Assembly: GCF_009789575.1 (NCBI RefSeq)
Contig: NZ_CP046908.1
Coordinates: forward strand, 3,067,001-3,131,000
Length of the DNA stretch: 64,000 nt
Reading direction: 5' to 3'
Origin: Stappia indica
GTDB lineage: Bacteria > Pseudomonadota > Alphaproteobacteria > Rhizobiales > Stappiaceae
The notes under the pieces: model-generated
Database searches by the model: none
The model's input: only the letters and a program-made list of their open reading frames with translations
What the model was told of the DNA's origin: nothing
Made by a program: the position numbers and the translations under genes
Shown here: in pieces, positions 1 to 64,000 of the stretch
How the letters are laid out: each line of letters begins with the position of its first letter
How positions within the stretch are numbered: position 1 is the stretch's first letter

Positions 1-173
1 TCGCGCACGTCGATGATCTCGACGCCGCGCCGGCCGAGGTGATCCCAGATCGGCTGGATATGCCCGCCCTGCAGGCCGAAGACGCGGGCAACGCCGCGCC
101 GTTGCAGCGCCTCCGCGATCCAGGCGGCGACGCTGTCCTCGTCGCGGTTGAGGTCCTGCTGCTGCTCGCTCAC
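1..173 (-). CDS. ThDP-dependent enzyme, N-terminal fragment (acetolactate synthase-like family)
   Basis: Only the first 57 codons lie in the window; the gene continues past position 1. Residues about 17-45 ([20 protein letters not shown]) resemble the start of the PYR domain of thiamine-diphosphate enzymes such as acetolactate synthase, benzoylformate decarboxylase and sulfoacetaldehyde acetyltransferase. The ThDP-activating Glu would be outside the window. The GTG start at 173 is preceded by a purine-rich AGGGAGAGAG ribosome site. It follows the acyl-CoA ligase gene by 67 bases on the same strand, so the two probably share a transcript. The actual reaction cannot be told from this piece; a carboligase or decarboxylase feeding the ligase is possible. 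Confidence 0.6.
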
Positions 174-213
174 TGTCTCTCTCCCTGATCTTGTCGTGTC
201 TTGTCGCGTGTCG

Positions 214-236
214 CGCCGGCGCCTCCCGCGCCGGCG
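214..236 (-). other. Intergenic GC-rich hairpin
   Basis: A perfect 9-base stem (CGCCGGCGC paired with GCGCCGGCG) with a 5-base loop lies between the acyl-CoA ligase stop and the ThDP gene start. No run of T follows on the minus strand, so it is more likely an mRNA-stabilising or attenuating structure than a full terminator. Confidence 0.4.
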
Positions 237-240
237 GCGG

Positions 241-1809
241 TCAGTTGTTGTCCTCGCCCAGCATGTCGCGCAGCACCCGGTGCAGGATCTTGCCCGTCGC
301 CGTGCGCGGCATCTCGTCCTGGTCCAGCACCACGATCTTGCGCGGGCGCTTGTAGCCGGCGAGCTTGCCGCGCGACCATTCGATGATCTCGTCCGGAGTG
401 ACGGCAGGATCGCGCAGCACCACCGCGGCGGCGACCCGCTCGCCCCATGTGTCGTCCGGGCAGCCGACCACGGCCACGTCGCTGATCGCCGGATGGCCGG
501 CCAGCACCGCCTCCACCTCGGACGGGTAGACGTTCTCGCCGCCGGAAATGATCATGTTCTTCTTGCGGTCGATCAGGCGGATGTAGCCCTCGGCATCGCG
601 CAGGGCCATGTCGCCGACCGAAAGGTACGGCCCGCGCAGCGCCTCGGCGGTCTTGTCCGGCAGGTTCCAGTAGCCGTCGAAGGCATAAGGCCCGCAGGAG
701 AACAGCTCGCCCGGCTCGCCGTCCGGCACCTCGTTGCCGGTCTCGTCGAGCAGGCGGATCGGCGCGGAGCCGACCACCTCGCGGCCGACGGTGCCCAGAT
801 GGTCGAACTGCTCATCCGGGTGCAGCATGGTCACCCAGCCGGCTTCGGTCGAGCCGTAGAGCTCGAACAGCCCGGAATTGGGGAACATCTCCATCACCTG
901 GCGCTTGGTCTCGGCGCGCGCCGGGGCGGAGGAGATCATCAGCTTCTCCACCCGCTCGAAGCCGGCCGTGCCGCGCTGGGCCGCCGGCACCTCCAGCATC
1001 AGCGAGAAGTGCGTCGGCACCAGCGAGGTGAAGGTGACACCGGTCTCGCCGATGGTGCGCAGGCACAGCGCCGGGTCGAAGCTCTGGCGCGAGAACACGG
1101 TCACCGCCGCGCCGATATAGAGGAAGGAGGTGAAGAAGTTCAGCGAGTTGGCATGGCACATCGGCATGACCAGCAGCGCGTCGTCGCCGCGCTTCAGGCT
1201 CAGCTCGATCTGCGTCATCAGCGCCAGCATCGCCATGCCGCGATGGCCGCGGATCGCGCCCTTCGGCTTGCCGGTGGTGCCGGACGTGTACATCAGGCAC
1301 CAGGGATCGTCGATTTCGGCCGGCGCCTGCGGCTCGTCGGCGGAGGCCGCCGCGATCAGGTCCTCATAGCCGGTCCAGCCGGCCGGCGTCGTTCCGCCGC
1401 CCGCCGCGGCGATATGGATGTGCCGGCGCTCTTCCAGCGACAGCGCCTCGCGCATCTCGCCGGCGATACCGATCAAGGCCTCCTCGGCGATCAGCGCCGA
1501 CACGCCGCTGTCCTGGCAGATATAGAGCGCTTCGGGCGCGGTCAGGCGGAAGTTGATCGGCACGGCGACGAGGCCGGCCTTGGCCACGGCTGCGTAGATC
1601 TCCGCCCACTCCACCCGGTTATAGGCCAGCACCGCGACCCGCGCGCCCCTGGCAAGGTCGAGGCCCAGCAGGCCGTTGGCCAGCCGGCAGGCCCGCTCGT
1701 TCCATTGGCGAAAGGTCATCGCCCGTTCCAGGTCGCGCGCGCCGATGCGTTCGGGCTGCAACCGCGCCTGGGCGCTCAGCATCTGTCCGACGGTCAGCAT
1801 GGGATGCAT
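241..1809 (-). CDS. AMP-dependent acyl-CoA synthetase/ligase (ANL superfamily)
   Basis: A 522-residue enzyme expected to activate a carboxylic acid through an acyl-adenylate and transfer it to CoA in the cytoplasm. Visible motifs are the P-loop-like [11 protein letters not shown] near residue 175, the A5-type LYGSTEAGW, the hinge region with VGDMA and [16 protein letters not shown], and the C-terminal ATGK catalytic lysine. Length is normal for medium/long-chain or aromatic acid:CoA ligases. I chose the ATG at 1809 because GGGAGG lies about 10 bases upstream; the open frame extends 31 codons further without a good start. It sits between a GntR regulator and a ThDP enzyme on the same strand, suggesting a small acid-catabolism operon. 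The acid substrate cannot be told from sequence. Confidence 0.85.
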
Positions 1810-1915
1810 GCCGGTGGTCCTCCCGTTAGGTCGTTTTCGTTCCGATCCCTTCCTTCCGTTCCCGAAAGCCCTTGCCCGCCGTCCTCCCGCGGCGTGCAGC
1901 AAGCAGCTCGCCCGG

Positions 1916-2623
1916 TTACGGTGTCTTCTTGCCCTGCAGCGCCCCGTCCGGGCCCTTGCGCAGGGCAGTCTCCAGCGCCTCGGCCGCGTCGAGGTCGTGG
2001 CGCATCATCAGCTCCTCCGCCTGCTCGGGCCGGCCTGCGGTCACGGCCTGGAGGATTTCCGCATGCTGGCGCCAGATCTCGTCCGGCAGCTGGGCATGGC
2101 GCAGCACGTCGCCCATCGCCCTTCGCAGGAAGCGCCAATGCGGCTCGGCAGCCCTGTCGAGCAGCGGATTGCCCGAGCCCTCGTATATCAGCCCGTGAAA
2201 TTCTGCGTCATGGCGCACCTGGTCTCCCACAGCACCATTTCGCACCGCCGTCTCGCCGAGCTTCAGGATCTTCCCCCCGCGCTCCGCAAGCGCGTCCGCC
2301 GCTGCCGCATCGTCGCGGCAGCGCAGCGCCGCATTGCGCGCGGCCAGCCCGTCGAGCACGGCGCGGATGTCGTAGTGGTGGCGCATCAGGTCGAGATCGA
2401 GCGGGGTGACCTGCAGCCCGCGCCGGCCGATCTCGGCGACCATGCCGTCGGCCTTCAGCAGCGCCATCGCCTGCTGGATCGGCTGGCGCGACACGCCGAA
2501 GCGCTCGGCGAGCTGCTCCTGGACGAGATGCGCGCCGGCGGGCAGGGCGCCGTCGAAGATCTCGTTGGCGATCGCGTCGTAGACCTGCTGGGTCAGGCTC
2601 GGGCTGGTGCGGATCTGGCTCAT
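1916..2623 (-). CDS. GntR family transcriptional regulator (FadR/FCD subfamily)
   Basis: A 235-residue regulator. The N-terminal winged helix (residues about 8-72) shows SLTQQVYDAIANEIFDGAL and the recognition segment GVSRQPIQQAMALL. The C-terminal all-helical FCD domain has the usual conserved Arg, Asp and His positions, including HDAEFH. Such proteins bind an organic acid and release DNA. The ATG at 2623 gives a standard N terminus. The gene lies upstream of and in line with the acyl-CoA ligase, 106 bases away, and a perfect palindrome lies directly before its start. It probably regulates itself and the ligase/ThDP genes. Confidence 0.85.
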   Translation of the reverse strand: MSQIRTSPSLTQQVYDAIANEIFDGALPAGAHLVQEQLAERFGVSRQPIQQAMALLKADGMVAEIGRRGLQVTPLDLDLMRHHYDIRAVLDGLAARNAALRCRDDAAAADALAERGGKILKLGETAVRNGAVGDQVRHDAEFHGLIYEGSGNPLLDRAAEPHWRFLRRAMGDVLRHAQLPDEIWRQHAEILQAVTAGRPEQAEELMMRHDLDAAEALETALRKGPDGALQGKKTP

Positions 2624-2636
2624 CGTTGAACTCCGA

Positions 2637-2652
2637 ATTCTGAATTCAGAAT
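2637..2652. promoter_or_regulatory. Perfect 16-base palindrome, probable GntR operator
   Basis: ATTCTGAATTCAGAAT is a perfect inverted repeat 13 bases upstream of the GntR start codon, in an AT-rich patch of an otherwise GC-rich region. Position next to the regulator gene suggests an autoregulatory operator; binding is inferred. Confidence 0.55.
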
Positions 2653-2756
2653 GTAGTGGCGGCGCGGCCCTGTCAAGCGGCAGGCCCCGCGAACCGGGCT
2701 GGTGCGGGCACGGGGCCCGCAGGGAAACGCGGCGCAACCGGTATCAAGCTCATGTG

Positions 2757-2798
2757 GCAAAAACAAAAACGCGCGCGAGCCGGGGGGCTCGCGCGCGT
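2757..2798 (-). terminator. Rho-independent terminator after aspartase gene
   Basis: A 13-base perfect stem (2769-2781 with 2786-2798) and a 4-base loop are followed on the minus strand by TTTTTGTTTTT. It lies 45 bases past the aspartase stop and insulates the GntR gene from the aspartase operon. Confidence 0.9.
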
Positions 2799-2842
2799 CG
2801 TTTTCGCTTCCGGCTCACGCCGGGGATGGTCGTTCAGGCGGC

Positions 2843-4225
<1,383 letters not shown>

Positions 4226-4275
4226 TCCGGTCTCCATTGCGCGGGTCTTGCGCCCGCGTCTTTTTGGGCTCAGTC

Positions 4276-4309
4276 GAAAAGGAAAACGGGCCGCCTTGCG
4301 GCGGCCCGT
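4276..4309 (-). terminator. Terminator-like hairpin between symporter and aspartase genes
   Basis: A perfect 10-base stem (ACGGGCCGCC with GGCGGCCCGT, loop TTGC) is followed on the minus strand by TTTTCCTTTT. It lies inside the symporter-aspartase operon, so it probably lets only part of the transcripts through to the aspartase gene. Confidence 0.75.
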
Positions 4310-4327
4310 CGCTCATCTCGTTGCGGC

Positions 4328-5758
4328 TTACTTCCAGCGCGCGGGGTCCCAGGCCTCTCGGTCGAGATCGAGGTCGGGGAATTTCGCCGGATCGAAGATC
4401 GGGCGGGCGACGCCGGCCTTCAGCTGGGCGCGGAAGTCGTTGACCACGCGCATCGCCGTCGGGAACAGCATCAGGATGGCCACCAGGTTGACCAGCGCCA
4501 GCACGCCCATCATCGGGTCGGAGAAGAAGAACACGGCCGTCGCGGACGGCGCCGCCGCGCCCATGAAGACGAGGCCGAGGATCAGCAGCCGCAACCCGTT
4601 CAGCGCCATCTTGGAGTCGGTCATCGCCGCCAGCGCGTTCTCGCCCAGATAGACGTTGTAGATGATCGAGGAGAAGGCGAAAAGCAGGATCGCCAGCGTC
4701 AGCGCATAGCGCGACCACTCGCCGAAATGGCTCGCCAGCGACTGCTGGGTCAGCACCACGCCGTCGATGCCTTCCGCGCCCGGCGTGTAGACGTCGCCGA
4801 GCAGGATCAGGAAGGCGGTGCAGGAGCAGATGACGATGGTGTCGATGAACACCGAGAAGGCCTGGGTGACGCCCTGGCTGACCGGGTGGCGCACCAATGC
4901 GGTGGCCGCCACGTTCGGGGCCGAGCCGAGGCCGGCCTCGTTGGAGAACAGGCCGCGGCGCAGCCCTTGCGCGATCGCAGCGCCCATGCCGCCGGCAATC
5001 GCTTCCTCGTAGCCGAAGGCGCTGGAGACGATGCGGGCGATCACGGACGGGATCTCCTGGATGTTGAGCACGATGGCGACAAGGGCGAGACCCAGATAGC
5101 CGACGGCCATGATCGGCACCACCACGTCCGCCGCCTTGGCGATGCGCTTGATGCCGCCGAAGATCACGAAGCCGGTGACGACGGTCAGCAGCGCGCCGGT
5201 GATCATCCGATCGATGCCGAGCGAATCCTGCACCGCGCCGGCGACCGTGTTGCCCTGGAAGGCGTTGAAGCCGAGGCCGAAGGCGGCCAGCAGGCAGATG
5301 GCGTAGACGATGGCCAGCCAGTTGTACTCGCGGCCGAGGCCCCGGCGGATGTAGTCGGCCGGTCCGCCGCGGAAGGAGTGATCGCCGTCCTTGCGCTTGT
5401 AGACCTGGGCCAGCGTGCATTCGACCAGGCTGGTGGCCATGCCGACCAGCGCGATGCACCACATCCAGAACACCGCGCCCGGCCCGCCGAGCGTGATCGC
5501 CACGGCGACGCCGGCGATGTTGCCGCCGCCAACGCGCCCGCCGACCGACACCAGCAGCGCCTCGCGGGCGCTGATCGCATTGGGATCGTTGTTCTGGTTG
5601 CGGCCCGACAGCACGCGGAACATCCGGCCGAAGAACTCGACCTGGACGAAGCCGGACATGATGGTGATGAACACGCCGAACACGACCAGGATCGGGATCA
5701 GCGCCCAGCCCCAGGTCAGCGCGTCAATGTACCCGAACAGCGTATGCAGGAACTCCAT
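4328..5758 (-). CDS. Alanine/glycine:cation symporter family protein (AGCS)
   Basis: A 476-residue integral membrane protein with about 10-11 hydrophobic segments, typical of the sodium:alanine symporter family (AlsT/AgcS). Characteristic pieces are GGRVGGGNIAGVAVAITLGGPGAVFWMW in the substrate/Na+ region (residues about 72-100), the NEAGLGSAPN loop, and the C-terminal VNDFRAQLKAG tail. It imports small neutral amino acids with Na+ or H+; in this setting the cargo may be Asn, Asp or D-Asp, which is inference. The ATG at 5758 is preceded by GGGAGGG. It is the first gene of the symporter-aspartase operon. Its upstream region carries repeats also seen before the XRE regulator gene. Confidence 0.88.
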   Translation of the reverse strand: MEFLHTLFGYIDALTWGWALIPILVVFGVFITIMSGFVQVEFFGRMFRVLSGRNQNNDPNAISAREALLVSVGGRVGGGNIAGVAVAITLGGPGAVFWMWCIALVGMATSLVECTLAQVYKRKDGDHSFRGGPADYIRRGLGREYNWLAIVYAICLLAAFGLGFNAFQGNTVAGAVQDSLGIDRMITGALLTVVTGFVIFGGIKRIAKAADVVVPIMAVGYLGLALVAIVLNIQEIPSVIARIVSSAFGYEEAIAGGMGAAIAQGLRRGLFSNEAGLGSAPNVAATALVRHPVSQGVTQAFSVFIDTIVICSCTAFLILLGDVYTPGAEGIDGVVLTQQSLASHFGEWSRYALTLAILLFAFSSIIYNVYLGENALAAMTDSKMALNGLRLLILGLVFMGAAAPSATAVFFFSDPMMGVLALVNLVAILMLFPTAMRVVNDFRAQLKAGVARPIFDPAKFPDLDLDREAWDPARWK

Positions 5759-5887
5759 GTGACCCTCCCATTCACGACGAGCCCCGCTCGTCTCAAAATT
5801 CCCTCAACGTCCGGATCTCCCGTCAAGGATCCGGCGGGCCCTCCCGGCCCGTGCCGCAACAATAGGCTGCAGGCGGATCTGCCCCAA

Positions 5888-5933
5888 TTGCGCGAAATGG
5901 ATCGGATTGGTGCAATCTGGTGCATTTTGCGCG
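5888..5933 (-). promoter_or_regulatory. Repeat-rich control region upstream of the AGCS symporter gene
   Basis: On the minus strand this holds GCGCAAAATGCACCA (5918-5932) and a second TGCACCA 10 bases away (5908-5914). TTGCGCG on the plus strand occurs at 5888 and 5927. The core AAAATGCACCA recurs exactly at 7734-7744 before the XRE regulator gene. This looks like a shared operator, probably for that regulator. Confidence 0.5.
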
Positions 5934-5970
5934 ACATCTTGCGCCTGATGGCCTGAATGCGCGCGCTCCC

Positions 5971-6855
5971 TCAGTCCGACAGCTCCAGCCACAGCCGCGC
6001 CAGCGCCGCCTCCGCCGTTTCCGGGCCGCCGTTCTCCACCCCTGCGCGCCACAGCGCAGCGCCTGCGGCATAGGAGCCGGGCGACAAGCCGCCTTCCTCG
6101 CACTGGCTGACCGCGCGGATGCGGCAGCCGCGCTGCACCGCCTGCGCCAGCGCCGTCTCCAGCTCCGGGTCGGCCATCGCCGTGCCGGCGCCGTAGACCC
6201 GCAGCACCGCGCCGTCGAGCGCGGCCAGCGCCCCGGCAATCGCGCCGGCCGGCAGGCCCGGCGACAGGGTCAGGATCGCCAGCCGCTTGCCTGCGAAGCG
6301 GCGGCGGCGATAGGGGCCGGACAGCGGCGCCTGCGGCACCGAGCGGAAGGCGTCGGCCTCCTGCGAATTGTGCTTCACCAGTCCTGCGGCGGCCATGATC
6401 TCGCCGTTGAAGGCGAGCCGCACCCCGGCCGGCCCCTCGCGCACCGCATCCAGCGCCAGCTTCAGGTTGCCTTCCGCGTCGCCCTCGGCGCCGAGCGGCT
6501 GCATCGACCCGCACAGCAGGACGGGCAGCGGCAGGCCGGCCAGCGCCTGCGCCAGCGCCGCACCGGTGAAGGCCATCGTGTCGGTGCCGTGGGTGATGAT
6601 GACGCCGGCCCGCCCCGGCATGTCCGCGCAGCGGGCGGCGAACGTGTCGACCGCCTCCAGCATCGCGTTCCAGTGCTGCGGGCCGATGGCCGAACTGTCG
6701 ACCAGCGGGTCGAAGACATGCAGCGTCAGCCGGGCGTCGGCCGGGGCCAGCCGGCGCGCTGCCGCCTCGACCAGGCCTTTGGCCGGCGCCAGCCCATTCG
6801 GGCCGGGCGCCATGCCGATGGTGCCGCCGGTATGGATCAGCAGGATCTCGGCCAT
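5971..6855 (-). CDS. L-asparaginase, type I/II fold
   Basis: A 294-residue cytoplasmic asparaginase (no signal peptide) that hydrolyses asparagine to aspartate and ammonia. The first catalytic signature is HTGGTIGM (Thr12) and the second is HGTDTMAFTG (Thr91, Asp92). A further conserved Lys lies in GLVKHNSQEADAF. I start at the ATG at 6855, because the N terminus must begin just before the strand carrying the first Thr and because it begins 2 bases after the racemase stop codon. The open frame continues upstream only as a shadow of the racemase. Together with the racemase it supplies L-aspartate to the aspartase encoded downstream. Possible activity on D-Asn or Gln is not excluded. Confidence 0.88.
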   Translation of the reverse strand: MAEILLIHTGGTIGMAPGPNGLAPAKGLVEAAARRLAPADARLTLHVFDPLVDSSAIGPQHWNAMLEAVDTFAARCADMPGRAGVIITHGTDTMAFTGAALAQALAGLPLPVLLCGSMQPLGAEGDAEGNLKLALDAVREGPAGVRLAFNGEIMAAAGLVKHNSQEADAFRSVPQAPLSGPYRRRRFAGKRLAILTLSPGLPAGAIAGALAALDGAVLRVYGAGTAMADPELETALAQAVQRGCRIRAVSQCEEGGLSPGSYAAGAALWRAGVENGGPETAEAALARLWLELSD

Positions 6856-6857
6856 CG

Positions 6858-7625
6858 TCAGCCCGCCTGCTGCAGGAGGGCCGGCGCCGGCAGCGCCCGC
6901 CGCGCCAGCGCGTCGGCGACCAGATCCGTCACGTCGACCAGCTGCTTGTCCGTCTCGATGTCGGCGATCAGCGGCAGCTCGGTGCAGGCCAGCAGCACCG
7001 TGTCGGCGTCGAGCCCGGCCACCAGCTCGGCAAGGCGCGGGCGCAGGGCCGCGTCCCGGCTGCCCAGCCGCTTCACGTCCTCGATCAGCCGGTGCAGCGC
7101 GGCCGCATCGCCCGGCAGTTCCACCTCGACCAGCTGCGGCAGGTCGCGATAGGCCGACCATGCGTCCATCGCCGTCACCGGCCCGGCGCCGAGCAGCGCC
7201 AGCTTGCGCGTGCCGCTGCGGGCGATCCAGTCGGCCAGGACGTCCTGGAACGAGACCAGCTGCGCGGCAAGGCCGAGCTTTTCGATGCGCGGCGCGTACC
7301 AGTTCAGCGTGTTGCAGGCGATGGCATAGGCCTCGACCTGCGGCGCCAGGATGTCGAGCGTCTCGCGCATCGCCGCCCACACGGCGGCATCGTTTCCGGC
7401 CAGATCCATCGACAGGCCGAGCCGCGGCTCGGACACGACGACGACGCGCGGCGCGTCGAGATCGCCGCGAAACGCCTCGCCCATCAGCTGCTGGTTGCGC
7501 GTCAGCACCTTGGCCCACAGGTCGAGCCCGGCCTCCGGTCCCGAGCCGGCGATGATGCCGAGGCTCGCCCGCGCGCGCGCCGGCGGCGCCTCGCTGCTGG
7601 CCGTTCGGCCGGTGTCGTTCTGCAT
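6858..7625 (-). CDS. Aspartate/glutamate racemase family protein
   Basis: A 255-residue member of the Asp/Glu racemase superfamily, a cofactor-independent two-cysteine enzyme. The N-terminal LGIIAGSGPEAG matches the family opening. The two catalytic cysteines are Cys104 in IACNTLN and Cys214 in LLACTELPLI. It probably interconverts D- and L-aspartate; a related hydantoin or glutamate racemase is the alternative. The ATG at 7625 has GAGACGAGGG before it; the first 20 residues are a polar, Ala/Arg-rich tail. It is the first gene of a two-gene operon with asparaginase and is transcribed away from the XRE regulator. The set fits use of D-aspartate as nitrogen source. Confidence 0.82.
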   Translation of the reverse strand: MQNDTGRTASSEAPPARARASLGIIAGSGPEAGLDLWAKVLTRNQQLMGEAFRGDLDAPRVVVVSEPRLGLSMDLAGNDAAVWAAMRETLDILAPQVEAYAIACNTLNWYAPRIEKLGLAAQLVSFQDVLADWIARSGTRKLALLGAGPVTAMDAWSAYRDLPQLVEVELPGDAAALHRLIEDVKRLGSRDAALRPRLAELVAGLDADTVLLACTELPLIADIETDKQLVDVTDLVADALARRALPAPALLQQAG

Positions 7626-7727
7626 CCCTCGTCTCCGCGATGGTTCGGTGCCCAACTTGTCCCGCAAGGTGATTGACCGTGCAGGCCTCCGGCAATTATG
7701 CAATTGAGTGAGAACCGGCGCTTTCGG

Positions 7728-7744
7728 GCGCGAAAAATGCACCA
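7728..7744 (+). promoter_or_regulatory. Second copy of the AAAATGCACCA motif, likely XRE operator
   Basis: GCGCGAAAAATGCACCA lies 9 bases before the XRE gene start and in the divergent promoter of the racemase-asparaginase operon. Eleven bases (7734-7744) match the minus strand at 5918-5928 exactly, each preceded closely by GCGC. A site here could block both directions. Confidence 0.5.
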
Positions 7745-7753
7745 AAGCGCGCC

Positions 7754-8566
7754 ATGCACCCTTTCGGCACCAATCTCCGCCTCTTGTGCGGTTACCGGCC
7801 CTCCATCGCCCGCGTGGCGCAGGACCTGAAGATCAATCGCAGCCAGCTCAACCGCTATCTTGCGGGAAGCTCCTTCCCGCGCAACGCCTTGATGCGGAAG
7901 ATCTGCGATTATTTCGGCGTCGAGCCGCACGAGATGCTGCTGCCGGAGGAGGAGTTCGCCCGACTGGTGAAGCTGCGCGGCCTTGCCTCCGACACGCTGA
8001 CCCGCACCTTCCGCCAGCATTTCGACCAGATCTTCGCCCATGGCGACCCGCGCATCTTCAACCTGGTCGGCACCTTCTTCGAATATTACTATTCCATGTC
8101 CTCGCGCGGCCAGATCGTGCGGGCGCTGGTCTCCTTCTCCATCGAGGGCGAGCACGTCTTCTACCGCCGGCTGGAGCGCATGGGCCCGTTCGACCGGACC
8201 TGCCGGCGCCACTACCGCTACCAGGGTTCGGCGCTGCTGACCGGCGACCGGGTGTTCCTCAACGACTACGAATACAGCGCCGGCATCGAGATCACCCAGA
8301 CCGTGCTCTATCCCGACTACGCCCATCGCTGGACGCGGCTGCACGGGGTCAAGGTCGGCGTCTCGGCCAACCGCGACCACGTGCCCTGCGCCGTGCGCAC
8401 CTATCTGGAGCGCACCCTGCCGCGCATGCCGCTGGCCGGGGCGCTGCGCCGCTGCGGCCTGTTCGATCCGGACAGCCCGGAAATGCCGGCCTATGTGCTG
8501 CCGATGATCGACAATGCCCGCTCCGGCAACCACGTCTTCGAGGCCTATGCCGACGAGCGCGGCTGA
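7754..8566 (+). CDS. XRE-family helix-turn-helix regulator
   Basis: A 270-residue protein. The N-terminal HTH (residues about 8-60) reads RPSIARVAQDLKINRSQLNRYLAGSSFPR, a clear lambda-repressor-like fold. The remaining 200 residues, rich in Tyr and Phe, match no ligand domain I recognise but are typical of alphaproteobacterial regulators with an HTH followed by a long sensory region. The ATG at 7754 has no evident Shine-Dalgarno sequence and may be leaderless. It is divergent from racemase-asparaginase, and the motif before it recurs before the symporter-aspartase operon. It is therefore the best candidate controller of all four Asp/Asn genes. Convergent with the following aminotransferase gene. 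Confidence 0.8.
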   Translation: MHPFGTNLRLLCGYRPSIARVAQDLKINRSQLNRYLAGSSFPRNALMRKICDYFGVEPHEMLLPEEEFARLVKLRGLASDTLTRTFRQHFDQIFAHGDPRIFNLVGTFFEYYYSMSSRGQIVRALVSFSIEGEHVFYRRLERMGPFDRTCRRHYRYQGSALLTGDRVFLNDYEYSAGIEITQTVLYPDYAHRWTRLHGVKVGVSANRDHVPCAVRTYLERTLPRMPLAGALRRCGLFDPDSPEMPAYVLPMIDNARSGNHVFEAYADERG

Positions 8567-8590
8567 GCGCGCCCGGCTCCCGCCCCCTGA

Positions 8591-9913
8591 TCAGGCAAGC
8601 AGCGCGTCGAGGCTCTCGCCGAGCAGGCGCACCATCTCGGCCAGCTCCGCGCGCGTCGCCGTATAGGGCGGGGCCAGCAGCACGTGGTCGCCGGCCTCCC
8701 CGTCCGCCGTGCCGGCGCCGGGATAGCACAGGAGCCCGCGCGCCTGCGCCTCGCGCTTGATCCTTGCCGCAAGCTGCCGCTCCGGCGCGAACGGCGCCTT
8801 GCTCTCGCGGTCGGCGACCAGCTCCAGCGCGAAGAAGAAGCCGCGCCCGCGAATGTCGCCGACATGCGGATGCTGGCCGAAGCGCTCCTCCAGCAGCGCC
8901 CGCACCAGCCGCTCCTCGGCATGGACCTTCTCCACCAGCTTCTCGCGGCGGACGATCTTCTGCGTCGCCAGCGCCCCGGCACAGGCGACCGGATGGCCGA
9001 CGAACGTGTGCCCGTGCTGGAACGCGCCCGAGCCGCCTTCGAAGGCGGCATGGACATGCCCGCCGACCAGCACCGCGCCGAGCGGCAGGAACCCCGCCCC
9101 CAGCCCCTTGGCGACCGTCATCAGGTCCGGCGCGATGCCTTCGGCAAGACAGGCATGTGCGTGGCCGGTGCGGCCCATGCCGCACATCACCTCGTCGAGG
9201 ATCAGCAGCACGCCGTACCGGTCGCAGATCTCGCGGATCCGGCGGAAATAGCCGGGCGCCGGCGGCACGGCGCCGAGCGTTGCCCCCGAGACGGTCTCGG
9301 CGATGAAGGCCGAGACGGTCTGCGGCCCCAGCTCCAGGATCTTCGCCTCCAGCTCGTCGGCGGCGCGCAAGCCGTAGTCCTCCTCGCTCTCGCCCTCCTG
9401 CCGGCCGCGATAGGCGTGGCAGGGCGAGATGTGATGCATGTCGATCAGGAGATCCGCATAGGCGGCACGGCGCGCCCGGTTGCCGCCGGCCGACAGGGCG
9501 CCCAGCGTGTTGCCGTGATAGCTCTGCCAGCGGCTGATAACGTGCCGGCGCGCCGGCTCGCCGCGCTCGCGGTGATACTGGTGCGCCATCTTCAGCGCGG
9601 TCTCCACCGCCTCCGAGCCGCTCAGCACGAAATAGACCTTCTCCAGCCCGCCAGGCGCGCCGTCGACCAGCAACTCGGCCAGCTCTTCCGCCGGCTCGCT
9701 GGTGAAGAAGCCGGTATGCGCATAGGCGAGCCGCCCGGCCTGCGCCGCGATGGCATCCGCCACTTCCTGCTGACTGTGGCCGAGGCAGGAGACGGCGGCG
9801 CCGCCGCAGGCATCGAGATAACGCCGCCCGTCGCTGCAAAGGATGTAGCTGCCCTCGCCGGCGACGGCGAGCGGCGGAGTGGCGCGGGCGGAGCGGTGGA
9901 AGACGTGGCTCAT
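8591..9913 (-). CDS. Class III (omega) aminotransferase, PLP-dependent
   Basis: A 440-residue fold-type I aminotransferase. The PLP ring-binding Asp240 is in LLILDEVMCGMGRTG and the Schiff-base Lys is Lys269 in LMTVAKGLGAG. SGSEAVETALKMA near residue 98 binds the cofactor phosphate. Such enzymes move an omega- or alpha-amino group from an amine, beta-amino acid or omega-amino acid to pyruvate or 2-oxoglutarate. The ATG at 9913 has AAAGG before it. It is transcribed divergently from the first MlrC gene across a control region containing a polypurine tract. The shared region makes a role in the same pathway likely. The substrate cannot be assigned. Confidence 0.85.
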   Translation of the reverse strand: MSHVFHRSARATPPLAVAGEGSYILCSDGRRYLDACGGAAVSCLGHSQQEVADAIAAQAGRLAYAHTGFFTSEPAEELAELLVDGAPGGLEKVYFVLSGSEAVETALKMAHQYHRERGEPARRHVISRWQSYHGNTLGALSAGGNRARRAAYADLLIDMHHISPCHAYRGRQEGESEEDYGLRAADELEAKILELGPQTVSAFIAETVSGATLGAVPPAPGYFRRIREICDRYGVLLILDEVMCGMGRTGHAHACLAEGIAPDLMTVAKGLGAGFLPLGAVLVGGHVHAAFEGGSGAFQHGHTFVGHPVACAGALATQKIVRREKLVEKVHAEERLVRALLEERFGQHPHVGDIRGRGFFFALELVADRESKAPFAPERQLAARIKREAQARGLLCYPGAGTADGEAGDHVLLAPPYTATRAELAEMVRLLGESLDALLA

Positions 9914-9949
9914 CGCGGGACCTTTCGGAAAAAGCAAAGCCGGGCAGGC

Positions 9950-9992
9950 GGGGAGGGAGGGGGGGGTGAGAAAGAGGAGAGAGAGGAGAGAG
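9950..9992 (+). other. Polypurine tract in divergent promoter region
   Basis: Forty-two of 43 bases are G or A on the plus strand, the exception being T at 9967. On the minus strand this is a polypyrimidine leader for the aminotransferase mRNA. It may form unusual DNA structure or simply be an unstructured leader; no function is shown. Confidence 0.5.
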
Positions 9993-10014
9993 CGTGGACA
10001 GGTGCGTCGGTCGA

Positions 10015-10044
10015 TTGACAGCGATCCGGGTTCGCTTCTAGGAT
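10015..10044 (+). promoter_or_regulatory. Sigma-70-type promoter of the first MlrC gene
   Basis: TTGACA (10015-10020), an 18-base spacer and TAGGAT (10039-10044). The expected start of transcription near 10051 falls in the conserved element that follows. Confidence 0.6.
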
Positions 10045-10048
10045 CATC

Positions 10049-10080
10049 CGCATAGTGAACACAAATTCGCTGAACGGACA
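10049..10080 (+). promoter_or_regulatory. Conserved 32-base element, copy 1 (probable IclR operator)
   Basis: The element starts CGCATAGTGAAC and ends CGCTGAACGGACA. It matches 14311-14342 at 22 of 32 positions with no gap, and both copies lie directly after a -10 box. It contains an imperfect inverted repeat AGTGAA-N6-TTCGCT. The IclR regulator encoded at 13360 is the likely ligand-responsive binder. Confidence 0.6.
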
Positions 10081-10147
10081 AGTCACGGAAAGGGCGGCCC
10101 CCGCGCCCCCTCCCGCCTCGTCCCCGGTGGAGCAGAAAGAGAGCGTG

Positions 10148-11656
10148 ATGCGGCGTCTGGCGATTGCGCGGCTGTGGCACGAGGCCAATGCCTTTTCCCC
10201 CGTTCCCACGGGCCTTGAGAGCTTTCGCCGGCGCGAATGGCAGGCGGGACCTCAAGCGCACGAGGCCTATCGCGGCACGGCGACGGAGATGGGCGGGACG
10301 GTCGCCTTTCTCGACGCCCGACCCGACTGGCAGGGGGTGTTCCTGCGCTGCACCTCGGCCCCGCCCGGCGGCCTTGTCGAGCAGGCGGCGCTCGATGCCA
10401 TCCACGACGAGATCGTCGAGGGCCTTGCCCGCGAGGCGAAGGAAGCCCCGTTCGATGCGGTCTATGTCTCCCTGCACGGCGCCATTGCCGGCACGCGGGA
10501 CCTCGGCCCCGACCGCACGCTGCTTGCCCGCATCCGCGCGGTGCTCGGGCCGCATGTGCCGCTCGCCGTCACGTTCGACATGCACGCCTGCCTCGATCCG
10601 CGCATTGCCGAGAGCGCCGACATCCTTGTCGGCTACAAGACCTATCCCCATGTCGACATGGCCGAGACGGCGGAGAAAGCGCTCGGCCTCGTCGAGCGCA
10701 TGGCGGAGGGGGAGCGTTTCCGCTCGCTGATCCTGCCGGTGCCGATGCTTCCCCCCAGCCATTCCATGCGCACCGACGGCCGGCCGATGGGCGACCTTGT
10801 CCGCCTGGCGGGCGAGCGCGAGGCGGAGGCCGGCCTTGCCGACATCACCGTCTTCGGCGGCTTCGCCTATGCCGACACGCCCTGGACCTCAGCCTCCGTC
10901 ACCGTCTGCCACCGTGACGATGGCAAGGGCGAGGGGGAGGGCGCCCGCGCCCGTGCGGTGGCGGAAGGAATGGCGGACGATCTGCTTCGCAGCCATGGCG
11001 CGTTCCTGCCCGATCTGCCGGGAGCGGCCGAAGGCCTGGCGCGCGCCGTCCGCCTGCTGGAGGGCGGCACCCGCTGGCCGGTCGCGGTGCTGGAAAACTC
11101 CGACAATCCGCTGTCGGGCGGCGCCGGCGACACGCCGGGCCTCTTCCGCGCCCTTGTCGAGGCGGCCCCGCCCTGGCCGGCCCTGTTCGCCAGCTTCTGC
11201 GATCCCGATCTCGTTGCCCGCGCCCATGAGCTGGGCGCCGGTGCCCGGCTGGAGAGCCATCTTGGGGGTCGTCTCGGCACGGCATTCGGCCCGCCGGTGC
11301 CGTTCTCGGGCGAGATCGTCCGCCTCACCGACGGGCGTTTCGTCAACACCGGGCCGATGGAGCGCGGCCGGCAGGAGGCGGTCGGCCGCACCGTGCTGCT
11401 GCGTGCCGGCGCCCTCTCGGTGGTGATCGCCGAGACCGCGCAGAGCGTCAACGATCCGGCCTGGGCCGCCCTGCACGGCATCGACCTTGGAGAGATCGCC
11501 CTGTTCTGCACCAAGGCCAAGAACCATTTCCGCGCCGCCTTCGGCACGTTTTGCGGCGCCATCATCGATGTCGATACGCCCGGCCCGGCCCCGGCCGATC
11601 TGACCAGCCTGCCCTATCGCCACGTGCCTGCGAGCTTCCTCCGCCCCGCGCAATAA
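10148..11656 (+). CDS. M81 family metallohydrolase (MlrC-like), paralog 1
   Basis: A 502-residue protein of the microcystinase C (MlrC) family, zinc enzymes known for cutting a small linear peptide. Family motifs visible are HEANAFSP near the N terminus, LHGAIAG, FDMHACLD and TYPHVD. The last three carry the proposed zinc-ligand His, Asp/His and His. ENSDNPLSGGAGDTPG is the usual glycine-rich block, with Glu where paralog 2 has Asp. The ATG at 10148 gives a standard family N terminus; the frame opens at a GTG (10055) inside the conserved promoter element. Most MlrC homologues lie in amino-acid or peptide catabolic loci with unknown substrate, as here. It is followed at 38 bases by the flavoprotein gene. 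Confidence 0.85.
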   Translation: MRRLAIARLWHEANAFSPVPTGLESFRRREWQAGPQAHEAYRGTATEMGGTVAFLDARPDWQGVFLRCTSAPPGGLVEQAALDAIHDEIVEGLAREAKEAPFDAVYVSLHGAIAGTRDLGPDRTLLARIRAVLGPHVPLAVTFDMHACLDPRIAESADILVGYKTYPHVDMAETAEKALGLVERMAEGERFRSLILPVPMLPPSHSMRTDGRPMGDLVRLAGEREAEAGLADITVFGGFAYADTPWTSASVTVCHRDDGKGEGEGARARAVAEGMADDLLRSHGAFLPDLPGAAEGLARAVRLLEGGTRWPVAVLENSDNPLSGGAGDTPGLFRALVEAAPPWPALFASFCDPDLVARAHELGAGARLESHLGGRLGTAFGPPVPFSGEIVRLTDGRFVNTGPMERGRQEAVGRTVLLRAGALSVVIAETAQSVNDPAWAALHGIDLGEIALFCTKAKNHFRAAFGTFCGAIIDVDTPGPAPADLTSLPYRHVPASFLRPAQ

Positions 11657-11694
11657 CTCCGCCCCGACGCCCCTCCTGAGTGCTGGACCCTGTC

Positions 11695-13299
11695 ATGAGT
11701 GCTTCGTCTTCCTTCGACGCCGTCATCGTCGGCGGCGGCCACAACGGCCTCACCTGCGCCGGGTATCTTGCCCGCGCCGGCCTGCGGGTCGCGGTGGTCG
11801 AGCGCCGCTCCATTGTCGGCGGCGCCTGCGTCACCGAGGAGTTCCATCCCGGTTTCCGCAATTCCTCCTGTTCCTATCTGGTCGGCCTGCTGGCGCCGGA
11901 GGTGATCGCCGACCTGGAGCTGCACCGGCACGGGCTGGAGATCCTGGAGCGCGAGGGCGGCACCTTGAGCGTGCTGCCCGACGGGCGCTCCATCGAGCTG
12001 CTCGGCGACAAGTCGGCGGTGATGGCGCAGCTTGCCGCCGAAAGCCCGTCCGACGCCAAGGCCTATGCGGAACTGTCCGCCTTGCTCGACGTCTCGGCGA
12101 CGGTGATGCGGGCAATCGCCCGCGAGCGGCCGCCCGAAATGACCGGCGGCTGGGGCGAACTGCTGCAGACCGGCCGGGTCGGCTGGCACCTGCGGCATTT
12201 GAGCCGCGACCAGCGCGCCGGCTTCGCCGACCTGATGCTGAAGAGCCTTGCCGATTTCCTGAACGAGCGCTTCGACAACGAGGCGTTCAAGGGCATCTAC
12301 GGCTTCAAGGGGCTGGTCGGCAACATGGTCAGCCCCTCCGCGCTCGGCTCGGCCTATGTGCTGCTTCACCACGTCTTCGGCGAGGTCAACGGCAAGCGCG
12401 GCAAATGGGGCCAGCCGCGCGGCGGCATGGGCGGCATCACGCAGGCGATGCAGGTGTCGCTGGAAGCGCGCGGCGGCGTCGTCCATCTGGGGCGCGGCGT
12501 GCGCGAGGTGATCGTCGAGAAGGGCCGCGCCGCCGGCGTCGCGCTGGACGATGGCACCGTGCTGCGCGCGCCCATCATTGCCTCCAGCGTCAATCCGCGG
12601 CTGCTGTTCCTGAAGATGCTGGACAGCAGCCTCCTCGACAGCGCCTTCCTGCGCCGGCTGCGCAACTGGCGCTGCCGCTCGGGCACCTTCCGCATGAACG
12701 TGGCGCTGTCCGAACTGCCGGACTTCATCGCCCGCCCGGGGCGCGAGATGCAGCGCCATCACGCCGGCACCATCGCCATCGCACCTTCGCTCGGCTATCT
12801 GGAGACCGCCTATGACGAGGCCCGCCATCGCGGCTGGTCGCGCAAGCCGGTCGTTTCCATGTGCATCCCGACCGCCGTCGAACCGGAGCTGGCGCCGAAG
12901 GGGCAGCACATTGCCGGCCTGTTCTGCCAGCATTTCAGCCCGGACTTGCCCGACGGCGCCTCCTGGGACGATCACCGCGACGAGGTGGCGAAGCTGGTGA
13001 TCGATACGATCGGCGACTATGCGCCGAACTTTCCCGCCTCGGTGCTTGGCTACAGCGCGCTGACGCCGCTCGACCTGGAGACCGAATACGGCCTTGTCGG
13101 CGGCGACATCTTCCACGGCGAGATGCATCTCGACCAGCTGTTCAGCCTGCGCCCGGCCGCCGGCCATGCCGCCTATGGCAGCCCGATCAAGGGCCTGTTC
13201 CAGTGCGGCTCCGGCACCCATCCCGGCGGCGGCGTCACCGGCCTGCCCGGGCGCAACGCGGCGCGGGAGATCCTCAAGCGTCGCCGGGAGTTCGTCTAG
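11695..13299 (+). CDS. FAD-dependent oxidoreductase, phytoene desaturase/PYROXD2-like
   Basis: A 534-residue flavoprotein. The N-terminal Rossmann dinucleotide motif is VIVGGGHNGLTCAGYLARAG (residues about 8-27), followed by VVERRSIVGGACVTEE. The C terminus has GLFQCGSGTHPGGGVTGLPGRNAA, the FAD-closing motif of the carotenoid desaturase/amine oxidase superfamily. Without crt genes nearby a carotenoid role is unlikely; the neighbours suggest oxidation of an amine or amide intermediate, which is inference. The ATG at 11695 lacks a strong ribosome site; a GTG five codons upstream is an alternative. It lies in line with the MlrC gene and is followed by the IclR gene at 60 bases. Confidence 0.82.
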   Translation: MSASSSFDAVIVGGGHNGLTCAGYLARAGLRVAVVERRSIVGGACVTEEFHPGFRNSSCSYLVGLLAPEVIADLELHRHGLEILEREGGTLSVLPDGRSIELLGDKSAVMAQLAAESPSDAKAYAELSALLDVSATVMRAIARERPPEMTGGWGELLQTGRVGWHLRHLSRDQRAGFADLMLKSLADFLNERFDNEAFKGIYGFKGLVGNMVSPSALGSAYVLLHHVFGEVNGKRGKWGQPRGGMGGITQAMQVSLEARGGVVHLGRGVREVIVEKGRAAGVALDDGTVLRAPIIASSVNPRLLFLKMLDSSLLDSAFLRRLRNWRCRSGTFRMNVALSELPDFIARPGREMQRHHAGTIAIAPSLGYLETAYDEARHRGWSRKPVVSMCIPTAVEPELAPKGQHIAGLFCQHFSPDLPDGASWDDHRDEVAKLVIDTIGDYAPNFPASVLGYSALTPLDLETEYGLVGGDIFHGEMHLDQLFSLRPAAGHAAYGSPIKGLFQCGSGTHPGGGVTGLPGRNAAREILKRRREFV

Positions 13300-13359
13300 C
13301 GAACACCCGTGCGTCATGGTAACGAGGATCGGACGGGATGATTCTTGGAAAGGGCCGCC

Positions 13360-14166
13360 ATGGCGCAGGACGATGTCGACGACGTTGCGGACGCGCAGGC
13401 GGACAACAGCTCCGATTTCGTGCGCTCGCTGGCCCGCGGCCTGGCCGTCATCAAGGCGTTCGACCGCTTCACCCCGGCAATGACCTTGAGCGACGTGGCG
13501 CGCAAGACCGGCCTGCCGCGCGCGGCCGCCGGTCGCTTCCTCAAGACGCTGGTCACGCTCGAATATGCCAGCTTCGACGGGCGCGAATACCGCCTGCGGC
13601 CGCGGGTGCTGGAGCTGGGCATGGCCTATTTCAGCTCCTTCTCCTTCATCGAGATCGCCAACCCGATCCTCGAGGCGGCGGCCAGGCAGGTCGAGGAGCC
13701 GTGCTCCATGGGTGTGCTCGACGGCGCCGAGGTGGTCTATGTCGCCCGCCACACCGCCAACCGGATGATGTCGATCAGCATCGCGCTGGGCAATCGCTAC
13801 CCGGCCACCTCCACCTCGCTCGGCCGGGTGCTGCTCGGCGGCCTGCCCGATGCGGAGCTCGACGCGCTGCTCGACCGCTCTGAGATCCGCCAGGTCACGC
13901 CGCTCACCGTCACCGACCGGCATGCGCTGCGCGAGATGATCCTCAAGGGCCGTTCCGACGGCTATTGCACCGCCGAGGGCCAGCTCGAGGTCGGCATCCG
14001 CTCCATCGCCGTGCCGGTGCGCGGGCGCGACGGACGCTTCATCGCGGCGATCAACATGGGCGTTCCGGCGACCCGCCACACCATGGAAAGCCTCGTCTCG
14101 CAGCTCCTGCCGGTGTTGCGCTCGGCCGCCTCCGAGATCGAGTTCGCGATTCGCTCGCGGCCCTGA
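13360..14166 (+). CDS. IclR family transcriptional regulator (PcaU/PobR-like)
   Basis: A 268-residue regulator. The winged-helix domain spans residues about 22-80, with ARGLAVIKAFDRF then LSDVARKTGLPRAAAGRFLKTL. It is followed by the IclR effector domain, with the helix AARQVEEPCSMGVLDGAEVVYVAR and the C-terminal block SIAVPVRGRDGRFIAAINMGVPA. The overall form matches the beta-ketoadipate regulators PcaU/PobR/PcaR, which can act as activators. The ATG at 13360 follows GGAAAGG; a TTG five codons earlier is less likely. It sits between the two operons whose promoters share a 32-base element, so it is the natural candidate to bind it. Confidence 0.87.
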   Translation: MAQDDVDDVADAQADNSSDFVRSLARGLAVIKAFDRFTPAMTLSDVARKTGLPRAAAGRFLKTLVTLEYASFDGREYRLRPRVLELGMAYFSSFSFIEIANPILEAAARQVEEPCSMGVLDGAEVVYVARHTANRMMSISIALGNRYPATSTSLGRVLLGGLPDAELDALLDRSEIRQVTPLTVTDRHALREMILKGRSDGYCTAEGQLEVGIRSIAVPVRGRDGRFIAAINMGVPATRHTMESLVSQLLPVLRSAASEIEFAIRSRP

Positions 14167-14199
14167 GCCGCCCCTTCCGTCTCCTCGTTGCCTGACGGC

Positions 14200-14219
14200 G
14201 CGCCGGCCCCGGCCGGCGC
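14200..14219 (+). other. GC-rich hairpin after the IclR gene
   Basis: GCGCCGGC and GCCGGCGC form a perfect 8-base stem with loop CCCG. No T-run follows, so it is at best a weak terminator. The remaining 214-base gap up to 14380 holds the transporter promoter and operator. Confidence 0.35.
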
Positions 14220-14278
14220 TTGCCCGCCCTTGCTCATCTGCCTGCATGTGTTCGCCTGCCGCCCGGCTGTCCGGAAGC

Positions 14279-14307
14279 TTGACAGCTTCCCCGTTCCTTC
14301 CTAACGT
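14279..14307 (+). promoter_or_regulatory. Sigma-70-type promoter of the amino-acid ABC transporter operon
   Basis: TTGACA (14279-14284), a 17-base spacer and TAACGT (14302-14307). The expected transcription start near 14314 lies within the conserved element that follows. Confidence 0.65.
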
Positions 14308-14310
14308 GTG

Positions 14311-14342
14311 CGCACAGTGAACGTATGGCCGCTAAGCGAACA
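14311..14342 (+). promoter_or_regulatory. Conserved 32-base element, copy 2 (probable IclR operator)
   Basis: Begins CGCACAGTGAAC and ends CGCTAAGCGAACA. It is identical to 10049-10080 at 22 of 32 positions in register, and placed the same way relative to the -10 box. It implies common control of the MlrC gene and this importer operon. Confidence 0.6.
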
Positions 14343-14380
14343 AACTGGATCGCAAGGGCGGTCGCATCGGGAGGGGCTGC

Positions 14381-15145
14381 ATGACCGACGGGACGCCGAT
14401 CGTCGTTGACGACCTGCACAAGCGCTTCAACCAGCTGGAGGTGCTCAAGGGCATTTCGCTGCGGGCGGAAAAGGGCGACGTCATCTCGATCATCGGCTCG
14501 AGCGGCTCGGGCAAGAGCACGTTCCTGCGCTGCATCAACCTTTTGGAGCGCTACGACAGCGGCTCGATCCGCGTCTTCGGCGAGGAGCTGAAGGTCGGAC
14601 GGAAGGGCCGCGTCGACAACCGCCAGGCGGATCGGGTCCGCCGCCGCGTCGGCATGGTGTTCCAGGACTTCAACCTGTGGAGCCACCGCACCATCCTGGA
14701 AAACCTCATCGAGGGTCCGGTGCATGTGCTCGGCCGGCCGCGCGCCGAGGCGGTGGAGCAGGCGGAAGCCCTGCTCGACAAGGTCGGCATCCACGACAAG
14801 CGCGGCCACTATCCCGCGCATCTGTCCGGCGGCCAGCAGCAGCGGGCGGCCATCGCCCGCGCCCTCGCCATGGATCCGGACGTGCTGCTGTTCGACGAGC
14901 CCACCTCGGCGCTCGATCCCGAGCTCGTCGGCGAGGTGCTGCGCGTCATGCGCGCGCTCGCCGAGGAGAACCGGACGATGATCATCGTCACCCACGAGAT
15001 GCGCTTCGCGCGCGACGTCTCCTCGAAGGTCGTGTTCCTGCACCAGGGCCGCGTCGAGGAGGAGGGAACCCCGGCACAGGTCTTCGGCGATCCCGCCTCC
15101 GACCGTTGTCGGCAATTCGTCCGGCAGTCCTTCGAGGCCGCCTGA
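14381..15145 (+). CDS. Polar amino acid ABC transporter, ATP-binding protein
   Basis: A 254-residue ATPase of the HisP/GlnQ type that energises an importer. Walker A is GSSGSGKST (residues about 39-47), Q-loop VFQDFNLW, signature LSGGQQQR, Walker B VLLFDEPTSALDPE and switch His in VTHEM. The ATG at 14381 is preceded by GGGAGGGG. It is the first gene of an operon with a periplasmic binding protein, two permeases, an aldehyde dehydrogenase, a second MlrC enzyme and a second aminotransferase. Having the ATPase first is a normal variant. Confidence 0.93.
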   Translation: MTDGTPIVVDDLHKRFNQLEVLKGISLRAEKGDVISIIGSSGSGKSTFLRCINLLERYDSGSIRVFGEELKVGRKGRVDNRQADRVRRRVGMVFQDFNLWSHRTILENLIEGPVHVLGRPRAEAVEQAEALLDKVGIHDKRGHYPAHLSGGQQQRAAIARALAMDPDVLLFDEPTSALDPELVGEVLRVMRALAEENRTMIIVTHEMRFARDVSSKVVFLHQGRVEEEGTPAQVFGDPASDRCRQFVRQSFEAA

Positions 15146-15197
15146 CCTTACATCCACGGCTGCCCATCGACCGACCAACCAGAGGAAGAAAAAGACA

Positions 15198-15980
15198 ATG
15201 ACAACGCTGCGCATGAAACTCGCCACGCTGCTCGCCGCCTGCGGCCTCGGCCTCGGCCTTGCCTCGGCGGCGCAGGGCGAAACCCTCCGCATCGCCACCG
15301 AGGGCGCCTATCCCCCGTTCAACTTCGTCGACGCCAAGGGCGAGCTGCAGGGCTTCGACGTGGAGATCGCCAAGGCGCTCTGCACTGAGATGAAGGTCGA
15401 ATGCACCATCTCGGCCCAGGCCTGGGACGGCATCATCCCCGGCCTCAATGCCGGCCAGTACGACGCCGTCGTCGCCAGCATGTCGATCACCCCGGCGCGG
15501 CTCGAGGCGGTGAACTTCACCAAGCCCTACTACCAGGCTGGTGCCGTGCTGGTCGCGCCGAAGCAGGCCGACCTTGCCCCGACCGCCGAGAGCCTTGCCG
15601 GCAAGTCGCTCGGCGTGCAGCGCGCCAGCACCTATGCCGCGCTGATCGCCGCCCGCTTCCCGGATGCGGACGTGCGCCTCTACGACAAGGTCGAGAACCA
15701 CAATCTCGACCTGGTGACCGGCCGCATCGACGGTGTCGTCGCGCAGCGCATCGCCATGTCGAACTGGCTGAAGTCCGAGGACGGCGCCACCTTCGAGATC
15801 AAGGGCGAGGCGATGCTCGACCCTGAAATCCTCGGCCTTGGCGCCGGCATCGCCGTGCGCAAGTCGGACACCGACCTGCTCGCCCGCCTCGATGCGGCGC
15901 TCGCCGCCATCAAGCAGAACGGCGTCTATGACGAGATCAACGACCGCTTCTTCCCGTTCAGCATGAAGCCGGCCGACTGA
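15198..15980 (+). CDS. Periplasmic polar amino acid-binding protein
   Basis: A 260-residue family 3 solute-binding protein. Residues 1-27 form a Sec signal peptide ending ASAAQG. Mature LRIATEGAYPPFNFVDAKGELQGFDVEIAKAL is the classic start of Lys/Arg/ornithine/His or octopine-type binding proteins, and the Arg-carboxylate binding region NFTKPYYQAG is present. It delivers substrate to the two permeases that follow. Cationic amino acids, opines or related amines are the likely ligands; the catabolic genes downstream suggest an amine or omega-amino compound, which is inference. AGAGGA precedes the ATG. A strong hairpin follows the gene. Confidence 0.92.
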   Translation: MTTLRMKLATLLAACGLGLGLASAAQGETLRIATEGAYPPFNFVDAKGELQGFDVEIAKALCTEMKVECTISAQAWDGIIPGLNAGQYDAVVASMSITPARLEAVNFTKPYYQAGAVLVAPKQADLAPTAESLAGKSLGVQRASTYAALIAARFPDADVRLYDKVENHNLDLVTGRIDGVVAQRIAMSNWLKSEDGATFEIKGEAMLDPEILGLGAGIAVRKSDTDLLARLDAALAAIKQNGVYDEINDRFFPFSMKPAD

Positions 15981-16000
15981 TCGCGCCTGCGACGTCGCGG

Positions 16001-16027
16001 CGCGGCCGGGCCCGGACCCCGGCCGCG
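16001..16027 (+). other. Hairpin between binding-protein and permease genes
   Basis: A 10-base perfect stem (CGCGGCCGGG with CCCGGCCGCG) and 7-base loop. With no T-run it likely stabilises the 3' end of the binding-protein message so that it is made in excess over the permeases. Confidence 0.5.
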
Positions 16028-16071
16028 TCCATGCTTTCCGCCTCCTTGAGCCAATCGCAGGACCTCGCCTG

Positions 16072-16770
16072 ATGCCCGACTTGCAAGGCTTCGGCCCGAT
16101 GCTGGCCGAGGGCACGCTGATGACCGTCCAGGTCGCCCTTCTCAGCACGCTCTTCGGCATTCTCATCGGCATCGCCGTCGCCATGATGAAACTGTCGTCG
16201 AGCCGCACGGCCCGCATCGCCGGCGACGTCTACACCACCATCGTGCGCGGCGTGCCGGCCCTGGTGCTGATCCTGCTGATCTATTTCGGCGGCGTGCGCG
16301 CGGTGAACGGCCTTGCCCGCTGGCTCGGCCATACTGAGCATGTCGACATCAACGCCTTCGTCGCCGGCGTCTTCGCCCTGTCGCTCGCCTTCGGCGCCTA
16401 TGCGACCGAGGTCTTCCGCGGCGCCTTCCAGTCGATCCCCAAGGGCCAGATCGAGGCAGCGCGCGCGCTCGGCATGGGGCGCCTGCTGACCTTCCGCCGG
16501 GTGTCGCTGCCGCAGGTCTGGCGCATCGCGCTGCCGGGTCTCGGCAACATCTTCCTCGTCATCCTCAAGGAGACGGCGCTCGTCTCCGTCATCGGACTGG
16601 AGGAGCTGATGCGCAAGACCGAATACGCGGTCGGTTTCACCCGCCAGCCCTTCACCTTCTTTCTTGCCGCCGCCTTCATCTATCTCGCCCTGACCATCGT
16701 CAGCATGCTCGCCATCCAGGTGCTGGAGCGCCGGGCCTCGCGCGGCCTCGAACCTGTGGGTGCGGCATGA
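16072..16770 (+). CDS. Polar amino acid ABC transporter permease (HisQ type)
   Basis: A 232-residue inner-membrane protein with about five hydrophobic helices. The EAA-loop motif that contacts the ATPase is GQIEAARALGMGRLLTFRRVSLPQVWR. The N-terminal part GTLMTVQVALLSTLFGILIGIAVAMM is typical of the HisQ/ArtQ family. It pairs with the next permease, whose gene overlaps it by four bases (ATGA), pointing to translational coupling and a heterodimeric channel. Confidence 0.92.
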   Translation: MPDLQGFGPMLAEGTLMTVQVALLSTLFGILIGIAVAMMKLSSSRTARIAGDVYTTIVRGVPALVLILLIYFGGVRAVNGLARWLGHTEHVDINAFVAGVFALSLAFGAYATEVFRGAFQSIPKGQIEAARALGMGRLLTFRRVSLPQVWRIALPGLGNIFLVILKETALVSVIGLEELMRKTEYAVGFTRQPFTFFLAAAFIYLALTIVSMLAIQVLERRASRGLEPVGAA

Positions 16771-17513
16771 ACCTCCAGGTGATGATCGACAGCTTTCCCG
16801 CGCTGCTCAGTGGCGCCGGCCTGACGCTGCAGCTGGTCGGCCTTGCCCTTGTCGCCGGCTTCGTCATGGCGCTCGCCGTCGCGCTTGCCCGCCTGTCGCG
16901 CAGCCCGTTCGCGTGGATGCCGGCCTACGGCTTCGTCTTCTTCTTCCGCGGCACGCCGCTCTTGGTGCAGATCTTCCTCGTCTATTACGGCCTGTCGCAA
17001 TTCGCCGCCGTGCGCGCCAGCCCGTTCTGGGTGATCCTGCGCGAGCCGTTCTGGTGCGCGCTGATCGCCTTCTCGCTGAACACCGCCGCCTACACGGCGG
17101 AGATCGTGCGCGGCGCCATCCAGGCGGTGCCGCGCGGCCAGATCGAGGCGGCCAAGGCCATCGGCATGTCGCGGCTGACCCGCATGCGCCGCATCGTGCT
17201 GCCGCAGGCGCTGCGCATCGGCCTGCCGGCCTATGGCAACGAGGTGATCCTCCTGATCAAGGCGAGCTCGCTCGCCAGCACCGTCACCTTGCTCGACCTC
17301 ACCGGCGTTGCCCGCACCATCAGCTCGGTCAACTACATGCCGGTCGAGCTGCTTTCCATGGCCGCGCTGATCTACCTGACGATGACCTTCGTCATCACCC
17401 GCGCCTTCAAGCTGGCCGAGCATCTTCTGTCCGGCGACCGCCGCCAGCCGCCCTCCCTCGCGGCCCGCCCCGTTGCCGGTTCCGGCGCCGTCTCCCCTGG
17501 TGAAGCGAAATGA
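16767..17513 (+). CDS. Polar amino acid ABC transporter permease (HisM type)
   Basis: A 248-residue inner-membrane permease, partner of the preceding one. The coupling motif is GQIEAAKAIGMSRLTRMRRIVLPQALR, and FFFRGTPLLVQIFLVYYG is typical of HisM/GlnP permeases. The C terminus is extended by about 20 Pro/Ala/Arg-rich residues whose coding region overlaps the start of the aldehyde dehydrogenase gene by four bases. Gene overlaps on both sides indicate tightly coupled expression. Confidence 0.92.
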   Translation: MNLQVMIDSFPALLSGAGLTLQLVGLALVAGFVMALAVALARLSRSPFAWMPAYGFVFFFRGTPLLVQIFLVYYGLSQFAAVRASPFWVILREPFWCALIAFSLNTAAYTAEIVRGAIQAVPRGQIEAAKAIGMSRLTRMRRIVLPQALRIGLPAYGNEVILLIKASSLASTVTLLDLTGVARTISSVNYMPVELLSMAALIYLTMTFVITRAFKLAEHLLSGDRRQPPSLAARPVAGSGAVSPGEAK

Positions 17514-19048
17514 CCGTGTCCCCCACTCCTGCCCCCGCTCCCGTCCCCGCTCCAGTCAAGGACTGGCACGCCGCCGCCCGCGCCCTGTCGCCGGAGGCGC
17601 AGGCCTTCATCGACGGCCGCTATCGCCCGGCGCTGTCCGGCGCCACCTTCGCCACGCTCAACCCGGCGACCGGCCGCACCCTTGCCGATGTCGCCGCCTG
17701 CGGCGAGGCCGATGCGGATGCGGCGGTCGCGGCCGCCGCCCGCGCCTTCGAGACGGGCAGCTGGTCACGCGCCGCCCCGGGCGCGCGCAAGGCGGTGCTG
17801 CTGCACCTTGCCGATCTCATCGAGGCGGATGCGGACGCCTTCGCCCTCCTCGAGACGCTCGACATGGGCAAGCCGATCCGCGACAGCCTGACGATCGACG
17901 TGCCGGCGGCGGTGCGCTGCTTGCGCTGGTTCGCGGAAGCTGCCGACAAGCTCTACGACGAGATCGCCCCCACGAGGGGTGACGTGCTCGCCATGATCCG
18001 CCGGGTGCCGGTCGGCGTCGTCGCCGCCATCGTCCCCTGGAACTTCCCGCTGGTCACCGCGATGACCAAGATCGCCCCGGCGCTCGCCGCCGGCAACAGC
18101 GTGGTCCTGAAGCCCTCCGAACTGTCGCCGCTCTCGGCCCTGCGGCTCGGCCGGCTCGCCGCCGAGGCGGGGCTTCCCGACGGCGTCTTCAACGTGCTGC
18201 CGGGCATCGGCGCGGAGGCCGGACGCGCGCTCGCCCTGCATGACGGCGTCGCCTCGCTCGCCTTCACCGGCTCCACCGCCGTCGGCAAGCTGCTGATGAC
18301 CTATGCCGGCCAGTCCAACATGAAGAAGGTGGGCCTCGAATGCGGCGGCAAGTCCGCCAACATCGTGCTCGCGGACTGCCCGGACATCGACCGGGCGGTG
18401 GAAGCCGCCGCCATGGGCGTCTTCCAGAACCAGGGCCAGATCTGCAATGCCGGCACCCGGCTGATCCTGGAACGTCCCATCCGCGACGAGTTCCTGGAAA
18501 AGCTGGTGGCGCTGGTCCGCGACTGGGTACCGGGCGATCCCCTGCTGCCGGAAACCCGTTTCGGCGCGCTGGTCTCGCCCGCCCATGCCGAGCGCGTGCG
18601 CGGCCATATCGCCAGGGGGCTTGCGGAAGGCGCGACCCGCCTCACCGGCGAGGGGCCGCCCGCCCCCGGCCTTGCGCCGGAAACCTGCGTCCGCGCCACG
18701 ATCTTTTCCGGCGTCGACAACAGCATGGCCATCGCCCGCGAGGAGATCTTCGGACCGGTCCTTTCCGTCATCGATGCCGGCAGCCTCGACGAGGCCGTCG
18801 CCATCGCCAACGACAGTCCCTACGGGCTGGCGGCGGCGGTGTGGACCGGCAGCCTTGCCCGGGCGCTGGAGGCCGAACGCCGCCTCGACACCGGCTTCGT
18901 GTGGATCAACACCCTGCGCGTCGGCGACATCACCGTCCCCTTCGGCGGGGTGAAGGCCTCGGGCAGCGGCCGCGACAAGTCCTTCCACGCCTTCGACAGC
19001 GTCACCCATCGCAAGAGCGTCTGGGTCGACCTCTCGGCGAGTTCGTGA
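17510..19048 (+). CDS. Aldehyde dehydrogenase (gamma-glutamyl-GABA aldehyde dehydrogenase-like)
   Basis: A 512-residue NAD(P)-dependent aldehyde dehydrogenase. The general base is Glu277 in GLECGGKSANIVLAD and the catalytic nucleophile is Cys312 in NQGQICNAGTR; the cofactor motif FTGSTAVG lies near residue 252. The order of motifs resembles PuuC/aminoaldehyde dehydrogenases. The N terminus has a Pro/Ala-rich leader of about 15 residues. It starts in the ATGA shared with the upstream permease and ends five bases before the second MlrC gene. With the adjacent aminotransferase it forms a transaminase-dehydrogenase pair suited to degrading a diamine or amino aldehyde; the exact substrate is unknown. 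Confidence 0.88.
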   Translation: MTVSPTPAPAPVPAPVKDWHAAARALSPEAQAFIDGRYRPALSGATFATLNPATGRTLADVAACGEADADAAVAAAARAFETGSWSRAAPGARKAVLLHLADLIEADADAFALLETLDMGKPIRDSLTIDVPAAVRCLRWFAEAADKLYDEIAPTRGDVLAMIRRVPVGVVAAIVPWNFPLVTAMTKIAPALAAGNSVVLKPSELSPLSALRLGRLAAEAGLPDGVFNVLPGIGAEAGRALALHDGVASLAFTGSTAVGKLLMTYAGQSNMKKVGLECGGKSANIVLADCPDIDRAVEAAAMGVFQNQGQICNAGTRLILERPIRDEFLEKLVALVRDWVPGDPLLPETRFGALVSPAHAERVRGHIARGLAEGATRLTGEGPPAPGLAPETCVRATIFSGVDNSMAIAREEIFGPVLSVIDAGSLDEAVAIANDSPYGLAAAVWTGSLARALEAERRLDTGFVWINTLRVGDITVPFGGVKASGSGRDKSFHAFDSVTHRKSVWVDLSASS

Positions 19049-19053
19049 GCGCC

Positions 19054-20670
19054 ATGACGAAGCGCGTCCTCGTCGGTGCGATCCTGCACGAGACCAACAC
19101 GTTCAATGCCGTGCCGACCCGGCTCGCCGATTTCGCCGGCCGCTATCTCGTCTTCGGCGAGGAGCAGGCCCGCGCCCGGCTCGCCGGCACCGGCACGGAA
19201 GTCGGCGGCTTCCTGGAGGCCGCCGCCGCCCATGGCTGGGAGATCGTGCTGCCCGTTGCCGCCGCCTGCGGTCCCTCCGGCCCGCTCGCCGCTGCCGACT
19301 GGGCCGCCCTCAGACAAGCGATGCTGTCGGCGACGGGTCGCTTCGACGGGGTGCTGCTCGCCCTGCACGGGGCGATGGTCAGCGAAGACTGCCTCGATCC
19401 GGAGGGCGAGCTGCTCGCCGCCCTGCGCGCCCGCCACGGCGAGCGGGTGCCCATCGCCGCGACGCTCGACATGCATGCCAATGTCTCGGCCCGCATGGTC
19501 GCCGCCGCCGATGCCTTCTTCCCCTATCGCACCTATCCCCATGTCGATCATTTCGACTGCGCGGTCGAGGCCGCCGGCGCGCTGGCGCTGCTGATGCAAG
19601 AGGCGGACAGAGACTGGGCCGACAGAGGCGGAACCGGCCGGCTCACCCGCACCGTGCTCGCCCGTCCGCCGATGATCGATGCCGCCGACCATGGCCGCAC
19701 CGGCCCGCCGGGGCCGATGAACGCGCTGCTCGGCCATGCGGCTGCCCTCGCCGCGCGGCCGGGCGTCGTCTCGGCCGGGCTCACCATCGGCTTTCCCTGG
19801 GCCGATGTGCCCGATGTCGGGCCGGCCGCGCTGGTCTCGGTGCTTGCCGCCCCCAGCAGCAGCACCGCCGACCCTCGCGCGCTGGCGCTCGATCTCGGCC
19901 GCCGCCTGTGGGAGAGCCGGGCCGAGACCCAGCTCGACTTTGCCGACATCGAGACGGCGATCGCCGCCGCGCGGGCGCCGGGCGCCGATCCCCGCCCGCT
20001 GGTTCTGGCCGATTTCGCCGACAATCCGGCCGGCGGCGCCTATGGCGATTCGCCCAACCTGCTGCGCGCCATGCTGGAGGCGGGGCTGGAAAACGCCGCC
20101 TTCGCGACGATCTGCGATCCCGCCGCCGTCGCCCTTGCCGGCGAGGCGGGGGAGGGGGCCATGCTCGAGCTGGCGCTGGGCGGCCGCCTTGCGCCGGAGA
20201 TCACCCCGCCGCTGGCGCTCAGGGCCCGCGTCCTGCGGCTGCATCCCGGCACCTTCCGCTGCGAAGGTCCGGTGCTGCGCGGGCTCGACGTCGACATGGG
20301 GCCGATGGCGTTGCTGGAGGCGGCGGGCCTGCGTATCGTCGTGGCCAGCCGGGCGCTCGCCGTCACCGACCTCAACCTGTTCCGCGCGCTCGGCATCGAG
20401 CCCGCCACGCTTTCCGTCATCGGCCTGAAGAGCCGCAACCACCTGCGCGCCGCCTTCGCGCCGATTTCCCGCGACATCCTGCTGGTCGATGCCGGCGGCA
20501 TCGCCACCATGCGCCTGTCGCAGATCCCCTATAGTCGTATCAGGCGGCCGCTCTGGCCGCTCGATCCCCTGGCCGAGACCCCCAACCTGGAACACATCCA
20601 TGTCTTCGACACCGCATCCGGACCTGAGGAACGATCCCTCCCCGTCGACGGCCACGCTCAAGGCCGCTGA
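19054..20670 (+). CDS. M81 family metallohydrolase (MlrC-like), paralog 2
   Basis: A 538-residue MlrC-family protein, clearly diverged from the copy at 10148. Motifs are HETNTF at the N terminus, LHGAMVSEDCLDPEG, LDMHANVS and TYPHVDHFD with the proposed zinc ligands, and ADNPAGGAYGDSPNLL. The family substrate here is unknown; the known member cleaves a linear tetrapeptide, but most homologues sit in amino-acid catabolic clusters. The ATG at 19054 is five bases after the dehydrogenase stop; a GTG at 19045 overlapping it is an alternative. The last 24 codons overlap the start of the next aminotransferase by 71 bases, longer than usual. Confidence 0.83.
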   Translation: MTKRVLVGAILHETNTFNAVPTRLADFAGRYLVFGEEQARARLAGTGTEVGGFLEAAAAHGWEIVLPVAAACGPSGPLAAADWAALRQAMLSATGRFDGVLLALHGAMVSEDCLDPEGELLAALRARHGERVPIAATLDMHANVSARMVAAADAFFPYRTYPHVDHFDCAVEAAGALALLMQEADRDWADRGGTGRLTRTVLARPPMIDAADHGRTGPPGPMNALLGHAAALAARPGVVSAGLTIGFPWADVPDVGPAALVSVLAAPSSSTADPRALALDLGRRLWESRAETQLDFADIETAIAAARAPGADPRPLVLADFADNPAGGAYGDSPNLLRAMLEAGLENAAFATICDPAAVALAGEAGEGAMLELALGGRLAPEITPPLALRARVLRLHPGTFRCEGPVLRGLDVDMGPMALLEAAGLRIVVASRALAVTDLNLFRALGIEPATLSVIGLKSRNHLRAAFAPISRDILLVDAGGIATMRLSQIPYSRIRRPLWPLDPLAETPNLEHIHVFDTASGPEERSLPVDGHAQGR

Positions 20671-21988
20671 CCTTGCCCATCACCTGCATCCCTTCACCGA
20701 TCACGCCGAACTGGCCGGCGAGGGCGGCGCGCGCGTCATCGCCTCTGCGCAGGGGTGCTACCTGACCGACACCGACGGTGACCGCCTGCTCGACGGCATG
20801 GGCGGGCTGTGGTGCGTCAATATCGGCTACGGCCGGCCGGAACTGGCCGACGTGGCGGCGCGGCAGATGCGCGAGCTGCCCTACTACAACACCTTCTTCA
20901 AGACGACGACGCCGGTCGTAGCCCTGCTCGCCGAGGACCTGGCCGAGCTCGCGCCCGAGGGGCTCAACCGCGTCTTCTTCTCCGGTTCCGGGTCGGAGGC
21001 GAACGACACCAACATCCGCATCGTGCGCAGCTACTGGCAAAAGCGCGGCGAGCCGCAGCGCATGGCCATCATCTCGCGCAAACTCGCCTATCACGGCAGC
21101 ACCATCGCGGCGGCGAGCCTCACCGGCCTTGCCAGCATGCACGACATTCCCGGCATCCCGATCCCCGACATCCACCATGCGCCGGCCCCCAACTGGTGGG
21201 GCGAGGGCGGCGACATGACCCAGGACGAGTTCGGCCTGAAGGCGGCGCGCGGGCTGGAGGAGACGATCCTCGCCGTCGGGCCGGAGCGCGTTGCCGCCTT
21301 CATCGGCGAGCCGGTGCAGGGCGCCGGCGGCGTCCTCGTGCCGCCGTCCAGCTACTGGCCGGAAGTCCAGCGGATCTGCCGCAAATACGGCATCCTGCTG
21401 ATCGCCGACGAGGTGATCTGCGGCTTCGGGCGCACCGGCGAGTGGTTCGGCAGCCAGACCTTCGGCATCGCCCCGGACATCATGACGGTGGCCAAGGGCA
21501 TGTCCTCCGGCTACCAGCCGATCTCGGCCAGCATCGTCCATGACCGGGTCGCCGAGGTGGTGTTCGACACGCCGGGCCGCTTCCCGCACGGCTACACCTA
21601 TTCCGGCCATCCGGTCGCCGCCGCCGTTGCCCGCGAGAACCTTGCGATCCTGCGCCGGGAAGGCATCGTTGAGCGGGTCGGCGCCGATATCGGCCCCTAT
21701 TTCCAGCAGCAGCTTGCCACCCTTCGCGACCATCCGTTGGTCGGCGAGGTGCGCGGCGTCGGCCTGATGGCGGCGGTGGAGCTGACCCGCGACAAGGCCG
21801 GCCGGTCGGAGGTCCTGCCGGTCGGATCGATGTCGACGCCGGTGCGCAATGCCTGTTTCGCCAACGGGCTCGTCACCCGCGCGGTGCGCGACTGCCTGGT
21901 CTTCTCCCCGCCGCTGGTGATCTCGCATGCCGAGGTCGACGAGCTGGTGGCGATCCTGCGCCGCAGCATCGACGAGGCGCTCGGCTGA
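20600..21988 (+). CDS. Class III aminotransferase, omega-amino acid/diamine:pyruvate type
   Basis: A 462-residue PLP enzyme. Asp270 in LIADEVICGFGRTG contacts the pyridine nitrogen, and Lys299 in IMTVAKGMSSGYQP forms the Schiff base. The N-terminal HHLHPFTDHAELAGEG is typical of the putrescine/beta-alanine:pyruvate aminotransferase group. Assigned start ATG 20600 has only a weak CTGGA before it and overlaps the MlrC gene by 71 bases; a TTG start near 20672 would remove the overlap but lose family-conserved residues upstream. It probably converts an amine into an aldehyde for the dehydrogenase in the same operon. A strong terminator follows. Confidence 0.87.
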   Translation: MSSTPHPDLRNDPSPSTATLKAADLAHHLHPFTDHAELAGEGGARVIASAQGCYLTDTDGDRLLDGMGGLWCVNIGYGRPELADVAARQMRELPYYNTFFKTTTPVVALLAEDLAELAPEGLNRVFFSGSGSEANDTNIRIVRSYWQKRGEPQRMAIISRKLAYHGSTIAAASLTGLASMHDIPGIPIPDIHHAPAPNWWGEGGDMTQDEFGLKAARGLEETILAVGPERVAAFIGEPVQGAGGVLVPPSSYWPEVQRICRKYGILLIADEVICGFGRTGEWFGSQTFGIAPDIMTVAKGMSSGYQPISASIVHDRVAEVVFDTPGRFPHGYTYSGHPVAAAVARENLAILRREGIVERVGADIGPYFQQQLATLRDHPLVGEVRGVGLMAAVELTRDKAGRSEVLPVGSMSTPVRNACFANGLVTRAVRDCLVFSPPLVISHAEVDELVAILRRSIDEALG

Positions 21989-22040
21989 GGCGCTGAAGGC
22001 GGCTCCGGCCCCCCATCTTCGAAAAATCCACATGAAAAAA

Positions 22041-22070
22041 CCCGCCGGGACGGCCGTCCCGGCGGGTTTT
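22041..22070. terminator. Bidirectional rho-independent terminator
   Basis: A perfect 26-base palindrome (22041-22066) is flanked by AAAAAA on the left and TTTT on the right. It serves both the aminotransferase operon (plus) and the azoreductase gene (minus), which converge here. Confidence 0.92.
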
Positions 22071-22094
22071 GCGTTTCGTCGCTGCGGGCTCGTA

Positions 22095-22715
22095 TCAGGC
22101 CGCGACCAGCTCTTCCAGCTTGCGCTCGGCCTCGCCGATCGAGGCTTCGCGGGCCTCCGGGCCGAAGGCCAGCTTCTCGGCATAGACGAAGCTGATGTCG
22201 GTGATGCCGATGAAGCCCAGCATCGTGCGCAGGTGCGGTTCCTGCGAATCCATCGGCTTGGCCGGGCCTTCGCTGTACAGTCCGCCGCGGGTCGCAACGA
22301 CGATGGCGCGCTTGCCGGTCATCAGGCCTTCCGGGCCTGCCTCGGTGTAGCGGAACGTCACGCCGGCGCGCAGCACGTAGTCGAACCAGGACTTCAGCGT
22401 CGAGGGAATGCCGAAATTGTACATCGGCGCGCCGATGACCAGCACGTCGGCGGCCTTGACCTCGGCGATCAGCTCGTCGGACAATTTCTGTGCGGCGGCC
22501 TGGGCCGCGTTCGCCGGCTCGCCGCCGCGAATGGCGGTGGCGCCGTCGAGGTCGAGATGCGGCACCTGGCCGGCGCCGAGATCGCGCACGGTCAGCTGCA
22601 GGTCGGCGTTGCGGGACTTGAGCTGGTCGATCGTATCGTTGACCAGCTTGTTGGATGCGGACGCATCGCCCAGCGCGCTGCTGGTGATGGCGAGAACCTT
22701 CAAAGTCGAGGGCAT
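22095..22715 (-). CDS. azoR: FMN-dependent NADH-azoreductase
   Basis: A 206-residue flavodoxin-like quinone/azo reductase. The FMN phosphate loop is ITSSALGDASASNKL near the N terminus, and the isoalloxazine-binding segment is GAPMYNFGIPSTLKSWFDYVLRAGVTFRY (residues about 95-123), which is diagnostic of AzoR. ATRGGLYSEG follows. It reduces quinones and azo dyes with NADH by two electrons and is usually induced by electrophiles. The ATG at 22715 is preceded by GAGG. Divergent from a LysR regulator with 105 bases between, the usual arrangement for a regulator controlling its neighbour. Confidence 0.92.
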   Translation of the reverse strand: MPSTLKVLAITSSALGDASASNKLVNDTIDQLKSRNADLQLTVRDLGAGQVPHLDLDGATAIRGGEPANAAQAAAQKLSDELIAEVKAADVLVIGAPMYNFGIPSTLKSWFDYVLRAGVTFRYTEAGPEGLMTGKRAIVVATRGGLYSEGPAKPMDSQEPHLRTMLGFIGITDISFVYAEKLAFGPEAREASIGEAERKLEELVAA

Positions 22716-22820
22716 GCCTCTGTTCCTTCCGATAATGTTGTACCCCACAGGTAGTCGCCATTGTGCGGTGCCAGAATTCCCGAAATCCGCACCACACTGT
22801 TGCGCCAGCAGGAACGCCGG

Positions 22821-23789
22821 ATGATCGAACTGGAAGACATGCGCTATTTCGTCGAGGTCGCGGAGAGCGGCGGCTTCAGCCGGGCCGCCGCCCGCCTCGG
22901 CGTTTCCAAATCCATCGTCAGCCGGCGAATCGCCCGCATCGAGGAGCATCTGGGCGCGCGCCTGCTCAACCGCACGACGCGCGGCGTCACCGCCAGCGAT
23001 GCCGGACTGGAGTTCAAGGCGCGGGCCGAACGGCTCCTTGCCGACTACGACGAGGCGCTCGACGCGGTCGCCGTCCATGGCGGCGAGGTGGTCGGCCGGC
23101 TGCGCATCTCCGCGCCGCTCTCCTTCGGCATCCACCACCTGGCGCCGGTGCTGGCCGAGCTCGCCGCCGCCCATCCGCGCCTGGAGCTCGACGTCTCGCT
23201 CTCCGACCGGCTGGTCGACCTGATCGGCGAGCGGCTCGACGCCGCGATCCGCATCGGCAAGCTGGAAGATTCCAGCCATGTCGCCCGCCGCATCGCGCCG
23301 ATCCGCTCCCTCGTCGTCGCCAGCCCCGCCTATCTCGCCCGCAAGGGCCGGCCGGCGCGGCCCGAGGACCTTGCCACCGATCACGACTGCCTGATCTACA
23401 CCGGCAGCCGCTCGTCCGAATGGGTCTTCACCCGCGGCAACGAGACCGTCTCGGTGCGCCCGCGCGGCCGGCTGCGCAGCGACAGCGGCGAGACGCTGGT
23501 CGCCTGGGCCCTTGCCGGCCTCGGCATCGTCCAGCTGCCCTCCTTCCTGATCGGCGACACGGTCGACACCGGCGCCCTGGTGCCCCTGCTGCTCGACCAT
23601 CCGACCCCCGAATTCGGCATGTATGTCGTCCGCCCGCCCGGCCCGCACACGCCCGGCAAGGTCCGGGCGCTGACCGAGGCCCTGCTGCGCCATTTCGGCG
23701 GCACCCCGGCCTGGGACCGCTGCGTCCGCCATGTGGCAGAGGCGGATGCCGCCGCACGGCAGGCGAAGAAGGCGGAAGAACGGGGATAG
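22821..23789 (+). CDS. LysR family transcriptional regulator
   Basis: A 322-residue LysR regulator. The N-terminal winged HTH (residues 1-60) is MIELEDMRYFVEVAESGGFSRAAARLGVSKSIVSRRIARIEEHLG. The C-terminal periplasmic-binding-like effector domain has SAPLSFGIHHLAPVL and VVASPAYLARKGRP. The form resembles the CrgA/QhnR group that controls quinone or azoreductase genes. The ATG at 22821 gives the standard N terminus, with AGGA nine bases before; the frame extends 20 codons upstream without support. It likely controls the divergent azoreductase in response to quinones or related electrophiles, which is inference from position. The last 25 residues form a charged Ala/Lys/Glu tail. Confidence 0.9.
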   Translation: MIELEDMRYFVEVAESGGFSRAAARLGVSKSIVSRRIARIEEHLGARLLNRTTRGVTASDAGLEFKARAERLLADYDEALDAVAVHGGEVVGRLRISAPLSFGIHHLAPVLAELAAAHPRLELDVSLSDRLVDLIGERLDAAIRIGKLEDSSHVARRIAPIRSLVVASPAYLARKGRPARPEDLATDHDCLIYTGSRSSEWVFTRGNETVSVRPRGRLRSDSGETLVAWALAGLGIVQLPSFLIGDTVDTGALVPLLLDHPTPEFGMYVVRPPGPHTPGKVRALTEALLRHFGGTPAWDRCVRHVAEADAAARQAKKAEERG

Positions 23790-23891
23790 ACGGAAAAGGT
23801 CGGCGCGCGCGTGGGCGGGGATAACCGCCGGCCCGTGCCGTCAGTCGCGGTTTTTCGCCGGTAAGGGCCGCGATTTGCCGGTTTTGCGCGC

Positions 23892-23950
23892 GCCGTCTCG
23901 AAAATCGCGCTTATTGAGACGGAATTTTGCAAAATCCGTCTCGAAATTTT
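23892..23950. repeat. Inverted and direct repeat cluster with CCGTCTCGAAA
   Basis: CCGTCTCGAAA occurs twice on the plus strand (23894-23904 and 23936-23946), and its inverted core GAGACGGA at 23916-23923. The last two form a near-perfect hairpin with arms GAGACGGA and TCCGTCTC around an AT-rich centre. It lies in the 285-base gap between the LysR and beta-CASP genes, 125 bases before the latter. It could be an operator array or a small dispersed palindromic repeat; I see no coding frame in the gap. Confidence 0.55.
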
Positions 23951-24074
23951 CCAAGCGGCCTGCGGCGTTTTCTCCCCGCTCGCCTCACGCGTTCATGCGG
24001 GCCGGAAAACCGTGCTAACCTTTGGCTCCTGTTGGGCTTTGCGCCATGGCGCGCACGCGTTGGGAAAGAGCTGG

Positions 24075-25673
24075 ATGACCGTTGTACCCAGGCTGACATT
24101 TCACGGCGCGGCCGGCGGCGTGACCGGATCGTGCCACCGCCTCGAGACGGCCGGCGGCACCGTCCTGCTCGACTGCGGCATGTTCCAGGGCTCCAAGACC
24201 GAGAAGGAGCTGAACTACCGGCCCTTCCCGTTTTCCGTCGGCGACGTCGACGCGGTCGTCCTCAGCCACGCTCACATCGACCATTCCGGCCTGCTCCCGA
24301 AGCTTGTCCGCGACGGCTATTCCGGGCCGATCTACGCCACCGGCGCGACGTTCGAGCTGTGCAGCGTCATGCTTCCCGACAGCGCCCACATCCAGGAGTA
24401 CGAGGTCGAGCAGCTGAACCGCCGCAACCGCCGGCGCCAGCGCCGCGATGCGGTCGAGCCGATCTATACCGGGGCGGACGCGCAGGCGACGCTGGCACTT
24501 TTCCACCCCTATGCCTATGGCCACTGGTTCCAGGTCCTGCCCGGCCTGCGCGCGCGGTTCTGGAATGCCGGCCACCTGCTCGGCTCCGCCTCGGTCGAGC
24601 TGGAAATCGCCGAACCTCCAATGAAACTGCTGTTTTCCGGCGATATCGGCCCGGACTACAAGCTGATGCATCCGGACCCGGAAGGCCCCAGCGGCATCGA
24701 CTACCTGATCTGCGAGAGCACCTATGGCGACACCGACCGGGAGGACGCTACCCCCGCCCACCGGCGCGGCCAGCTGCGCGCCGAGGTGAAGGCGGCGATG
24801 CATCCGGACGGCGCGCTGCTGATTCCGTCCTTCGCGGTCGAGCGGGCCCAGGAGTTGATCAGCGACCTGTGCCAGCTGATGGCGGAAGGGGCCTTGCCGG
24901 AGATCCCGATCTATGTCGATTCGCCGCTGGCGGCGGCCGCGACCCGCGTCTTCGCCCGCCATGCCCGCGAGCTGGAAGGCGGCGAGGTGCTGCTCAAGGG
25001 CCTGGCCGCCCGCAACCTGCACATGACCGAGACGGTCGAGCAGAGCAAGGCACTCGACCGGGTCCGCGGTTTCCACATCGTCATCGCGGCCAGCGGCATG
25101 TGCGAGGCCGGCCGCATCCGCCACCGGCTGAAAAACTGGCTCTGGCGCGACGAGGGGACGGTCCTCTTGGTCGGCTACCAGGCGACCGGCACGCTCGGCC
25201 GCATCCTCCAGGACGGCGCCCCTTCCGTCCGCATCCAGGGCGAAGAGTTCTCCGTGCGCGCCCGCATCCGCTCCATCGACCTGTATTCCGGCCATGCGGA
25301 CGGCCCGGAGCTGGCGAGCTGGGTCGAAAAGCGCCTGCCGCTGGCGCACGACATCTTCCTCGTCCATGGCGAGCGCGAGGCGATCGACGGTATGGCCGAC
25401 CGGCTGTCCGGCCTGATCGAGGCCGATCATGTGCTGAAGCCCGGCCTCGACGAGAGTTTCGAGCTGACGCCGGCCGGGGCGGTCCGTCTTGCCGGCGAGG
25501 CGCCGCCGCGCCTGCCGCGCGAGGAGGTGGGCCGTCTCGATTGGCACAACGACGTCACCCGCCTGCTGCTCGACATCAGCGACCAGCTTGCGGCGGAAAC
25601 GGATGAGAAGAGCCGGAACGTCGTGATTCGCCGCCTGCGCCGGGCGCTTGCCGGCGACGAAAACGGTCGTTAG
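24075..25673 (+). CDS. MBL-fold metallohydrolase with beta-CASP domain (putative RNase)
   Basis: A 532-residue member of the metallo-beta-lactamase/beta-CASP family (CPSF73-like). The zinc motif HAHIDH is at residues 65-70. A further MBL motif is GDIGPDYK, the beta-CASP region holds SFAVERAQELI and SGMCEAGRIRHRL, and the RNA-metabolising C-terminal motif FSVRARIRSIDLYSGHAD gives the last His ligand. Bacterial homologues are proposed exonucleases or RNA-processing enzymes; the in vivo substrate is not known. The ATG at 24075 (MTVVPRLTFHGAAGG) follows GGAAAGAG; the frame extends 21 codons upstream. An about 60-residue C-terminal extension follows the Zn domain. Confidence 0.85.
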   Translation: MTVVPRLTFHGAAGGVTGSCHRLETAGGTVLLDCGMFQGSKTEKELNYRPFPFSVGDVDAVVLSHAHIDHSGLLPKLVRDGYSGPIYATGATFELCSVMLPDSAHIQEYEVEQLNRRNRRRQRRDAVEPIYTGADAQATLALFHPYAYGHWFQVLPGLRARFWNAGHLLGSASVELEIAEPPMKLLFSGDIGPDYKLMHPDPEGPSGIDYLICESTYGDTDREDATPAHRRGQLRAEVKAAMHPDGALLIPSFAVERAQELISDLCQLMAEGALPEIPIYVDSPLAAAATRVFARHARELEGGEVLLKGLAARNLHMTETVEQSKALDRVRGFHIVIAASGMCEAGRIRHRLKNWLWRDEGTVLLVGYQATGTLGRILQDGAPSVRIQGEEFSVRARIRSIDLYSGHADGPELASWVEKRLPLAHDIFLVHGEREAIDGMADRLSGLIEADHVLKPGLDESFELTPAGAVRLAGEAPPRLPREEVGRLDWHNDVTRLLLDISDQLAAETDEKSRNVVIRRLRRALAGDENGR

Positions 25674-25835
25674 GTCGCTCGCGAACGCAGGTCAGGCTTG
25701 CCTCGGCGCCGCGCCTTGGGCACTTTCTCTGGCCTTGCGGACGGCTGACGCGGCGGAACCCTTGCGGGTGTCGGCCGGGAAGCCTTCGCGACCCTGCGAA
25801 GCCCGGCGAAGACCGCCGATGACGACCGGTTGACC

Positions 25836-26903
25836 ATGACGAAGGAAGCCCCCGCCGCCCCGCGCCCGCGCAACGCCACCTTGCGCGATGTGGCAAGAGA
25901 AGCCGGCGTCGACGTCTCCACGGTCTCGCGGGTTCTGAAGAACGACAAGGACGTGCGCACCAGCGCCGAGACCCGCCAGCGCATCATCGATGCGGCGGAG
26001 CGGCTGCAATACCGCGCCAATCCGCTGGCCCGCGCGTTGAAGATGGCGCGCTCGCGCACGCTGCTGATCGTCGTGCCGCAGATCGAGAACCCGGTCTTCG
26101 CCTCGGCGATCCTGGGCGCGGAGGCCGAGGCGCGGGCGAAAGGCTACGTGCTGCTCGTCGCCTACGACCAGAACGGCTCGGCCGCCAGCGTGCTGGAACG
26201 GGTGTCGCAGTCCAGCCTGATCGAGGGCGTCATCATCGCCAGTTTCGATGAGGACGACAGCCTGCGCCAGAGCATCGCGGCCATCAACCGCCCCTATGTG
26301 GTGATCAACCGCGTGTTGCCCGGCGACGTGCACTGCGTTGCCGTCGACACCTGCGCCGCCGCCGCCATCGGCGTCGGCCATCTGATCGCCCTCGGCCACC
26401 GGCGCATCGGCCATCTTGCCGGCCGGCTCGGCCGTTTCAACGGCAATGCCCGCCGCCAGGGCTGGCAGCAGGCGATGCGCGCCGCCGGACTGGAGCCGGA
26501 TCCGGAGCTGGTCGCGGAGGCCGGCTACGATCCGGCGCGGGTGCCGGGCGCCGTCGATGCGCTGCTGGCGCGCGGGGTGACGGCGATCCACGCCGCGACT
26601 CTGCTGACCGGGGCGGCGACGATCGCCCATCTGCACAAGCGCGGCCTCGACGTGCCGGGCGACATGTCCGTCGTCACCATGCATGACGACCTGCTGGCGC
26701 GGGTGGTGCATCCCGAGATCACCACTGTCGGCCTGCCCACTTCGGAGATGGGCCGCGAGGCGGTGCGCGCGCTGCTGGTGCAGCTCGAGCCGGCACCGGC
26801 GGGCGGGGTGGCCGAGGCCTCCCGCGTGTTGCTGCTGCCGCCGGGCGATCTGGTCGTCCGGGGCTCCGCCGCCGCCCCGAAGGCCGGCGTGCCGGCGGCC
26901 TGA
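25836..26903 (+). CDS. LacI family transcriptional regulator (sugar/polyol type)
   Basis: A 355-residue LacI regulator. The HTH and hinge are at residues about 15-72 (ATLRDVAREAGVDVSTVSRVLKND, then RANPLARALKMAR). The periplasmic-binding-like sugar domain follows, with LIVVPQIENPVF, VDTCAAAAIGVGHLIALGHRRIGHL and a modified C-terminal VTMHDD in place of the common GFDD block. The ATG at 25836 has no strong ribosome site. The gene stands alone. About 1.9 kb downstream an 18-base palindrome with central AACGTT, a hallmark of LacI operators, controls a polyol operon; that operon is its best target, but this is inference. Confidence 0.87.
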   Translation: MTKEAPAAPRPRNATLRDVAREAGVDVSTVSRVLKNDKDVRTSAETRQRIIDAAERLQYRANPLARALKMARSRTLLIVVPQIENPVFASAILGAEAEARAKGYVLLVAYDQNGSAASVLERVSQSSLIEGVIIASFDEDDSLRQSIAAINRPYVVINRVLPGDVHCVAVDTCAAAAIGVGHLIALGHRRIGHLAGRLGRFNGNARRQGWQQAMRAAGLEPDPELVAEAGYDPARVPGAVDALLARGVTAIHAATLLTGAATIAHLHKRGLDVPGDMSVVTMHDDLLARVVHPEITTVGLPTSEMGREAVRALLVQLEPAPAGGVAEASRVLLLPPGDLVVRGSAAAPKAGVPAA

Positions 26904-27102
26904 CCCTGCCGCGCCGGAACCGTTCGCCGGTCTGCCGCGTCGGGGCCGGTTGACGGGCGCGCGCATCGGTCCTTATTCTGCCTGTGTCTGAAACAGGTTA
27001 GGTTCGGGAAGGTTGGCCCGGCCCCCGCTTCGCGGGTCCTTCCGTCGCCAAGGCGACGGCCCAAGACTGTCGCGGCGTGCGCATGGTGCGGCCGCCGATA
27101 GG

Positions 27103-27540
27103 ATGGGTATGGACATGATGAAGCCGCGAATTTCCGTTCTCACGCTTGCCGTCTCCGATCTCGAAAACGCGCTGTCCTTCTATCGCGATGGCCTCGGCTT
27201 GCCGACCGAGGGCATCGTCGGGCGCGAATTCGAACATGGCGCGGTCGCCTTCTTCGACCTCTCGGGCGGGCTGAAGCTCGCCATCTGGGCGCAGGACGAT
27301 CTCGTCCACGACACCGGCCTGCCCAAGACCCCGATTTGTACCACCGCCGCCAGCATCGGGCATAACGTTCTGCGCCGCGAGGATGTCGACGACGTCATGC
27401 GCAAGGCATTGAGCGTCGGGGCGAAGCTCGTCAAGGAGCCGCAGGACACGTTCTACGGCGGATATGCGGGCTATTTCACCGATCCCGACGGGCATCTTTG
27501 AGAAATCGTCTGGAACCCGGCGATGTTGCCGGACGACTGA
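27103..27540 (+). pseudogene. VOC/glyoxalase-fold protein interrupted by a stop codon near its C terminus
   Basis: The frame encodes a typical single-domain VOC (glyoxalase/bleomycin resistance) protein: ISVLTLAVSDLENALSFYRDGLGLP at the start and GGYAGYFTDPDGHL near the end. A TGA (27499-27501) stands exactly where relatives have TGG for Trp in DPDGHLWEI. The same frame then continues EIVWNPAMLPDD to a second stop at 27538-27540, which is the normal family ending. The stop removes the conserved metal-ligand Glu after the Trp, so the 132-residue product is probably inactive. One base change, or a sequencing error, explains it. Four Met codons between 27103 and 27120 could start translation. 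Confidence 0.75.
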
Positions 27541-27547
27541 CGCCGCC

Positions 27548-28345
27548 TCAGGCTTGCGCCCGTGCCGCGTGGATAACATCCGCCGGCACGGGTTCGCCGG
27601 CGCGCAGGGTCAGCACGCAAACGCCGGAGGAGGTGACGGCGACCGTGTGCTCGAACTGGGCGGAGAGCGAACCGTCGCGGGTGACCACGGTCCAGCCGTC
27701 GTCTTGCGTGCGCACGCTGCGCCGGCCCCGGTTGAGCATCGGCTCGATGGTGAAGACCATCCCCTCGCGCAGCGCCAGGCCGGTGCCCGGCTTGCCGTAA
27801 TGCAGGATCTGCGGCTCCTCGTGCATCTCCCGGCCTATGCCGTGGCCGCAATACTCGCGCACCACCGAGTAGCCGTTGCGCTTGGCATGTCGCTCGATCG
27901 CCCAGCCGATATCGCCGAGCCTTGCGCCCGGACGCACCGCGCCGATGCCCTTCCACAGGGCCTCGAAGGTGGTGCGCACCAGGCGCCTTGCCGCCGGATT
28001 GACCTCGCCGACCAGGTAGGTCTTGCTGCTGTCGGCGATGTAGCCGTTCTTCTCCAGCGTAATGTCGAAATTGACGATGTCGCCTTCGCGCAGCACCGCC
28101 TCGCGCGACGGGATGCCGTGGCAGACGACCTCGTTGACCGAGGCGTTCAGCACGAACGCGTAGCCGTACTGGCCCGTGCTGGCCGGCCGCGCGGCAAGGT
28201 CGCGGACGATGAAGCGCTCGACCATGTCGTTGACCTCGAGCGTCGACAGGCCGGCAAGCGGGATGCGGTCCAGCATCTCGAAGACGCGCGCCAGCAGCCG
28301 GCCGGATTCGGCGAGCAGCGCCAGTTCGCCAGGGTCCTTGGTCAT
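27548..28345 (-). CDS. map: Methionine aminopeptidase, type I
   Basis: A 265-residue enzyme that removes N-terminal Met from nascent proteins. Metal ligands of the pita-bread fold are visible: Asp in GDIVNFDITLEKNGYIAD, a second Asp in SSKTYLVG-adjacent sequence, His in GHGIGREMHEEP, Glu in FTIEPMLN and Glu in QFEHTVAV. ASVNEVVCHGIP supplies the substrate-side His. It overlaps the upstream ParD-like gene by four bases (ATGA). It lacks linkage to secY or rpsB, so it may be an accessory copy. Pairing of map with a ParD-like gene is a recurrent arrangement in proteobacteria. Confidence 0.92.
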   Translation of the reverse strand: MTKDPGELALLAESGRLLARVFEMLDRIPLAGLSTLEVNDMVERFIVRDLAARPASTGQYGYAFVLNASVNEVVCHGIPSREAVLREGDIVNFDITLEKNGYIADSSKTYLVGEVNPAARRLVRTTFEALWKGIGAVRPGARLGDIGWAIERHAKRNGYSVVREYCGHGIGREMHEEPQILHYGKPGTGLALREGMVFTIEPMLNRGRRSVRTQDDGWTVVTRDGSLSAQFEHTVAVTSSGVCVLTLRAGEPVPADVIHAARAQA

Positions 28346-28560
28346 GCGCCCGCCGGCGCCGCGACGGCGTCCGGAGCGGCAACGCCGGCAGCGGCGAGCT
28401 CGCGCTGCATGATCTGCGAAAAGCTCAGCGCCGGATTGGTCTCGCATAGCATGCCGATGCGGATCCAGTAGGCGGCCTGCGCGTTGATCGAGCGGTACGA
28501 GACCTTGCTCGCCCGCCGCAACTGGTCGTGCAGGTCCTCGTCGATGCTCACGATGCCCAT
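28342..28560 (-). CDS. ParD-like ribbon-helix-helix family protein
   Basis: A 72-residue protein. MGIVSIDEDLHDQLRRASKVSYRSINAQAAYWIRIGML matches the ParD-like antitoxin family: a short beta strand followed by two helices for DNA binding, then a 20-residue Ala-rich tail. No toxin gene adjoins it; instead it is coupled to methionine aminopeptidase. GGAGG lies nine bases before the ATG. Two 11-base-spaced repeats directly upstream look like its operator, so it probably represses the pair. Whether it is a real antitoxin or a plain regulator cannot be told. Confidence 0.75.
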   Translation of the reverse strand: MGIVSIDEDLHDQLRRASKVSYRSINAQAAYWIRIGMLCETNPALSFSQIMQRELAAAGVAAPDAVAAPAGA

Positions 28561-28577
28561 ACCGCACCTCCATATGC

Positions 28578-28597
28578 TTCGTATATGGTTCGTATAT
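28578..28597 (-). promoter_or_regulatory. Tandem repeat operator before the ParD-like/map operon
   Basis: TTCGTATAT occurs at 28578-28586 and 28589-28597 (ATATACGAA read on the gene strand), spaced 11 bases, one helical turn. A related ATATG follows next to the ribosome site. Short tandem half-sites are typical for ribbon-helix-helix autorepressors. Confidence 0.55.
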
Positions 28598-28750
28598 ATG
28601 GCGCAGTGCCCGCTGCCAAGCCCGGAGCAGCGCGGTGCGCAGGGTGCGGAAGTGCGATTCGCTGCTGCGCCTCCATGCCTCGCCCCCGTGCCGGGCCTCG
28701 CCGGAGACCTCCGTCGATCAGGCCGCGAGCGCCGGTTTCCGCCGTCCCGG

Positions 28751-28799
28751 GAGCCCTTCGCGATGGATCGCAAATTTTGCTGTTGACCTCGAAGGGCTC
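28751..28799. repeat. Ten-base inverted repeat around the polyol operon -35 box
   Basis: GAGCCCTTCG (28751-28760) and CGAAGGGCTC (28790-28799) are perfect inverted arms separated by 29 bases. The right arm begins two bases after the -35 box. It could be a second regulator site or DNA-looping element. The rest of the 355-base gap from 28561 holds the ParD-like operator and the promoter listed next. Confidence 0.4.
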
Positions 28800-28830
28800 T
28801 TCGCGTTCTATCTGAACAAACGTTTGTTCA
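28783..28830 (+). promoter_or_regulatory. Promoter and 18-base palindromic operator of the polyol operon
   Basis: TTGACC (28783-28788), 17 bases, then TTCTAT (28806-28811) form a probable promoter. TGAACAAACGTTTGTTCA (28813-28830) is a perfect palindrome beginning two bases after the -10, placed to block transcription. The central AACGTT suits a LacI-family repressor; TetR is possible. A second AACGTT lies at 28844-28849, 25 bases on. Confidence 0.65.
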
Positions 28831-28915
28831 AACAGGTTGTGCGAACGTTTCGTCAAGGTTTCACCGCAGCCGGCACACAACCAGCAGCCGCGGCGGTCGA
28901 ACAGGGAGGTTCAGG

Positions 28916-30373
28916 GTGAGCAGTGAAACGCGGCTAGCGGAATTTGCGGAGATCGTCGGGGCCGGCAACGTCCTGACGGCTGAGGACGATCGCCGGCGAT
29001 ATGCCCATGACAAGCTCCCTTACGCCAATTTCCGGGCCCGGGCCGGCGCGCTGGTCGGTACGCTGCCCGGCGTCGTGGTGCGTCCCGGCACGGCCGACGA
29101 GGTGCAGCAGGTGGTGAAGCTGGCGGCCGAGGCCGGCCTGCCCGTCATCCCCTATGGCAGCGGCTCCGGCGTGCTCGGCGGCACCATCCCGCTCAGTGAG
29201 GAAGTGCTCATCGACATGCAGCGCATGGACCGGATCCTCAATGTCGATCCGGAGAATGCGCTGGTGACCGTCGAGGCCGGCATGAACGGCGAGCTGTTCG
29301 AGGCCGCGCTCAACGACAAGGGCTATACGGTCGGGCACCTGCCGCAGTCGCTCACCATCTCCACCGTCGGCGGCTGGGCCGCCTGCCGCGGCGGCGGCCA
29401 GGAATCGAGCCGCTACGGCAAGATCGAGGACATCGTCGTCGGCCTCAAGGCGATCCTGCCCGACGGCCGGATGCTCGAGGTCCGCCCGCTGCCCAAGCGC
29501 GCAACCGGCCCCTCGATCCGCGACCTGATCGTCGGCAACGAGGGCACGCTCGCCATCATCACCGAGCTGACGCTGCGCCTGTGGAAGCTGCCGGAGACCG
29601 AGGAGGTGCTGGCCTTCGCGCTGCCCGACCGCCCGGCGGCGCTGGGCCTTGCCCGCCGCATCATGCAGGCCGGCCTGCATCCGCGCATCGTCCGCCTCTA
29701 CGACGAGAAGGAGACGGCCTCGCGCACCGAAGGCATCGATGCCTATCGCGAGCGTCCGGTGATGGCCAATATCGTCCTGTGCGGCGAGCCGGGGGTGGTT
29801 GCGGCCGAGGCCGCGCTGGTGCGCGCCTTCGCGGCCGAAGCCGGGGCGGTGGAAACCGAGACGCGGCCGTTCGACGAATGGCGCGCGCACCGCTACAAGT
29901 CGATCAGCCAGCAATGGCAGGAGAAGGGCTTCTACAACGACACGATCGAGGTGACGGTCAACTGGTCGCGGGCGGCCGCCCTGTACGATGCGATCCGCGC
30001 GGCGGTGCCGGCGATCCATCCCGACGCCCATTTCAGCGCCCACTGGTCGCATGTCTATCCGGAAGGCGTCTGCCAGTACATGACGATCCGCCTGCCGCAG
30101 ATGCCCCAGGACGAGGCGCTGCCGCTCCATGCAAGGCTCTGGGAACTGCTGGAAGGCGAGACGCTCGCCCATGGCGGCTCCATCGCCCACCATCACGGGA
30201 CCGGCCTGTTCCGCGGCCCCTGGATGGACGGCGAGCTCGGCGTCGGCATGGACGTGCTGCGGGCCGTGAAGGACGCCCTCGATCCGCAGAACATCTTCAA
30301 TCCCGGCAAGCTCGGCCTGCCGCCGCGCGCCGGGGCCATCGACCCCTATCGCGACAGGATGGACCATGCCTGA
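28916..30373 (+). CDS. FAD-binding oxidoreductase (GlcD/alkyl-DHAP synthase-like)
   Basis: A 485-residue flavoprotein of the vanillyl-alcohol oxidase/PCMH superfamily. The FAD domain has GVVVRPGTADEVQQVVKLAAEAGLPVIPYGSGSGVLGGT (residues about 48-90) and TVGGWAACRGGGQESSRYGKIED. The C terminus has SIAHHHGTGLFRGPW, the His-rich motif of alkyldihydroxyacetonephosphate synthases, and ends NPGKLGL. It may oxidise a polyol phosphate or hydroxy acid. The GTG start follows GGGAGG. It is the first gene of an operon whose next gene, an FGGY kinase, overlaps it by eight bases. The reaction is not assigned. Confidence 0.82.
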   Translation: MSSETRLAEFAEIVGAGNVLTAEDDRRRYAHDKLPYANFRARAGALVGTLPGVVVRPGTADEVQQVVKLAAEAGLPVIPYGSGSGVLGGTIPLSEEVLIDMQRMDRILNVDPENALVTVEAGMNGELFEAALNDKGYTVGHLPQSLTISTVGGWAACRGGGQESSRYGKIEDIVVGLKAILPDGRMLEVRPLPKRATGPSIRDLIVGNEGTLAIITELTLRLWKLPETEEVLAFALPDRPAALGLARRIMQAGLHPRIVRLYDEKETASRTEGIDAYRERPVMANIVLCGEPGVVAAEAALVRAFAAEAGAVETETRPFDEWRAHRYKSISQQWQEKGFYNDTIEVTVNWSRAAALYDAIRAAVPAIHPDAHFSAHWSHVYPEGVCQYMTIRLPQMPQDEALPLHARLWELLEGETLAHGGSIAHHHGTGLFRGPWMDGELGVGMDVLRAVKDALDPQNIFNPGKLGLPPRAGAIDPYRDRMDHA

Positions 30374-31868
30374 TCCGTTGCTGCTGGGCATAGACCTCGG
30401 CGCCGGTTCGCTCAAATCGACCGTGATCGACGGGACCGGCAAGGTCCATGGCGCGGCTTCGGCCGCCGTCGAGACCCTGGCGCCGCATCCCGGCTTCAGC
30501 GAGCAGGACCCGCTCGGCTGGCGCGCGGCGATGATCGACACCCTGGCGCAGTTGTGGCGCCAGGGCATCGACCCGGCGCGGATCAAGGGCATCGCCTTTA
30601 CCGCCGGCGCCCATACCCATGTGCTGGAGGAGGCGGATGGCACGATCCTGCGCCCGGCCATCATGTGGAACGACCAGCGCTCGGGCCGCCAGGCGGCGGC
30701 GCTGCGCGAGAGCGACGGCGCTCGGATCCTGGAGCTTTCGGGCAATCAGGCGAGCCCCACCTGGACGCTGCCGCAGCTGGTCTGGGTGCGCGAGAACGAG
30801 CCGGAGCTGTTCGCCCGCATCCGCCGGATCCGGCCGGCCAAGGACTGGCTGCGCCGCCAGATCGACGGGAGCGATGCCACCGACATCACCGACGCGTGGG
30901 GCATGATGCTGGCCGATGCCCGCTCCCCCGAAGGCGCCTGGTCGCACGAGCTCTGCCGCATCGCCGGGATCGATCCTTCCGTGCTGCCGCCGCTCGTCGG
31001 CTCATCCGCCGTCACCGGCGCGGTGACGGCGGACGCCGCTGCCGCGACGGGGCTCGTTGCCGGAACGCCGGTCATCTGCGGCACGTCGGACACCAATGCC
31101 GAGACCTTTTGCGGCGGCATGACCCGTCCCGGCCTCGGGGCGCTGAAGCTTGCCACCGCCGGCACCGTCTCCTCGCTGACGGCGTCCCCGTCCTTCTCGG
31201 CCAAGGTGATCCATTATCCGCATCTGGTGCCCGGCCACTGCTACACGATCCTCGGCACCAACTCCTGCGCCTCCGCCCATCGCTGGCTGCGCGACACGCT
31301 GTTCGCCGGGCTCGGCTTCGAGGGCATGGACAAGGCCGCGCAGGCCGTTGCACCCGGCAGCGACGGGCTGCTCTTCCACCCCTATCTCAACGGCGAACGC
31401 AGCCCCTACTGGGACCCGGACCTGCGGGCTTCCTATGTCGGCCTCGGCTTTGCCCACGGGCCGGGCCACTTCGTGCGCGCGCTCTACGAGGGCATCGCCT
31501 ACAGCCTGCGCGACTGCCTGGAGGTGCTGCGCGGGCTCGATATGGGCTTTTCGACGGCGCGCCTCGTCGGCGGCGGCACCCGCAGCGAGCTGTGGCAGCA
31601 GATCATCGCCGATGTCACCGGCCTGACGATCGAGATCCCCCGCGAGGGCGACGCCTCCTTCGGCGCCGCGCTCATTGCCGGCATGGGCGCCGGCGTGTTT
31701 GCCGACACGAAGGCCGCCGCGGCGGTGATCGGGGTGGCGGCGACCCGGCATCCGGATCGCAAGGCGATGCAGCGCTACGAGGAGGTGTTCGCGCTCTACC
31801 GCGACACCAAGGAGGCGCTGACGCCCGTCAATCACCGCATCGTCGCAGCCGGCAGGGGAGGAAACTGA
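30366..31868 (+). CDS. FGGY-family carbohydrate kinase (xylulokinase-like)
   Basis: A 500-residue kinase. LLGIDLGAGSLKSTVID forms the N-terminal phosphate loop, MWNDQRSG matches the substrate-region motif of xylulokinases, and LKLATAGTVSSL with the late ARLVGGGTRSELWQQIIADV forms the ATP-binding FGGY motif. It phosphorylates a ketose or polyol. The gene is coupled to both neighbours (8-base overlap upstream, 1-base overlap downstream), and an ABC importer follows, so the imported sugar is probably its direct or near-direct substrate. Xylulose, ribulose or a tetrulose are all possible. Confidence 0.88.
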   Translation: MPDPLLLGIDLGAGSLKSTVIDGTGKVHGAASAAVETLAPHPGFSEQDPLGWRAAMIDTLAQLWRQGIDPARIKGIAFTAGAHTHVLEEADGTILRPAIMWNDQRSGRQAAALRESDGARILELSGNQASPTWTLPQLVWVRENEPELFARIRRIRPAKDWLRRQIDGSDATDITDAWGMMLADARSPEGAWSHELCRIAGIDPSVLPPLVGSSAVTGAVTADAAAATGLVAGTPVICGTSDTNAETFCGGMTRPGLGALKLATAGTVSSLTASPSFSAKVIHYPHLVPGHCYTILGTNSCASAHRWLRDTLFAGLGFEGMDKAAQAVAPGSDGLLFHPYLNGERSPYWDPDLRASYVGLGFAHGPGHFVRALYEGIAYSLRDCLEVLRGLDMGFSTARLVGGGTRSELWQQIIADVTGLTIEIPREGDASFGAALIAGMGAGVFADTKAAAAVIGVAATRHPDRKAMQRYEEVFALYRDTKEALTPVNHRIVAAGRGGN

Positions 31869-32950
31869 TGGCCGAAGTGAGCCTGCGCAAGCTGCGCAAG
31901 ACCTATGGCGGAGTGGTCGCCGTCGAGGGCGTCAGCCTCGACATCGCCCGCGGCGAGCTGATCGTGCTGCTCGGCCCTTCGGGCTGCGGCAAGTCGACGA
32001 CGCTGCGCATGGTCGCCGGGCTGGAGAGCATTTCCGGCGGCGAATTGTTCATCGGCGAGCGCAACGTGACCCAGCTGGAGCCGAAGGATCGCGACATCGC
32101 GATGGTGTTCCAGAACTATGCGCTCTACCCGCACAAGACCATCCGCGCCAATCTCGGCTTCGGCCTGAAGATGCGCGGCATCGATGCCGCCGAAACGGTG
32201 CGGCGGGTGGACGAGGTCGCCGAGATGCTGGCGATCACCCATCTGCTCGAGCGCAAGCCGCGCCAGCTTTCCGGCGGCCAGATGCAGCGCGTCGCGCTCG
32301 GCCGGGCGCTGGTGCGCGACCCGGCGGTGTTCTTGCTCGACGAGCCGCTGTCCAATCTCGACGCCAAGCTGCGCGTGCGCATGCGCGAGGAGATCGCCCT
32401 GCTGCAGAAGCGCATCGGCAAGGCGATGATCTACGTCACCCACGACCAGACCGAGGCGATGACGCTCGCAGACCGCATCGTGATCATGCGCGACGGCCAT
32501 GTGCAGCAGATCGGCGCGCCGCTGGAGGTCTACGACCGGCCGCAGAACGTCTTCGTCGCCGGCTTCATCGGCTCGCCGGAGATGAACCTCTTCCCGGCCG
32601 AGATCACCAGTGGACGCCTGCGCATGGGCCCGTCCGCCGACATGAGCCTGCCGGCCCCGGCCGGCGCGCCCGATGGTCCGGTGACCGCCGGTCTTCGGCC
32701 GGAGGCGATGCATGTGGCGCCGGACGGCCTGCCCTTCGCGGTGCGGGCGGTCGAGCAGCTGGGGTCTCAGACCCTGCTGATCGGCTCCATCGGCAATCTG
32801 TCGCTGCGCGTCATGGAGGGGCGGCGCGACGACATTCGGGCGGGCGACACGGTGGCGGTCTCCGCCGACCCGTCGGCCATCCACCTGTTCGACCGGGAGA
32901 CGGAACAGCGGCTGGCGACAACCGCCTCTGCGGCGCCGGCGCACGCGTGA
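31868..32950 (+). CDS. Sugar/polyol ABC transporter ATP-binding protein (UgpC/MalK type)
   Basis: A 360-residue ATPase. Walker A is GPSGCGKST (residues about 38-46), Q-loop [12 protein letters not shown], signature [15 protein letters not shown], Walker [17 protein letters not shown], and switch [15 protein letters not shown]. The C-terminal OB/TOBE region (residues about 235-350) is typical of MalK/UgpC proteins and may carry regulation. GGGGAGG precedes the ATG, which shares one base with the kinase stop. It serves the binding protein and permeases that follow. Confidence 0.93.
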
Positions 32951-32994
32951 ACTGAACCACCGCGGCAAAGCGCGGGGAACCTTGGGAGGAAACC

Positions 32995-34344
32995 ATGAAG
33001 GACACTGGAAAGAACTCGGGAAAGAACTCTGGGCCGTCTCGCCTCATCACCCGTCGCCAGACGCTGCAGGGCGCCGGCGTGCTGGGCCTCGGCCTTGCGC
33101 TGTCGGGCCTCGCGGCCCCGGCCATCCGGGCGCAGGGGCGCAAGGAAATCCGCTTCCTGAACTGCGAGACGGGCAAGGACACGCTCGCCTTCTTCGACAG
33201 GATCGCGAAAGAGTACCAGGAGAAGACCGGCATCGAGGTGCGGGTGGATTCCGTGCCGCTCGGCGAGGCCTTCACCAAGATCACCAACGGCATCCGCAGC
33301 GGCACGCCCTATGACGTCGCCAATGTCGGCTTCATCGGCCATGTGCTGCTGCTGGCCGACCAGGACCTGATCGTGCCGCTGAACGAGCTGACCGACCCGT
33401 ACGAGTGGGGCAACAACATCCTCTTCCCGATGGATGACAAGGTCTACTGGTACCCGTTCGACTACAACCTCTCGGTGATCTACTACCGCAAGGACCTGTA
33501 CGAGAAGCTGGGTCTGTCGCTGCCCGACACCTGGGACCAGTTCGTCTCCAACTGCCAGGCCACCATCGAGGGCCGGCGCAAGGGCTGCATTTTCCCGATC
33601 GGCTCGAACGGCGCTACCAACTGGATGTCGGTCGCCTTCATGTGGGCGGAAGGGGTGAAGCTCTTCGACGACCAGTGGAACGTGACGCTCGATGCCGAAG
33701 GCATGAAGTCGAAGGCGGCGGCCTATCTCGACTTCATGGAGAAGCTCTACCCGACCATGCCCCCGGGGGCGATCCAGGCCGACTACGCGACCGTGCTGTC
33801 CAACGTCGTCGGCGGCACCGTGGCGCACGGTCCCTATGCCGGCCGCGTGCTGGAAGCGGCGGAGCGCGACAACCCGCAGGTGGCGGAAAACCTCGGCATC
33901 ATGCCGTACATGGACAGCGCCGGCAAAGCCAAGGCAGTCAGCCACGGCTATGACGGCTGGGTGGTGCTGAAGACCGACAATACCGGCCCGGCCATGGAGT
34001 TCATGCGCTGGATGACGACCGACCGCCTGGTCGACTTCCTGCACACCGCGCCGGTGCATTTCCAGCCGGCCCGCCTCGACATCTACGACAATGACCAGTG
34101 GCGCTCGAACCCCTTGATCACGAAGTATGCCGACCAGATCGAGACCATGCGCCAGATGGTCACCGACGACGACCTGCTGGTGACCTCGATCGACACGCAG
34201 GGCCCGGCCCCGGACATCCGCCCGGGCAAGGTCTTCGAGGGCTTCGTCATGCCGGAGATGCTGCAGGACAAGCTGATCAAGGGCATGTCCTCGACGGAAG
34301 CGGTGGAAAAGGCCGCGGCCCGCATGCGCGAGCTGATCAAGTAG
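32995..34344 (+). CDS. Extracellular sugar-binding protein (family 1), Tat-exported
   Basis: A 449-residue periplasmic binding protein. The leader has twin arginines in LITRRQTLQGAGVLGLGLALSGLAA, with cleavage likely after AIRAQG, so export by Tat is probable. The mature part has the MalE-like fold pattern with EYQEKTGIEVRVDSV and the ligand-side Trp/Tyr-rich YWYPFDYNLSVIYYRKDLYEKLGL. Similar proteins carry polyols, glycerol phosphate or oligosaccharides. GGGAGG precedes the ATG. It is followed by two hairpins before the first permease gene. Confidence 0.9.
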   Translation: MKDTGKNSGKNSGPSRLITRRQTLQGAGVLGLGLALSGLAAPAIRAQGRKEIRFLNCETGKDTLAFFDRIAKEYQEKTGIEVRVDSVPLGEAFTKITNGIRSGTPYDVANVGFIGHVLLLADQDLIVPLNELTDPYEWGNNILFPMDDKVYWYPFDYNLSVIYYRKDLYEKLGLSLPDTWDQFVSNCQATIEGRRKGCIFPIGSNGATNWMSVAFMWAEGVKLFDDQWNVTLDAEGMKSKAAAYLDFMEKLYPTMPPGAIQADYATVLSNVVGGTVAHGPYAGRVLEAAERDNPQVAENLGIMPYMDSAGKAKAVSHGYDGWVVLKTDNTGPAMEFMRWMTTDRLVDFLHTAPVHFQPARLDIYDNDQWRSNPLITKYADQIETMRQMVTDDDLLVTSIDTQGPAPDIRPGKVFEGFVMPEMLQDKLIKGMSSTEAVEKAAARMRELIK

Positions 34345-34370
34345 GGCGATCCCGACACCGACAGATCCGG

Positions 34371-34436
34371 AGGCGGCCATACGGGCCGCCTTCGCCTCGA
34401 CAGGCCCGCAGGCGGTGCGAAACCCCGCCTGCGGGC
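34371..34436 (+). other. Two hairpins after the sugar-binding protein gene
   Basis: AGGCGGCC/GGCCGCCT (34371-34391, loop 5) and a perfect 12-base stem GCCCGCAGGCGG/CCGCCTGCGGGC (34404-34436, loop 9). No T-run follows; they probably protect the binding-protein mRNA and lower permease expression. Confidence 0.55.
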
Positions 34437-34463
34437 TCCCCGACCGGACAAAGGGTGCCAAGA

Positions 34464-35324
34464 ATGACCCGCTGGATGTTGCCCGCCTTCCTTGCCGTGG
34501 GCGTGCTCGTGACACTGCTGCTGATCGTCGGCCCGGCCCTTTACGCCGTGTCGCTCAGCTTCTTCGACATGCCGTCCCTGACCTCCGATCCGATCTGGGT
34601 CGGCCTTGCGAAATACCAGGCGGTGCTGGCGAGCGCGGAGTTCTGGCGCGCGCTGTGGAACGGCATCGTCTATGCGGGCCTTGCCATCGTTCTGCAGGTG
34701 GTGCTCGGCATCGGCTTCGCGCTCATCCTGCACCAGCCCTTCCGCGGCCGCGCCCTGGTGCGCGGGCTCGCCTTCCTGCCCTATCTCCTGCCCACCGTGA
34801 TCGCCGTGCTGACCTTCAAGTGGATGGTCGACGGGTCGCTCGGCATCGTCACAATCCTGATGGACGAGTGGGGCTTGCCGCCGATCTACTGGTTCGAGAC
34901 CGAGCAGGCGGCGATGATATCGGTGATCCTGGTCTCGGTCTGGCTGTGGACGCCCTTCGTCACCACCACGTTCCTCGCCGGCCTGCAGACCGTTCCGACC
35001 CAGCTTTACGAGGCCGCGCGCGTCGACGGCGCCGGGCCGATCCGCCGCTTCTTCCACATCACCCTGCCGATGCTGCGGCCGATCCTGACCGTCATCATCC
35101 TGCTGCGCGGGGTGTGGATGTTCAACAAGTTCGACGTGATCTGGCTGACCACCGGCGGCGGCCCCGTCGGGGCGACGGAACACCTGCCGATCCTCTCCTA
35201 TCGCACTGCCTTCACGCTCTACGACATCGGCACGGGCGCGGCGATCGCCACGATCTCCTTCCTGTTCCTGTCGCTGGCCGTCTTCCTGTATTTCCGCGTG
35301 TTCCCGATGGAGGACGACGCATGA
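34464..35324 (+). CDS. Sugar ABC transporter permease (MalF/UgpA type)
   Basis: A 286-residue inner-membrane protein with six predicted helices. The first is MLPAFLAVGVLVTLLLIVGPALYAVSLSF. The EAA motif contacting the ATPase is YEAARVDGAGPIRRFFHITLPMLRP. The ATG at 34464 gives a short cytoplasmic N terminus. It overlaps the next permease by four bases (ATGA), so the two are probably made in equal amounts. Confidence 0.92.
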   Translation: MTRWMLPAFLAVGVLVTLLLIVGPALYAVSLSFFDMPSLTSDPIWVGLAKYQAVLASAEFWRALWNGIVYAGLAIVLQVVLGIGFALILHQPFRGRALVRGLAFLPYLLPTVIAVLTFKWMVDGSLGIVTILMDEWGLPPIYWFETEQAAMISVILVSVWLWTPFVTTTFLAGLQTVPTQLYEAARVDGAGPIRRFFHITLPMLRPILTVIILLRGVWMFNKFDVIWLTTGGGPVGATEHLPILSYRTAFTLYDIGTGAAIATISFLFLSLAVFLYFRVFPMEDDA

Positions 35325-36157
35325 CACCCGCAATCCGGCGGCCGGCAGCGCGTGTCGGCCTGTATTTCGCCGCCTTCGCCATCGCGCTCTACAGCGCCTT
35401 CCCGATCTACTGGATGGTGTCGTCGTCGCTGCGCCCGACGCAGGAGATGCTGCTCAATCCCTCGCTGATCCCCAGCGAGCTGACGCTGCAATACTATTAC
35501 AGCCTGCTGGCCCAGACCGACTATCCGCGGCAGTTCCTCAACAGCCTGATCGTTGCCGTCGCCACGGTGGCGCTGACCATGGTCCTGTCGGTGATGATCG
35601 CCTATGGCGTCACCCGCCAGCGGATCCGCGGCAAGAAGGCGATCATCGCCGGCATGCTCTATGCCTACATGTTCCCGCCCCTGCTGCTGGCGATCCCGCT
35701 CTATGCGATGTTCACGAAAGTCGGCCTCAACGACACGCTGTTCTCGCTGGTGATCTCGCACCTGACCATGACCATGCCGCTCGGCGTCTGGTTCCTGTGG
35801 GGCTTCTTCAAGGCGATGCCCTTCGAGCTGGAAGAGGCGGCGATGGTCGACGGCTGCACCCGGCTCGGCGCCTTCCTGCGGGTGGTGCTGCCGCTCTCCG
35901 TGCCGGGGCTGGTGACGGTGGCGATCTTCGCCTTCCTGCTGTCCTGGACGGACTACACCTTCGCGCTGGTGATGATCGGCTCCGACGTCAACAAGACCGT
36001 GCCGCTCGGCCTTGCCTCGATGATCGGTGCGTTCGACCTGCGCTGGGGCGATGTGATGGCCGGCTCGACGCTGATCGCCCTGCCGCTCTTCGTCGCCTTC
36101 ATCCTGCTCTCCCGCTATTTCGTGCAAGGCCTGACGGCCGGCGCGGTGAAAGGATAA
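35321..36157 (+). CDS. Sugar ABC transporter permease (MalG/UgpE type)
   Basis: A 278-residue inner-membrane permease, partner of the preceding one. It has the typical MalG N terminus with FPIYWMVSSSLRP and the EAA loop LEEAAMVDGCTRLGAFLRVVLPLSVPG. Six hydrophobic segments are visible. The dehydrogenase gene begins six bases after its stop, placing transport and catabolism on one transcript. Confidence 0.92.
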   Translation: MTPAIRRPAARVGLYFAAFAIALYSAFPIYWMVSSSLRPTQEMLLNPSLIPSELTLQYYYSLLAQTDYPRQFLNSLIVAVATVALTMVLSVMIAYGVTRQRIRGKKAIIAGMLYAYMFPPLLLAIPLYAMFTKVGLNDTLFSLVISHLTMTMPLGVWFLWGFFKAMPFELEEAAMVDGCTRLGAFLRVVLPLSVPGLVTVAIFAFLLSWTDYTFALVMIGSDVNKTVPLGLASMIGAFDLRWGDVMAGSTLIALPLFVAFILLSRYFVQGLTAGAVKG

Positions 36158-36163
36158 TCGAAG

Positions 36164-37225
36164 ATGGCCCTGCGCATTCTCGGCGCGCCCCAGCGCTACG
36201 TCCAGGGACCCGGTGCGATCGACACGCTGGCGGAGGAGGTCGCGCGGCTCGGCGGCGGGCCGGTGGCGGTCGTCATCGACCCGGTCGCCCGCGAGCTGCT
36301 GGGCGAGCGGATCGCCCGCGCGCTGCCGGATGCCAGGCTGCTCGCCTTCGGCGGCGAGTGCACCGGTGCCGAGATCGAGGCGCGGGCCGCCGAGATCGGC
36401 GAGGCGCGGCTCATCCTCGGCATCGGCGGCGGCAAGGCCATCGACACGGCCAAGGGCGCGGCGATCCTGCGGGACCTGCCGGTCGGCATCGTCCCGACGA
36501 TCGCCTCCAACGACAGCCCGACCAGCCATATCGCCGTCGTCTACACTGCCGACCATGCGGTCGAGGGCGTGCGCCACATGCGGGCCAATCCCTCGCTGGT
36601 TCTTGTCGACACGGCGGTGATCGCCTCGGCGCCGCGCCGGTTCCTGGCCGCCGGCATCGGCGACGCCATGTCCAAGCCCTACGAGCTTGCCGGCGCCCTT
36701 GCCGGGGCCCGTTTTTCCGGGGGAGGCCTCAACTTCTTCGGCGGCACGCCGACCGAACTGACCAAGGCCATCGTCGGCCGGGCGCGGGAAATCCTGCTCG
36801 CCGATGGCGAGGCAGCGATGACGGCGCGCGAGCCGGATGCCGCCTTCGAGCGGGTGGTGGAGGCCTCGATCCTTCTCAGCGGTCTCGCCTTCGAAAGCGG
36901 CGGCCTGTCCATCGCCCATTCCATGGTGCGCGGCTTCTCGGTGATGCCGCAGCTCGCCCACCTGCTGCATGGCGAGATGGTTGCGCTCGGCACGCTGACC
37001 CAGCTGGCCGCGGGCCAGGGCAGCGCGCAGGAGATCGCCGAGCTTGCCGGCTTCTTCCGCCGGATCAACCTGCCGGTGTCCTTTGCCGCCTTCGGATTGA
37101 GCGAAGAGGCGGACCTCCGGCGGATGGCGGAGGTGTCGCTGACGGCGCCTTACGCGGGCAACTACATGCGCCGGCTGGGGCCGGACGATCTGGTCGAGGC
37201 CATGCGCAGCCTCGACCGGATGTGA
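36164..37225 (+). CDS. Iron/zinc-containing alcohol dehydrogenase (GldA-like)
   Basis: A 353-residue polyol dehydrogenase. The NAD-binding motif is LGIGGGKAIDTAKG (residues about 85-98). The three metal ligands line up with glycerol dehydrogenase: Asp167 in GIGDAMSKPYE, His252 in LSIAHSMVRG and His269 in LLHGEMV. GldA oxidises glycerol at C2; relatives act on other polyols or on glycerol 1-phosphate. In this operon it may oxidise the imported polyol to a ketose for the FGGY kinase, which is inference from context. Confidence 0.88.
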   Translation: MALRILGAPQRYVQGPGAIDTLAEEVARLGGGPVAVVIDPVARELLGERIARALPDARLLAFGGECTGAEIEARAAEIGEARLILGIGGGKAIDTAKGAAILRDLPVGIVPTIASNDSPTSHIAVVYTADHAVEGVRHMRANPSLVLVDTAVIASAPRRFLAAGIGDAMSKPYELAGALAGARFSGGGLNFFGGTPTELTKAIVGRAREILLADGEAAMTAREPDAAFERVVEASILLSGLAFESGGLSIAHSMVRGFSVMPQLAHLLHGEMVALGTLTQLAAGQGSAQEIAELAGFFRRINLPVSFAAFGLSEEADLRRMAEVSLTAPYAGNYMRRLGPDDLVEAMRSLDRM

Positions 37226-37254
37226 GGCGAACAGCGCGGCTTCGGGGCAGGATC

Positions 37255-37944
37255 ATGCGCAAGGCGATCGTGACGGGCGGGGGAACCGGGATCGGGCGGG
37301 CAACGGCCGAATATCTGGCGCAGCGCGACTGGCAGGTAACGGCGGCCGGGCTGGAGCGCGATGCGGATCTTCCCGCCGACATCGGCTTTGCCGACTGCGA
37401 CATCACCGATGCAGGCGCGCGGGCCGCGCTGTTTTCGGAGGTGGGAGAGCTGCACGGCCTCGTCAACTGCGCCGGCGTCATCCGCTTCGACGACGAGTGG
37501 ACCGATGACGGGTTTCGCAAGGTGATGGAGATCAATGTCGGCGGCAGTTTCGCTGTCGCCAATGCCGCCCTGCCGGCGCTGGAACGGGCCGGCGGCGCGG
37601 TGGTCAACATCGCCTCCATGTGGAGCTGGTTCGGCAATTCGGCCGCGCCCGCCTATTCGGCGAGCAAGGGCGCGGTGTCCTCCATGACCCGCTCGCTGGC
37701 CGTCGCCTGGGGCGGGCGCGGGGTTCGCGTCAACGCGGTCGCGCCGGGCTGGGTCGATACCAGGCTCTCGGCCCGGGCCAAGGCCGATCCGGTGCGCGGC
37801 CCGCGCATTGCCGCGCGCATTCCGCTCGCGCGCTGGGCGGACCCGGCCGAGATCGCGGCGGTGATCGCCTTCCTGCTGTCGCCGGAGGCGTCCTATGTGC
37901 ACGGCGCCATCATTCCGGTTGATGGCGGCTATCTCGCCGCCTGA
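37255..37944 (+). CDS. Short-chain dehydrogenase/reductase
   Basis: A 229-residue classical SDR. The cofactor motif is VTGGGTGIGRATAEYL at the N terminus. NCAG follows, and the catalytic residues are Ser in NIASMWSWFG, Tyr in YSASKGA and Lys four residues later. The final VHGAIIPVDGGYLAA is typical. GGCAGGA lies before the ATG. As last gene of the polyol operon it probably oxidises a sugar or polyol; NAD versus NADP preference is not certain. Confidence 0.88.
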   Translation: MRKAIVTGGGTGIGRATAEYLAQRDWQVTAAGLERDADLPADIGFADCDITDAGARAALFSEVGELHGLVNCAGVIRFDDEWTDDGFRKVMEINVGGSFAVANAALPALERAGGAVVNIASMWSWFGNSAAPAYSASKGAVSSMTRSLAVAWGGRGVRVNAVAPGWVDTRLSARAKADPVRGPRIAARIPLARWADPAEIAAVIAFLLSPEASYVHGAIIPVDGGYLAA

Positions 37945-37965
37945 CGCCCGTGCCCGGTCGGAAGG

Positions 37966-38052
37966 TCAGAAGATCAGCATGAGGATGCCGATCACGACCA
38001 CGAGGCCGACGAGAAAGATGAAGCCGACGGTTCCGCCAATGAACTTGAGCAT
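37966..38052 (-). CDS. Small single-helix membrane protein (28 residues)
   Basis: A short minus-strand frame with GAGAGG six bases before its ATG encodes a protein that is almost entirely one transmembrane helix: MLKFIGGTVG, then FIFLVGLVVVIG and ILMLIF. One Lys at the N terminus would favour N-in orientation. It fills the gap between convergent or divergent larger genes and is too short for ordinary gene callers. I do not recognise a family. Composition (no charged residues in the helix, Gly-Xaa spacing) and the good ribosome site argue for real translation. A chance ORF remains possible. Confidence 0.5.
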   Translation of the reverse strand: MLKFIGGTVGFIFLVGLVVVIGILMLIF

Positions 38053-38255
38053 GGTGCCTCTCTGTGGCTGGTGTCACGGGTGTTGCCATGTCAACGCGCC
38101 AGGGGCCGGATCGTTTCGAAGAAATCCGGCATGGTTCGCCGCTCGCATCAGTGGGCGCTGAAGCCTGAGTTCAATCGCCGGATGTGGACGGGGCTGGAAA
38201 CCCGGCCAGGGATTGCCGATACTGACCCGGTGCCCAAGGGACGCCGGAACCGCGC

Positions 38256-38891
38256 ATGGACCTTTTCTCGCCGCTTGCCGCCATCGTTGCCGTCAATCTC
38301 GCCGCCTGGATCACGCCGGGCCCGAACATGCTTGCGGTGATCGCCGCCTCGCTTGCCGGTGGCCGCGTCCAGGGCATCGCCACCGGTACCGGGCTGGCGG
38401 CCGCGGCCACGCTCTGGGCGCTGGCGGCGGTTCTCGGCGTTGCGACGATGTTCGAGCTGTTCCCGCAGGTCGCGGTCGCGCTGAAGCTGGCAGGGGCTGC
38501 CTACCTGGTCTGGCTCGGGGCGAGGTCGTTGCGGACCGCCCTCCGGCAGGGCGCGAGCATGGAGACCGCCCGCCTTCCCTCTTCGTCCCTTCTCCGTGCC
38601 TTCCGCACCGGCTTTCTCGTCAGCATGACCAATCCGAAGGCGGCGCTGTTCTTCGGCTCGGTGATGACGGCCTTCGTTCCCGTGGCCGCGCCGGGCTGGT
38701 TCCTGGTCGCCGTCGTCGCGCTGTGCGGGGTGCTCGCCGTCCTTCTGCACGCGATCACGGCGACGGTCTTTTCCACGGGTGTGGCGCTGCGTGCCTTCGC
38801 GCGCGGCAGGCGCTGGATTTCCGGCCTGTTCGGCATCGCCTTCCTTGCCATGGGCGCGATGGTGGCGCATGCGGCGCTGCGCCGGGGCTGA
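38256..38891 (+). CDS. LysE/RhtB family amino acid exporter
   Basis: A 211-residue membrane protein with about six hydrophobic helices. ITPGPNMLAVIAASLAGGRVQGIATGTGLA is the family signature in the first helices, and GFLVSMTNPKAALFFGSVM is the second conserved stretch. Members export amino acids or homoserine lactones. It stands alone, upstream of a spermidine-synthase-like gene on the same strand. Substrate not predictable. Confidence 0.9.
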   Translation: MDLFSPLAAIVAVNLAAWITPGPNMLAVIAASLAGGRVQGIATGTGLAAAATLWALAAVLGVATMFELFPQVAVALKLAGAAYLVWLGARSLRTALRQGASMETARLPSSSLLRAFRTGFLVSMTNPKAALFFGSVMTAFVPVAAPGWFLVAVVALCGVLAVLLHAITATVFSTGVALRAFARGRRWISGLFGIAFLAMGAMVAHAALRRG

Positions 38892-38971
38892 ACAGGGCCG
38901 CGCTTGCCGCCGGGGGCCAAAGCGGCGATAAGCGGCGTCTTGCCGTCACGCCGCACCGGAAAGGGCCGCTC

Positions 38972-39685
38972 ATGTCCGTGTTTTTCGAGGAACTGGACTA
39001 TCGCCCGACGGCGATTGGGGCGGTGTCCCTGCGCCGCCGCCGCGACATGCGGCTGGGCGGCGACGTCTACGAGATCAAGCTCGGCGACGAGTTCCTGATG
39101 TCGAGCTTCTTCACCGTCTCGGAGATTGCGCTCGCACGGCTCGGCCTCGATGCGGTGTCCGGTGCGCGCCCGGACGTGGTGGTCGGCGGGCTGGGCCTCG
39201 GCTACACGGCAAGGACCGTGCTGGAGCGGCCGGAGACGGGCTCGCTCGTCGTCGTCGAGATGCTCGAGCCGGTGATCGACTGGCATCGCGACGGCTTGCT
39301 GCCGCTTGGAGCCGGGATCGTCGCCGATCCGCGCTGCCGTCTGGTGCAGGGCGACTTCTTTGCCATGGCCGCCGGCGAGGCGGGTTTCGATCCGCAAGCC
39401 CCGGGGCGGCGATTCGACGCGATCCTGCTCGACATCGACCATTCTCCGGAGGCGCTGCTCGACGCGCGCAGCACCAGCTTCTATCGCCCGGAAGGTCTTG
39501 AGGCGATGGCACGCTGGCTGAAGCCGGGAGGCATTTTCGGCCTGTGGTCCAACGAGGCGCCCGACGCCGCCTTCACCGCGCGGCTTGCCTCGGTCTTCGC
39601 CGAGGCCTGGGCGGAACCCGTCACCTTCGCCAACCCCTTGCAGGACGAGCCGTTCACCCAGACGGTCTATCTCGCCCGGGTCTAG
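38972..39685 (+). CDS. Spermidine synthase-like protein (SAM-dependent methyltransferase fold)
   Basis: A 237-residue protein with a Rossmann-like fold. VVVGGLGLGYTARTVL matches the glycine-rich motif I, VVVEMLEPVIDWHR the acidic motif, and AILLDIDHSPEALLD the DxD region seen in spermidine synthases, though it lacks the full N-terminal domain of true SpeE. Relatives are annotated as spermidine synthase-like or class I methyltransferases of unknown target. GAAAGG precedes the ATG at 38972. Downstream lies the SOS cassette after a gap with repeats. Confidence 0.8.
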   Translation: MSVFFEELDYRPTAIGAVSLRRRRDMRLGGDVYEIKLGDEFLMSSFFTVSEIALARLGLDAVSGARPDVVVGGLGLGYTARTVLERPETGSLVVVEMLEPVIDWHRDGLLPLGAGIVADPRCRLVQGDFFAMAAGEAGFDPQAPGRRFDAILLDIDHSPEALLDARSTSFYRPEGLEAMARWLKPGGIFGLWSNEAPDAAFTARLASVFAEAWAEPVTFANPLQDEPFTQTVYLARV

Positions 39686-39730
39686 TCGGGCAGCGGGAGA
39701 TCGGGCAGCGGGAGACGGCGCAGCGGGGCG
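39686..39730. repeat. Tandem 15-base repeat
   Basis: TCGGGCAGCGGGAGA occurs twice back to back (39686-39715), with a third degenerate copy CGGCGCAGCGGGGCG to 39730. It directly follows the stop codon of the preceding gene. Probably a small slippage-prone repeat without a role. Confidence 0.7.
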
Positions 39731-39790
39731 CCGGAAGGTGGCTGACGCGACGTCGGGGGGTGAGGGGGCTGGTGGTCCGGGGCAGCCTGA

Positions 39791-39814
39791 ATTGATTCAC
39801 GTTTTTGAATCAAT
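39791..39814. promoter_or_regulatory. Eight-base inverted repeat upstream of the SOS operon
   Basis: ATTGATTC and GAATCAAT are perfect arms around ACGTTTTT, in an AT-rich patch about 50 bases before the SOS box. It may be an operator for a second regulator; on its own it lacks the GC-rich stem of a terminator. Confidence 0.4.
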
Positions 39815-39861
39815 GCGATGGCCGAAAACCGCCTGACAGCCTGCAGACTCATGTTGCGTTT

Positions 39862-39876
39862 GTTCTTATTTTGTTC
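39862..39876 (+). promoter_or_regulatory. LexA/SOS box (GTTC-N7-GTTC)
   Basis: GTTCTTATTTTGTTC fits the direct-repeat LexA site specific to alphaproteobacteria. It lies 12 bases before the start codon of the endonuclease III-like gene, the first of the imuA-imuB-dnaE2 operon, so LexA would block the whole unit until DNA damage. Confidence 0.88.
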
Positions 39877-39888
39877 TTTCATTCGGGC

Positions 39889-40587
39889 ATGCAATACACG
39901 TTGCCGCTCGTTGCCGATACCCGCCTTGCGCGGGTCCACGGACTGTTGCTTGCCCGGTTCGGTCCGGTGCCGGAGTGCTACCGGCTCGACCCGGTGAGCC
40001 AGCTCGTCTTCGCGATGCTGAGCGGCCGGACACGGGATGCGGTCGCCATGGAGGTCTTTGCAGCACTGGCCCGCCGGATGGGCGCATGGGAGCGGCTGGC
40101 GGAAACGGCGGCGAGCGAGCTGCAAGGCATCATCGCCGGGGTGACCTTCGCCGAGCGCAAGGCGCGGCAGATCCCGGCGGCCTTGCGCGAGATCGCGGCC
40201 CGGCGCGGACGGCTGGAGCTGGAGTTCCTGGCCCGGTGGCCGGTGGAGGAGGGGCGGGTCTGGCTGGAAGGCCTGACCGGGGTCGGCCCCAAGACCAGCA
40301 TGGCGGTGCTCGGCCTCAGCACGCTGAACCGCCGGGTGCTGATGGTCGACACCGCTCACAACCGGGTCGCCTGCCGGCTGGGCCTCGTGCCGGCGCGGGC
40401 CGATATTGCCCGCGCCACGCGGCTGCTCAATCGCCAGCTGCCTGCCGCATGGACTGCCAATGATACGGAAACCCACCATTTCCTGATGCAGGGGCTGGGC
40501 CGCAGCCATTGCGTCTACAGGGAGCCGCTTTGCCCGGATTGCCCGTTGTGCCGTCTCTGCCGGTCGGTGCCGGAGGGGCGGGCATGA
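39889..40587 (+). CDS. Endonuclease III-like HhH-GPD DNA glycosylase/lyase
   Basis: A 232-residue base-excision enzyme. The helix-hairpin-helix LEGLTGVGPKTSMAVLG contains Lys135, matching the catalytic lysine of Nth, and Asp154 in LMVDTAHNRVACRL matches the catalytic aspartate. The C-terminal [4Fe-4S] ligands are Cys208, 215, 218 and 224 (spacing C-X6-C-X2-C-X5-C). Nth removes oxidised pyrimidines and nicks the strand. I start at ATG 39889, just after the SOS box; upstream codons lie in the operator. It overlaps imuA by four bases. A glycosylase leading an SOS mutagenesis operon is unusual. Confidence 0.88.
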   Translation: MQYTLPLVADTRLARVHGLLLARFGPVPECYRLDPVSQLVFAMLSGRTRDAVAMEVFAALARRMGAWERLAETAASELQGIIAGVTFAERKARQIPAALREIAARRGRLELEFLARWPVEEGRVWLEGLTGVGPKTSMAVLGLSTLNRRVLMVDTAHNRVACRLGLVPARADIARATRLLNRQLPAAWTANDTETHHFLMQGLGRSHCVYREPLCPDCPLCRLCRSVPEGRA

Positions 40588-41381
40588 GGACCGGCGAGAC
40601 GCTGGCGGCGCTGCGCGCCCGCATCAAGGCGGGCGGACTGGACGAGGCCCCGGCCTGGCCGGCGGTCGAACTGGAGGGGGAGGCGGGACCGCAAGGCACG
40701 GTGCTGCCCGGCGGGCTGGCGAGCGGGGCGCTGCATGAGCTGCAGCCGGCGACGCCGGCCGATATCGGGGCGGCGACCGGGTTTGCCCTGGGGCTGGCCT
40801 CGCGATTGCTGGCGCGCCGTCCCGGCCCGCTCCTGTGGGGGCTGCCGTCGACGCGGGGCTGGCGGGAAGGGCAGCTTTATCCGGTCGGGCTTGGCGCCTT
40901 CGGCATCGATCCGGACCGGGTGATCCAGGTCGAGGTGAGGAAGACCGCCGACCTCCTGTGGAGCCTGGAGGAGGCGCTGGACCATCCCTCGCTCGCCGTC
41001 GTCGTCGGCCTGCTGCCCGAAGGCGACCGGCTCTACGACTTTACGGCAAGCCGAAGGCTGGCGATGCGCGCCGCCCGCCACGGGGCGACGGTGCTGCTGC
41101 TGGGGGCGGCACCGGTCTTCGACATGGCAACGGCCGCCTCTACCCGCTGGTCGCTGGCGGCGCTGGCCAGTCGGCCCGTGCCCCATACCGGTCATGCGGT
41201 GCCGGGCCTCGGCCCGCCGCGCTGGCAGGCCCGGCTGGTGAAATCGCGCAAGGGTCTCCTGGATGCCTGGGATCTCGAGTGGAACCATGAAACGCTGTCT
41301 TTCCGTCTGGCTGCCCCGCTGGCCGACAGAGCGCCGCTCCGCCGGTCCGGCCGGCTCTCGCGGCGGCCGACTGCCGCCTGA
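40584..41381 (+). CDS. imuA: ImuA, SOS mutasome accessory protein
   Basis: A 265-residue RecA-like protein of the ImuA family. It supports ImuB and DnaE2 in error-prone translesion synthesis. Its core GALHELQPATPADIGAATGFALGLASRLLARRPGPLLW and DRVIQVEVRKTADLLWSLEEAL are typical, and no intact Walker A motif is seen. GGAGGGG lies before the ATG, which overlaps the glycosylase stop. It overlaps imuB by 95 bases, more than usual, indicating coupled translation. Confidence 0.88.
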   Translation: MRTGETLAALRARIKAGGLDEAPAWPAVELEGEAGPQGTVLPGGLASGALHELQPATPADIGAATGFALGLASRLLARRPGPLLWGLPSTRGWREGQLYPVGLGAFGIDPDRVIQVEVRKTADLLWSLEEALDHPSLAVVVGLLPEGDRLYDFTASRRLAMRAARHGATVLLLGAAPVFDMATAASTRWSLAALASRPVPHTGHAVPGLGPPRWQARLVKSRKGLLDAWDLEWNHETLSFRLAAPLADRAPLRRSGRLSRRPTAA

Positions 41382-42858
41382 CGAGGCCGGACCTCTCGTG
41401 CTCTCCGTGCTGGAGCAGAACGGGGCAAGGGTCAGCGCGGTCAACGCGCCCGCCGCTGCGCTCGGCCTTGTGCCGGGCATGCCGCTGGCGGATGCGCGGG
41501 CGATCCATCCCGCCCTCGGCGTCGCGCCGGCGGACCCGGACGGCGATGCGCAAGGGCTGCGCCGGCTCGCCCTGTGGTGCCAGCGCTACAGCCCGCTCAC
41601 CCGCATCGATGCGCCGGACGGGGTGTCCATCGACATTGCCGGCTGCGCCCATCTGTTCGGCGGCGAAGAGGCGCTGATGGCGGATCTCGCCGACCGGCTG
41701 CACGGCTTCGGGCTGACCGCCAGGCTTGCCCTCGCGCCGACGCTCGGGGCCGCCTGGGCGCTCTCCCGCTATGGCACGCCGATGGTGCAGGTGGCGCCCG
41801 GCGAGGTAGGCGAGGTTCTGGCACCGCTGCCCGTTGCGGCCCTGCGCATCGAGGCGGAGACGGCGCGCGCGCTGACGCGGCTCGGTCTCGACCGGATCGG
41901 CCTTCTCGTCGGCAAGCCGCGCGCGCCGCTCGCCGGCCGCTTCGGCCCGCTCCTGGTCCTGCGGCTCGACCAGGCCTTGGGGCGCGAGGGCGAGCGGTTC
42001 GATCCCGTCGAGGCCGCGCCCGTCTACCGGATCGCTCGCAACTTCGCCGAGCCGGTCGTCACGCTGGAGGCCATCGGCGAGGTGGCCGCGCGGCTGACCG
42101 GAGAGCTTGCCGGGATGCTGCAGGGCCTCGGCAAGGCGGCGCGGCGGCTGGAACTGGCGCTCTATCGCGTCGACGGCTGGCGCGAGGCGCTGGAGCTGCG
42201 CATCACCCGGCCGAGCAACGATGCCGCGCATCTTTTGCGCCTGCTCGGCGAGCGGCTCGACCGGCTGCGCGACCATGCCGGCTTCGGCTTCGAGGCAGCC
42301 GTGCTCTCCGCCTTCGAGGTGGAGCGCACTGAGGCGGTGCAGGCGGCGCTGTCGGGGCGCGAGCACAGCCCTCCGCCGATGGACGATCTCGACCGGCTGC
42401 TCGACCGGCTGGTCAACCGCTTCGGGCCCGAGCGGGTCTCCCGCTTCGCGCCGCGCGAGAGCCATGTGCCGGAGCGTTCCTGCCATCCGGTTTCCGCGCT
42501 TGTGCAAGTGGCCCGCCACGACTGGGCCGCCCATGGCCAGGCCCTGCACGGCGGTGTCACGCTGGCCCGCCCGCCGCTGCTGTTCGCCCGGCCTGAGCCG
42601 GTGGAGGTGCTGGTGGAGATGCCGGACAAACCGCCGGCGCGCTTCGAGTGGCGGCGCACCGCGCACCGGATCGTGCGGGCGGAAGGGCCGGAGCGGATCG
42701 CGCCGGAATGGTGGGCCGGCGGCGAGGCCAACCGGCTGACCCGCGACTATTACCGCGTCGAGGACACGGAAGGGCGACGCTTCTGGCTGTTCCGCGAAGG
42801 TCTCTACGACCGATCCGGCGACACGGTGCGCTGGTTCGTGCATGGGCTGTTCGCATGA
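41287..42858 (+). CDS. imuB: ImuB, non-catalytic Y-family polymerase-like protein
   Basis: A 523-residue Y-family homologue. The N-terminal MKRCLSVWLPRWPTERR lacks the catalytic Asp of true polymerases, and SIDIAGCAHLFGGE stands where polymerases have SIDE, so it is a bridging protein rather than an enzyme. ImuB links the beta clamp, ImuA and DnaE2. ATG 41287 has GAGTGGA before it and gives the family N terminus. Translation is coupled to dnaE2 by an ATGA overlap. Confidence 0.9.
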   Translation: MKRCLSVWLPRWPTERRSAGPAGSRGGRLPPDEAGPLVLSVLEQNGARVSAVNAPAAALGLVPGMPLADARAIHPALGVAPADPDGDAQGLRRLALWCQRYSPLTRIDAPDGVSIDIAGCAHLFGGEEALMADLADRLHGFGLTARLALAPTLGAAWALSRYGTPMVQVAPGEVGEVLAPLPVAALRIEAETARALTRLGLDRIGLLVGKPRAPLAGRFGPLLVLRLDQALGREGERFDPVEAAPVYRIARNFAEPVVTLEAIGEVAARLTGELAGMLQGLGKAARRLELALYRVDGWREALELRITRPSNDAAHLLRLLGERLDRLRDHAGFGFEAAVLSAFEVERTEAVQAALSGREHSPPPMDDLDRLLDRLVNRFGPERVSRFAPRESHVPERSCHPVSALVQVARHDWAAHGQALHGGVTLARPPLLFARPEPVEVLVEMPDKPPARFEWRRTAHRIVRAEGPERIAPEWWAGGEANRLTRDYYRVEDTEGRRFWLFREGLYDRSGDTVRWFVHGLFA

Positions 42859-45800
42859 CGGCGGCCTTCGCGGAACTGGTGGCGACCAGCAATTTCAGCT
42901 TCCTGCGTGGTGCCTCGCATGCGGCGGAGCTGGTGGAGACGGCAGCCCGGCTGGGGCTCGCCGCCATCGGCATCGCCGACCGCAACACGCTGGCCGGCGT
43001 CGTGCGGGCGCATGTGGCCGCGCGCGAGCACGGCGTACGCCTGATCGTCGGGGCGCGGCTGGTGCTGCGCGACGGGTTCCAGCTGGTCGTCCATCCGCAG
43101 GACCGGGAGGCCTATGGCCGGCTGAGCCGCCTGCTCACCCTCGGCAACCGGCGAGCGCCGAAGGGGGAATGTCATCTCGATTTCGCCGATCTCGGCGGGC
43201 TCGGGGAGGGGCAGCAGCTGATCGTCCTGCCGCCGCGCTGGCCCGGTGCCGCCTTTGCCGCCCGCCTTGAGGAACTGGGGCGCGGTTTCCCCGGCGCCGT
43301 CTCGCTGGCCCTGTCGCCCGCCCATCGCGGCGACGACCGGACCCGCTTCGACCGCCTGGCCGGTCTGGCCGAGACCTGTCGCACGCCGCTGGTCGCCACC
43401 AACGACGTGCTCTATCACGTGCCCGAGCGCCGCCCCTTGCAGGACGTGCTCACCTGTATCCGCGAGCACGTCACCATCGATGCGGCGGGTTTTCTGCTCG
43501 AGCCGAATGCGGAGCGGCACCTGAAGCCGCCGCAGGAAATGGCGCGGCTCCTGTCCGGCTATGAACAGGCGCTGCAGCGCAGCCTGGAGATCGCCGCGCG
43601 CTGCCGGTTTAACCTCGACGAACTGAAGCCGCATTATCCGGACGAGCCGGCGGGCGAGAGCGCGACGCCGCAGGAGGAGCTGGAGCGGCTGGCCTGGCTG
43701 GGCGCCGACAACCGGTTTCCGCAAGGCATCCCGGGCGATGTACATGCGAATATCGCGCGCGAGCTGCGGCTGATCGGCGAGCTCGGCTACGCCTCCTATT
43801 TTCTCACCGTCTACGACATTGTCCGCTTCGCCCGCAGCCAGGATCCGCCGATCCTGTGCCAGGGGCGCGGGTCCTCGGCCAATTCCGTCGTCTGCTATTG
43901 CCTCGGCATCACCTCGGTCAATCCGACCGAGATCGACCTGTTGTTCGAGCGCTTCGTGTCGGCGGCGCGGGGCGAGCCGCCGGACATCGACGTCGATTTC
44001 GAGCACGAGCGGCGCGAGGAAGTGATCCAGTACATATATGCGCGCTATGGCCGCGAACGCGCCGGCCTTGCCGCCACGGTGATCCGCTACCGCGCCCGCA
44101 GCGCCGTCAACGACGTCGGCAAGGCGATGGGCCTGTCGACCGACGTGGTCGGCGCCATGTCCGGCCTGATCTGGGGCTGGTCGGGGAACGCGCCGGCGGA
44201 AGGCGAGATCCGCCAGGCCGGGCTCGATGCGCGCGATCCCCGCCTGACGCAGACGGTCCGCCTCGTCCGCCAGCTGATCGACTTCCCGCGGCACCTGTCG
44301 CAGCATGTCGGCGGTTTCGTCATCACCCGCGAGCGCCTCGACGAGGTGGTCCCCATCGCCAATGCGGCGATGGAAGACCGCACCGTGGTGGAATGGGACA
44401 AGGACGATCTCGACGCGCTCGGCATCCTCAAGGTCGACGTGCTGGCGCTCGGCATGCTGACCTGCCTGCGCAAATGCTTCGATCTGCTGCGCGGCCATTA
44501 CGGGCGCGATATGGGGCTGGCCAGGGTGCCGCGCGACGATCCGGCGACCTATGCGATGATCCAGAAGGCCGACACGGTCGGCGTCTTCCAGATCGAAAGC
44601 CGGGCGCAGATGTCGATGCTGCCGCGCCTCAGGCCTGCAAACTTCTACGATCTCGTCATCCAGATCGCCATCGTCCGGCCCGGCCCGATCCAGGGCAACA
44701 TGGTCAATCCCTACCTGCAGCGGCGCAAGCACCCGGAGCTGGTCGCCTATCCCTCGCCCGAGCTCGAAACCGTGCTGAAGAAGACGCTGGGCGTGCCGCT
44801 GTTCCAGGAACAGGCGATGAAGATCGCCATCGTCGGGGCCGGGTTTTCGCCGGACGATGCCGACCGGCTGCGCCGGGCGATGGCCTCCTTCCGCAACATC
44901 GGCACGATCGAGCAGTTCCGCGAGAAGTTCATCGCTGGGATGATCGCGAACAGGTACCAGCCCGATTTCGCCGACCGCTGCTTCGAGCAGATCAAGGGCT
45001 TCAGCGATTACGGGTTTCCCGAAAGCCATTCGGCAAGCTTCGCCCTGCTCGCCTATGCCTCGTCCTGGCTCAAGTGCCATTATCCGGAGGTCTTCGCCTG
45101 CGCGCTGCTGAACTCGCAGCCGATGGGTTTTTATTCCTCTGCCTCCATCGTGCGGGACCTGCGCGCCCATGGCGGGCGCGTGCTGCCGGTCGATGTCAAC
45201 CACAGCGACTGGGACCACACGCTGGAGGCCGATGAGCCTCCCGCTCGCAAGAAAGGGAGCGAGGGCGGCAGTGCCTTCGCCCTGCGGCTCGGCCTGCGCC
45301 AGGTCGACGGCTTGAGCGAGGAGGCGGGAGAGGCGCTGGTTGCCGCCCGCGGCATGGGCTTTGCGGATCTGGCCGACCTGCATGGCCGGGCCGGCCTCGA
45401 CAGCCGGGCGCTGGTGGCGCTCGCCAATGCGGATGCCTTCCGCTCGTTCGGCCTCGACCGGCGGCAGGCCTTGTGGGAAATCAAGGGACTGGCCGGCCGG
45501 CTCGGGCGCGCGGGCCGTCAGGACGACCTGCCGCTGTTCGGCGGCCGAAAGGGGCTGGCCTCGCTTGCCGCGAGGGAAGAGCAGGTGGAACTGCCGCGCA
45601 TGCGCCCGGGCGAGCATGTGGTGGAGGACTACGCAAGCCTGCACCTGTCGCTGAAGGCGCATCCCTTCATCTTCCTGCGCGGACGGCTCGATGCCCGCCG
45701 CAGCTTGCGCGCGTCCGATCTCGAGACGCAGGGCAACGGCCGGTTCGTGCGGGTCGCCGGCCTCGTGCTGGTGCGCCAGCGCCCGCAGACGGCCAAGAGC

Positions 45801-46103
45801 GTCACCTTCCTGACGCTGGAGGACGAGACGGGCATCGCCAATATCGTGGTTTGGAGCCGGATCTTCGAGCGCAGCCGCCGCATCGTCATGGGCGCGCGTG
45901 CCGTCCTGGTGGATGGCGCGATCCAGAAGGAGGACGGCGTCATCCATGTGGTGGCGCGGCAGCTCACAGACATCACGCCGGAGCTGATGGCCTCGCTGTC
46001 GAAGGACGCGCCGTCGCAGGAGGGGCCGAAGCTTTCGGGAGCGAGCCTGTGGCGGCACCCGCGCGACACGAGGGTGCTGCCGAAGGGGAGGAACTTTCAC
46101 TGA
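42855..46103 (+). CDS. dnaE2: DnaE2, error-prone DNA polymerase III alpha subunit
   Basis: A 1082-residue C-family polymerase, normal length for DnaE2 and shorter than replicative DnaE1. The N-terminal PHP domain starts FAELVATSNFSFLRGASH. The polymerase core has CQGRGSSANSVVCYCLGI and the catalytic acidic pair in PPDIDVDFEHERREEVIQYIY (residues about 375-395). The C-terminal OB fold is FVRVAGLVLVRQRPQTAKSVTFLTLEDETG. It carries out damage-induced mutagenesis with ImuA and ImuB. It begins in the ATGA shared with imuB and ends the SOS operon. Confidence 0.95.
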   Translation: MTAAFAELVATSNFSFLRGASHAAELVETAARLGLAAIGIADRNTLAGVVRAHVAAREHGVRLIVGARLVLRDGFQLVVHPQDREAYGRLSRLLTLGNRRAPKGECHLDFADLGGLGEGQQLIVLPPRWPGAAFAARLEELGRGFPGAVSLALSPAHRGDDRTRFDRLAGLAETCRTPLVATNDVLYHVPERRPLQDVLTCIREHVTIDAAGFLLEPNAERHLKPPQEMARLLSGYEQALQRSLEIAARCRFNLDELKPHYPDEPAGESATPQEELERLAWLGADNRFPQGIPGDVHANIARELRLIGELGYASYFLTVYDIVRFARSQDPPILCQGRGSSANSVVCYCLGITSVNPTEIDLLFERFVSAARGEPPDIDVDFEHERREEVIQYIYARYGRERAGLAATVIRYRARSAVNDVGKAMGLSTDVVGAMSGLIWGWSGNAPAEGEIRQAGLDARDPRLTQTVRLVRQLIDFPRHLSQHVGGFVITRERLDEVVPIANAAMEDRTVVEWDKDDLDALGILKVDVLALGMLTCLRKCFDLLRGHYGRDMGLARVPRDDPATYAMIQKADTVGVFQIESRAQMSMLPRLRPANFYDLVIQIAIVRPGPIQGNMVNPYLQRRKHPELVAYPSPELETVLKKTLGVPLFQEQAMKIAIVGAGFSPDDADRLRRAMASFRNIGTIEQFREKFIAGMIANRYQPDFADRCFEQIKGFSDYGFPESHSASFALLAYASSWLKCHYPEVFACALLNSQPMGFYSSASIVRDLRAHGGRVLPVDVNHSDWDHTLEADEPPARKKGSEGGSAFALRLGLRQVDGLSEEAGEALVAARGMGFADLADLHGRAGLDSRALVALANADAFRSFGLDRRQALWEIKGLAGRLGRAGRQDDLPLFGGRKGLASLAAREEQVELPRMRPGEHVVEDYASLHLSLKAHPFIFLRGRLDARRSLRASDLETQGNGRFVRVAGLVLVRQRPQTAKSVTFLTLEDETGIANIVVWSRIFERSRRIVMGARAVLVDGAIQKEDGVIHVVARQLTDITPELMASLSKDAPSQEGPKLSGASLWRHPRDTRVLPKGRNFH

Positions 46104-46128
46104 GAACGGAGGCGTTCTGGCCGCCGGC

Positions 46129-46785
46129 TCAGGCGGCTGCGCGCCGGAGCGTGTAATGCGCGATGCCGTGCTCGCCCGCAGTGACAGTCACGCTGCCGAG
46201 GCCGCAGGCCGGAAGATCGAGCCCCTGCAGCAGGTTTTCGCCCTTGCCCATCACCACGGGCGCGACCGCAAGATGCATCTCGTCGATGAGGCCGGCCTCA
46301 AGATACTGGCGCAAGGTCGAGACGCCGCCGCCGACCCGCACGTCGCGGCCGCCGGCCGCAGCCCTTGCACGCTCCAGCGCCGCAGGGATGCCGTCGGTGA
46401 CGAAATGGAACACCGTCCCGCCCTCCATCTCGAAGCTGGCGCGCGGGTGGCGGGTCAGGACGAAAACGTCGCAGTGAAAGGGCGGAGTAGTGCCCCACCA
46501 CCCTTTCCAGCTGTCGTCCGGCCAGGGGCCGCGCACGGGTCCGAACATGTTCCGTCCGATGATCCAGGCGCCGACAGTCTCGAAGCTGCGGGCGACGAAA
46601 TCCTCGTTGATGCCCGTCCGGCCGCCGCCTTCGCCCAGCACCCGTCGACGGAAGCTCGGTGTGTCGAACATCCACTGGTGCAGGCCTTCGGCGCCGACGC
46701 CGACTGGGGCCTCCGGTCCCTGGTCGGGGCCGGCGCCGTAGCCGTCGAGCGACAGGGTGAAGCAGTTGACGCGAACTTTCGGCAT
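46129..46785 (-). CDS. RibD C-terminal/dihydrofolate reductase-like family protein
   Basis: A 218-residue reductase-fold protein. The N terminus VRVNCFTLSLDGYGAG resembles DHFR-like proteins, with GAWIIGRNMFGPVRGPW, DVFVLTRHPRA and GKGENLLQGLDL as the later NADP-region motifs. Members reduce pteridine- or ribityl-type substrates; many are of unknown role. AGAGGG precedes the ATG at 46785. Divergent from an HxlR regulator, with a shared inverted repeat between, so it is probably controlled by it. Convergent with dnaE2, 25 bases apart. Confidence 0.85.
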   Translation of the reverse strand: MPKVRVNCFTLSLDGYGAGPDQGPEAPVGVGAEGLHQWMFDTPSFRRRVLGEGGGRTGINEDFVARSFETVGAWIIGRNMFGPVRGPWPDDSWKGWWGTTPPFHCDVFVLTRHPRASFEMEGGTVFHFVTDGIPAALERARAAAGGRDVRVGGGVSTLRQYLEAGLIDEMHLAVAPVVMGKGENLLQGLDLPACGLGSVTVTAGEHGIAHYTLRRAAA

Positions 46786-46812
46786 GGCGCCCTCTAAACT
46801 GATTGCAAATTG

Positions 46813-46859
46813 AAACTGGTTGTTTTGTCGCATGACCGATCCTACTTTGCAACCGGTTT
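46813..46859. promoter_or_regulatory. Divergent operator with inverted AAACTGGTTG sites
   Basis: AAACTGGTTG (46813-46822) and CAACCGGTTT (46850-46859) are inverted with 9 of 10 bases matching. They lie midway between the reductase gene and the HxlR gene. A TTGCAA lies beside each arm. This is the probable HxlR binding site. Confidence 0.5.
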
Positions 46860-46872
46860 TGGTGAGGGATGC

Positions 46873-47394
46873 ATGCAAGGAATCGAGCGACGGTCGGGCT
46901 GCCCGATCAATCTGGCGATGGAAGTGCTGGGGGACCGCTGGAGCCTGGTCGTCATCCGCGACATGATGTTCGGCAATCGCCGGCATTTCCGCGAGCTGCT
47001 GGCCCGTTCGGAAGAAGGCATCGCCTCCAACATCCTGGCCGCCCGGCTGAAGCGGCTGGTTGCACTCGGTCTCATCACGAAGCGGGAGGATCCGAGCCAC
47101 AGCCAGAAGGCGATCTACAGCTTGGCCGAACCGGCGATTCAGCTGGTGCCGGTGCTGGCGGTGCTCGGCGCCTGGGGGTGCAGGCACCTGCCGGTCAGCG
47201 AGGAGCTGTCGATCCGCGCGCAGCTGCTGGAAGAGGGCCGCGAGCCAATGTGGAACGCCTTCATGGACGACCTGCGCCGTCTGCATGTGAACGATCCCGT
47301 CGCCGGTGCGAACGGGGCCATCGTCTCGCCGGTTCTGGTCGCGCTCACCAAGGCCTTTGACGCCGTGCGGGCGCGAACGGCGCCTGCCGGATAG
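46873..47394 (+). CDS. HxlR family transcriptional regulator
   Basis: A 173-residue winged-helix regulator. Residues about 9-95 read GCPINLAMEVLGDRWSLVVIRDMMFGNRRHFRELLA, the unmistakable HxlR opening, with a conserved Cys10 that in relatives senses oxidants or aldehydes. The last 70 residues are a helical extension. The ATG at 46873 follows GGTGAGGG; the frame extends 21 codons upstream through the operator. It is divergent from the DHFR-like gene and likely regulates it. Confidence 0.9.
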   Translation: MQGIERRSGCPINLAMEVLGDRWSLVVIRDMMFGNRRHFRELLARSEEGIASNILAARLKRLVALGLITKREDPSHSQKAIYSLAEPAIQLVPVLAVLGAWGCRHLPVSEELSIRAQLLEEGREPMWNAFMDDLRRLHVNDPVAGANGAIVSPVLVALTKAFDAVRARTAPAG

Positions 47395-47590
47395 GCTCCT
47401 CTCGGGTGCCATCCGTGGGGCTATCCTTGGGCGCCTCGCCGTGGCCCTACCCTCTGCCTGCGATTCCCTCAAGATGTCGGCCGGGCCGATTGCCGGGGCA
47501 CGAGCCCCTGCAGGAAGGCTGCATATCCGCCTTCGCTCTGCTGCGGGCGGCGGGTCGAACATTTAGCCGGATCTCCTGTCTTTGGCGTTC

Positions 47591-47637
47591 TTGACAACGT
47601 TATCATTCAGATGATAGTGCCGATGATAACGTTGTCA
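47591..47637 (+). promoter_or_regulatory. Promoter with paired LacI-type operators
   Basis: TTGACA (47591-47596) overlaps TGACAACGTTATCAT (47592-47606); its exact inverted copy ATGATAACGTTGTCA is at 47623-47637. The two 14-base cores are each near-palindromes around AACGTT, with centres 32 bases apart, three helical turns. A -10-like GATAGT lies between. It controls the operon starting at 47744. The rest of the 349-base gap (47395-47743) shows nothing else. Confidence 0.7.
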
Positions 47638-47743
47638 TGAAGGCTGAAATCGCCGCTGAAATGAAGGGCGGTGCAGCGTTCAGCCAGGGCTGCAGGCGAC
47701 AACCGGATCTGGGAGATGCGGCGAAAGCCGTGCGAGGGATGGA

Positions 47744-48997
47744 ATGATGCGGGAAGACGGGATCCAAACAGCAAGCGCTGAACAGGGCGTCGGCAGTCCG
47801 GACCTCGGCCTGTCGCCGGAGCGCGGAGAGCTCGCCCTGCCGGTCCTCACCATGGACGAGGCGGCTTTCGACGCGAATGTCGAGGCGATGTTCGATTATG
47901 TTGCCAAGGCCGGCGTCTCCATCGCCCCGCATGCCAAGACGCCGATGTCCCCCGAATTGTCGCGGCGCCTGCTGGATCGCGGTGCCTGGGGCCTTTCCGT
48001 CGCCAACCTGCAGCAGGCACGCGTCTTCCTCGAGAATGGCGCCCGCCGCCTGCTCGTCGCCAACCAGATCGGCGGCCGCCGCTCGGCCGAGCGGTTCGCC
48101 GCGCTCCTGCAGCGCTTTCCCGACGCGGTGCTCGTCTTCTTCGCCGATTCGCCCGAGAGCCTGGAGACGGTCGATCATGTCGGCTGCACCGCCGGCCGAA
48201 CCGTGCCGGTGTTGGTGGAAGTGGGGGCGGGCCGCGCCGGCGCGCGCAGTCTCGACGCCGCTTGCGCCGTGATCGAGGCCGCATCCCGCCTGTCCCATGT
48301 CGAGCTTGCCGGCGTCGCCGCCTATGAGGGGGCTGCCGCAACCGCCGATCCGCAGGAGACGGTCAAGGCGATTTCCGCGCTCAATGCGCTGGCCGGCGAG
48401 GTGCATGCCCTGCTGCGTTCCGCCGCGCCGGACCGCCCTCTGATCCTCAGCGCCGGCGGGTCCTCCTTCTTCGATCTCGTCGTCGGCGATCTCAAGCCGC
48501 TGGCGAGCCGGGACGGCAACACGGAACTGGTGCTGCGCAGCGGTGCGATCTTCTTTCACGATCACGGTGTCTACGAGCGCTCGCTCGGCGCGATGGATGC
48601 GCGCGGCGGCTTTGCGGCGGTGACGGGTGTTGCCGCGCGCGATGCCTTCCGCCCGGCGCTGACCGTCTGGGCCGAGGTGCTGTCGCGGCCCGAGCCGGGG
48701 CTCGCGATCTGCGGCATGGGCATGCGCGACGTCTCCTACGACCAGGATCTGCCGGTACCGCTTGCGGCCTGGCGCGATGGCGTGCAAACAGCAAACCGCG
48801 ATGCCCTGGGCAAGGTGGTGAAGCTCAACGACCAGCACGCCTTCCTGAGGCTGCCGGAGGGCAGCGATCTGGGCGTCGGCGACATCGTCGCCTTCGGCAT
48901 CTCGCACCCCTGCACCTGTCTCGACCGCTGGCGCGTGATCCTCGGGCGCGGCGCGGACGGGCGCATCGCCGCCGCCTATCCCACCCACTTCAGCTAA
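47744..48997 (+). CDS. D-serine dehydratase/D-threonine aldolase-like PLP enzyme (fold type III)
   Basis: A 417-residue alanine-racemase-fold enzyme. The PLP lysine is Lys65 in IAPHAKTPMSP. The metal site typical of eukaryotic-type D-serine dehydratase and D-threonine aldolase is present at His388 and Cys390 in SHPCTCLD. Such enzymes deaminate D-Ser or D-threo-hydroxyaspartate, or split D-Thr. The Cys in the metal site resembles D-serine dehydratases more than aldolases. It starts at ATG 47744 behind GAGGGAT. As leader of an importer operon ending in a RidA homologue, a dehydratase producing a reactive enamine fits well, but this remains inference. Confidence 0.83.
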   Translation: MMREDGIQTASAEQGVGSPDLGLSPERGELALPVLTMDEAAFDANVEAMFDYVAKAGVSIAPHAKTPMSPELSRRLLDRGAWGLSVANLQQARVFLENGARRLLVANQIGGRRSAERFAALLQRFPDAVLVFFADSPESLETVDHVGCTAGRTVPVLVEVGAGRAGARSLDAACAVIEAASRLSHVELAGVAAYEGAAATADPQETVKAISALNALAGEVHALLRSAAPDRPLILSAGGSSFFDLVVGDLKPLASRDGNTELVLRSGAIFFHDHGVYERSLGAMDARGGFAAVTGVAARDAFRPALTVWAEVLSRPEPGLAICGMGMRDVSYDQDLPVPLAAWRDGVQTANRDALGKVVKLNDQHAFLRLPEGSDLGVGDIVAFGISHPCTCLDRWRVILGRGADGRIAAAYPTHFS

Positions 48998-49012
48998 GTC
49001 GCCGGAAGGCTC

Positions 49013-49681
49013 ATGGTTCAGCTCAACTTCAACCAGCTCTGGCGCTATCAGGACGAGTTCCTGCACGGCGTGTCGCTGACCCTGCTGCTCACCCTCGTGG
49101 CGACGGTGGCGGGTCTGGCGATCGGCCTTGTCTGCGCCTCCGCCGCCGGCAGCCGCTTCGCCGCGCTGCGGCTGCTCGTGCGCAGCTATGTCGAGGTGAT
49201 CCGCAACACCCCGGCGCTGATCCAGCTGTTCCTGATCTTCTTCGTGCTGCCCTATGCGGGTCTGCGCCTGCCGCCGGTCTATGCCGCGGCCACGGCGCTT
49301 TCCATCTATATGGGCGCCTATGCGACGGAGATCATCCGCGGCGGTCTCGCCTCGATCCCGCGCAGCCAGATCGAGGCCGGCCAGTGCCTCGGGCTGACCC
49401 GCTGGCAGGTGTTCCGCCACGTGATCCTGCCGCCGGCGCTGCGCAACATCTATCCCTCGATCACCAGCCAGATCGTCCTGCTGCTGCTCGGCACCTCGCT
49501 CGCCTCGCAGGTCTCCGCGTCGGAACTGTTCCACGCCGCCGCCTTCGTCGAGAGCCGCACGTTCCGCAGCTTCGAGGTCTATGCGGTCGTCTGCGCGATC
49601 TACTTCACCCTGGTCCTGGCATTCCGGCTGGCCTTCGCGGGCGTCGGCCGGATCGCCTTCCGCTGGCCGACCGGTCGATAG
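49013..49681 (+). CDS. Polar amino acid ABC transporter permease 1
   Basis: A 222-residue membrane permease with about five helices. The N-terminal HGVSLTLLLTLVATVAGLAIGLV and EVIRNTPALIQLFLIFFVLP are typical of HisM/GlnP proteins; the EAA loop is SQIEAGQCLGLTRWQVFRHVILPPALR. GGAAGG lies before the ATG, 15 bases after the dehydratase stop. It pairs with the following permease. Confidence 0.93.
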   Translation: MVQLNFNQLWRYQDEFLHGVSLTLLLTLVATVAGLAIGLVCASAAGSRFAALRLLVRSYVEVIRNTPALIQLFLIFFVLPYAGLRLPPVYAAATALSIYMGAYATEIIRGGLASIPRSQIEAGQCLGLTRWQVFRHVILPPALRNIYPSITSQIVLLLLGTSLASQVSASELFHAAAFVESRTFRSFEVYAVVCAIYFTLVLAFRLAFAGVGRIAFRWPTGR

Positions 49682-49692
49682 GAGGCGAGACG

Positions 49693-50329
49693 ATGCGCGG
49701 TTTCACGATCTCCGACTTCCTCACCATGCTTGCCGCTGTGCAGTGGACGGCGACGCTGGTGGTCCTGGCGCTGGCTTTCGGCGCGCCGCTGGCGCTGCTG
49801 CTCGCCCGCATGTGTACGGGCCGCAGCCTCATCGCGCGGCTCGTCGCCACCGGCATCCTGCAGCTCGTGCAGGGCGTGCCGGTGCTCGGCCTGCTGATGT
49901 TCTTCTACTTCGGCATGCCGGTCTTCCTCGGCATCAAGGTCCCGGCGCTGGTCTCGGTAGGCGCGGCCTTCACCATCTTCACCGCGGCCTTTCTCGGCGA
50001 GATCTGGCGCGGCGGCATCCAGGCGGTGCATGTGGCGCAAGGCGAGGCCGCAGCCTGCCTCGGCCTGACCCGCTGGCAGACCTTCCGCTATGTGATCGCG
50101 CCGCAGGCGTTCCGCATTGCGCTGCCGGCGACGGTCGGCTTCCTGGTCCAGCTCATCAAGAACACGTCGCTCGCCTCGGTGGTCGGCTTCGTCGAGCTGG
50201 CCCGTGCCGGGCAGCTCGCCAGCGCGGCGACGTTCCAGCCGCTTCTTTCCTATGCCTGCGTGGCGGCGATCTACTTCGCCCTGTGCTTCCCGCTCACGCT
50301 CTGGTCCCGTTCCCTGGAGGACAAGCTCA

Positions 50330-50343
<14 letters not shown>
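49693..50343 (+). CDS. Polar amino acid ABC transporter permease 2
   Basis: A 216-residue inner-membrane permease. QLVQGVPVLGLLMFFYFGMP and the coupling loop GEAAACLGLTRWQTFRYVIAPQAFR identify it as the partner of the preceding protein. TAGGAGG precedes the ATG at 49693. Its last 14 bases overlap the start of the ATPase gene, keeping the subunits in step. Confidence 0.93.
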
Positions 50344-51061
<718 letters not shown>

Positions 51062-51095
51062 CGGCCGGCTTCTTCCAAAGGAAAGGGGAACCCCG

Positions 51096-51875
51096 ATGAA
51101 TTTCTTCAGGACGGCTCTTGCGGCGGCAGCCATCGCTGCCGTCTCGCTCACCTCCGGCTCGGCCTTCGCCGACAAGCTGCAGGACATCCTCAACGCCGGC
51201 AAGGTGCGCATCGGCGTGCTCGCCGACTCCGCCCCCTGGGGCTTCCGCGACGGCGAGGGCAAGCTCACCGGCTTCGACGTGGAACTGGCCAATATCGTTG
51301 CCGCTGATCTCGGCGTTGATCTGGAGATCGTCGAGGTGACGGGCGCGGCCCGCCTGCCGAGCCTCCTGTCCGACCAGATCGACGTGCTCGTCGCCGCCGC
51401 CGGCGCCACCCCTGAGCGCGCGCAGCAGGTGATGTTCACCTCGCCCTATGTCGCCGTGCAGCTCGGCGTCTACGGCAAGGCCGGCACCCCCGCCTATTCG
51501 ACGCCCGCCGAGCTTTCCGGCAAGTCGATCGCGGTTGCCCGCGGCACCACGCTCGACGTCTGGCTGACCGACAACGTGCCGGATGCCAACCTCGTCCGCT
51601 TCGAGGACGCAGCCAGCGCGCTTGCCGCCTTCTTCGCCGGCCAGACCGAGTACTTCGCCGAGAACAGCGCCATCGCGCTCAACGCGTCCGGCTCTGCCGA
51701 TGTGGAGCTGAAGTACCTGATCCGCCAGTCGCCGGCCCACGCCGCCGTCCGCCACGGCGAGCACAACCTGCTGCAGTGGCTGAACACGGACCTGTTCTTC
51801 AACCGCCTGAACGGCAAGCTCGAGGCTCTGCAGGTCAAGTGGTTCAAGGAAGCGACGCCGCTTCCCAACATGTGA
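51096..51875 (+). CDS. Periplasmic amino acid-binding protein (family 3)
   Basis: A 259-residue solute-binding protein. Residues 1-25 are a Sec signal ending GSAFA. The mature part VRIGVLADSAPWGFRDGEGKLTGFDVELANIVA is typical of the polar amino acid group, and the Arg in TPERAQQV and Thr-Ser in MFTSPYVAVQ contact the ligand's carboxylate in relatives. AAAGGAAAGGGG lies upstream. The cargo may be a D- or hydroxy-amino acid in view of the operon. A loose hairpin follows it. Confidence 0.92.
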   Translation: MNFFRTALAAAAIAAVSLTSGSAFADKLQDILNAGKVRIGVLADSAPWGFRDGEGKLTGFDVELANIVAADLGVDLEIVEVTGAARLPSLLSDQIDVLVAAAGATPERAQQVMFTSPYVAVQLGVYGKAGTPAYSTPAELSGKSIAVARGTTLDVWLTDNVPDANLVRFEDAASALAAFFAGQTEYFAENSAIALNASGSADVELKYLIRQSPAHAAVRHGEHNLLQWLNTDLFFNRLNGKLEALQVKWFKEATPLPNM

Positions 51876-51881
51876 GTTCCT

Positions 51882-51931
51882 CCCGGACGGGCGGGATCGC
51901 GTCCCCAGTGGCGTGGTCTCGTCCGTCCGGG
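51882..51931 (+). other. Long-looped hairpin after the amino acid-binding protein gene
   Basis: CCCGGACGG (51882-51890) and CCGTCCGGG (51923-51931) are perfect arms with a 32-base loop between the binding-protein and RidA genes. A likely mRNA-protecting structure, as found after the other binding-protein genes here. Confidence 0.4.
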
Positions 51932-51967
51932 CGTTCCAGCGTTTTCGACAGTCACGGAGTAAAGTCG

Positions 51968-52312
51968 ATGATCAAGCGTTTCCAGGTTGGCCCGCGCATG
52001 TCCCAGGCCGTCGTCTCGGGCGGGCATGTCCATATCGCCGGCCAGGTGGCCGACAACCGCAAGGGCAGCCTTCAGGAGCAGACCCGCGAGGTCCTGGCCA
52101 AGATCGACGCGCTTCTGGCCGAGGCCGGCAGCGACCGCTCGCGCCTCGTCGCGGTGACCGTCCTGCTGCCGCATATCATCGACTTCGATGCGATGAACGC
52201 CGTCTACGACGCCTGGATCGATCCGGCCAATCCGCCGGCACGGGCCTGCTACGAGGCGCGTCTCGCCGATCCGGACCTTCGCGTCGAGATGACCGCGATC
52301 GCCGCCCTTTGA
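51968..52312 (+). CDS. RidA family enamine/imine deaminase
   Basis: A 114-residue RidA (YjgF/YER057c) protein. These trimers hydrolyse 2-aminoacrylate and related imines formed by PLP dehydratases. The catalytic arginine is Arg92 in NPPARACYEARL, and the C-terminal LRVEMTAIAAL is typical. GGAG precedes the ATG at 51968. Its presence with a D-serine-dehydratase-like gene in one operon supports an enamine-releasing reaction there. This is the strongest functional clue in this operon. Confidence 0.9.
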   Translation: MIKRFQVGPRMSQAVVSGGHVHIAGQVADNRKGSLQEQTREVLAKIDALLAEAGSDRSRLVAVTVLLPHIIDFDAMNAVYDAWIDPANPPARACYEARLADPDLRVEMTAIAAL

Positions 52313-52337
52313 TCCTTCCCTCCCAGGCCGGGCGACC

Positions 52338-53360
52338 ATGCACACTGGCGTTTTCCACGATCTCGACCTGACGGCGCAGGGCCGGCGGATTGCCCGCCTG
52401 TCCGTGCCGTTCTCGATCGACCGCTCGCCCTACTTCCAGGCGAAGATCCCCGTCGTCCGCCTTCGCAACGGCGAGGGACCGCGCATCCTTCTGATGGCCG
52501 GCAACCACGGCGATGAGTACGAAGGCGAGATCCTGCTGGCGCGGCTGGCGCGCGAGCTGGCGCCCGAGCGCATGCGCGGCGAGGTCACCATCATTCCTTT
52601 CGCCAATGCACCCGCCGTCATGGCGGCGCGGCGGCGCTCGCCGCTCGACGAGGGCAATCTCAACCGCTCCTTTCCGGGCGACCCGCAGGGCACGCCGACG
52701 GCCCGCATTGCGCATTTTCTCGAGCACGAGCTGTTCCCCGTCCACGACGTGGTCTTCGACCTGCATTCGGGCGGCACCTCGATGGAGCACCTGCACTGCG
52801 CGCTGATCGAGCGCCAGGGACCGCCGGAACGCTTCGCTGCCGCCATGCGGCTGATGCGGGCGACCGGGCTCCCCTACGGCTTCGTCGCGGAGAACGGCGC
52901 GGCGGCGCCCACGTCGATGGCGGCGGCCGCGCGGGCAGGGGCCATCGGCCTCAGCGGCGAGTTCGGCGGCGGCGGCACGGTGACGGCCGAGTCCATGCAG
53001 GCGACGGCCTGCGCCATCGACAACGTGCTGATCGAGCTGGGCGTCATCGATGCTCCGCTGCTGTCCCGTAAGCCCTTGGCGCGCAAGGAAATGACCGTGC
53101 TGGCCCTTGAAAGCCACGCACAGGCGATCTATGCGGTTCGGCGGGGCTGGTTCGAACCTGCGGTGGCGCTCGGAGACAGGGTCGAGGCCGGCGATCTGGC
53201 CGGCTGGTACCATGATTTCGAACGGCTCGACCTGCCGGAGGAGGAGCTGCGCTTCGCTCGGCCGGGCATCGTGCTGTCGCGGCGATTGCATTGCGACAGC
53301 CAGGCCGGCGATTGTCTCGTGCAGGCGGCGCGTCCCCTGCGGGAGGACGAAGTGACCTGA
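52338..53360 (+). CDS. Succinylglutamate desuccinylase/aspartoacylase family deacylase
   Basis: A 340-residue zinc hydrolase. Ligands His57 and Glu60 lie in AGNHGDEYEGE, and the third, His143, in FDLHSGG. NRSFPGDPQGTPTARIAHFLEHELF is conserved with the DoeB and AstE branches, which release free amino acids from N-acetyl or N-succinyl forms. The C-terminal half adds a beta-rich domain with a biotin-like loop. It likely removes an acyl group from the imported compound before dehydration, which is inference. It lies 25 bases after ridA and 21 bases before the LacI gene. Confidence 0.86.
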   Translation: MHTGVFHDLDLTAQGRRIARLSVPFSIDRSPYFQAKIPVVRLRNGEGPRILLMAGNHGDEYEGEILLARLARELAPERMRGEVTIIPFANAPAVMAARRRSPLDEGNLNRSFPGDPQGTPTARIAHFLEHELFPVHDVVFDLHSGGTSMEHLHCALIERQGPPERFAAAMRLMRATGLPYGFVAENGAAAPTSMAAAARAGAIGLSGEFGGGGTVTAESMQATACAIDNVLIELGVIDAPLLSRKPLARKEMTVLALESHAQAIYAVRRGWFEPAVALGDRVEAGDLAGWYHDFERLDLPEEELRFARPGIVLSRRLHCDSQAGDCLVQAARPLREDEVT

Positions 53361-53381
53361 AGCGCGGGAGAGCGGGGCAGC

Positions 53382-54467
53382 ATGGCGAAAGCGACCGATC
53401 TGACGGCACATACCCATGATGCCGTTCTGCGCCTTTCGCCCGACAGGCCGGAGGGCGTTGCCGCCCGCCCGGCCCGCCCGCCGCGCATCGAGGACGTCGC
53501 CCGAAAGGCCGGCGTCTCGCCGATCACGGTTTCCCGCGCCCTGCGCACGCCCGACATGGTCTCGCCGAAGACCCGCGACCGCATCCTGCAGGTGGTCGAG
53601 GCGACCGGCTACTGGTCCAACCCGCATGCCTCGGCGCTGCGTTCGGGCCGCTCCAGCATCGTCGCGGCCTTCGTGTCCAACCTGCTCAGCCAGCAATATA
53701 GCCAGGCGGTGCGCGCCTGCGCCCGGGTGGTGGAGCAGCACGGCTATCAGCTGATGGTCGGGCAGACGTCCTACTCTTATTCGCGCGAACTGAGCGCCAT
53801 CCAGTCGCTGCGCTCGCTGCGGCCTGCCGCGGTCTTCTTCACCGGTGTCATCGAGCTGGAGGAAAACCGCGACCTGCTGCGCGAGCTCGATATTCCCATC
53901 GTCGAAAGCTGGGCCTATCCGCGCGATCCGCTCGACATGCTGGTCGGCTTTTCCAACACCGATGCCGGCCGGCTGGCGGCAAGCCACCTGGTCGAACGCG
54001 GCTACCGGCGGCTCGCCTTCATGGGCCGCAGCGGCGGCCGCGGCGCGCTGCGCCTTTCCGGCTTTGCCGAGCGGGCGGCGGAGCTGGGGGCGGAGATCGT
54101 CGAGACGATCCGGGTGGAGCAGGTGGACAGCGTCATCGACGGGCGCCGCGCCTACCGGACCCTGCTGGAGGGCGGGCGCAGCTTCGATGCGATCTTCTGC
54201 GCCAACGACCTGCTCGGCCTCGGCGCCCTGCTGGAAGCGCGGCAGCAGGGGCGGCGCATTCCCGACGATCTGGCCCTGCTGACCTTCGGCGACAACGATC
54301 TTGCCGGAGAGTTGTCGCCGCGCCTGTCGACCATCTCCTTCGACAGCCATGCCATGGGTACCCGGGCGGGCGAGATGATCGTCGACCGGCTGGATCCGCG
54401 CAGCGACGGCACCCTCGCCTCCAGCCTCTGTCTCGACCTGGAGCTCATTCCCGGCGAGACGACCTGA
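53382..54467 (+). CDS. LacI family transcriptional regulator (GntR-I/GntI-like)
   Basis: A 361-residue LacI regulator, last gene of the operon that starts at 47744. The HTH is at residues about 33-56 (RIEDVARKAGVSPITVSRALR), preceded by an unusual 30-residue N-terminal extension. The ligand domain has VAAFVSNLLSQQYSQAVRA and AIFCANDLLGLGALLEA. The pattern resembles GntR/GntI and idonate repressors more than sugar ones. It probably binds the twin AACGTT operators at the head of its own operon, forming a feedback loop. Convergent with the DUF1537 kinase gene, 13 bases away. Confidence 0.88.
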   Translation: MAKATDLTAHTHDAVLRLSPDRPEGVAARPARPPRIEDVARKAGVSPITVSRALRTPDMVSPKTRDRILQVVEATGYWSNPHASALRSGRSSIVAAFVSNLLSQQYSQAVRACARVVEQHGYQLMVGQTSYSYSRELSAIQSLRSLRPAAVFFTGVIELEENRDLLRELDIPIVESWAYPRDPLDMLVGFSNTDAGRLAASHLVERGYRRLAFMGRSGGRGALRLSGFAERAAELGAEIVETIRVEQVDSVIDGRRAYRTLLEGGRSFDAIFCANDLLGLGALLEARQQGRRIPDDLALLTFGDNDLAGELSPRLSTISFDSHAMGTRAGEMIVDRLDPRSDGTLASSLCLDLELIPGETT

Positions 54468-54480
54468 CCGGAAGTGAAAC

Positions 54481-55797
54481 CTAAACGGTGAGCGTGCCGT
54501 CGCGCAGGCGCACGAAATAGTCGTCCTTGCCGATCTGGCCGCCCTTGAGGATCAGTTCGACCCCCGGCTCCCCGTCGGCGCCATGGGCGTTGCAGACCGG
54601 CGAGCCCGGGCTGTCGGAGATCGGATGGCGCAGGGTGAGGGCGTGAATGTCGAGCGCCCCGAGCGCATGGCTCGACGTGTCGCCGCCGGCCACCGCCACG
54701 CGGGCAAGGCCGTGGCGCGCGAGCAGCGCGGCCAGCAGCCGGCCGAGCGCCTCGCCCACCGCATCGTCGCCGCCCTGGTTCTGGCCGGAGGCCACCACGC
54801 TGGACTGGCCGAGCGCGGTGTAGACGAGCGGACTGCCGCCGGAAGACAGCACACCTTCAGCGCGGGCCAGCACCGTCTCGAACGCCGCCTCGCGCCCCTG
54901 GCCGGAGGCAAGAGCGGCATAGTCGATCTCGATCCCGGTAAAGCCGGCGCCGAGCGCCGTGCGGATCTGGCGCTCCGTCGTCGGCGAGCAGCTCCCCGAG
55001 ACGACCGCCATCCGCTCCTGCGGCACCAAGGGTTCGAACCGCATGGGGCGCACTCCGGCCTCGCTCTGCCGCCACGCCTCCAGCAGCGCGTACTCGATGC
55101 CGGAGGAGCCGAAGACCAGCGGTCCGTTTTGCCGGGCGGCGTCTTCGAGAGAGGTGCCGGCGGCGGCCTGCGAGGCCTTGTCGAAGACATCGATCAGCAC
55201 GATGCGGGCTTCGTCCGGCAGCGCCTGTCCCAGAGCCGGATCGGTCGGGCCGACAAGGGCGGACGGCAGAGAGGTCTGGGCGGCGAGATGCAGCAGCAGG
55301 TCGGCTTCGCCCATCGGCGTTGCCGGATGGGACGCCATCACCGGGTGCCGGTCGATGCGGTGCAGCGTGTCGCGCCAGGCGGCGAAGAGATGGCCGGCGA
55401 AGGTATAGCGGCGTAGCTGCGGCGCGCCGACCACGAGGGCCAGACGGTGCTGGTCGAAGGCGGCAAGGCCGATTTCCATCGCCCGGCCGATGGAGCCGCG
55501 ATGGGGCGCGCTGTCGAAGGTCGAGCAGACCTTGTAATGGCAAAAGCGCGCGCCGAGCGACTTCAGCCAGGTGAACACCTGCGGCAGCTCGGCATCCATC
55601 CAGTCCGGCGACCGGCTGCGGCTGGTGCCGGCAAGGCCCATGGCGCGGCAACCGGCAAAGCGCGCCAGCAGGGCCTCGCCCGGCTTGCGGGTGAACAGCA
55701 CGGTCTCGACACCGTTGGAGGTCAGCGCCTCCATCACGTCGGTCGAGCCTGTGAAGTCGTCGCCGTAATAGGAGAGCAGCAGATCGCCGGCCATCAT
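54481..55797 (-). CDS. oiaK: DUF1537 four-carbon acid sugar kinase (OiaK-like)
   Basis: A 438-residue kinase of the DUF1537 family. The N-terminal substrate motif is YYGDDFTGSTDVMEAL (Asp13, Asp14) and the C-terminal ATP region has VAVAGGDTSSHALGAL. Characterised members phosphorylate four-carbon acid sugars or 3-oxo-isoapionate. Its gene overlaps that of a RuBisCO-like protein by four bases. Kinase plus RuBisCO-like protein is the known isoapionate pair (OiaK with OiaT or OiaX), and an ApnO-like enzyme is divergent, so 3-oxo-isoapionate kinase is the best guess. First ATG of the ATGATG start was used. Confidence 0.75.
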   Translation of the reverse strand: MMAGDLLLSYYGDDFTGSTDVMEALTSNGVETVLFTRKPGEALLARFAGCRAMGLAGTSRSRSPDWMDAELPQVFTWLKSLGARFCHYKVCSTFDSAPHRGSIGRAMEIGLAAFDQHRLALVVGAPQLRRYTFAGHLFAAWRDTLHRIDRHPVMASHPATPMGEADLLLHLAAQTSLPSALVGPTDPALGQALPDEARIVLIDVFDKASQAAAGTSLEDAARQNGPLVFGSSGIEYALLEAWRQSEAGVRPMRFEPLVPQERMAVVSGSCSPTTERQIRTALGAGFTGIEIDYAALASGQGREAAFETVLARAEGVLSSGGSPLVYTALGQSSVVASGQNQGGDDAVGEALGRLLAALLARHGLARVAVAGGDTSSHALGALDIHALTLRHPISDSPGSPVCNAHGADGEPGVELILKGGQIGKDDYFVRLRDGTLTV

Positions 55798-57050
55798 CGC
55801 TTGTCCTTGAACAGGGAAAGCGCGGCGGCGAGCTCGGGATGGGTCAGCGCGTGGGTGTCGATGTCGATGCCGGCCATCGCCGCATCCGCCGCCTGACGCA
55901 GGCTCGCCACGCCGCCGGCAATGCCATGCGGATGGCCCATGATGCCGCCGCCGGCACAGTAGAGAAAGTCGGGCGAGCCAACCGCCGCATGGGTGCCGGC
56001 GACCTGTGCCGCCGTCTGCCCGGAGGAAAAGACCGGCAGCGCCTCGAAGCCCGGCAGGCCGGTGCCGAACAGCGGCGTACCGACGGCCTTCGCCGAGGCG
56101 ATCACGGAGGCGTCGCTCTCGGAGAACTTGTTGGCCAGTCCGTTGACATGCAGATGATCGGCGCCGGCAATGCGCCAGAACTTCTGCCAGGCCTCGTAGG
56201 CGATGCCGATGTCGGGCGAGCGGGAGAACAGGCCCCAGCCGTTGCGGTGGCAGTGCAGCGGCAGGCTGGCATGACGGCGAATGGCGCCGAGACCGGCAAG
56301 CCCGATCGAGTGCAGGCTGACCATAATGCAGGTGCCGCCGCGCGCTGCCACGTGGTCGGCCCGCCGCTTCATCTCGTCGATCTCGCCGGTGATGTTGAAG
56401 GCAACCATCGCCTTGCGGCCGTTGCGCTGCGCATAGTCCTCGACCACCCGCATCACCGCGTCGACGCGTGCCTCGAACGGGCAATGCGGGCCGTCGGCCT
56501 GCAACTCGTCGTCCTTGATGAAGTCGATGCCGCCGGCAACCAGCTGTTCGACCATCGCCGCCGTCTCGTCGGGTCCAAGCCCGACGCTTGGCTTGATGAT
56601 CGTGCCGATCATCGGGCGGCCTGCAACGCCGGCAAGGCGCCGGGTTCCCTCGACGCCGAAGGCCGGGCCCGGATAGGCGGCGGCAAAGCTCGGCGGGAAG
56701 GTGATGTCGAGAAGACGCAGCGCCGAGACCTCCGCCAGCTCGAACAGGTTGCCGGCGACCGTCGCCAGCACGTTGGTGAGCGAGGGGCCGAAATTCTCCA
56801 GCGGCCAGGACAGCATCATCTCGCCGCGCCGGTAGCGGTCCGAGCGGATCCGACAGGGCAGGGCCGGGGCCGGCGAACTTCCCGTTTCCACGACGCTCTC
56901 GATGCGCGCGCCGGAGCGCTCGCGCAGCTCGTCGGTCTCGCCCGGCAGGCGCAAGAAGGTGCCGCAGGACTGCTCTCCGGCGATCACCGCCGCGGCATCC
57001 TCCAGCGGCAGCGGGCTCTCCAGTTCGTAGCGTGCGTAAAGCCGTTCCAT
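55794..57050 (-). CDS. RuBisCO-like protein, probable 3-oxo-isoapionate-4-phosphate transcarboxylase/decarboxylase
   Basis: A 418-residue form IV RuBisCO relative. The carbamylated lysine and metal ligands are kept: Lys179, Asp181 and Glu182 in DFIKDDE. The first loop lysine Lys153 is in IIKPSVGLG, where the second loop Lys of true RuBisCO is Ser. It cannot be expected to fix CO2. Family members OiaT and OiaX split phosphorylated 3-oxo-isoapionate; the absence of an erythrulose phosphate isomerase in the window slightly favours OiaT. I use ATG 57050 (MERLYARYELESPL), preceded by AGAGGGG, rather than the upstream Met at 57071. Divergent from the apnO-like gene. Confidence 0.75.
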   Translation of the reverse strand: MERLYARYELESPLPLEDAAAVIAGEQSCGTFLRLPGETDELRERSGARIESVVETGSSPAPALPCRIRSDRYRRGEMMLSWPLENFGPSLTNVLATVAGNLFELAEVSALRLLDITFPPSFAAAYPGPAFGVEGTRRLAGVAGRPMIGTIIKPSVGLGPDETAAMVEQLVAGGIDFIKDDELQADGPHCPFEARVDAVMRVVEDYAQRNGRKAMVAFNITGEIDEMKRRADHVAARGGTCIMVSLHSIGLAGLGAIRRHASLPLHCHRNGWGLFSRSPDIGIAYEAWQKFWRIAGADHLHVNGLANKFSESDASVIASAKAVGTPLFGTGLPGFEALPVFSSGQTAAQVAGTHAAVGSPDFLYCAGGGIMGHPHGIAGGVASLRQAADAAMAGIDIDTHALTHPELAAALSLFKDKR

Positions 57051-57093
57051 CTGCCGCGTCCCCTCTTGCATCCCTGCCGTGCGCCGGCATTCG

Positions 57094-57133
57094 TTGACAG
57101 GTTCGATATCATCTCATCATACCAGTTGACAAC
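57094..57133 (+). promoter_or_regulatory. Divergent promoter region with GTT-N3-AAC operator
   Basis: TTGACA (57094-57099) is a -35-like box for the apnO-like gene. TCATCATACCAGTT (57114-57127) is repeated exactly at 62477-62490, and GTTGACAAC (57125-57133) is a GTT-N3-AAC palindrome of GntR type. It lies between the RuBisCO-like and apnO-like genes and can control both. Confidence 0.6.
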
Positions 57134-57178
57134 ATGATGTTTGACGGGTTTCATCCCCGCCAAACAGGAGGTCGACTG

Positions 57179-58003
57179 ATGAAGATTGCTTTGCTTGGTG
57201 CCGGCGGAAAGATGGGTGTGCGTCTCGCCACCAACCTCAAGGGCTCGCGCTACGAGGTCGCGCATGTGGAAATCGGCGAGGCCGGGCGCGCCCGCCTGCG
57301 CGAGACCCTCGGCGTCGACTGCGTCGACATGGATGCCGCCCTTGCCGGGGCCGGTGCCGTCATCCTCGCCGTACCGGACACGGCGATCCAGGCCGTCGCG
57401 GCAACCGTCGTGCCGAAGCTCGATCCCGGCACGCTGGTGATGGCGCTGGACGCTGCCGCCCCCTTCGCCGGCCATTTCCCGGAGCGCGCGGACGTCACCT
57501 ATTTCGTCTCGCATCCCTGCCATCCGCCGATCTTCAACGACGAGACCGAGATGGCCGCCAAGCGCGACTATTTCGGCGGTGTCGCCGCCAAGCAGGCCAT
57601 CGTCAGCGCCCTGATGCAGGGACCGGAAGAGCACTACGCGATCGGCGAGGAGATCGCCCGCACCATCTACGGTCCGATCCTGCGCTCGCACCGGGTCACG
57701 GTGGAGCAGATGGCGCTGCTCGAGCCGGGCCTGTCGGAGACGGTCTGCGCCACGCTGCTCGTCGTCATGAAGGAAGCGATGGACGAGGTCGTCGCGCGCG
57801 GCGTCGATCCGGTTGCGGCCCGCGACTTCCTGCTCGGCCATCTCAACATCCTCGGCGCCGTCGTCATGGGCGAGGTGCAGGGCGCGTTCTCCGATGCCTG
57901 CAACAAGGCCATCGCCAACGGCAAGCCGCGCCTGATGCGCGACGACTGGCGCGGCGTCTTCGATCCGCAGGAAATCACCGAGAGCATCCGCGCCATCACC
58001 TGA
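57179..58003 (+). CDS. apnO: D-apionate oxidoisomerase-like protein (ApnO-like)
   Basis: A 274-residue NAD(P)-dependent enzyme of the phosphogluconate dehydrogenase-like group. The N-terminal Rossmann motif MKIALLGAGGKMGVRLATNL is clear; FVSHPCHPPIFNDETEM and SHRVTVEQMALLEPGLSETVCATLLVVMKEAMDE recall the ApnO family that converts D-apionate to 3-oxo-isoapionate. AGGAGG precedes the ATG at 57179; the frame opens 15 codons earlier. It is divergent from the RuBisCO-like protein and kinase that would take the next steps. Assignment rests on family memory and context and needs direct testing. Confidence 0.75.
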   Translation: MKIALLGAGGKMGVRLATNLKGSRYEVAHVEIGEAGRARLRETLGVDCVDMDAALAGAGAVILAVPDTAIQAVAATVVPKLDPGTLVMALDAAAPFAGHFPERADVTYFVSHPCHPPIFNDETEMAAKRDYFGGVAAKQAIVSALMQGPEEHYAIGEEIARTIYGPILRSHRVTVEQMALLEPGLSETVCATLLVVMKEAMDEVVARGVDPVAARDFLLGHLNILGAVVMGEVQGAFSDACNKAIANGKPRLMRDDWRGVFDPQEITESIRAIT

Positions 58004-58023
58004 TGGCGTTCGGGACCACGTTT

Positions 58024-58046
58024 GCGGCTGCCATATAGGCAGCCGC
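58024..58046 (+). other. Nine-base hairpin between apnO-like and GntR genes
   Basis: GCGGCTGCC and GGCAGCCGC form a perfect stem around ATATA. No T-run follows, so it is a weak terminator or an RNA-processing site separating the two genes. Confidence 0.45.
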
Positions 58047-58094
58047 ACTCCCGCATTGCTATAGGAGGTGGATGGCCTGGGCGAGGGAGCTGGA

Positions 58095-58829
58095 ATGCGC
58101 AAGCGCGGCACGAAAACGGACGAGGGCGACAAGATCGTCAGGCGGAAGCTGTCGGACCAGGTGCTGGAACGGCTGCTGGAGATGATCACCCGCCGCGAGG
58201 TCCTGCCCGGCGAGCTGATGCCGTCCGAACGCGATCTGATGGAGCGCTTCGGCGTCGGCCGGCCGGCGGTGCGCGAGGCGCTGCAGTCCCTCGATACGAT
58301 GGGCCTGATCAGCATCTCGCACGGCGAGCGGGCCCGCGTCAGCGCGCTCACCGCCGACACGGTGATCCGGCAGATCGACGGGGTGGCGCGGCTGATGCTG
58401 TCCGCCTCGCCGGACAATCTGGAACACCTGAAGCAGGCGCGCCGCTTCTTCGAGATGGGCATGGTGCGCCTTGCCGCGGCCAATGCCACGGCGAACGACA
58501 TCGCCGAGTTGCGCCGGCTCGTCGACCGCCAGCGCGAGGCGCTCGGCGATGCCGAGGCCTTCATCGCCGCCGACATCGCCTTCCACCGCAAGATCGCCTC
58601 CTTGTCGGGCAATCCGATCTTCGCCGCCGTCGGCGATGCCATGCTGAGCTGGTTGTTCAACTATCACTCGGAACTGCTGCTGTGGTCCGGCGGCGAGACG
58701 AAGACCCTCGCCGAGCATGCGGTGATCGTCGACCGGCTCGCCACCGGCGACGAGGACGGAGCCGCCGCGGCGATGGGCATCCATCTCGACCGCAGCGACC
58801 TGCTCTATCAGCATCGCGAGGATGCCTGA
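58095..58829 (+). CDS. GntR family regulator (FadR subfamily)
   Basis: A 244-residue regulator. The winged HTH (residues about 15-80) has LSDQVLERLLEMITRREVLPGELMPSERDLMERFGVGRPAVREALQSLDTMGLI, a full FadR-type signature. The FCD domain follows with metal-type residues in DIAFHRKIA and EHAVIVDRL. ATG 58095 has GGGAGC upstream; a GTG at 58068 would add nine residues. It sits after the apnO-like gene and before the tartrate-dehydrogenase-like gene. It is one of two candidates to bind the GTT-N3-AAC sites in this region. Confidence 0.87.
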   Translation: MRKRGTKTDEGDKIVRRKLSDQVLERLLEMITRREVLPGELMPSERDLMERFGVGRPAVREALQSLDTMGLISISHGERARVSALTADTVIRQIDGVARLMLSASPDNLEHLKQARRFFEMGMVRLAAANATANDIAELRRLVDRQREALGDAEAFIAADIAFHRKIASLSGNPIFAAVGDAMLSWLFNYHSELLLWSGGETKTLAEHAVIVDRLATGDEDGAAAAMGIHLDRSDLLYQHREDA

Positions 58830-58842
58830 GGCGCTTTCGCGG

Positions 58843-58885
58843 AGTTGTAAACTCAATTGACTCATCTGGCGCTTTGCCTCATGTT
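58843..58885 (+). promoter_or_regulatory. Promoter with AGTTGTAAACT operator
   Basis: AGTTGTAAACT (58843-58853) is a perfect AGTT-N3-AACT palindrome. It is followed after three bases by TTGACT (58857-58862) and, 17 bases later, CATGTT. The same AGTTGTAAA and TTGACT arrangement, 14 bases between starts, recurs at 62498-62517. It drives the dehydrogenase pair downstream. Confidence 0.6.
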
Positions 58886-58921
58886 CGCCGCCGGAAATAA
58901 AGACGTCTCGGGAGGTGCTCC

Positions 58922-59983
58922 ATGGGCAGGAATTACGATATCGCGGTGATTGCGGGCGATGGCATCGGCAAGGAGGTCGTGCCGGAGGGCCAGCGGGTGG
59001 TGGAGGCGGCCGCGCGGCGCTTCGGCTTCTCGGTCGCCTGGAAAGAGCATGACTGGAGCTGCGACTACTATGCCCGCCACGGGCGGATGATGCCGGAGGA
59101 CGGTGTCGAGCAGGTGCGCGGCGCCGATGCGATCTTCCTCGGCGCGGTCGGCTGGCCGAACGTGCCGGACCACATCTCCACCTGGGACCTGATCCTGCGC
59201 CTGCGCCGCGAGCTCAACCTCTATGTCGCCCTGCGCCCGGCGCGTCTGCTCAAGGGCATCACCTCGCCGCTCGCCGGCCGCGGCGCCAAGGACATCGACT
59301 TCGTCATCGTCCGCGAGAATTCGGAAGGCGAATATTCCTCCGCCGGCGGCATTCTCTATCAGGGCACGCCGGAAGAACTGGTGATCCAGGAATCGGTGTT
59401 CTCCCGCCGCGCCACCGACCGGATCCTGCGCTATGCGTTCGAGCTGGCGCGCACCCGCCGCAACAAGGTCTCGCTGGCCACCAAGTCGAACGGCATCAAG
59501 ATCGCCATGCCTTATTGGGACGAGCGGTTCGCGGCGGTCGCGGCCGAGTATCCCGACGTCGAGGCGAACAAGTTCCACATCGATATCCTGACGGCGCATT
59601 TCGTCAACCACCCGGACTGGTTCGACGTCGTCGTCGGCTCCAACCTGTTCGGCGATATTCTCTCCGATCTCGGCCCGGCGGTCGCCGGCAGCATCGGCAT
59701 CGCGCCGTCCGGCAACATCGATCCGACCCGCACCAATCCCTCGATGTTCGAGCCGGTGCACGGGTCTGCGCCGGACATCGCCGGCCAGGGCATCGCCAAT
59801 CCCATCGGCCAGATCTGGGCCGGCGCCATGATGCTGGAGCACCTCGGCGAGCTGGAGGCTGCCCGCGCCATCGAGACCGCGATCGAGACGGTGCTCTCGC
59901 AGGGCGGTCCGCGCACTCGCGATCTCGGCGGCAGCGCCGGCACCAATGAGGCCGGCAAGGCCATCGCCGACGCGCTCGCCTGA
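58922..59983 (+). CDS. Tartrate dehydrogenase/decarboxylase or D-malate dehydrogenase family
   Basis: A 353-residue beta-decarboxylating dehydrogenase (IMDH/ICDH family). GDGIGKEVVPEG opens the protein, VRENSEGEYSSAGG and AGSIGIAPSGNI are typical of TtuC/DmlA, and the metal-binding Asp residues lie in GDILSDLGPAVAGS. It would oxidise tartrate, D-malate or a 3-hydroxy acid to an oxo acid, with or without loss of CO2. GGGAGG lies before the ATG. It forms an operon with the aldehyde dehydrogenase and joins the sugar-acid region; the substrate may be a four-carbon acid. Confidence 0.87.
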   Translation: MGRNYDIAVIAGDGIGKEVVPEGQRVVEAAARRFGFSVAWKEHDWSCDYYARHGRMMPEDGVEQVRGADAIFLGAVGWPNVPDHISTWDLILRLRRELNLYVALRPARLLKGITSPLAGRGAKDIDFVIVRENSEGEYSSAGGILYQGTPEELVIQESVFSRRATDRILRYAFELARTRRNKVSLATKSNGIKIAMPYWDERFAAVAAEYPDVEANKFHIDILTAHFVNHPDWFDVVVGSNLFGDILSDLGPAVAGSIGIAPSGNIDPTRTNPSMFEPVHGSAPDIAGQGIANPIGQIWAGAMMLEHLGELEAARAIETAIETVLSQGGPRTRDLGGSAGTNEAGKAIADALA

Positions 59984-60059
59984 GCTTTCGACCGAACCGG
60001 CCGGCGATCTCCGCCGGCCGGCCCATTACCCGTTTCCAGTCACTTTCAGGAGCAAAGAG

Positions 60060-61517
60060 ATGCTCGACAGGACATCCATCACGGCCTTCGGCCACATCAT
60101 CAACGGCAAGGTCGTCGACCGCGCGGAGAAAGACGGCATCGACGTCGTGGATCCGGCGGACGGCCGGGTCTTCGCCCGCCTGCCGCGCGGCGGCGCGGCC
60201 GAGGTCGACCGGGCCGTCGAAGCGGCGCGCGCCGCCTTCGAGGGCGAATGGGGCGCCAAGAGCGCCCTTGAGCGCGGCCGCATCCTCATGCGCTTTGCCG
60301 CGCTGATCCTCGATCATGCCGAGGAACTCGCCGAGCTGGAATGCCTCGACACCGGCAAACCGCTGACCCAGGCGCGCAACGACATCACCGCGACGGCCCG
60401 CTACTTCGAATATTACGGCTCGGCCGCCGACAAGCATCACGGCGAAACCATCCCCTATTCCAAGGGCATGACCGTTCTGGCGCTGCGCGTGCCCCATGGC
60501 GTCACCGGCCACATCATCCCGTGGAATTACCCCTCGCAGATCTTCGGCCGTTCGGTCGGCGGCGCGCTCGCGGCCGGCAATGCCTGCGTGGTCAAGCCGG
60601 CCGAAGATGCCTGCCTGACGCCGCTGCGCCTCGGCGAGCTGGCGCTCGAGGCAGGCCTTCCGGCCGGTGCGCTCAACATCGTCTGCGGCTTCGGCATGGA
60701 GGCGGGCGCCGCGCTCGCCGGCCATACGGGCATCAACCACATCTCCTTCACCGGCTCGCCCCAGACGGGCACGGCCGTGGCGAAGGCGGCGGCGGAAAAC
60801 CATGTTCCGGTGACGCTGGAACTCGGCGGAAAGTCGCCGCAGGTCCTGTTCGCCGATGCGAATCTCGACGAGGCGCTGCCGGTCGTCGTCAACGCCATCG
60901 TGCAGAATGCCGGCCAGACCTGCGCGGCCGGCAGCCGGGTGCTCATCGAGCGGTCGATCTATCCGGAGGTGATGAAGCGGCTCGCCGAGCGCTTCGCCGC
61001 GCTGAAGGTCGGCCCGGGCATCGACGATCCGGACTGCGGTCCCATCGTCAGCGCCCGCCAGTTGCGCCGGGTCACCGAGCTCGTCGAGGCGGCGCTTGCC
61101 GACGGCGCGCGCGTTGTCGCTGAGGCGCAGAAGAACCCGGACGCCCCGGAGGGCGGCTACTACTTCCCGCCGATGCTGCTGGACGGTGCGGCGCCCGACA
61201 GCCGCCTTGCCTGCGACGAGATCTTCGGTCCCGTCCTGGCGGCCTTCCCGTTCGACGACGAGGCCGAGGCGATCCGCCTTGCCAACGGCACGCCCTACGG
61301 GCTGACTGCCTCGGTCTGGACCCAGGATGGCGGCCGGCAGATGCGCTGCGCCCACGCCATCGAGGCGGGCCAGGTCTTCATCAACAACTACGGCGCCGGC
61401 GGCGGCATCGAGCTGCCCTTCGGCGGCATGAAGCGCTCGGGCTACGGCCGCGAGAAGGCGTTCGAGGGCATGGTCAGCTTCACCACCATCAAGACGGTGG
61501 TTCTCAAGCACGGCTGA
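60060..61517 (+). CDS. NAD(P)-dependent aldehyde dehydrogenase
   Basis: A 485-residue aldehyde dehydrogenase. Glu254 in TLELGGKSPQV is the general base, Cys288 in NAGQTCAAGSR the nucleophile; the cofactor loop FTGSPQTG is near residue 230. It resembles BADH or glycolaldehyde/lactaldehyde-type enzymes. AGGAG lies nine bases before the ATG. In this region it may oxidise glycolaldehyde or a sugar semialdehyde to an acid. It lies 76 bases after the dehydrogenase and is ended by a strong terminator. Confidence 0.87.
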   Translation: MLDRTSITAFGHIINGKVVDRAEKDGIDVVDPADGRVFARLPRGGAAEVDRAVEAARAAFEGEWGAKSALERGRILMRFAALILDHAEELAELECLDTGKPLTQARNDITATARYFEYYGSAADKHHGETIPYSKGMTVLALRVPHGVTGHIIPWNYPSQIFGRSVGGALAAGNACVVKPAEDACLTPLRLGELALEAGLPAGALNIVCGFGMEAGAALAGHTGINHISFTGSPQTGTAVAKAAAENHVPVTLELGGKSPQVLFADANLDEALPVVVNAIVQNAGQTCAAGSRVLIERSIYPEVMKRLAERFAALKVGPGIDDPDCGPIVSARQLRRVTELVEAALADGARVVAEAQKNPDAPEGGYYFPPMLLDGAAPDSRLACDEIFGPVLAAFPFDDEAEAIRLANGTPYGLTASVWTQDGGRQMRCAHAIEAGQVFINNYGAGGGIELPFGGMKRSGYGREKAFEGMVSFTTIKTVVLKHG

Positions 61518-61543
61518 GCCGCGGACATCGCAACGAGATCGTG

Positions 61544-61577
61544 CGGGCGGGACCTTCGGGTTCCGCCCGTTTCGTTT
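61544..61577 (+). terminator. Rho-independent terminator of the dehydrogenase operon
   Basis: An 11-base stem with one G-T pair (CGGGCGG...CCGCCCG, loop TTCG) is followed by TTTCGTTTT. It closes the plus-strand operon before the convergent GntR gene. Confidence 0.85.
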
Positions 61578-61608
61578 TGCGGGCCGGGTTCGGGCAATCA
61601 GAAGAGGG

Positions 61609-62382
61609 CTAGAAGCCGGGGCGGCTGTTCATCATCCGCGTGCGAGCGTGCTCGATGTGATTGCGCATCGCGCGCTTGGCCTTGGTGGCCGCGCCCGCCT
61701 CGATATGGCGGAAAATCTCCTCGTGCTCGGCCTGCACCGCCTCGGCGCGCACGAGCGGCTGGAACTTCACCAGGAAGCGCATCAGGGTCACCGAGCGGGT
61801 AACGTCGTATTCCAGCGATTTCAATGTCTTGACGATGCGCGGGTTGCAGGTGGCGATCGCCACCGCCTCGTGGAACGCATAGTCGTGGTAATGCATGATC
61901 GCGTTGGTGTGCATCGCCTCGGCAAAGCGGTCCAGCGCTTCGCGCAGCCGCTCGATATCCGCCGGGCCGCGCCGCTTGGCGGCGAGATAGGCCGCCTGCG
62001 GCTCGACGATCAGGCGCAGCTCGATGCCGTTGAGCATGTCGCCGATGCGCTCCAGCGCATCCCGGTCGTCGTCGTCCCCCACCGCCCGTTCGCGGCTGGC
62101 GCCGAGCGCGTTCTGGACATAGTTGCCGGAGCCGCGCACAGAGGAGATCAGCCCGTCCTCGCGCAGCTTGTCCAGCGCCTCGCGCAGCACGGGCCGCGAC
62201 ACGTCGAACTCGCCGGCGAGCACGTTTTCCGGCGGCAGCTTGGTGCCGGCCGTGATCATGCCGGTGACGATGGCGTGGAACAGGTTCTCGTAGACCCGGT
62301 CGGCCAGCCGCTCGGCTTTGCTCTGCTGAAGGTCGGCGAAGGAGAACTCCCCCGACCGCGGTGTCGATGCGGCCTTGTCCAT
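61609..62382 (-). CDS. GntR family regulator (FadR subfamily), divergent from TRAP importer
   Basis: A 257-residue regulator. The HTH (residues about 20-95) has RLADRVYENLFHAIVTGMITAGTKLPPENVLAGEFDVSRPVLREALDKLREDGLI. The FCD domain has YHDYAFHEAVA and ends with EHEEIFRHIEAG. ATG 62382 gives a 20-residue N-terminal tail. It faces the TRAP importer across a 196-base region with repeated TTGGTCAA next to its own start and GTT-N3-AAC near the importer. It probably controls both in response to the imported acid. Confidence 0.88.
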   Translation of the reverse strand: MDKAASTPRSGEFSFADLQQSKAERLADRVYENLFHAIVTGMITAGTKLPPENVLAGEFDVSRPVLREALDKLREDGLISSVRGSGNYVQNALGASRERAVGDDDDRDALERIGDMLNGIELRLIVEPQAAYLAAKRRGPADIERLREALDRFAEAMHTNAIMHYHDYAFHEAVAIATCNPRIVKTLKSLEYDVTRSVTLMRFLVKFQPLVRAEAVQAEHEEIFRHIEAGAATKAKRAMRNHIEHARTRMMNSRPGF

Positions 62383-62393
62383 GTCTCGACTTA

Positions 62394-62418
62394 TTGGTCA
62401 AACCTGCCGTTTGGTCAA
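62394..62418 (-). promoter_or_regulatory. Direct repeat TTGGTCAA before the GntR gene
   Basis: TTGGTCAA at 62394-62401 and 62411-62418, spaced 17 bases. The first is followed by ACC, giving GGT-N3-ACC, a FadR-type half-symmetric core. It starts 12 bases before the GntR start codon, so autoregulation is likely. Confidence 0.5.
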
Positions 62419-62476
62419 CATCGCGGGGTGCCGATGCTCCCATTGCGGCAATTGCCAGGTCCTGCCTTGCTGGTGA

Positions 62477-62540
62477 TCATCATACCAGTTACAGTTAAGT
62501 TGTAAAACGTGTTGACTGGATTGCCGATCGCCGCCAAACT
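62477..62540 (+). promoter_or_regulatory. TRAP operon promoter with operator motifs shared across the sugar-acid region
   Basis: TCATCATACCAGTT (62477-62490) is identical to 57114-57127. AGTTGTAAAAC (62498-62508) and TTGACT (62512-62517) match the arrangement at 58843-58862; a -10-like CAAACT lies 17 bases on. These shared sites link the importer to the apnO-like and dehydrogenase promoters. Confidence 0.6.
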
Positions 62541-62578
62541 CCGCGACCGGTGCAGGAGACACCAGGGAGGATATCGTT

Positions 62579-63562
62579 ATGTTTCGTTTCCGCAGTTTGA
62601 CAGTCGCGTCCGTGCTCGCCCTTTCGGTGGCGATGGGGGGAACCGCCACGGCGCAGACCGTCCTCAACTTCGCGCATTCCACGGCGCAGAATTCCCACTA
62701 CAGCATGGGCGTCCAGGCCTTCGGCAAGAAGCTCTCCGAGCTCAGCGGCGGCAAGTTCGAGATCCGCGAGCAGGCCGCCGGCGCGCTCGGCGGTGAGCGC
62801 GACGTGATCGAGGGCCTGCAGATCGGCTCGGTCGAGCTGACCGTGTCCTCGACCGGCCCGCTCGGCAACTTCGTGCCCGAGGCGCTCGTGCTCGACCTGC
62901 CGTTCCTGTTCAAGGACTATGCGGCCGCTCGCGGCATCCTCGACGGCGAGATCGGCCAGGAACTGCTCGCCAAGGTCAGCGAGAACAACCTCGTGGCGCT
63001 CGCCTGGACCGAGAACGGCTTCCGCCATGTCACCAACTCCAACCGTCCGATCAACACTCCGGCCGACCTCGAGGGCCTGAAGATCCGCACCATGGAGAAC
63101 CCGGTGCACATGGAAGCCTTCCGGGCCGCCGGCGCTTCGCCGACGCCGATGGCCTTCCCGGAGGTCTTCGCCGCGCTCCAGCAGAACGTCATCGACGGCC
63201 AGGAAAACCCGATCCCGGTGATCACCGCCTCGAAGTTCTGGGAAGTGCAGAGCAACCTGACCCTGACCGGCCACGTCTACTCGCCGGCCATCATTCTCGC
63301 TTCGCCGAGCCTGTGGGACGGCCTCTCAGACGAGGAGAAGGGCTGGTTCCGCGAGGCTGCCAAGGTTGCCGTCGAGGCGACCCGCGCCAAGGTCGAGTCG
63401 GATGAAGCCAACGGTGTCGAGCTGCTGCGCAAGAACGGCATGAACGTCGTGGAGAACGTCGACAAGGCCGCCTTCCAGAAGGCCGTCGCCCCCGCCTACG
63501 ACACCTTCAAGGCGAAGTATGGCGACGAGATGCTGAAGCGCATCCAGGCCGCCCAGCAGTAA
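62579..63562 (+). CDS. TRAP transporter substrate-binding protein (DctP family)
   Basis: A 327-residue periplasmic protein. Residues 1-26 are a Sec signal ending TATA. The mature TVLNFAHSTAQNSHYSMGVQAFGKKLSELSGGKFEI and the carboxylate-binding RTMENPVHMEAFRAAGASPTPMAF region (with the conserved Arg and Pro-Met) mark DctP-family proteins for carboxylic or sugar acids. GGGAGG lies upstream of the ATG. It supplies the two membrane subunits, of which only the first begins in this window. Ligand may be apionate, tartrate or a similar acid. Confidence 0.93.
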   Translation: MFRFRSLTVASVLALSVAMGGTATAQTVLNFAHSTAQNSHYSMGVQAFGKKLSELSGGKFEIREQAAGALGGERDVIEGLQIGSVELTVSSTGPLGNFVPEALVLDLPFLFKDYAAARGILDGEIGQELLAKVSENNLVALAWTENGFRHVTNSNRPINTPADLEGLKIRTMENPVHMEAFRAAGASPTPMAFPEVFAALQQNVIDGQENPIPVITASKFWEVQSNLTLTGHVYSPAIILASPSLWDGLSDEEKGWFREAAKVAVEATRAKVESDEANGVELLRKNGMNVVENVDKAAFQKAVAPAYDTFKAKYGDEMLKRIQAAQQ

Positions 63563-63593
63563 GGTCCTCCCAAGGCCTCGCCCTCCGGCGTCC

Positions 63594-63621
63594 CCGGGGT
63601 GGCCGTACGCGGCCGCCCCGG
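63594..63621 (+). other. Hairpin between DctP and DctQ genes
   Basis: A 12-base stem with one G-T pair and a TACG loop, no T-run. It probably favours the binding protein over the membrane subunits, as do the hairpins after the other binding-protein genes. Confidence 0.55.
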
Positions 63622-63634
63622 CAGGAGTTCGATC

Positions 63635-64000
63635 ATGCAATGGTTCTTCGCTGCCGAGCGCCGGGTGACCCGCGTCGCTCTAGAGCTGTCCATCGTCGCC
63701 CTGGCGGTGATCGTCGCTCTCACCTTCTATCAGGTCGTGACGCGCTTCGTGTTCGGGCATCCTTCCGCGTGGTCGGAAGTGGCGGCCCGCTCGGCGATGA
63801 TGTGGATGGTCTTCCTCGGTCTTGCCGCCGCGTTCCGCCAGGGCGCGATGATCGCCGTCGATTTCCTGATCGACGTCGGGCCGAAGCCGCTGCGGCAGGT
63901 CCTCACCATCGTCATCGCGCTCGCCTCGCTGACGTTTCTCGCCCTGCTGATCTGGTACGGCACGGCCATGGCGTTCCGCGTTCAGCGGCAGAACCTTGCA
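63635..64000 (+). CDS. TRAP transporter small permease (DctQ family), N-terminal part
   Basis: The first 122 residues of a TRAP small membrane subunit; the frame is open to the window end. Three hydrophobic segments are seen: LELSIVALAVIVALTFYQVV, ARSAMMWMVFLGLAAAF and VLTIVIALASLTFLALLIWY. RFVFGHPSAWSEVAARSAMMWMVFLG and RQGAMIAVDFL match the DctQ family. AGGAG lies eight bases before the ATG. The large DctM subunit should follow beyond the window. Confidence 0.9.
   Translation, partial: MQWFFAAERRVTRVALELSIVALAVIVALTFYQVVTRFVFGHPSAWSEVAARSAMMWMVFLGLAAAFRQGAMIAVDFLIDVGPKPLRQVLTIVIALASLTFLALLIWYGTAMAFRVQRQNLA

What the first reader, a model, noticed from the sequence alone, without database searches (positions are those of the whole stretch)
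39862..46103. SOS-controlled mutasome operon led by an endonuclease III-like glycosylase
The GTTC-N7-GTTC LexA box lies just before the HhH-GPD gene, which overlaps imuA, which overlaps imuB, which overlaps dnaE2. The imuA-imuB-dnaE2 trio is known; the added base-excision enzyme is not part of the standard cassette as I know it. It would couple removal of oxidised bases to error-prone gap filling.
Basis: partly seen in the sequence, partly recalled or inferred. Interest (0 to 1): 0.62.

Follow-up and report, generated by a model that had tools for sequence, protein, structure and literature searches.

The report
Clamp-docking DNA glycosylase in mutasome operon
In this marine bacterium the DNA-damage-induced genes for error-prone DNA synthesis begin with a gene for a base-removing repair enzyme, which belongs to a little-known family that carries a probable docking tag for the replication clamp and has been joined to the same gene set several times in evolution.

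Summary
A GTTC-N7-GTTC box (39862-39876) begins 27 bp before the ATG of an HhH-GPD gene (39889-40587), which overlaps imuA; imuB and dnaE2 follow, each overlapping the gene before. The host is Stappia-like.

The gene is not a standard Nth or MutY. It belongs to an alphaproteobacterial subfamily that mostly keeps the catalytic Lys/Asp and Fe-S cysteines and is set apart from Nth by a score gap and a 99/98 branch. Linkage to imuABC recurs in 15 genomes: upstream in four families, downstream of dnaE2 in one, and in one open frame with imuA in a sixth. On the tree linkage changes about 5 times; SOS association needs only 2 changes and may be ancestral. A perfect box precedes 58 of 102 members and 0 of 76 other HhH-GPD controls.

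New here: most members start with a beta-clamp-binding-like peptide (MQYTLPL here; MQLSLPL, MQLPLG elsewhere): 75 of 102 versus 0 of 76.

Best reading: an SOS-induced glycosylase docked on the clamp that ImuB-DnaE2 use, clearing bases at gaps which DnaE2 fills.

The parts
39862..39876 (+). LexA (SOS) box GTTCTTATTTTGTTC, 27 bp from box start to the ATG
   Evidence: spacing of 26-28 bp also in L005-L007, L081, L085, L092, L096, L097; same box type by recA and mmcB in this genome
39889..40587 (+). HhH-GPD DNA glycosylase, 232 aa, first gene of the operon
   Evidence: Pfam PF00730 E 2.6e-10; AlphaFold model mean pLDDT 94.9; best PDB folds are D. radiodurans EndoIII-1 and EndoIII-3
39892..39909 (+). 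Residues 2-7, QYTLPL: putative beta-clamp-binding motif in a flexible N-terminus
   Evidence: Q[LFYM].[LF] in 75 of 102 family members and 0 of 76 other HhH-GPD proteins; shuffled family mean 5.2, maximum 10; first ten residues pLDDT 58
40291..40293 (+). Lys135 of the helix-hairpin-helix (GVGPK), at the place of the Nth catalytic Lys
   Evidence: Lys in 40 of 43 members; the match to Nth Lys120 is recalled
40348..40350 (+). Asp154 (MVDT), at the place of the Nth catalytic Asp
   Evidence: Asp in 42 of 43 members; role recalled
40510..40560 (+). Four Cys (208, 215, 218, 224; C-X6-C-X2-C-X5-C), probable 4Fe-4S site
   Evidence: 43, 43, 42 and 42 of 43 members; role recalled
40584..41381 (+). imuA, overlapping the glycosylase stop (ATGA)
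   Evidence: NF033429 E 4.4e-07, under its cut-off; sequence
41287..42858 (+). imuB (inactive Y-family polymerase-like), overlapping imuA by 95 bp
   Evidence: PF00817 and PF11799
42855..46103 (+). dnaE2 (error-prone DNA polymerase), ATGA overlap with imuB
   Evidence: NCBIfam PRK05672, 1404.7 bits, cut-off 939

Best explanation
The first gene encodes a LexA-repressed Fe-S HhH-GPD DNA glycosylase that docks on the beta sliding clamp through its extreme N-terminal peptide (MQYTLPL). After DNA damage it is made together with ImuA, ImuB and DnaE2. ImuB brings DnaE2 to the clamp; the glycosylase sits on the same clamps, at gaps or behind the fork, removes damaged or wrongly paired bases there, and the resulting abasic or nicked tract is copied or filled by DnaE2. 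Supported by sequence: an SOS operator on the operon, an intact glycosylase fold with catalytic residues kept, and a conserved clamp-type motif. Inferred: LexA binding, clamp binding, base excision, and hand-over to DnaE2. The substrate is unknown.
For: Perfect forward box within about 110 bp upstream in 58 of 102 distinct family members and 0 of 76 other HhH-GPD proteins; background predicts 0.3%. On a 52-member tree SOS association (own box, or within an imu operon) needs 2 changes, 27 with and 25 without. imu linkage in 15 genomes of 6 families: six Stappia with imuA adjacent; upstream in G209, G299, G307, G395; downstream of dnaE2 in G204, G232, G171, G278; one open frame with imuA in G1259 (L217:1501-3063). 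Linkage changes 5 times on the tree, at least 4 forced. Clamp-type motif 75 of 102 versus 0 of 76; by the narrower QL.[LF] 64 versus 0. Some f64 members have MQLPLG, whose QLPL core is that of mycobacterial ImuB 352-QLPLWG-357, needed for mutasome function (PMC10421592, passages). Of 42 chosen genomes in which the gene is unlinked, 41 have ImuB; in the class sample 11 of 11 genomes with the gene have ImuB against 170 of 385 overall, hypergeometric P 1e-4. Caulobacter DnaE2 and ImuB act at gaps made by excision repair (PMC8102061, passages).
Against: No binding, activity or expression data. Members are related and two families (f115, f64) dominate the sample, so the counts are not independent; in the 54-member set cut at 80% identity the motif stands in the first 14 residues of 33. 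The motif pattern was set after seeing the sequences, and the window's QYTL fits only the wider form. The published consensus QL(S/D)LF is described as C-terminal (PMC9690074, passage). Two branches have neither an upstream box nor imu linkage: one (f42, f103, f97) also lacks the motif, the other (most f64 rows) keeps it, and in at least seven loci follows a guaA-like gene; so SOS control and linkage are not essential to the family. Three of 43 members lack the Lys (L114 Glu, L225 Ala, L226 Arg) and one the Asp (L115 Glu). 8 of 14 Stappia genomes have imuABC without this gene. ImuB clamp motifs do not differ cleanly between cassettes with and without the gene.
Confidence: 0.55

Rival explanations
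1. Co-regulated passenger: the gene is an ordinary SOS-induced base-excision enzyme that shares the promoter, or is moved with the cassette, but works apart from ImuB-DnaE2.
For: 19 of the 52 tree members have their own SOS box and no imuABC in the flanks seen (about 8 kb for some, 1.5 kb for others); linkage is patchy within one genus; the Stappia cassette with the gene shares no neighbours, apart from generic matches in one locus, with the imuABC loci of relatives that lack it, and its ImuA is only 33-42% like theirs, which suggests that the whole cassette arrived as a unit.
Against: Linkage arose or was lost several times, at both ends of the cassette and once as an apparent fusion; 41 of 42 chosen genomes with an unlinked member have ImuB.
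Confidence: 0.25
2. Editor of translesion synthesis: the glycosylase removes bases wrongly inserted by DnaE2, or opposite a lesion, in the manner of MutY, with clamp orientation telling the new strand.
For: The HhH-GPD fold includes the mismatch enzymes MutY and the thymine-DNA glycosylase 1kea; docking on the clamp behind a polymerase is where an editor would act (inference).
Against: Too short for a MutY C-terminal domain (232 aa in all), and mutY scores only 44.3 bits against 286.5.
Confidence: 0.12
3. Non-catalytic or other role: the protein is a structural or competitive clamp ligand, or its N-terminal peptide binds something else.
For: Three of 43 members have lost the catalytic Lys and one the Asp.
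Against: Lys is kept in 40, Asp in 42 and the four Cys in 42 or 43 of 43 members.
Confidence: 0.06

Closest known systems
imuA-imuB-dnaE2 (imuABC) SOS mutagenesis cassette of Caulobacter and other Proteobacteria
   Same: Gene order imuA-imuB-dnaE2, overlapping genes, GTTC-N7-GTTC operator (box quoted in PMC9578287, passages)
   Different: Led by a glycosylase gene; elsewhere the same family follows dnaE2 or shares a frame with imuA
Deinococcus radiodurans EndoIII-1 (DR2438; NF053634, 'monofunctional DNA glycosylase')
   Same: Best curated model and among the best solved folds: 91 bits; PDB 4unf E 4e-20 by sequence and 1e-11 by fold
   Different: Far under the model's cut-off of 400 bits; gene context and N-terminus of DR2438 were not looked at
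Endonuclease III (Nth, TIGR01083) and MutY (TIGR01084)
   Same: HhH-GPD fold, catalytic Lys/Asp (Nth), Fe-S Cys
   Different: Scores 50.5 against 211.7 and 44.3 against 286.5; the genome has three other HhH-GPD genes; separate branch with 99/98 support against 8 outgroup rows; no clamp motif in 76 other HhH-GPD proteins
Caulobacter CC_2272 / CCNA_02355
   Same: CC_2272 is listed as a second Nth (PMC1839093, passages); CCNA_02355 is an early SOS gene with box GTTCttgttatGTTC (PMC12700426, passages); member L250 has exactly this box
   Different: That the two tags are one gene, and that it belongs to this family, is recall and inference, since genome names are withheld; the same box also stands before members L181 and L217, so it is not diagnostic
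Clamp-binding repair enzymes (mycobacterial Nei2 and XthA) and Hda
   Same: Repair enzyme docked on the sliding clamp (PMC9690074, passages); the Hda motif QLSLPL is recalled
   Different: Different enzyme families; here the tag is the extreme N-terminus and many genes are SOS-boxed

Membership tests
imuA-imuB-dnaE2 SOS cassette | imuA, imuB and dnaE2 in order and co-directional | tested here: met
   ImuA weak by model, identified mainly by place and homologues
imuA-imuB-dnaE2 SOS cassette | LexA operator upstream | tested here: met
   Box 39862-39876, conserved in relatives; LexA binding itself not testable
imuA-imuB-dnaE2 SOS cassette | Damage-induced mutagenesis depends on it | not testable with these tools
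   Needs a mutant
Endonuclease III (TIGR01083) | Score over the curated cut-off | tested here: not met
   50.5 bits, cut-off 211.7
Endonuclease III | Catalytic Lys/Asp and 4 Cys of the Fe-S cluster | tested here: met
   Present in the window protein and in 40 or more of 43 members; residue roles recalled
MutY (TIGR01084) | Score over the cut-off; C-terminal 8-oxoG domain | tested here: not met
   44.3 bits, cut-off 286.5; only 232 aa
NF053634 DR2438-type monofunctional glycosylase | Score over the curated cut-off | tested here: not met
   91.4 bits, cut-off 400; it is the top model for the window protein and matches 43 of 43 members at E 0.001
NF053634 DR2438-type monofunctional glycosylase | Glycosylase without lyase activity | not testable with these tools
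   Needs an assay
Beta-clamp-binding proteins | Motif near QL(S/D)LF or QxxLxL in a flexible segment | tested here: inconclusive
   QYTLPL at residues 2-7 fits QxxLxL (recalled form) but not QL(S/D)LF; family 75 of 102, controls 0 of 76; pLDDT 58
Beta-clamp-binding proteins | Physical binding to DnaN | not testable with these tools
   Only single chains could be modelled

The most novel reading that the evidence does not exclude
Alphaproteobacteria have an SOS arm of base-excision repair: a clamp-tethered glycosylase that is in effect a fourth mutasome component, so that base removal and error-prone synthesis are coupled on one clamp. SOS control is ancestral to the family, and the gene was drawn into the imuABC operon several times, at either end, and once fused to ImuA.
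Probability: 0.35. Interest if true: 0.8.

Novelty: new variant of a known kind. Interest (0 to 1): 0.6.

Why it matters
How the ImuA-ImuB-DnaE2 mutasome chooses its sites, and whether it serves excision repair as well as lesion bypass, is open. A glycosylase with its own clamp tag under the same LexA operator would make that directly testable: delete it, mutate its N-terminal peptide, or look at epistasis with dnaE2. It may also give a role to an SOS gene of Caulobacter for which the passages seen here give an induction profile but no function.

Tried and rejected
Box by number alone: rejected as evidence, since about one such motif is expected per 64 kb.

Single-protein search of named genomes found only 4 Stappia loci; profiles were needed to see the family.

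Idea that the glycosylase took over the clamp motif from ImuB: the motif column was compared in 21 ImuBs (12 from cassettes with the gene, 9 without). Gln is lost in L092 and L096 (with the gene), and the motif is also poor in L103-L106 (without). No clean pattern.

Genome size, family pattern and the box of L250 are the only support, and L181 (f64) and L217 share that box.

First tree labelling compared imu members only with the outgroup and said nothing about repeated gain; it was redone with proper labels.

Limits of the counts. In some searches at most 7 first-look candidates per genome were scored (3), so absences are not certain. Loci were given only for the best matches: 25 new loci plus 5 seen before, of 51 matches in g427. 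The 76 controls are HhH-GPD proteins scoring 56-116 bits with the family profile, mostly Nth by origin but not classified one by one. The 102 and 76 are distinct rows covering the profile from column 30 or earlier to 180 or later.

Rows dropped. L096: open frame cut short, on a 3.8 kb contig; left out of alignments and tree. L170 and L227: split frames, not counted as whole members (G708 and G1271 do count in the genome tallies); 99 of 102 gave usable starts, reduced at 80% identity to 54. Tree: 52 of 54 (L045, L212 dropped for doubtful starts), L217 cut to its first 245 residues, 8 controls as outgroup. A3: the window plus 42 of the 54. Tree labels were set by hand; the two rows with the gene after dnaE2 have no box of their own and were labelled SOS-associated through the box before imuA.

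Also negative: 27 of 102 members lack the motif; a looser pattern that asks for one more hydrophobic residue found 63, shuffled mean 14. Some of the 27 are near misses (MQTTLDF, MQRSFDF, MQSSFGF, MELPLG); the f42, f103 and f97 rows have none. With a wider look (first 60 residues of the open frame) 1 of 76 controls has the motif.

Full report
What is there. The window holds, on the + strand, a box GTTCTTATTTTGTTC at 39862-39876, an HhH-GPD gene at 39889-40587, imuA at 40584-41381, imuB at 41287-42858 and dnaE2 at 42855-46103, each gene overlapping the next. The four named relatives found are Stappia. The box motif alone is expected about once per window, so its weight comes from place and conservation: it begins 27 bp before the ATG, and relatives L005-L007 and L097 have a perfect box at 26-27 bp. 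In the same genome the A/T-rich form of the box occurs 8 times, against 2 for the reversed control pattern; one site lies by recA and one at the start of an mmcB gene. The other five were not tied to an SOS gene.

The enzyme. PF00730 is met, but no NCBIfam equivalog is: nth 50.5 of 211.7 bits, mutY 44.3 of 286.5, DR2438-type 91.4 of 400. The genome has three other HhH-GPD genes. The AlphaFold model from 43 members has mean pLDDT 94.9 with a loose first ten residues, 58; its best solved folds are Deinococcus EndoIII-1 and EndoIII-3. Lys135 is kept in 40, Asp154 in 42 and the four cysteines in 43, 43, 42 and 42 of 43 members, so catalysis is likely for most. Exceptions: L114, L225 and L226 at the Lys, L115 at the Asp.

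The family. Profile searches show a gap between members and other HhH-GPD proteins. Order: 20 of 397 genomes match at 3.3e-24 or better, the next match is 8.7e-17. Class: 11 of 385 genomes carry a member, at 208 bits or more for ten and in two split pieces (139 and 133 bits) in G708, against 106 bits or less for the rest. Phylum: all 12 matches at 208 bits or more lie in the same class, and the best outside it has 115 bits. In two further family samples 33 of 99 (f64) and 16 of 99 (f115) genomes have it, and in genus g427 51 of 75. At most 7 candidates per genome were scored. The family is one side of a 99/98 branch against 8 outgroup rows. Within the window's genus 6 of 14 genomes have it, whereas all 14 have an imuA match; in the 8 without it imuABC is more divergent, and of the window's flanking frames only generic matches were found beside it, in L106.

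Linkage to the mutasome. In the order sample 12 of 20 members lie beside imuABC: four Stappia and G209, G299, G307, G395 before imuA; G204, G232, G171, G278 after dnaE2. The other 8 do not within the stretches fetched, about 8 kb each side (about 3 kb on one side for G359, whose ImuB is on another contig). Two further Stappia genomes, G081 and G084, have it before imuA as well. In G1259 the glycosylase and ImuA share one open frame of 520 residues behind an SOS box, with ImuB next; this is one draft assembly (82% complete, 4% contamination), and Pfam confirms only the glycosylase half, the ImuA half resting on a BLAST match (E 2e-14). That makes 15 genomes in 6 families. On a 52-member tree linkage needs 5 changes, at least 4 forced by well supported branches; gains and losses are not told apart.

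SOS boxes without linkage. A perfect forward box lies just upstream of 58 of 102 distinct members and of 0 of 76 controls; background predicts 0.3%. All 25 loci newly given from g427 have one; 21 further matches there were not given as loci. On the tree SOS association needs only 2 changes, so it may well be ancestral, with loss in the f42-like branch and in most of f64. I take genus g427 to be Caulobacter from its size and family pattern (not named by any search). L250 there has exactly the box published for CCNA_02355, an early SOS gene (PMC12700426, passages), but L217 and L181, from other genera, have the same box, so this is only suggestive. CC_2272 is listed as a second Nth of Caulobacter (PMC1839093, passages). 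That these two tags are the same gene is recalled.

The N-terminal tag. Most members begin with a peptide like a beta-clamp-binding motif: MQYTLPL in the window; MQLSLPL, MQLPLG, MQLSLG, MQFDLAF, MQTTLDF or IQLGLDF elsewhere. Q[LFYM].[LF] occurs before the domain in 75 of 102 members and 0 of 76 controls; shuffled family mean 5.2, maximum 10. This pattern was chosen after seeing the sequences; the narrower QL.[LF] gives 64 and 0, and in the 54-member reduced set the two patterns stand in the first 14 residues of 33 and 27. The consensus QL(S/D)LF, there called C-terminal, is from PMC9690074 (passages); mycobacterial ImuB uses QLPLWG and needs it (PMC10421592, passages); an N-terminal example, Hda, is recalled. 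The f42, f103 and f97 members, which also lack an SOS box, have no such tag; most f64 rows lack a box but keep it.

Co-occurrence. All 11 genomes with the gene in the class sample have ImuB, against 170 of 385 overall (P 1e-4), and 41 of 42 chosen genomes in which the gene is not linked to imuABC have ImuB. Genome size and ancestry confound this.

Mechanism. The simplest reading is a glycosylase recruited to the clamps that ImuB-DnaE2 also use. In Caulobacter DnaE2 and ImuB act on gaps from nucleotide excision repair in non-replicating cells (PMC8102061, passages), so coupling of excision to this polymerase has a precedent. The rivals are a co-regulated passenger and an editor of DnaE2 errors.

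Known or new. Surveys of SOS and DnaE2 neighbourhoods (PMC3765255, PMC6511836, PMC12926913; passages only) did not mention a glycosylase in this place in the passages seen; PMC3765255 mentions uracil-DNA glycosylases with DUF4130, and the term glycosylase has no occurrence in PMC12926913. Ten searches of the held library showed no description of it. The Caulobacter papers of 2005 and 2008 are not held, and the 2006 cassette survey was not among the papers listed, so prior mention cannot be excluded.

Noticed in passing
window 39791-39814: A palindrome ATTGATTCA-N6-TGAATCAAT lies about 50 bp before the SOS box; a similar one (GATTCA-N6-TGAATC) precedes the gene in L097. Terminator of the upstream gene or another operator.
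   Followed up: no
window 38256-38891 and 38213-39685: A LysE-type translocator gene, and a spermine-synthase-like methyltransferase reading frame (just under its Pfam cut-off), precede the operon; the latter has a 71% identical counterpart before the operon in L097.
   Followed up: partly
window 46129-47562 (-) and 46810-47394 (+): After dnaE2 come a RibD C-terminal domain (dihydrofolate-reductase-like) frame and an HxlR regulator frame on opposite strands.
   Followed up: partly
L091:5137 (-) and L093:10690 (+): A second perfect SOS box, GTTCTCTATTTGTTC, lies about 3 kb beyond the glycosylase gene in two f50 genomes; the gene it serves was not identified.
   Followed up: no
L253:1501-1515 (this genome, C1:382703-382717): An SOS-type box lies about 240 bp from a start of an open frame with PHP and DNA_pol3_alpha domains, perhaps replicative dnaE1.
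   Followed up: partly
L169, L187, L191, L197, L198, L202, L208: In these f64 loci the family follows a guaA-like gene (named by eye) within 200 bp; in L169, L186, L189 and L200 a second Nth-like frame follows it.
   Followed up: partly
L098-L106 against the window: Stappia-like genomes without the glycosylase carry a more divergent imuABC (ImuA 33-42% identical) at what looks like another place, which suggests replacement of the cassette by transfer.
   Followed up: partly
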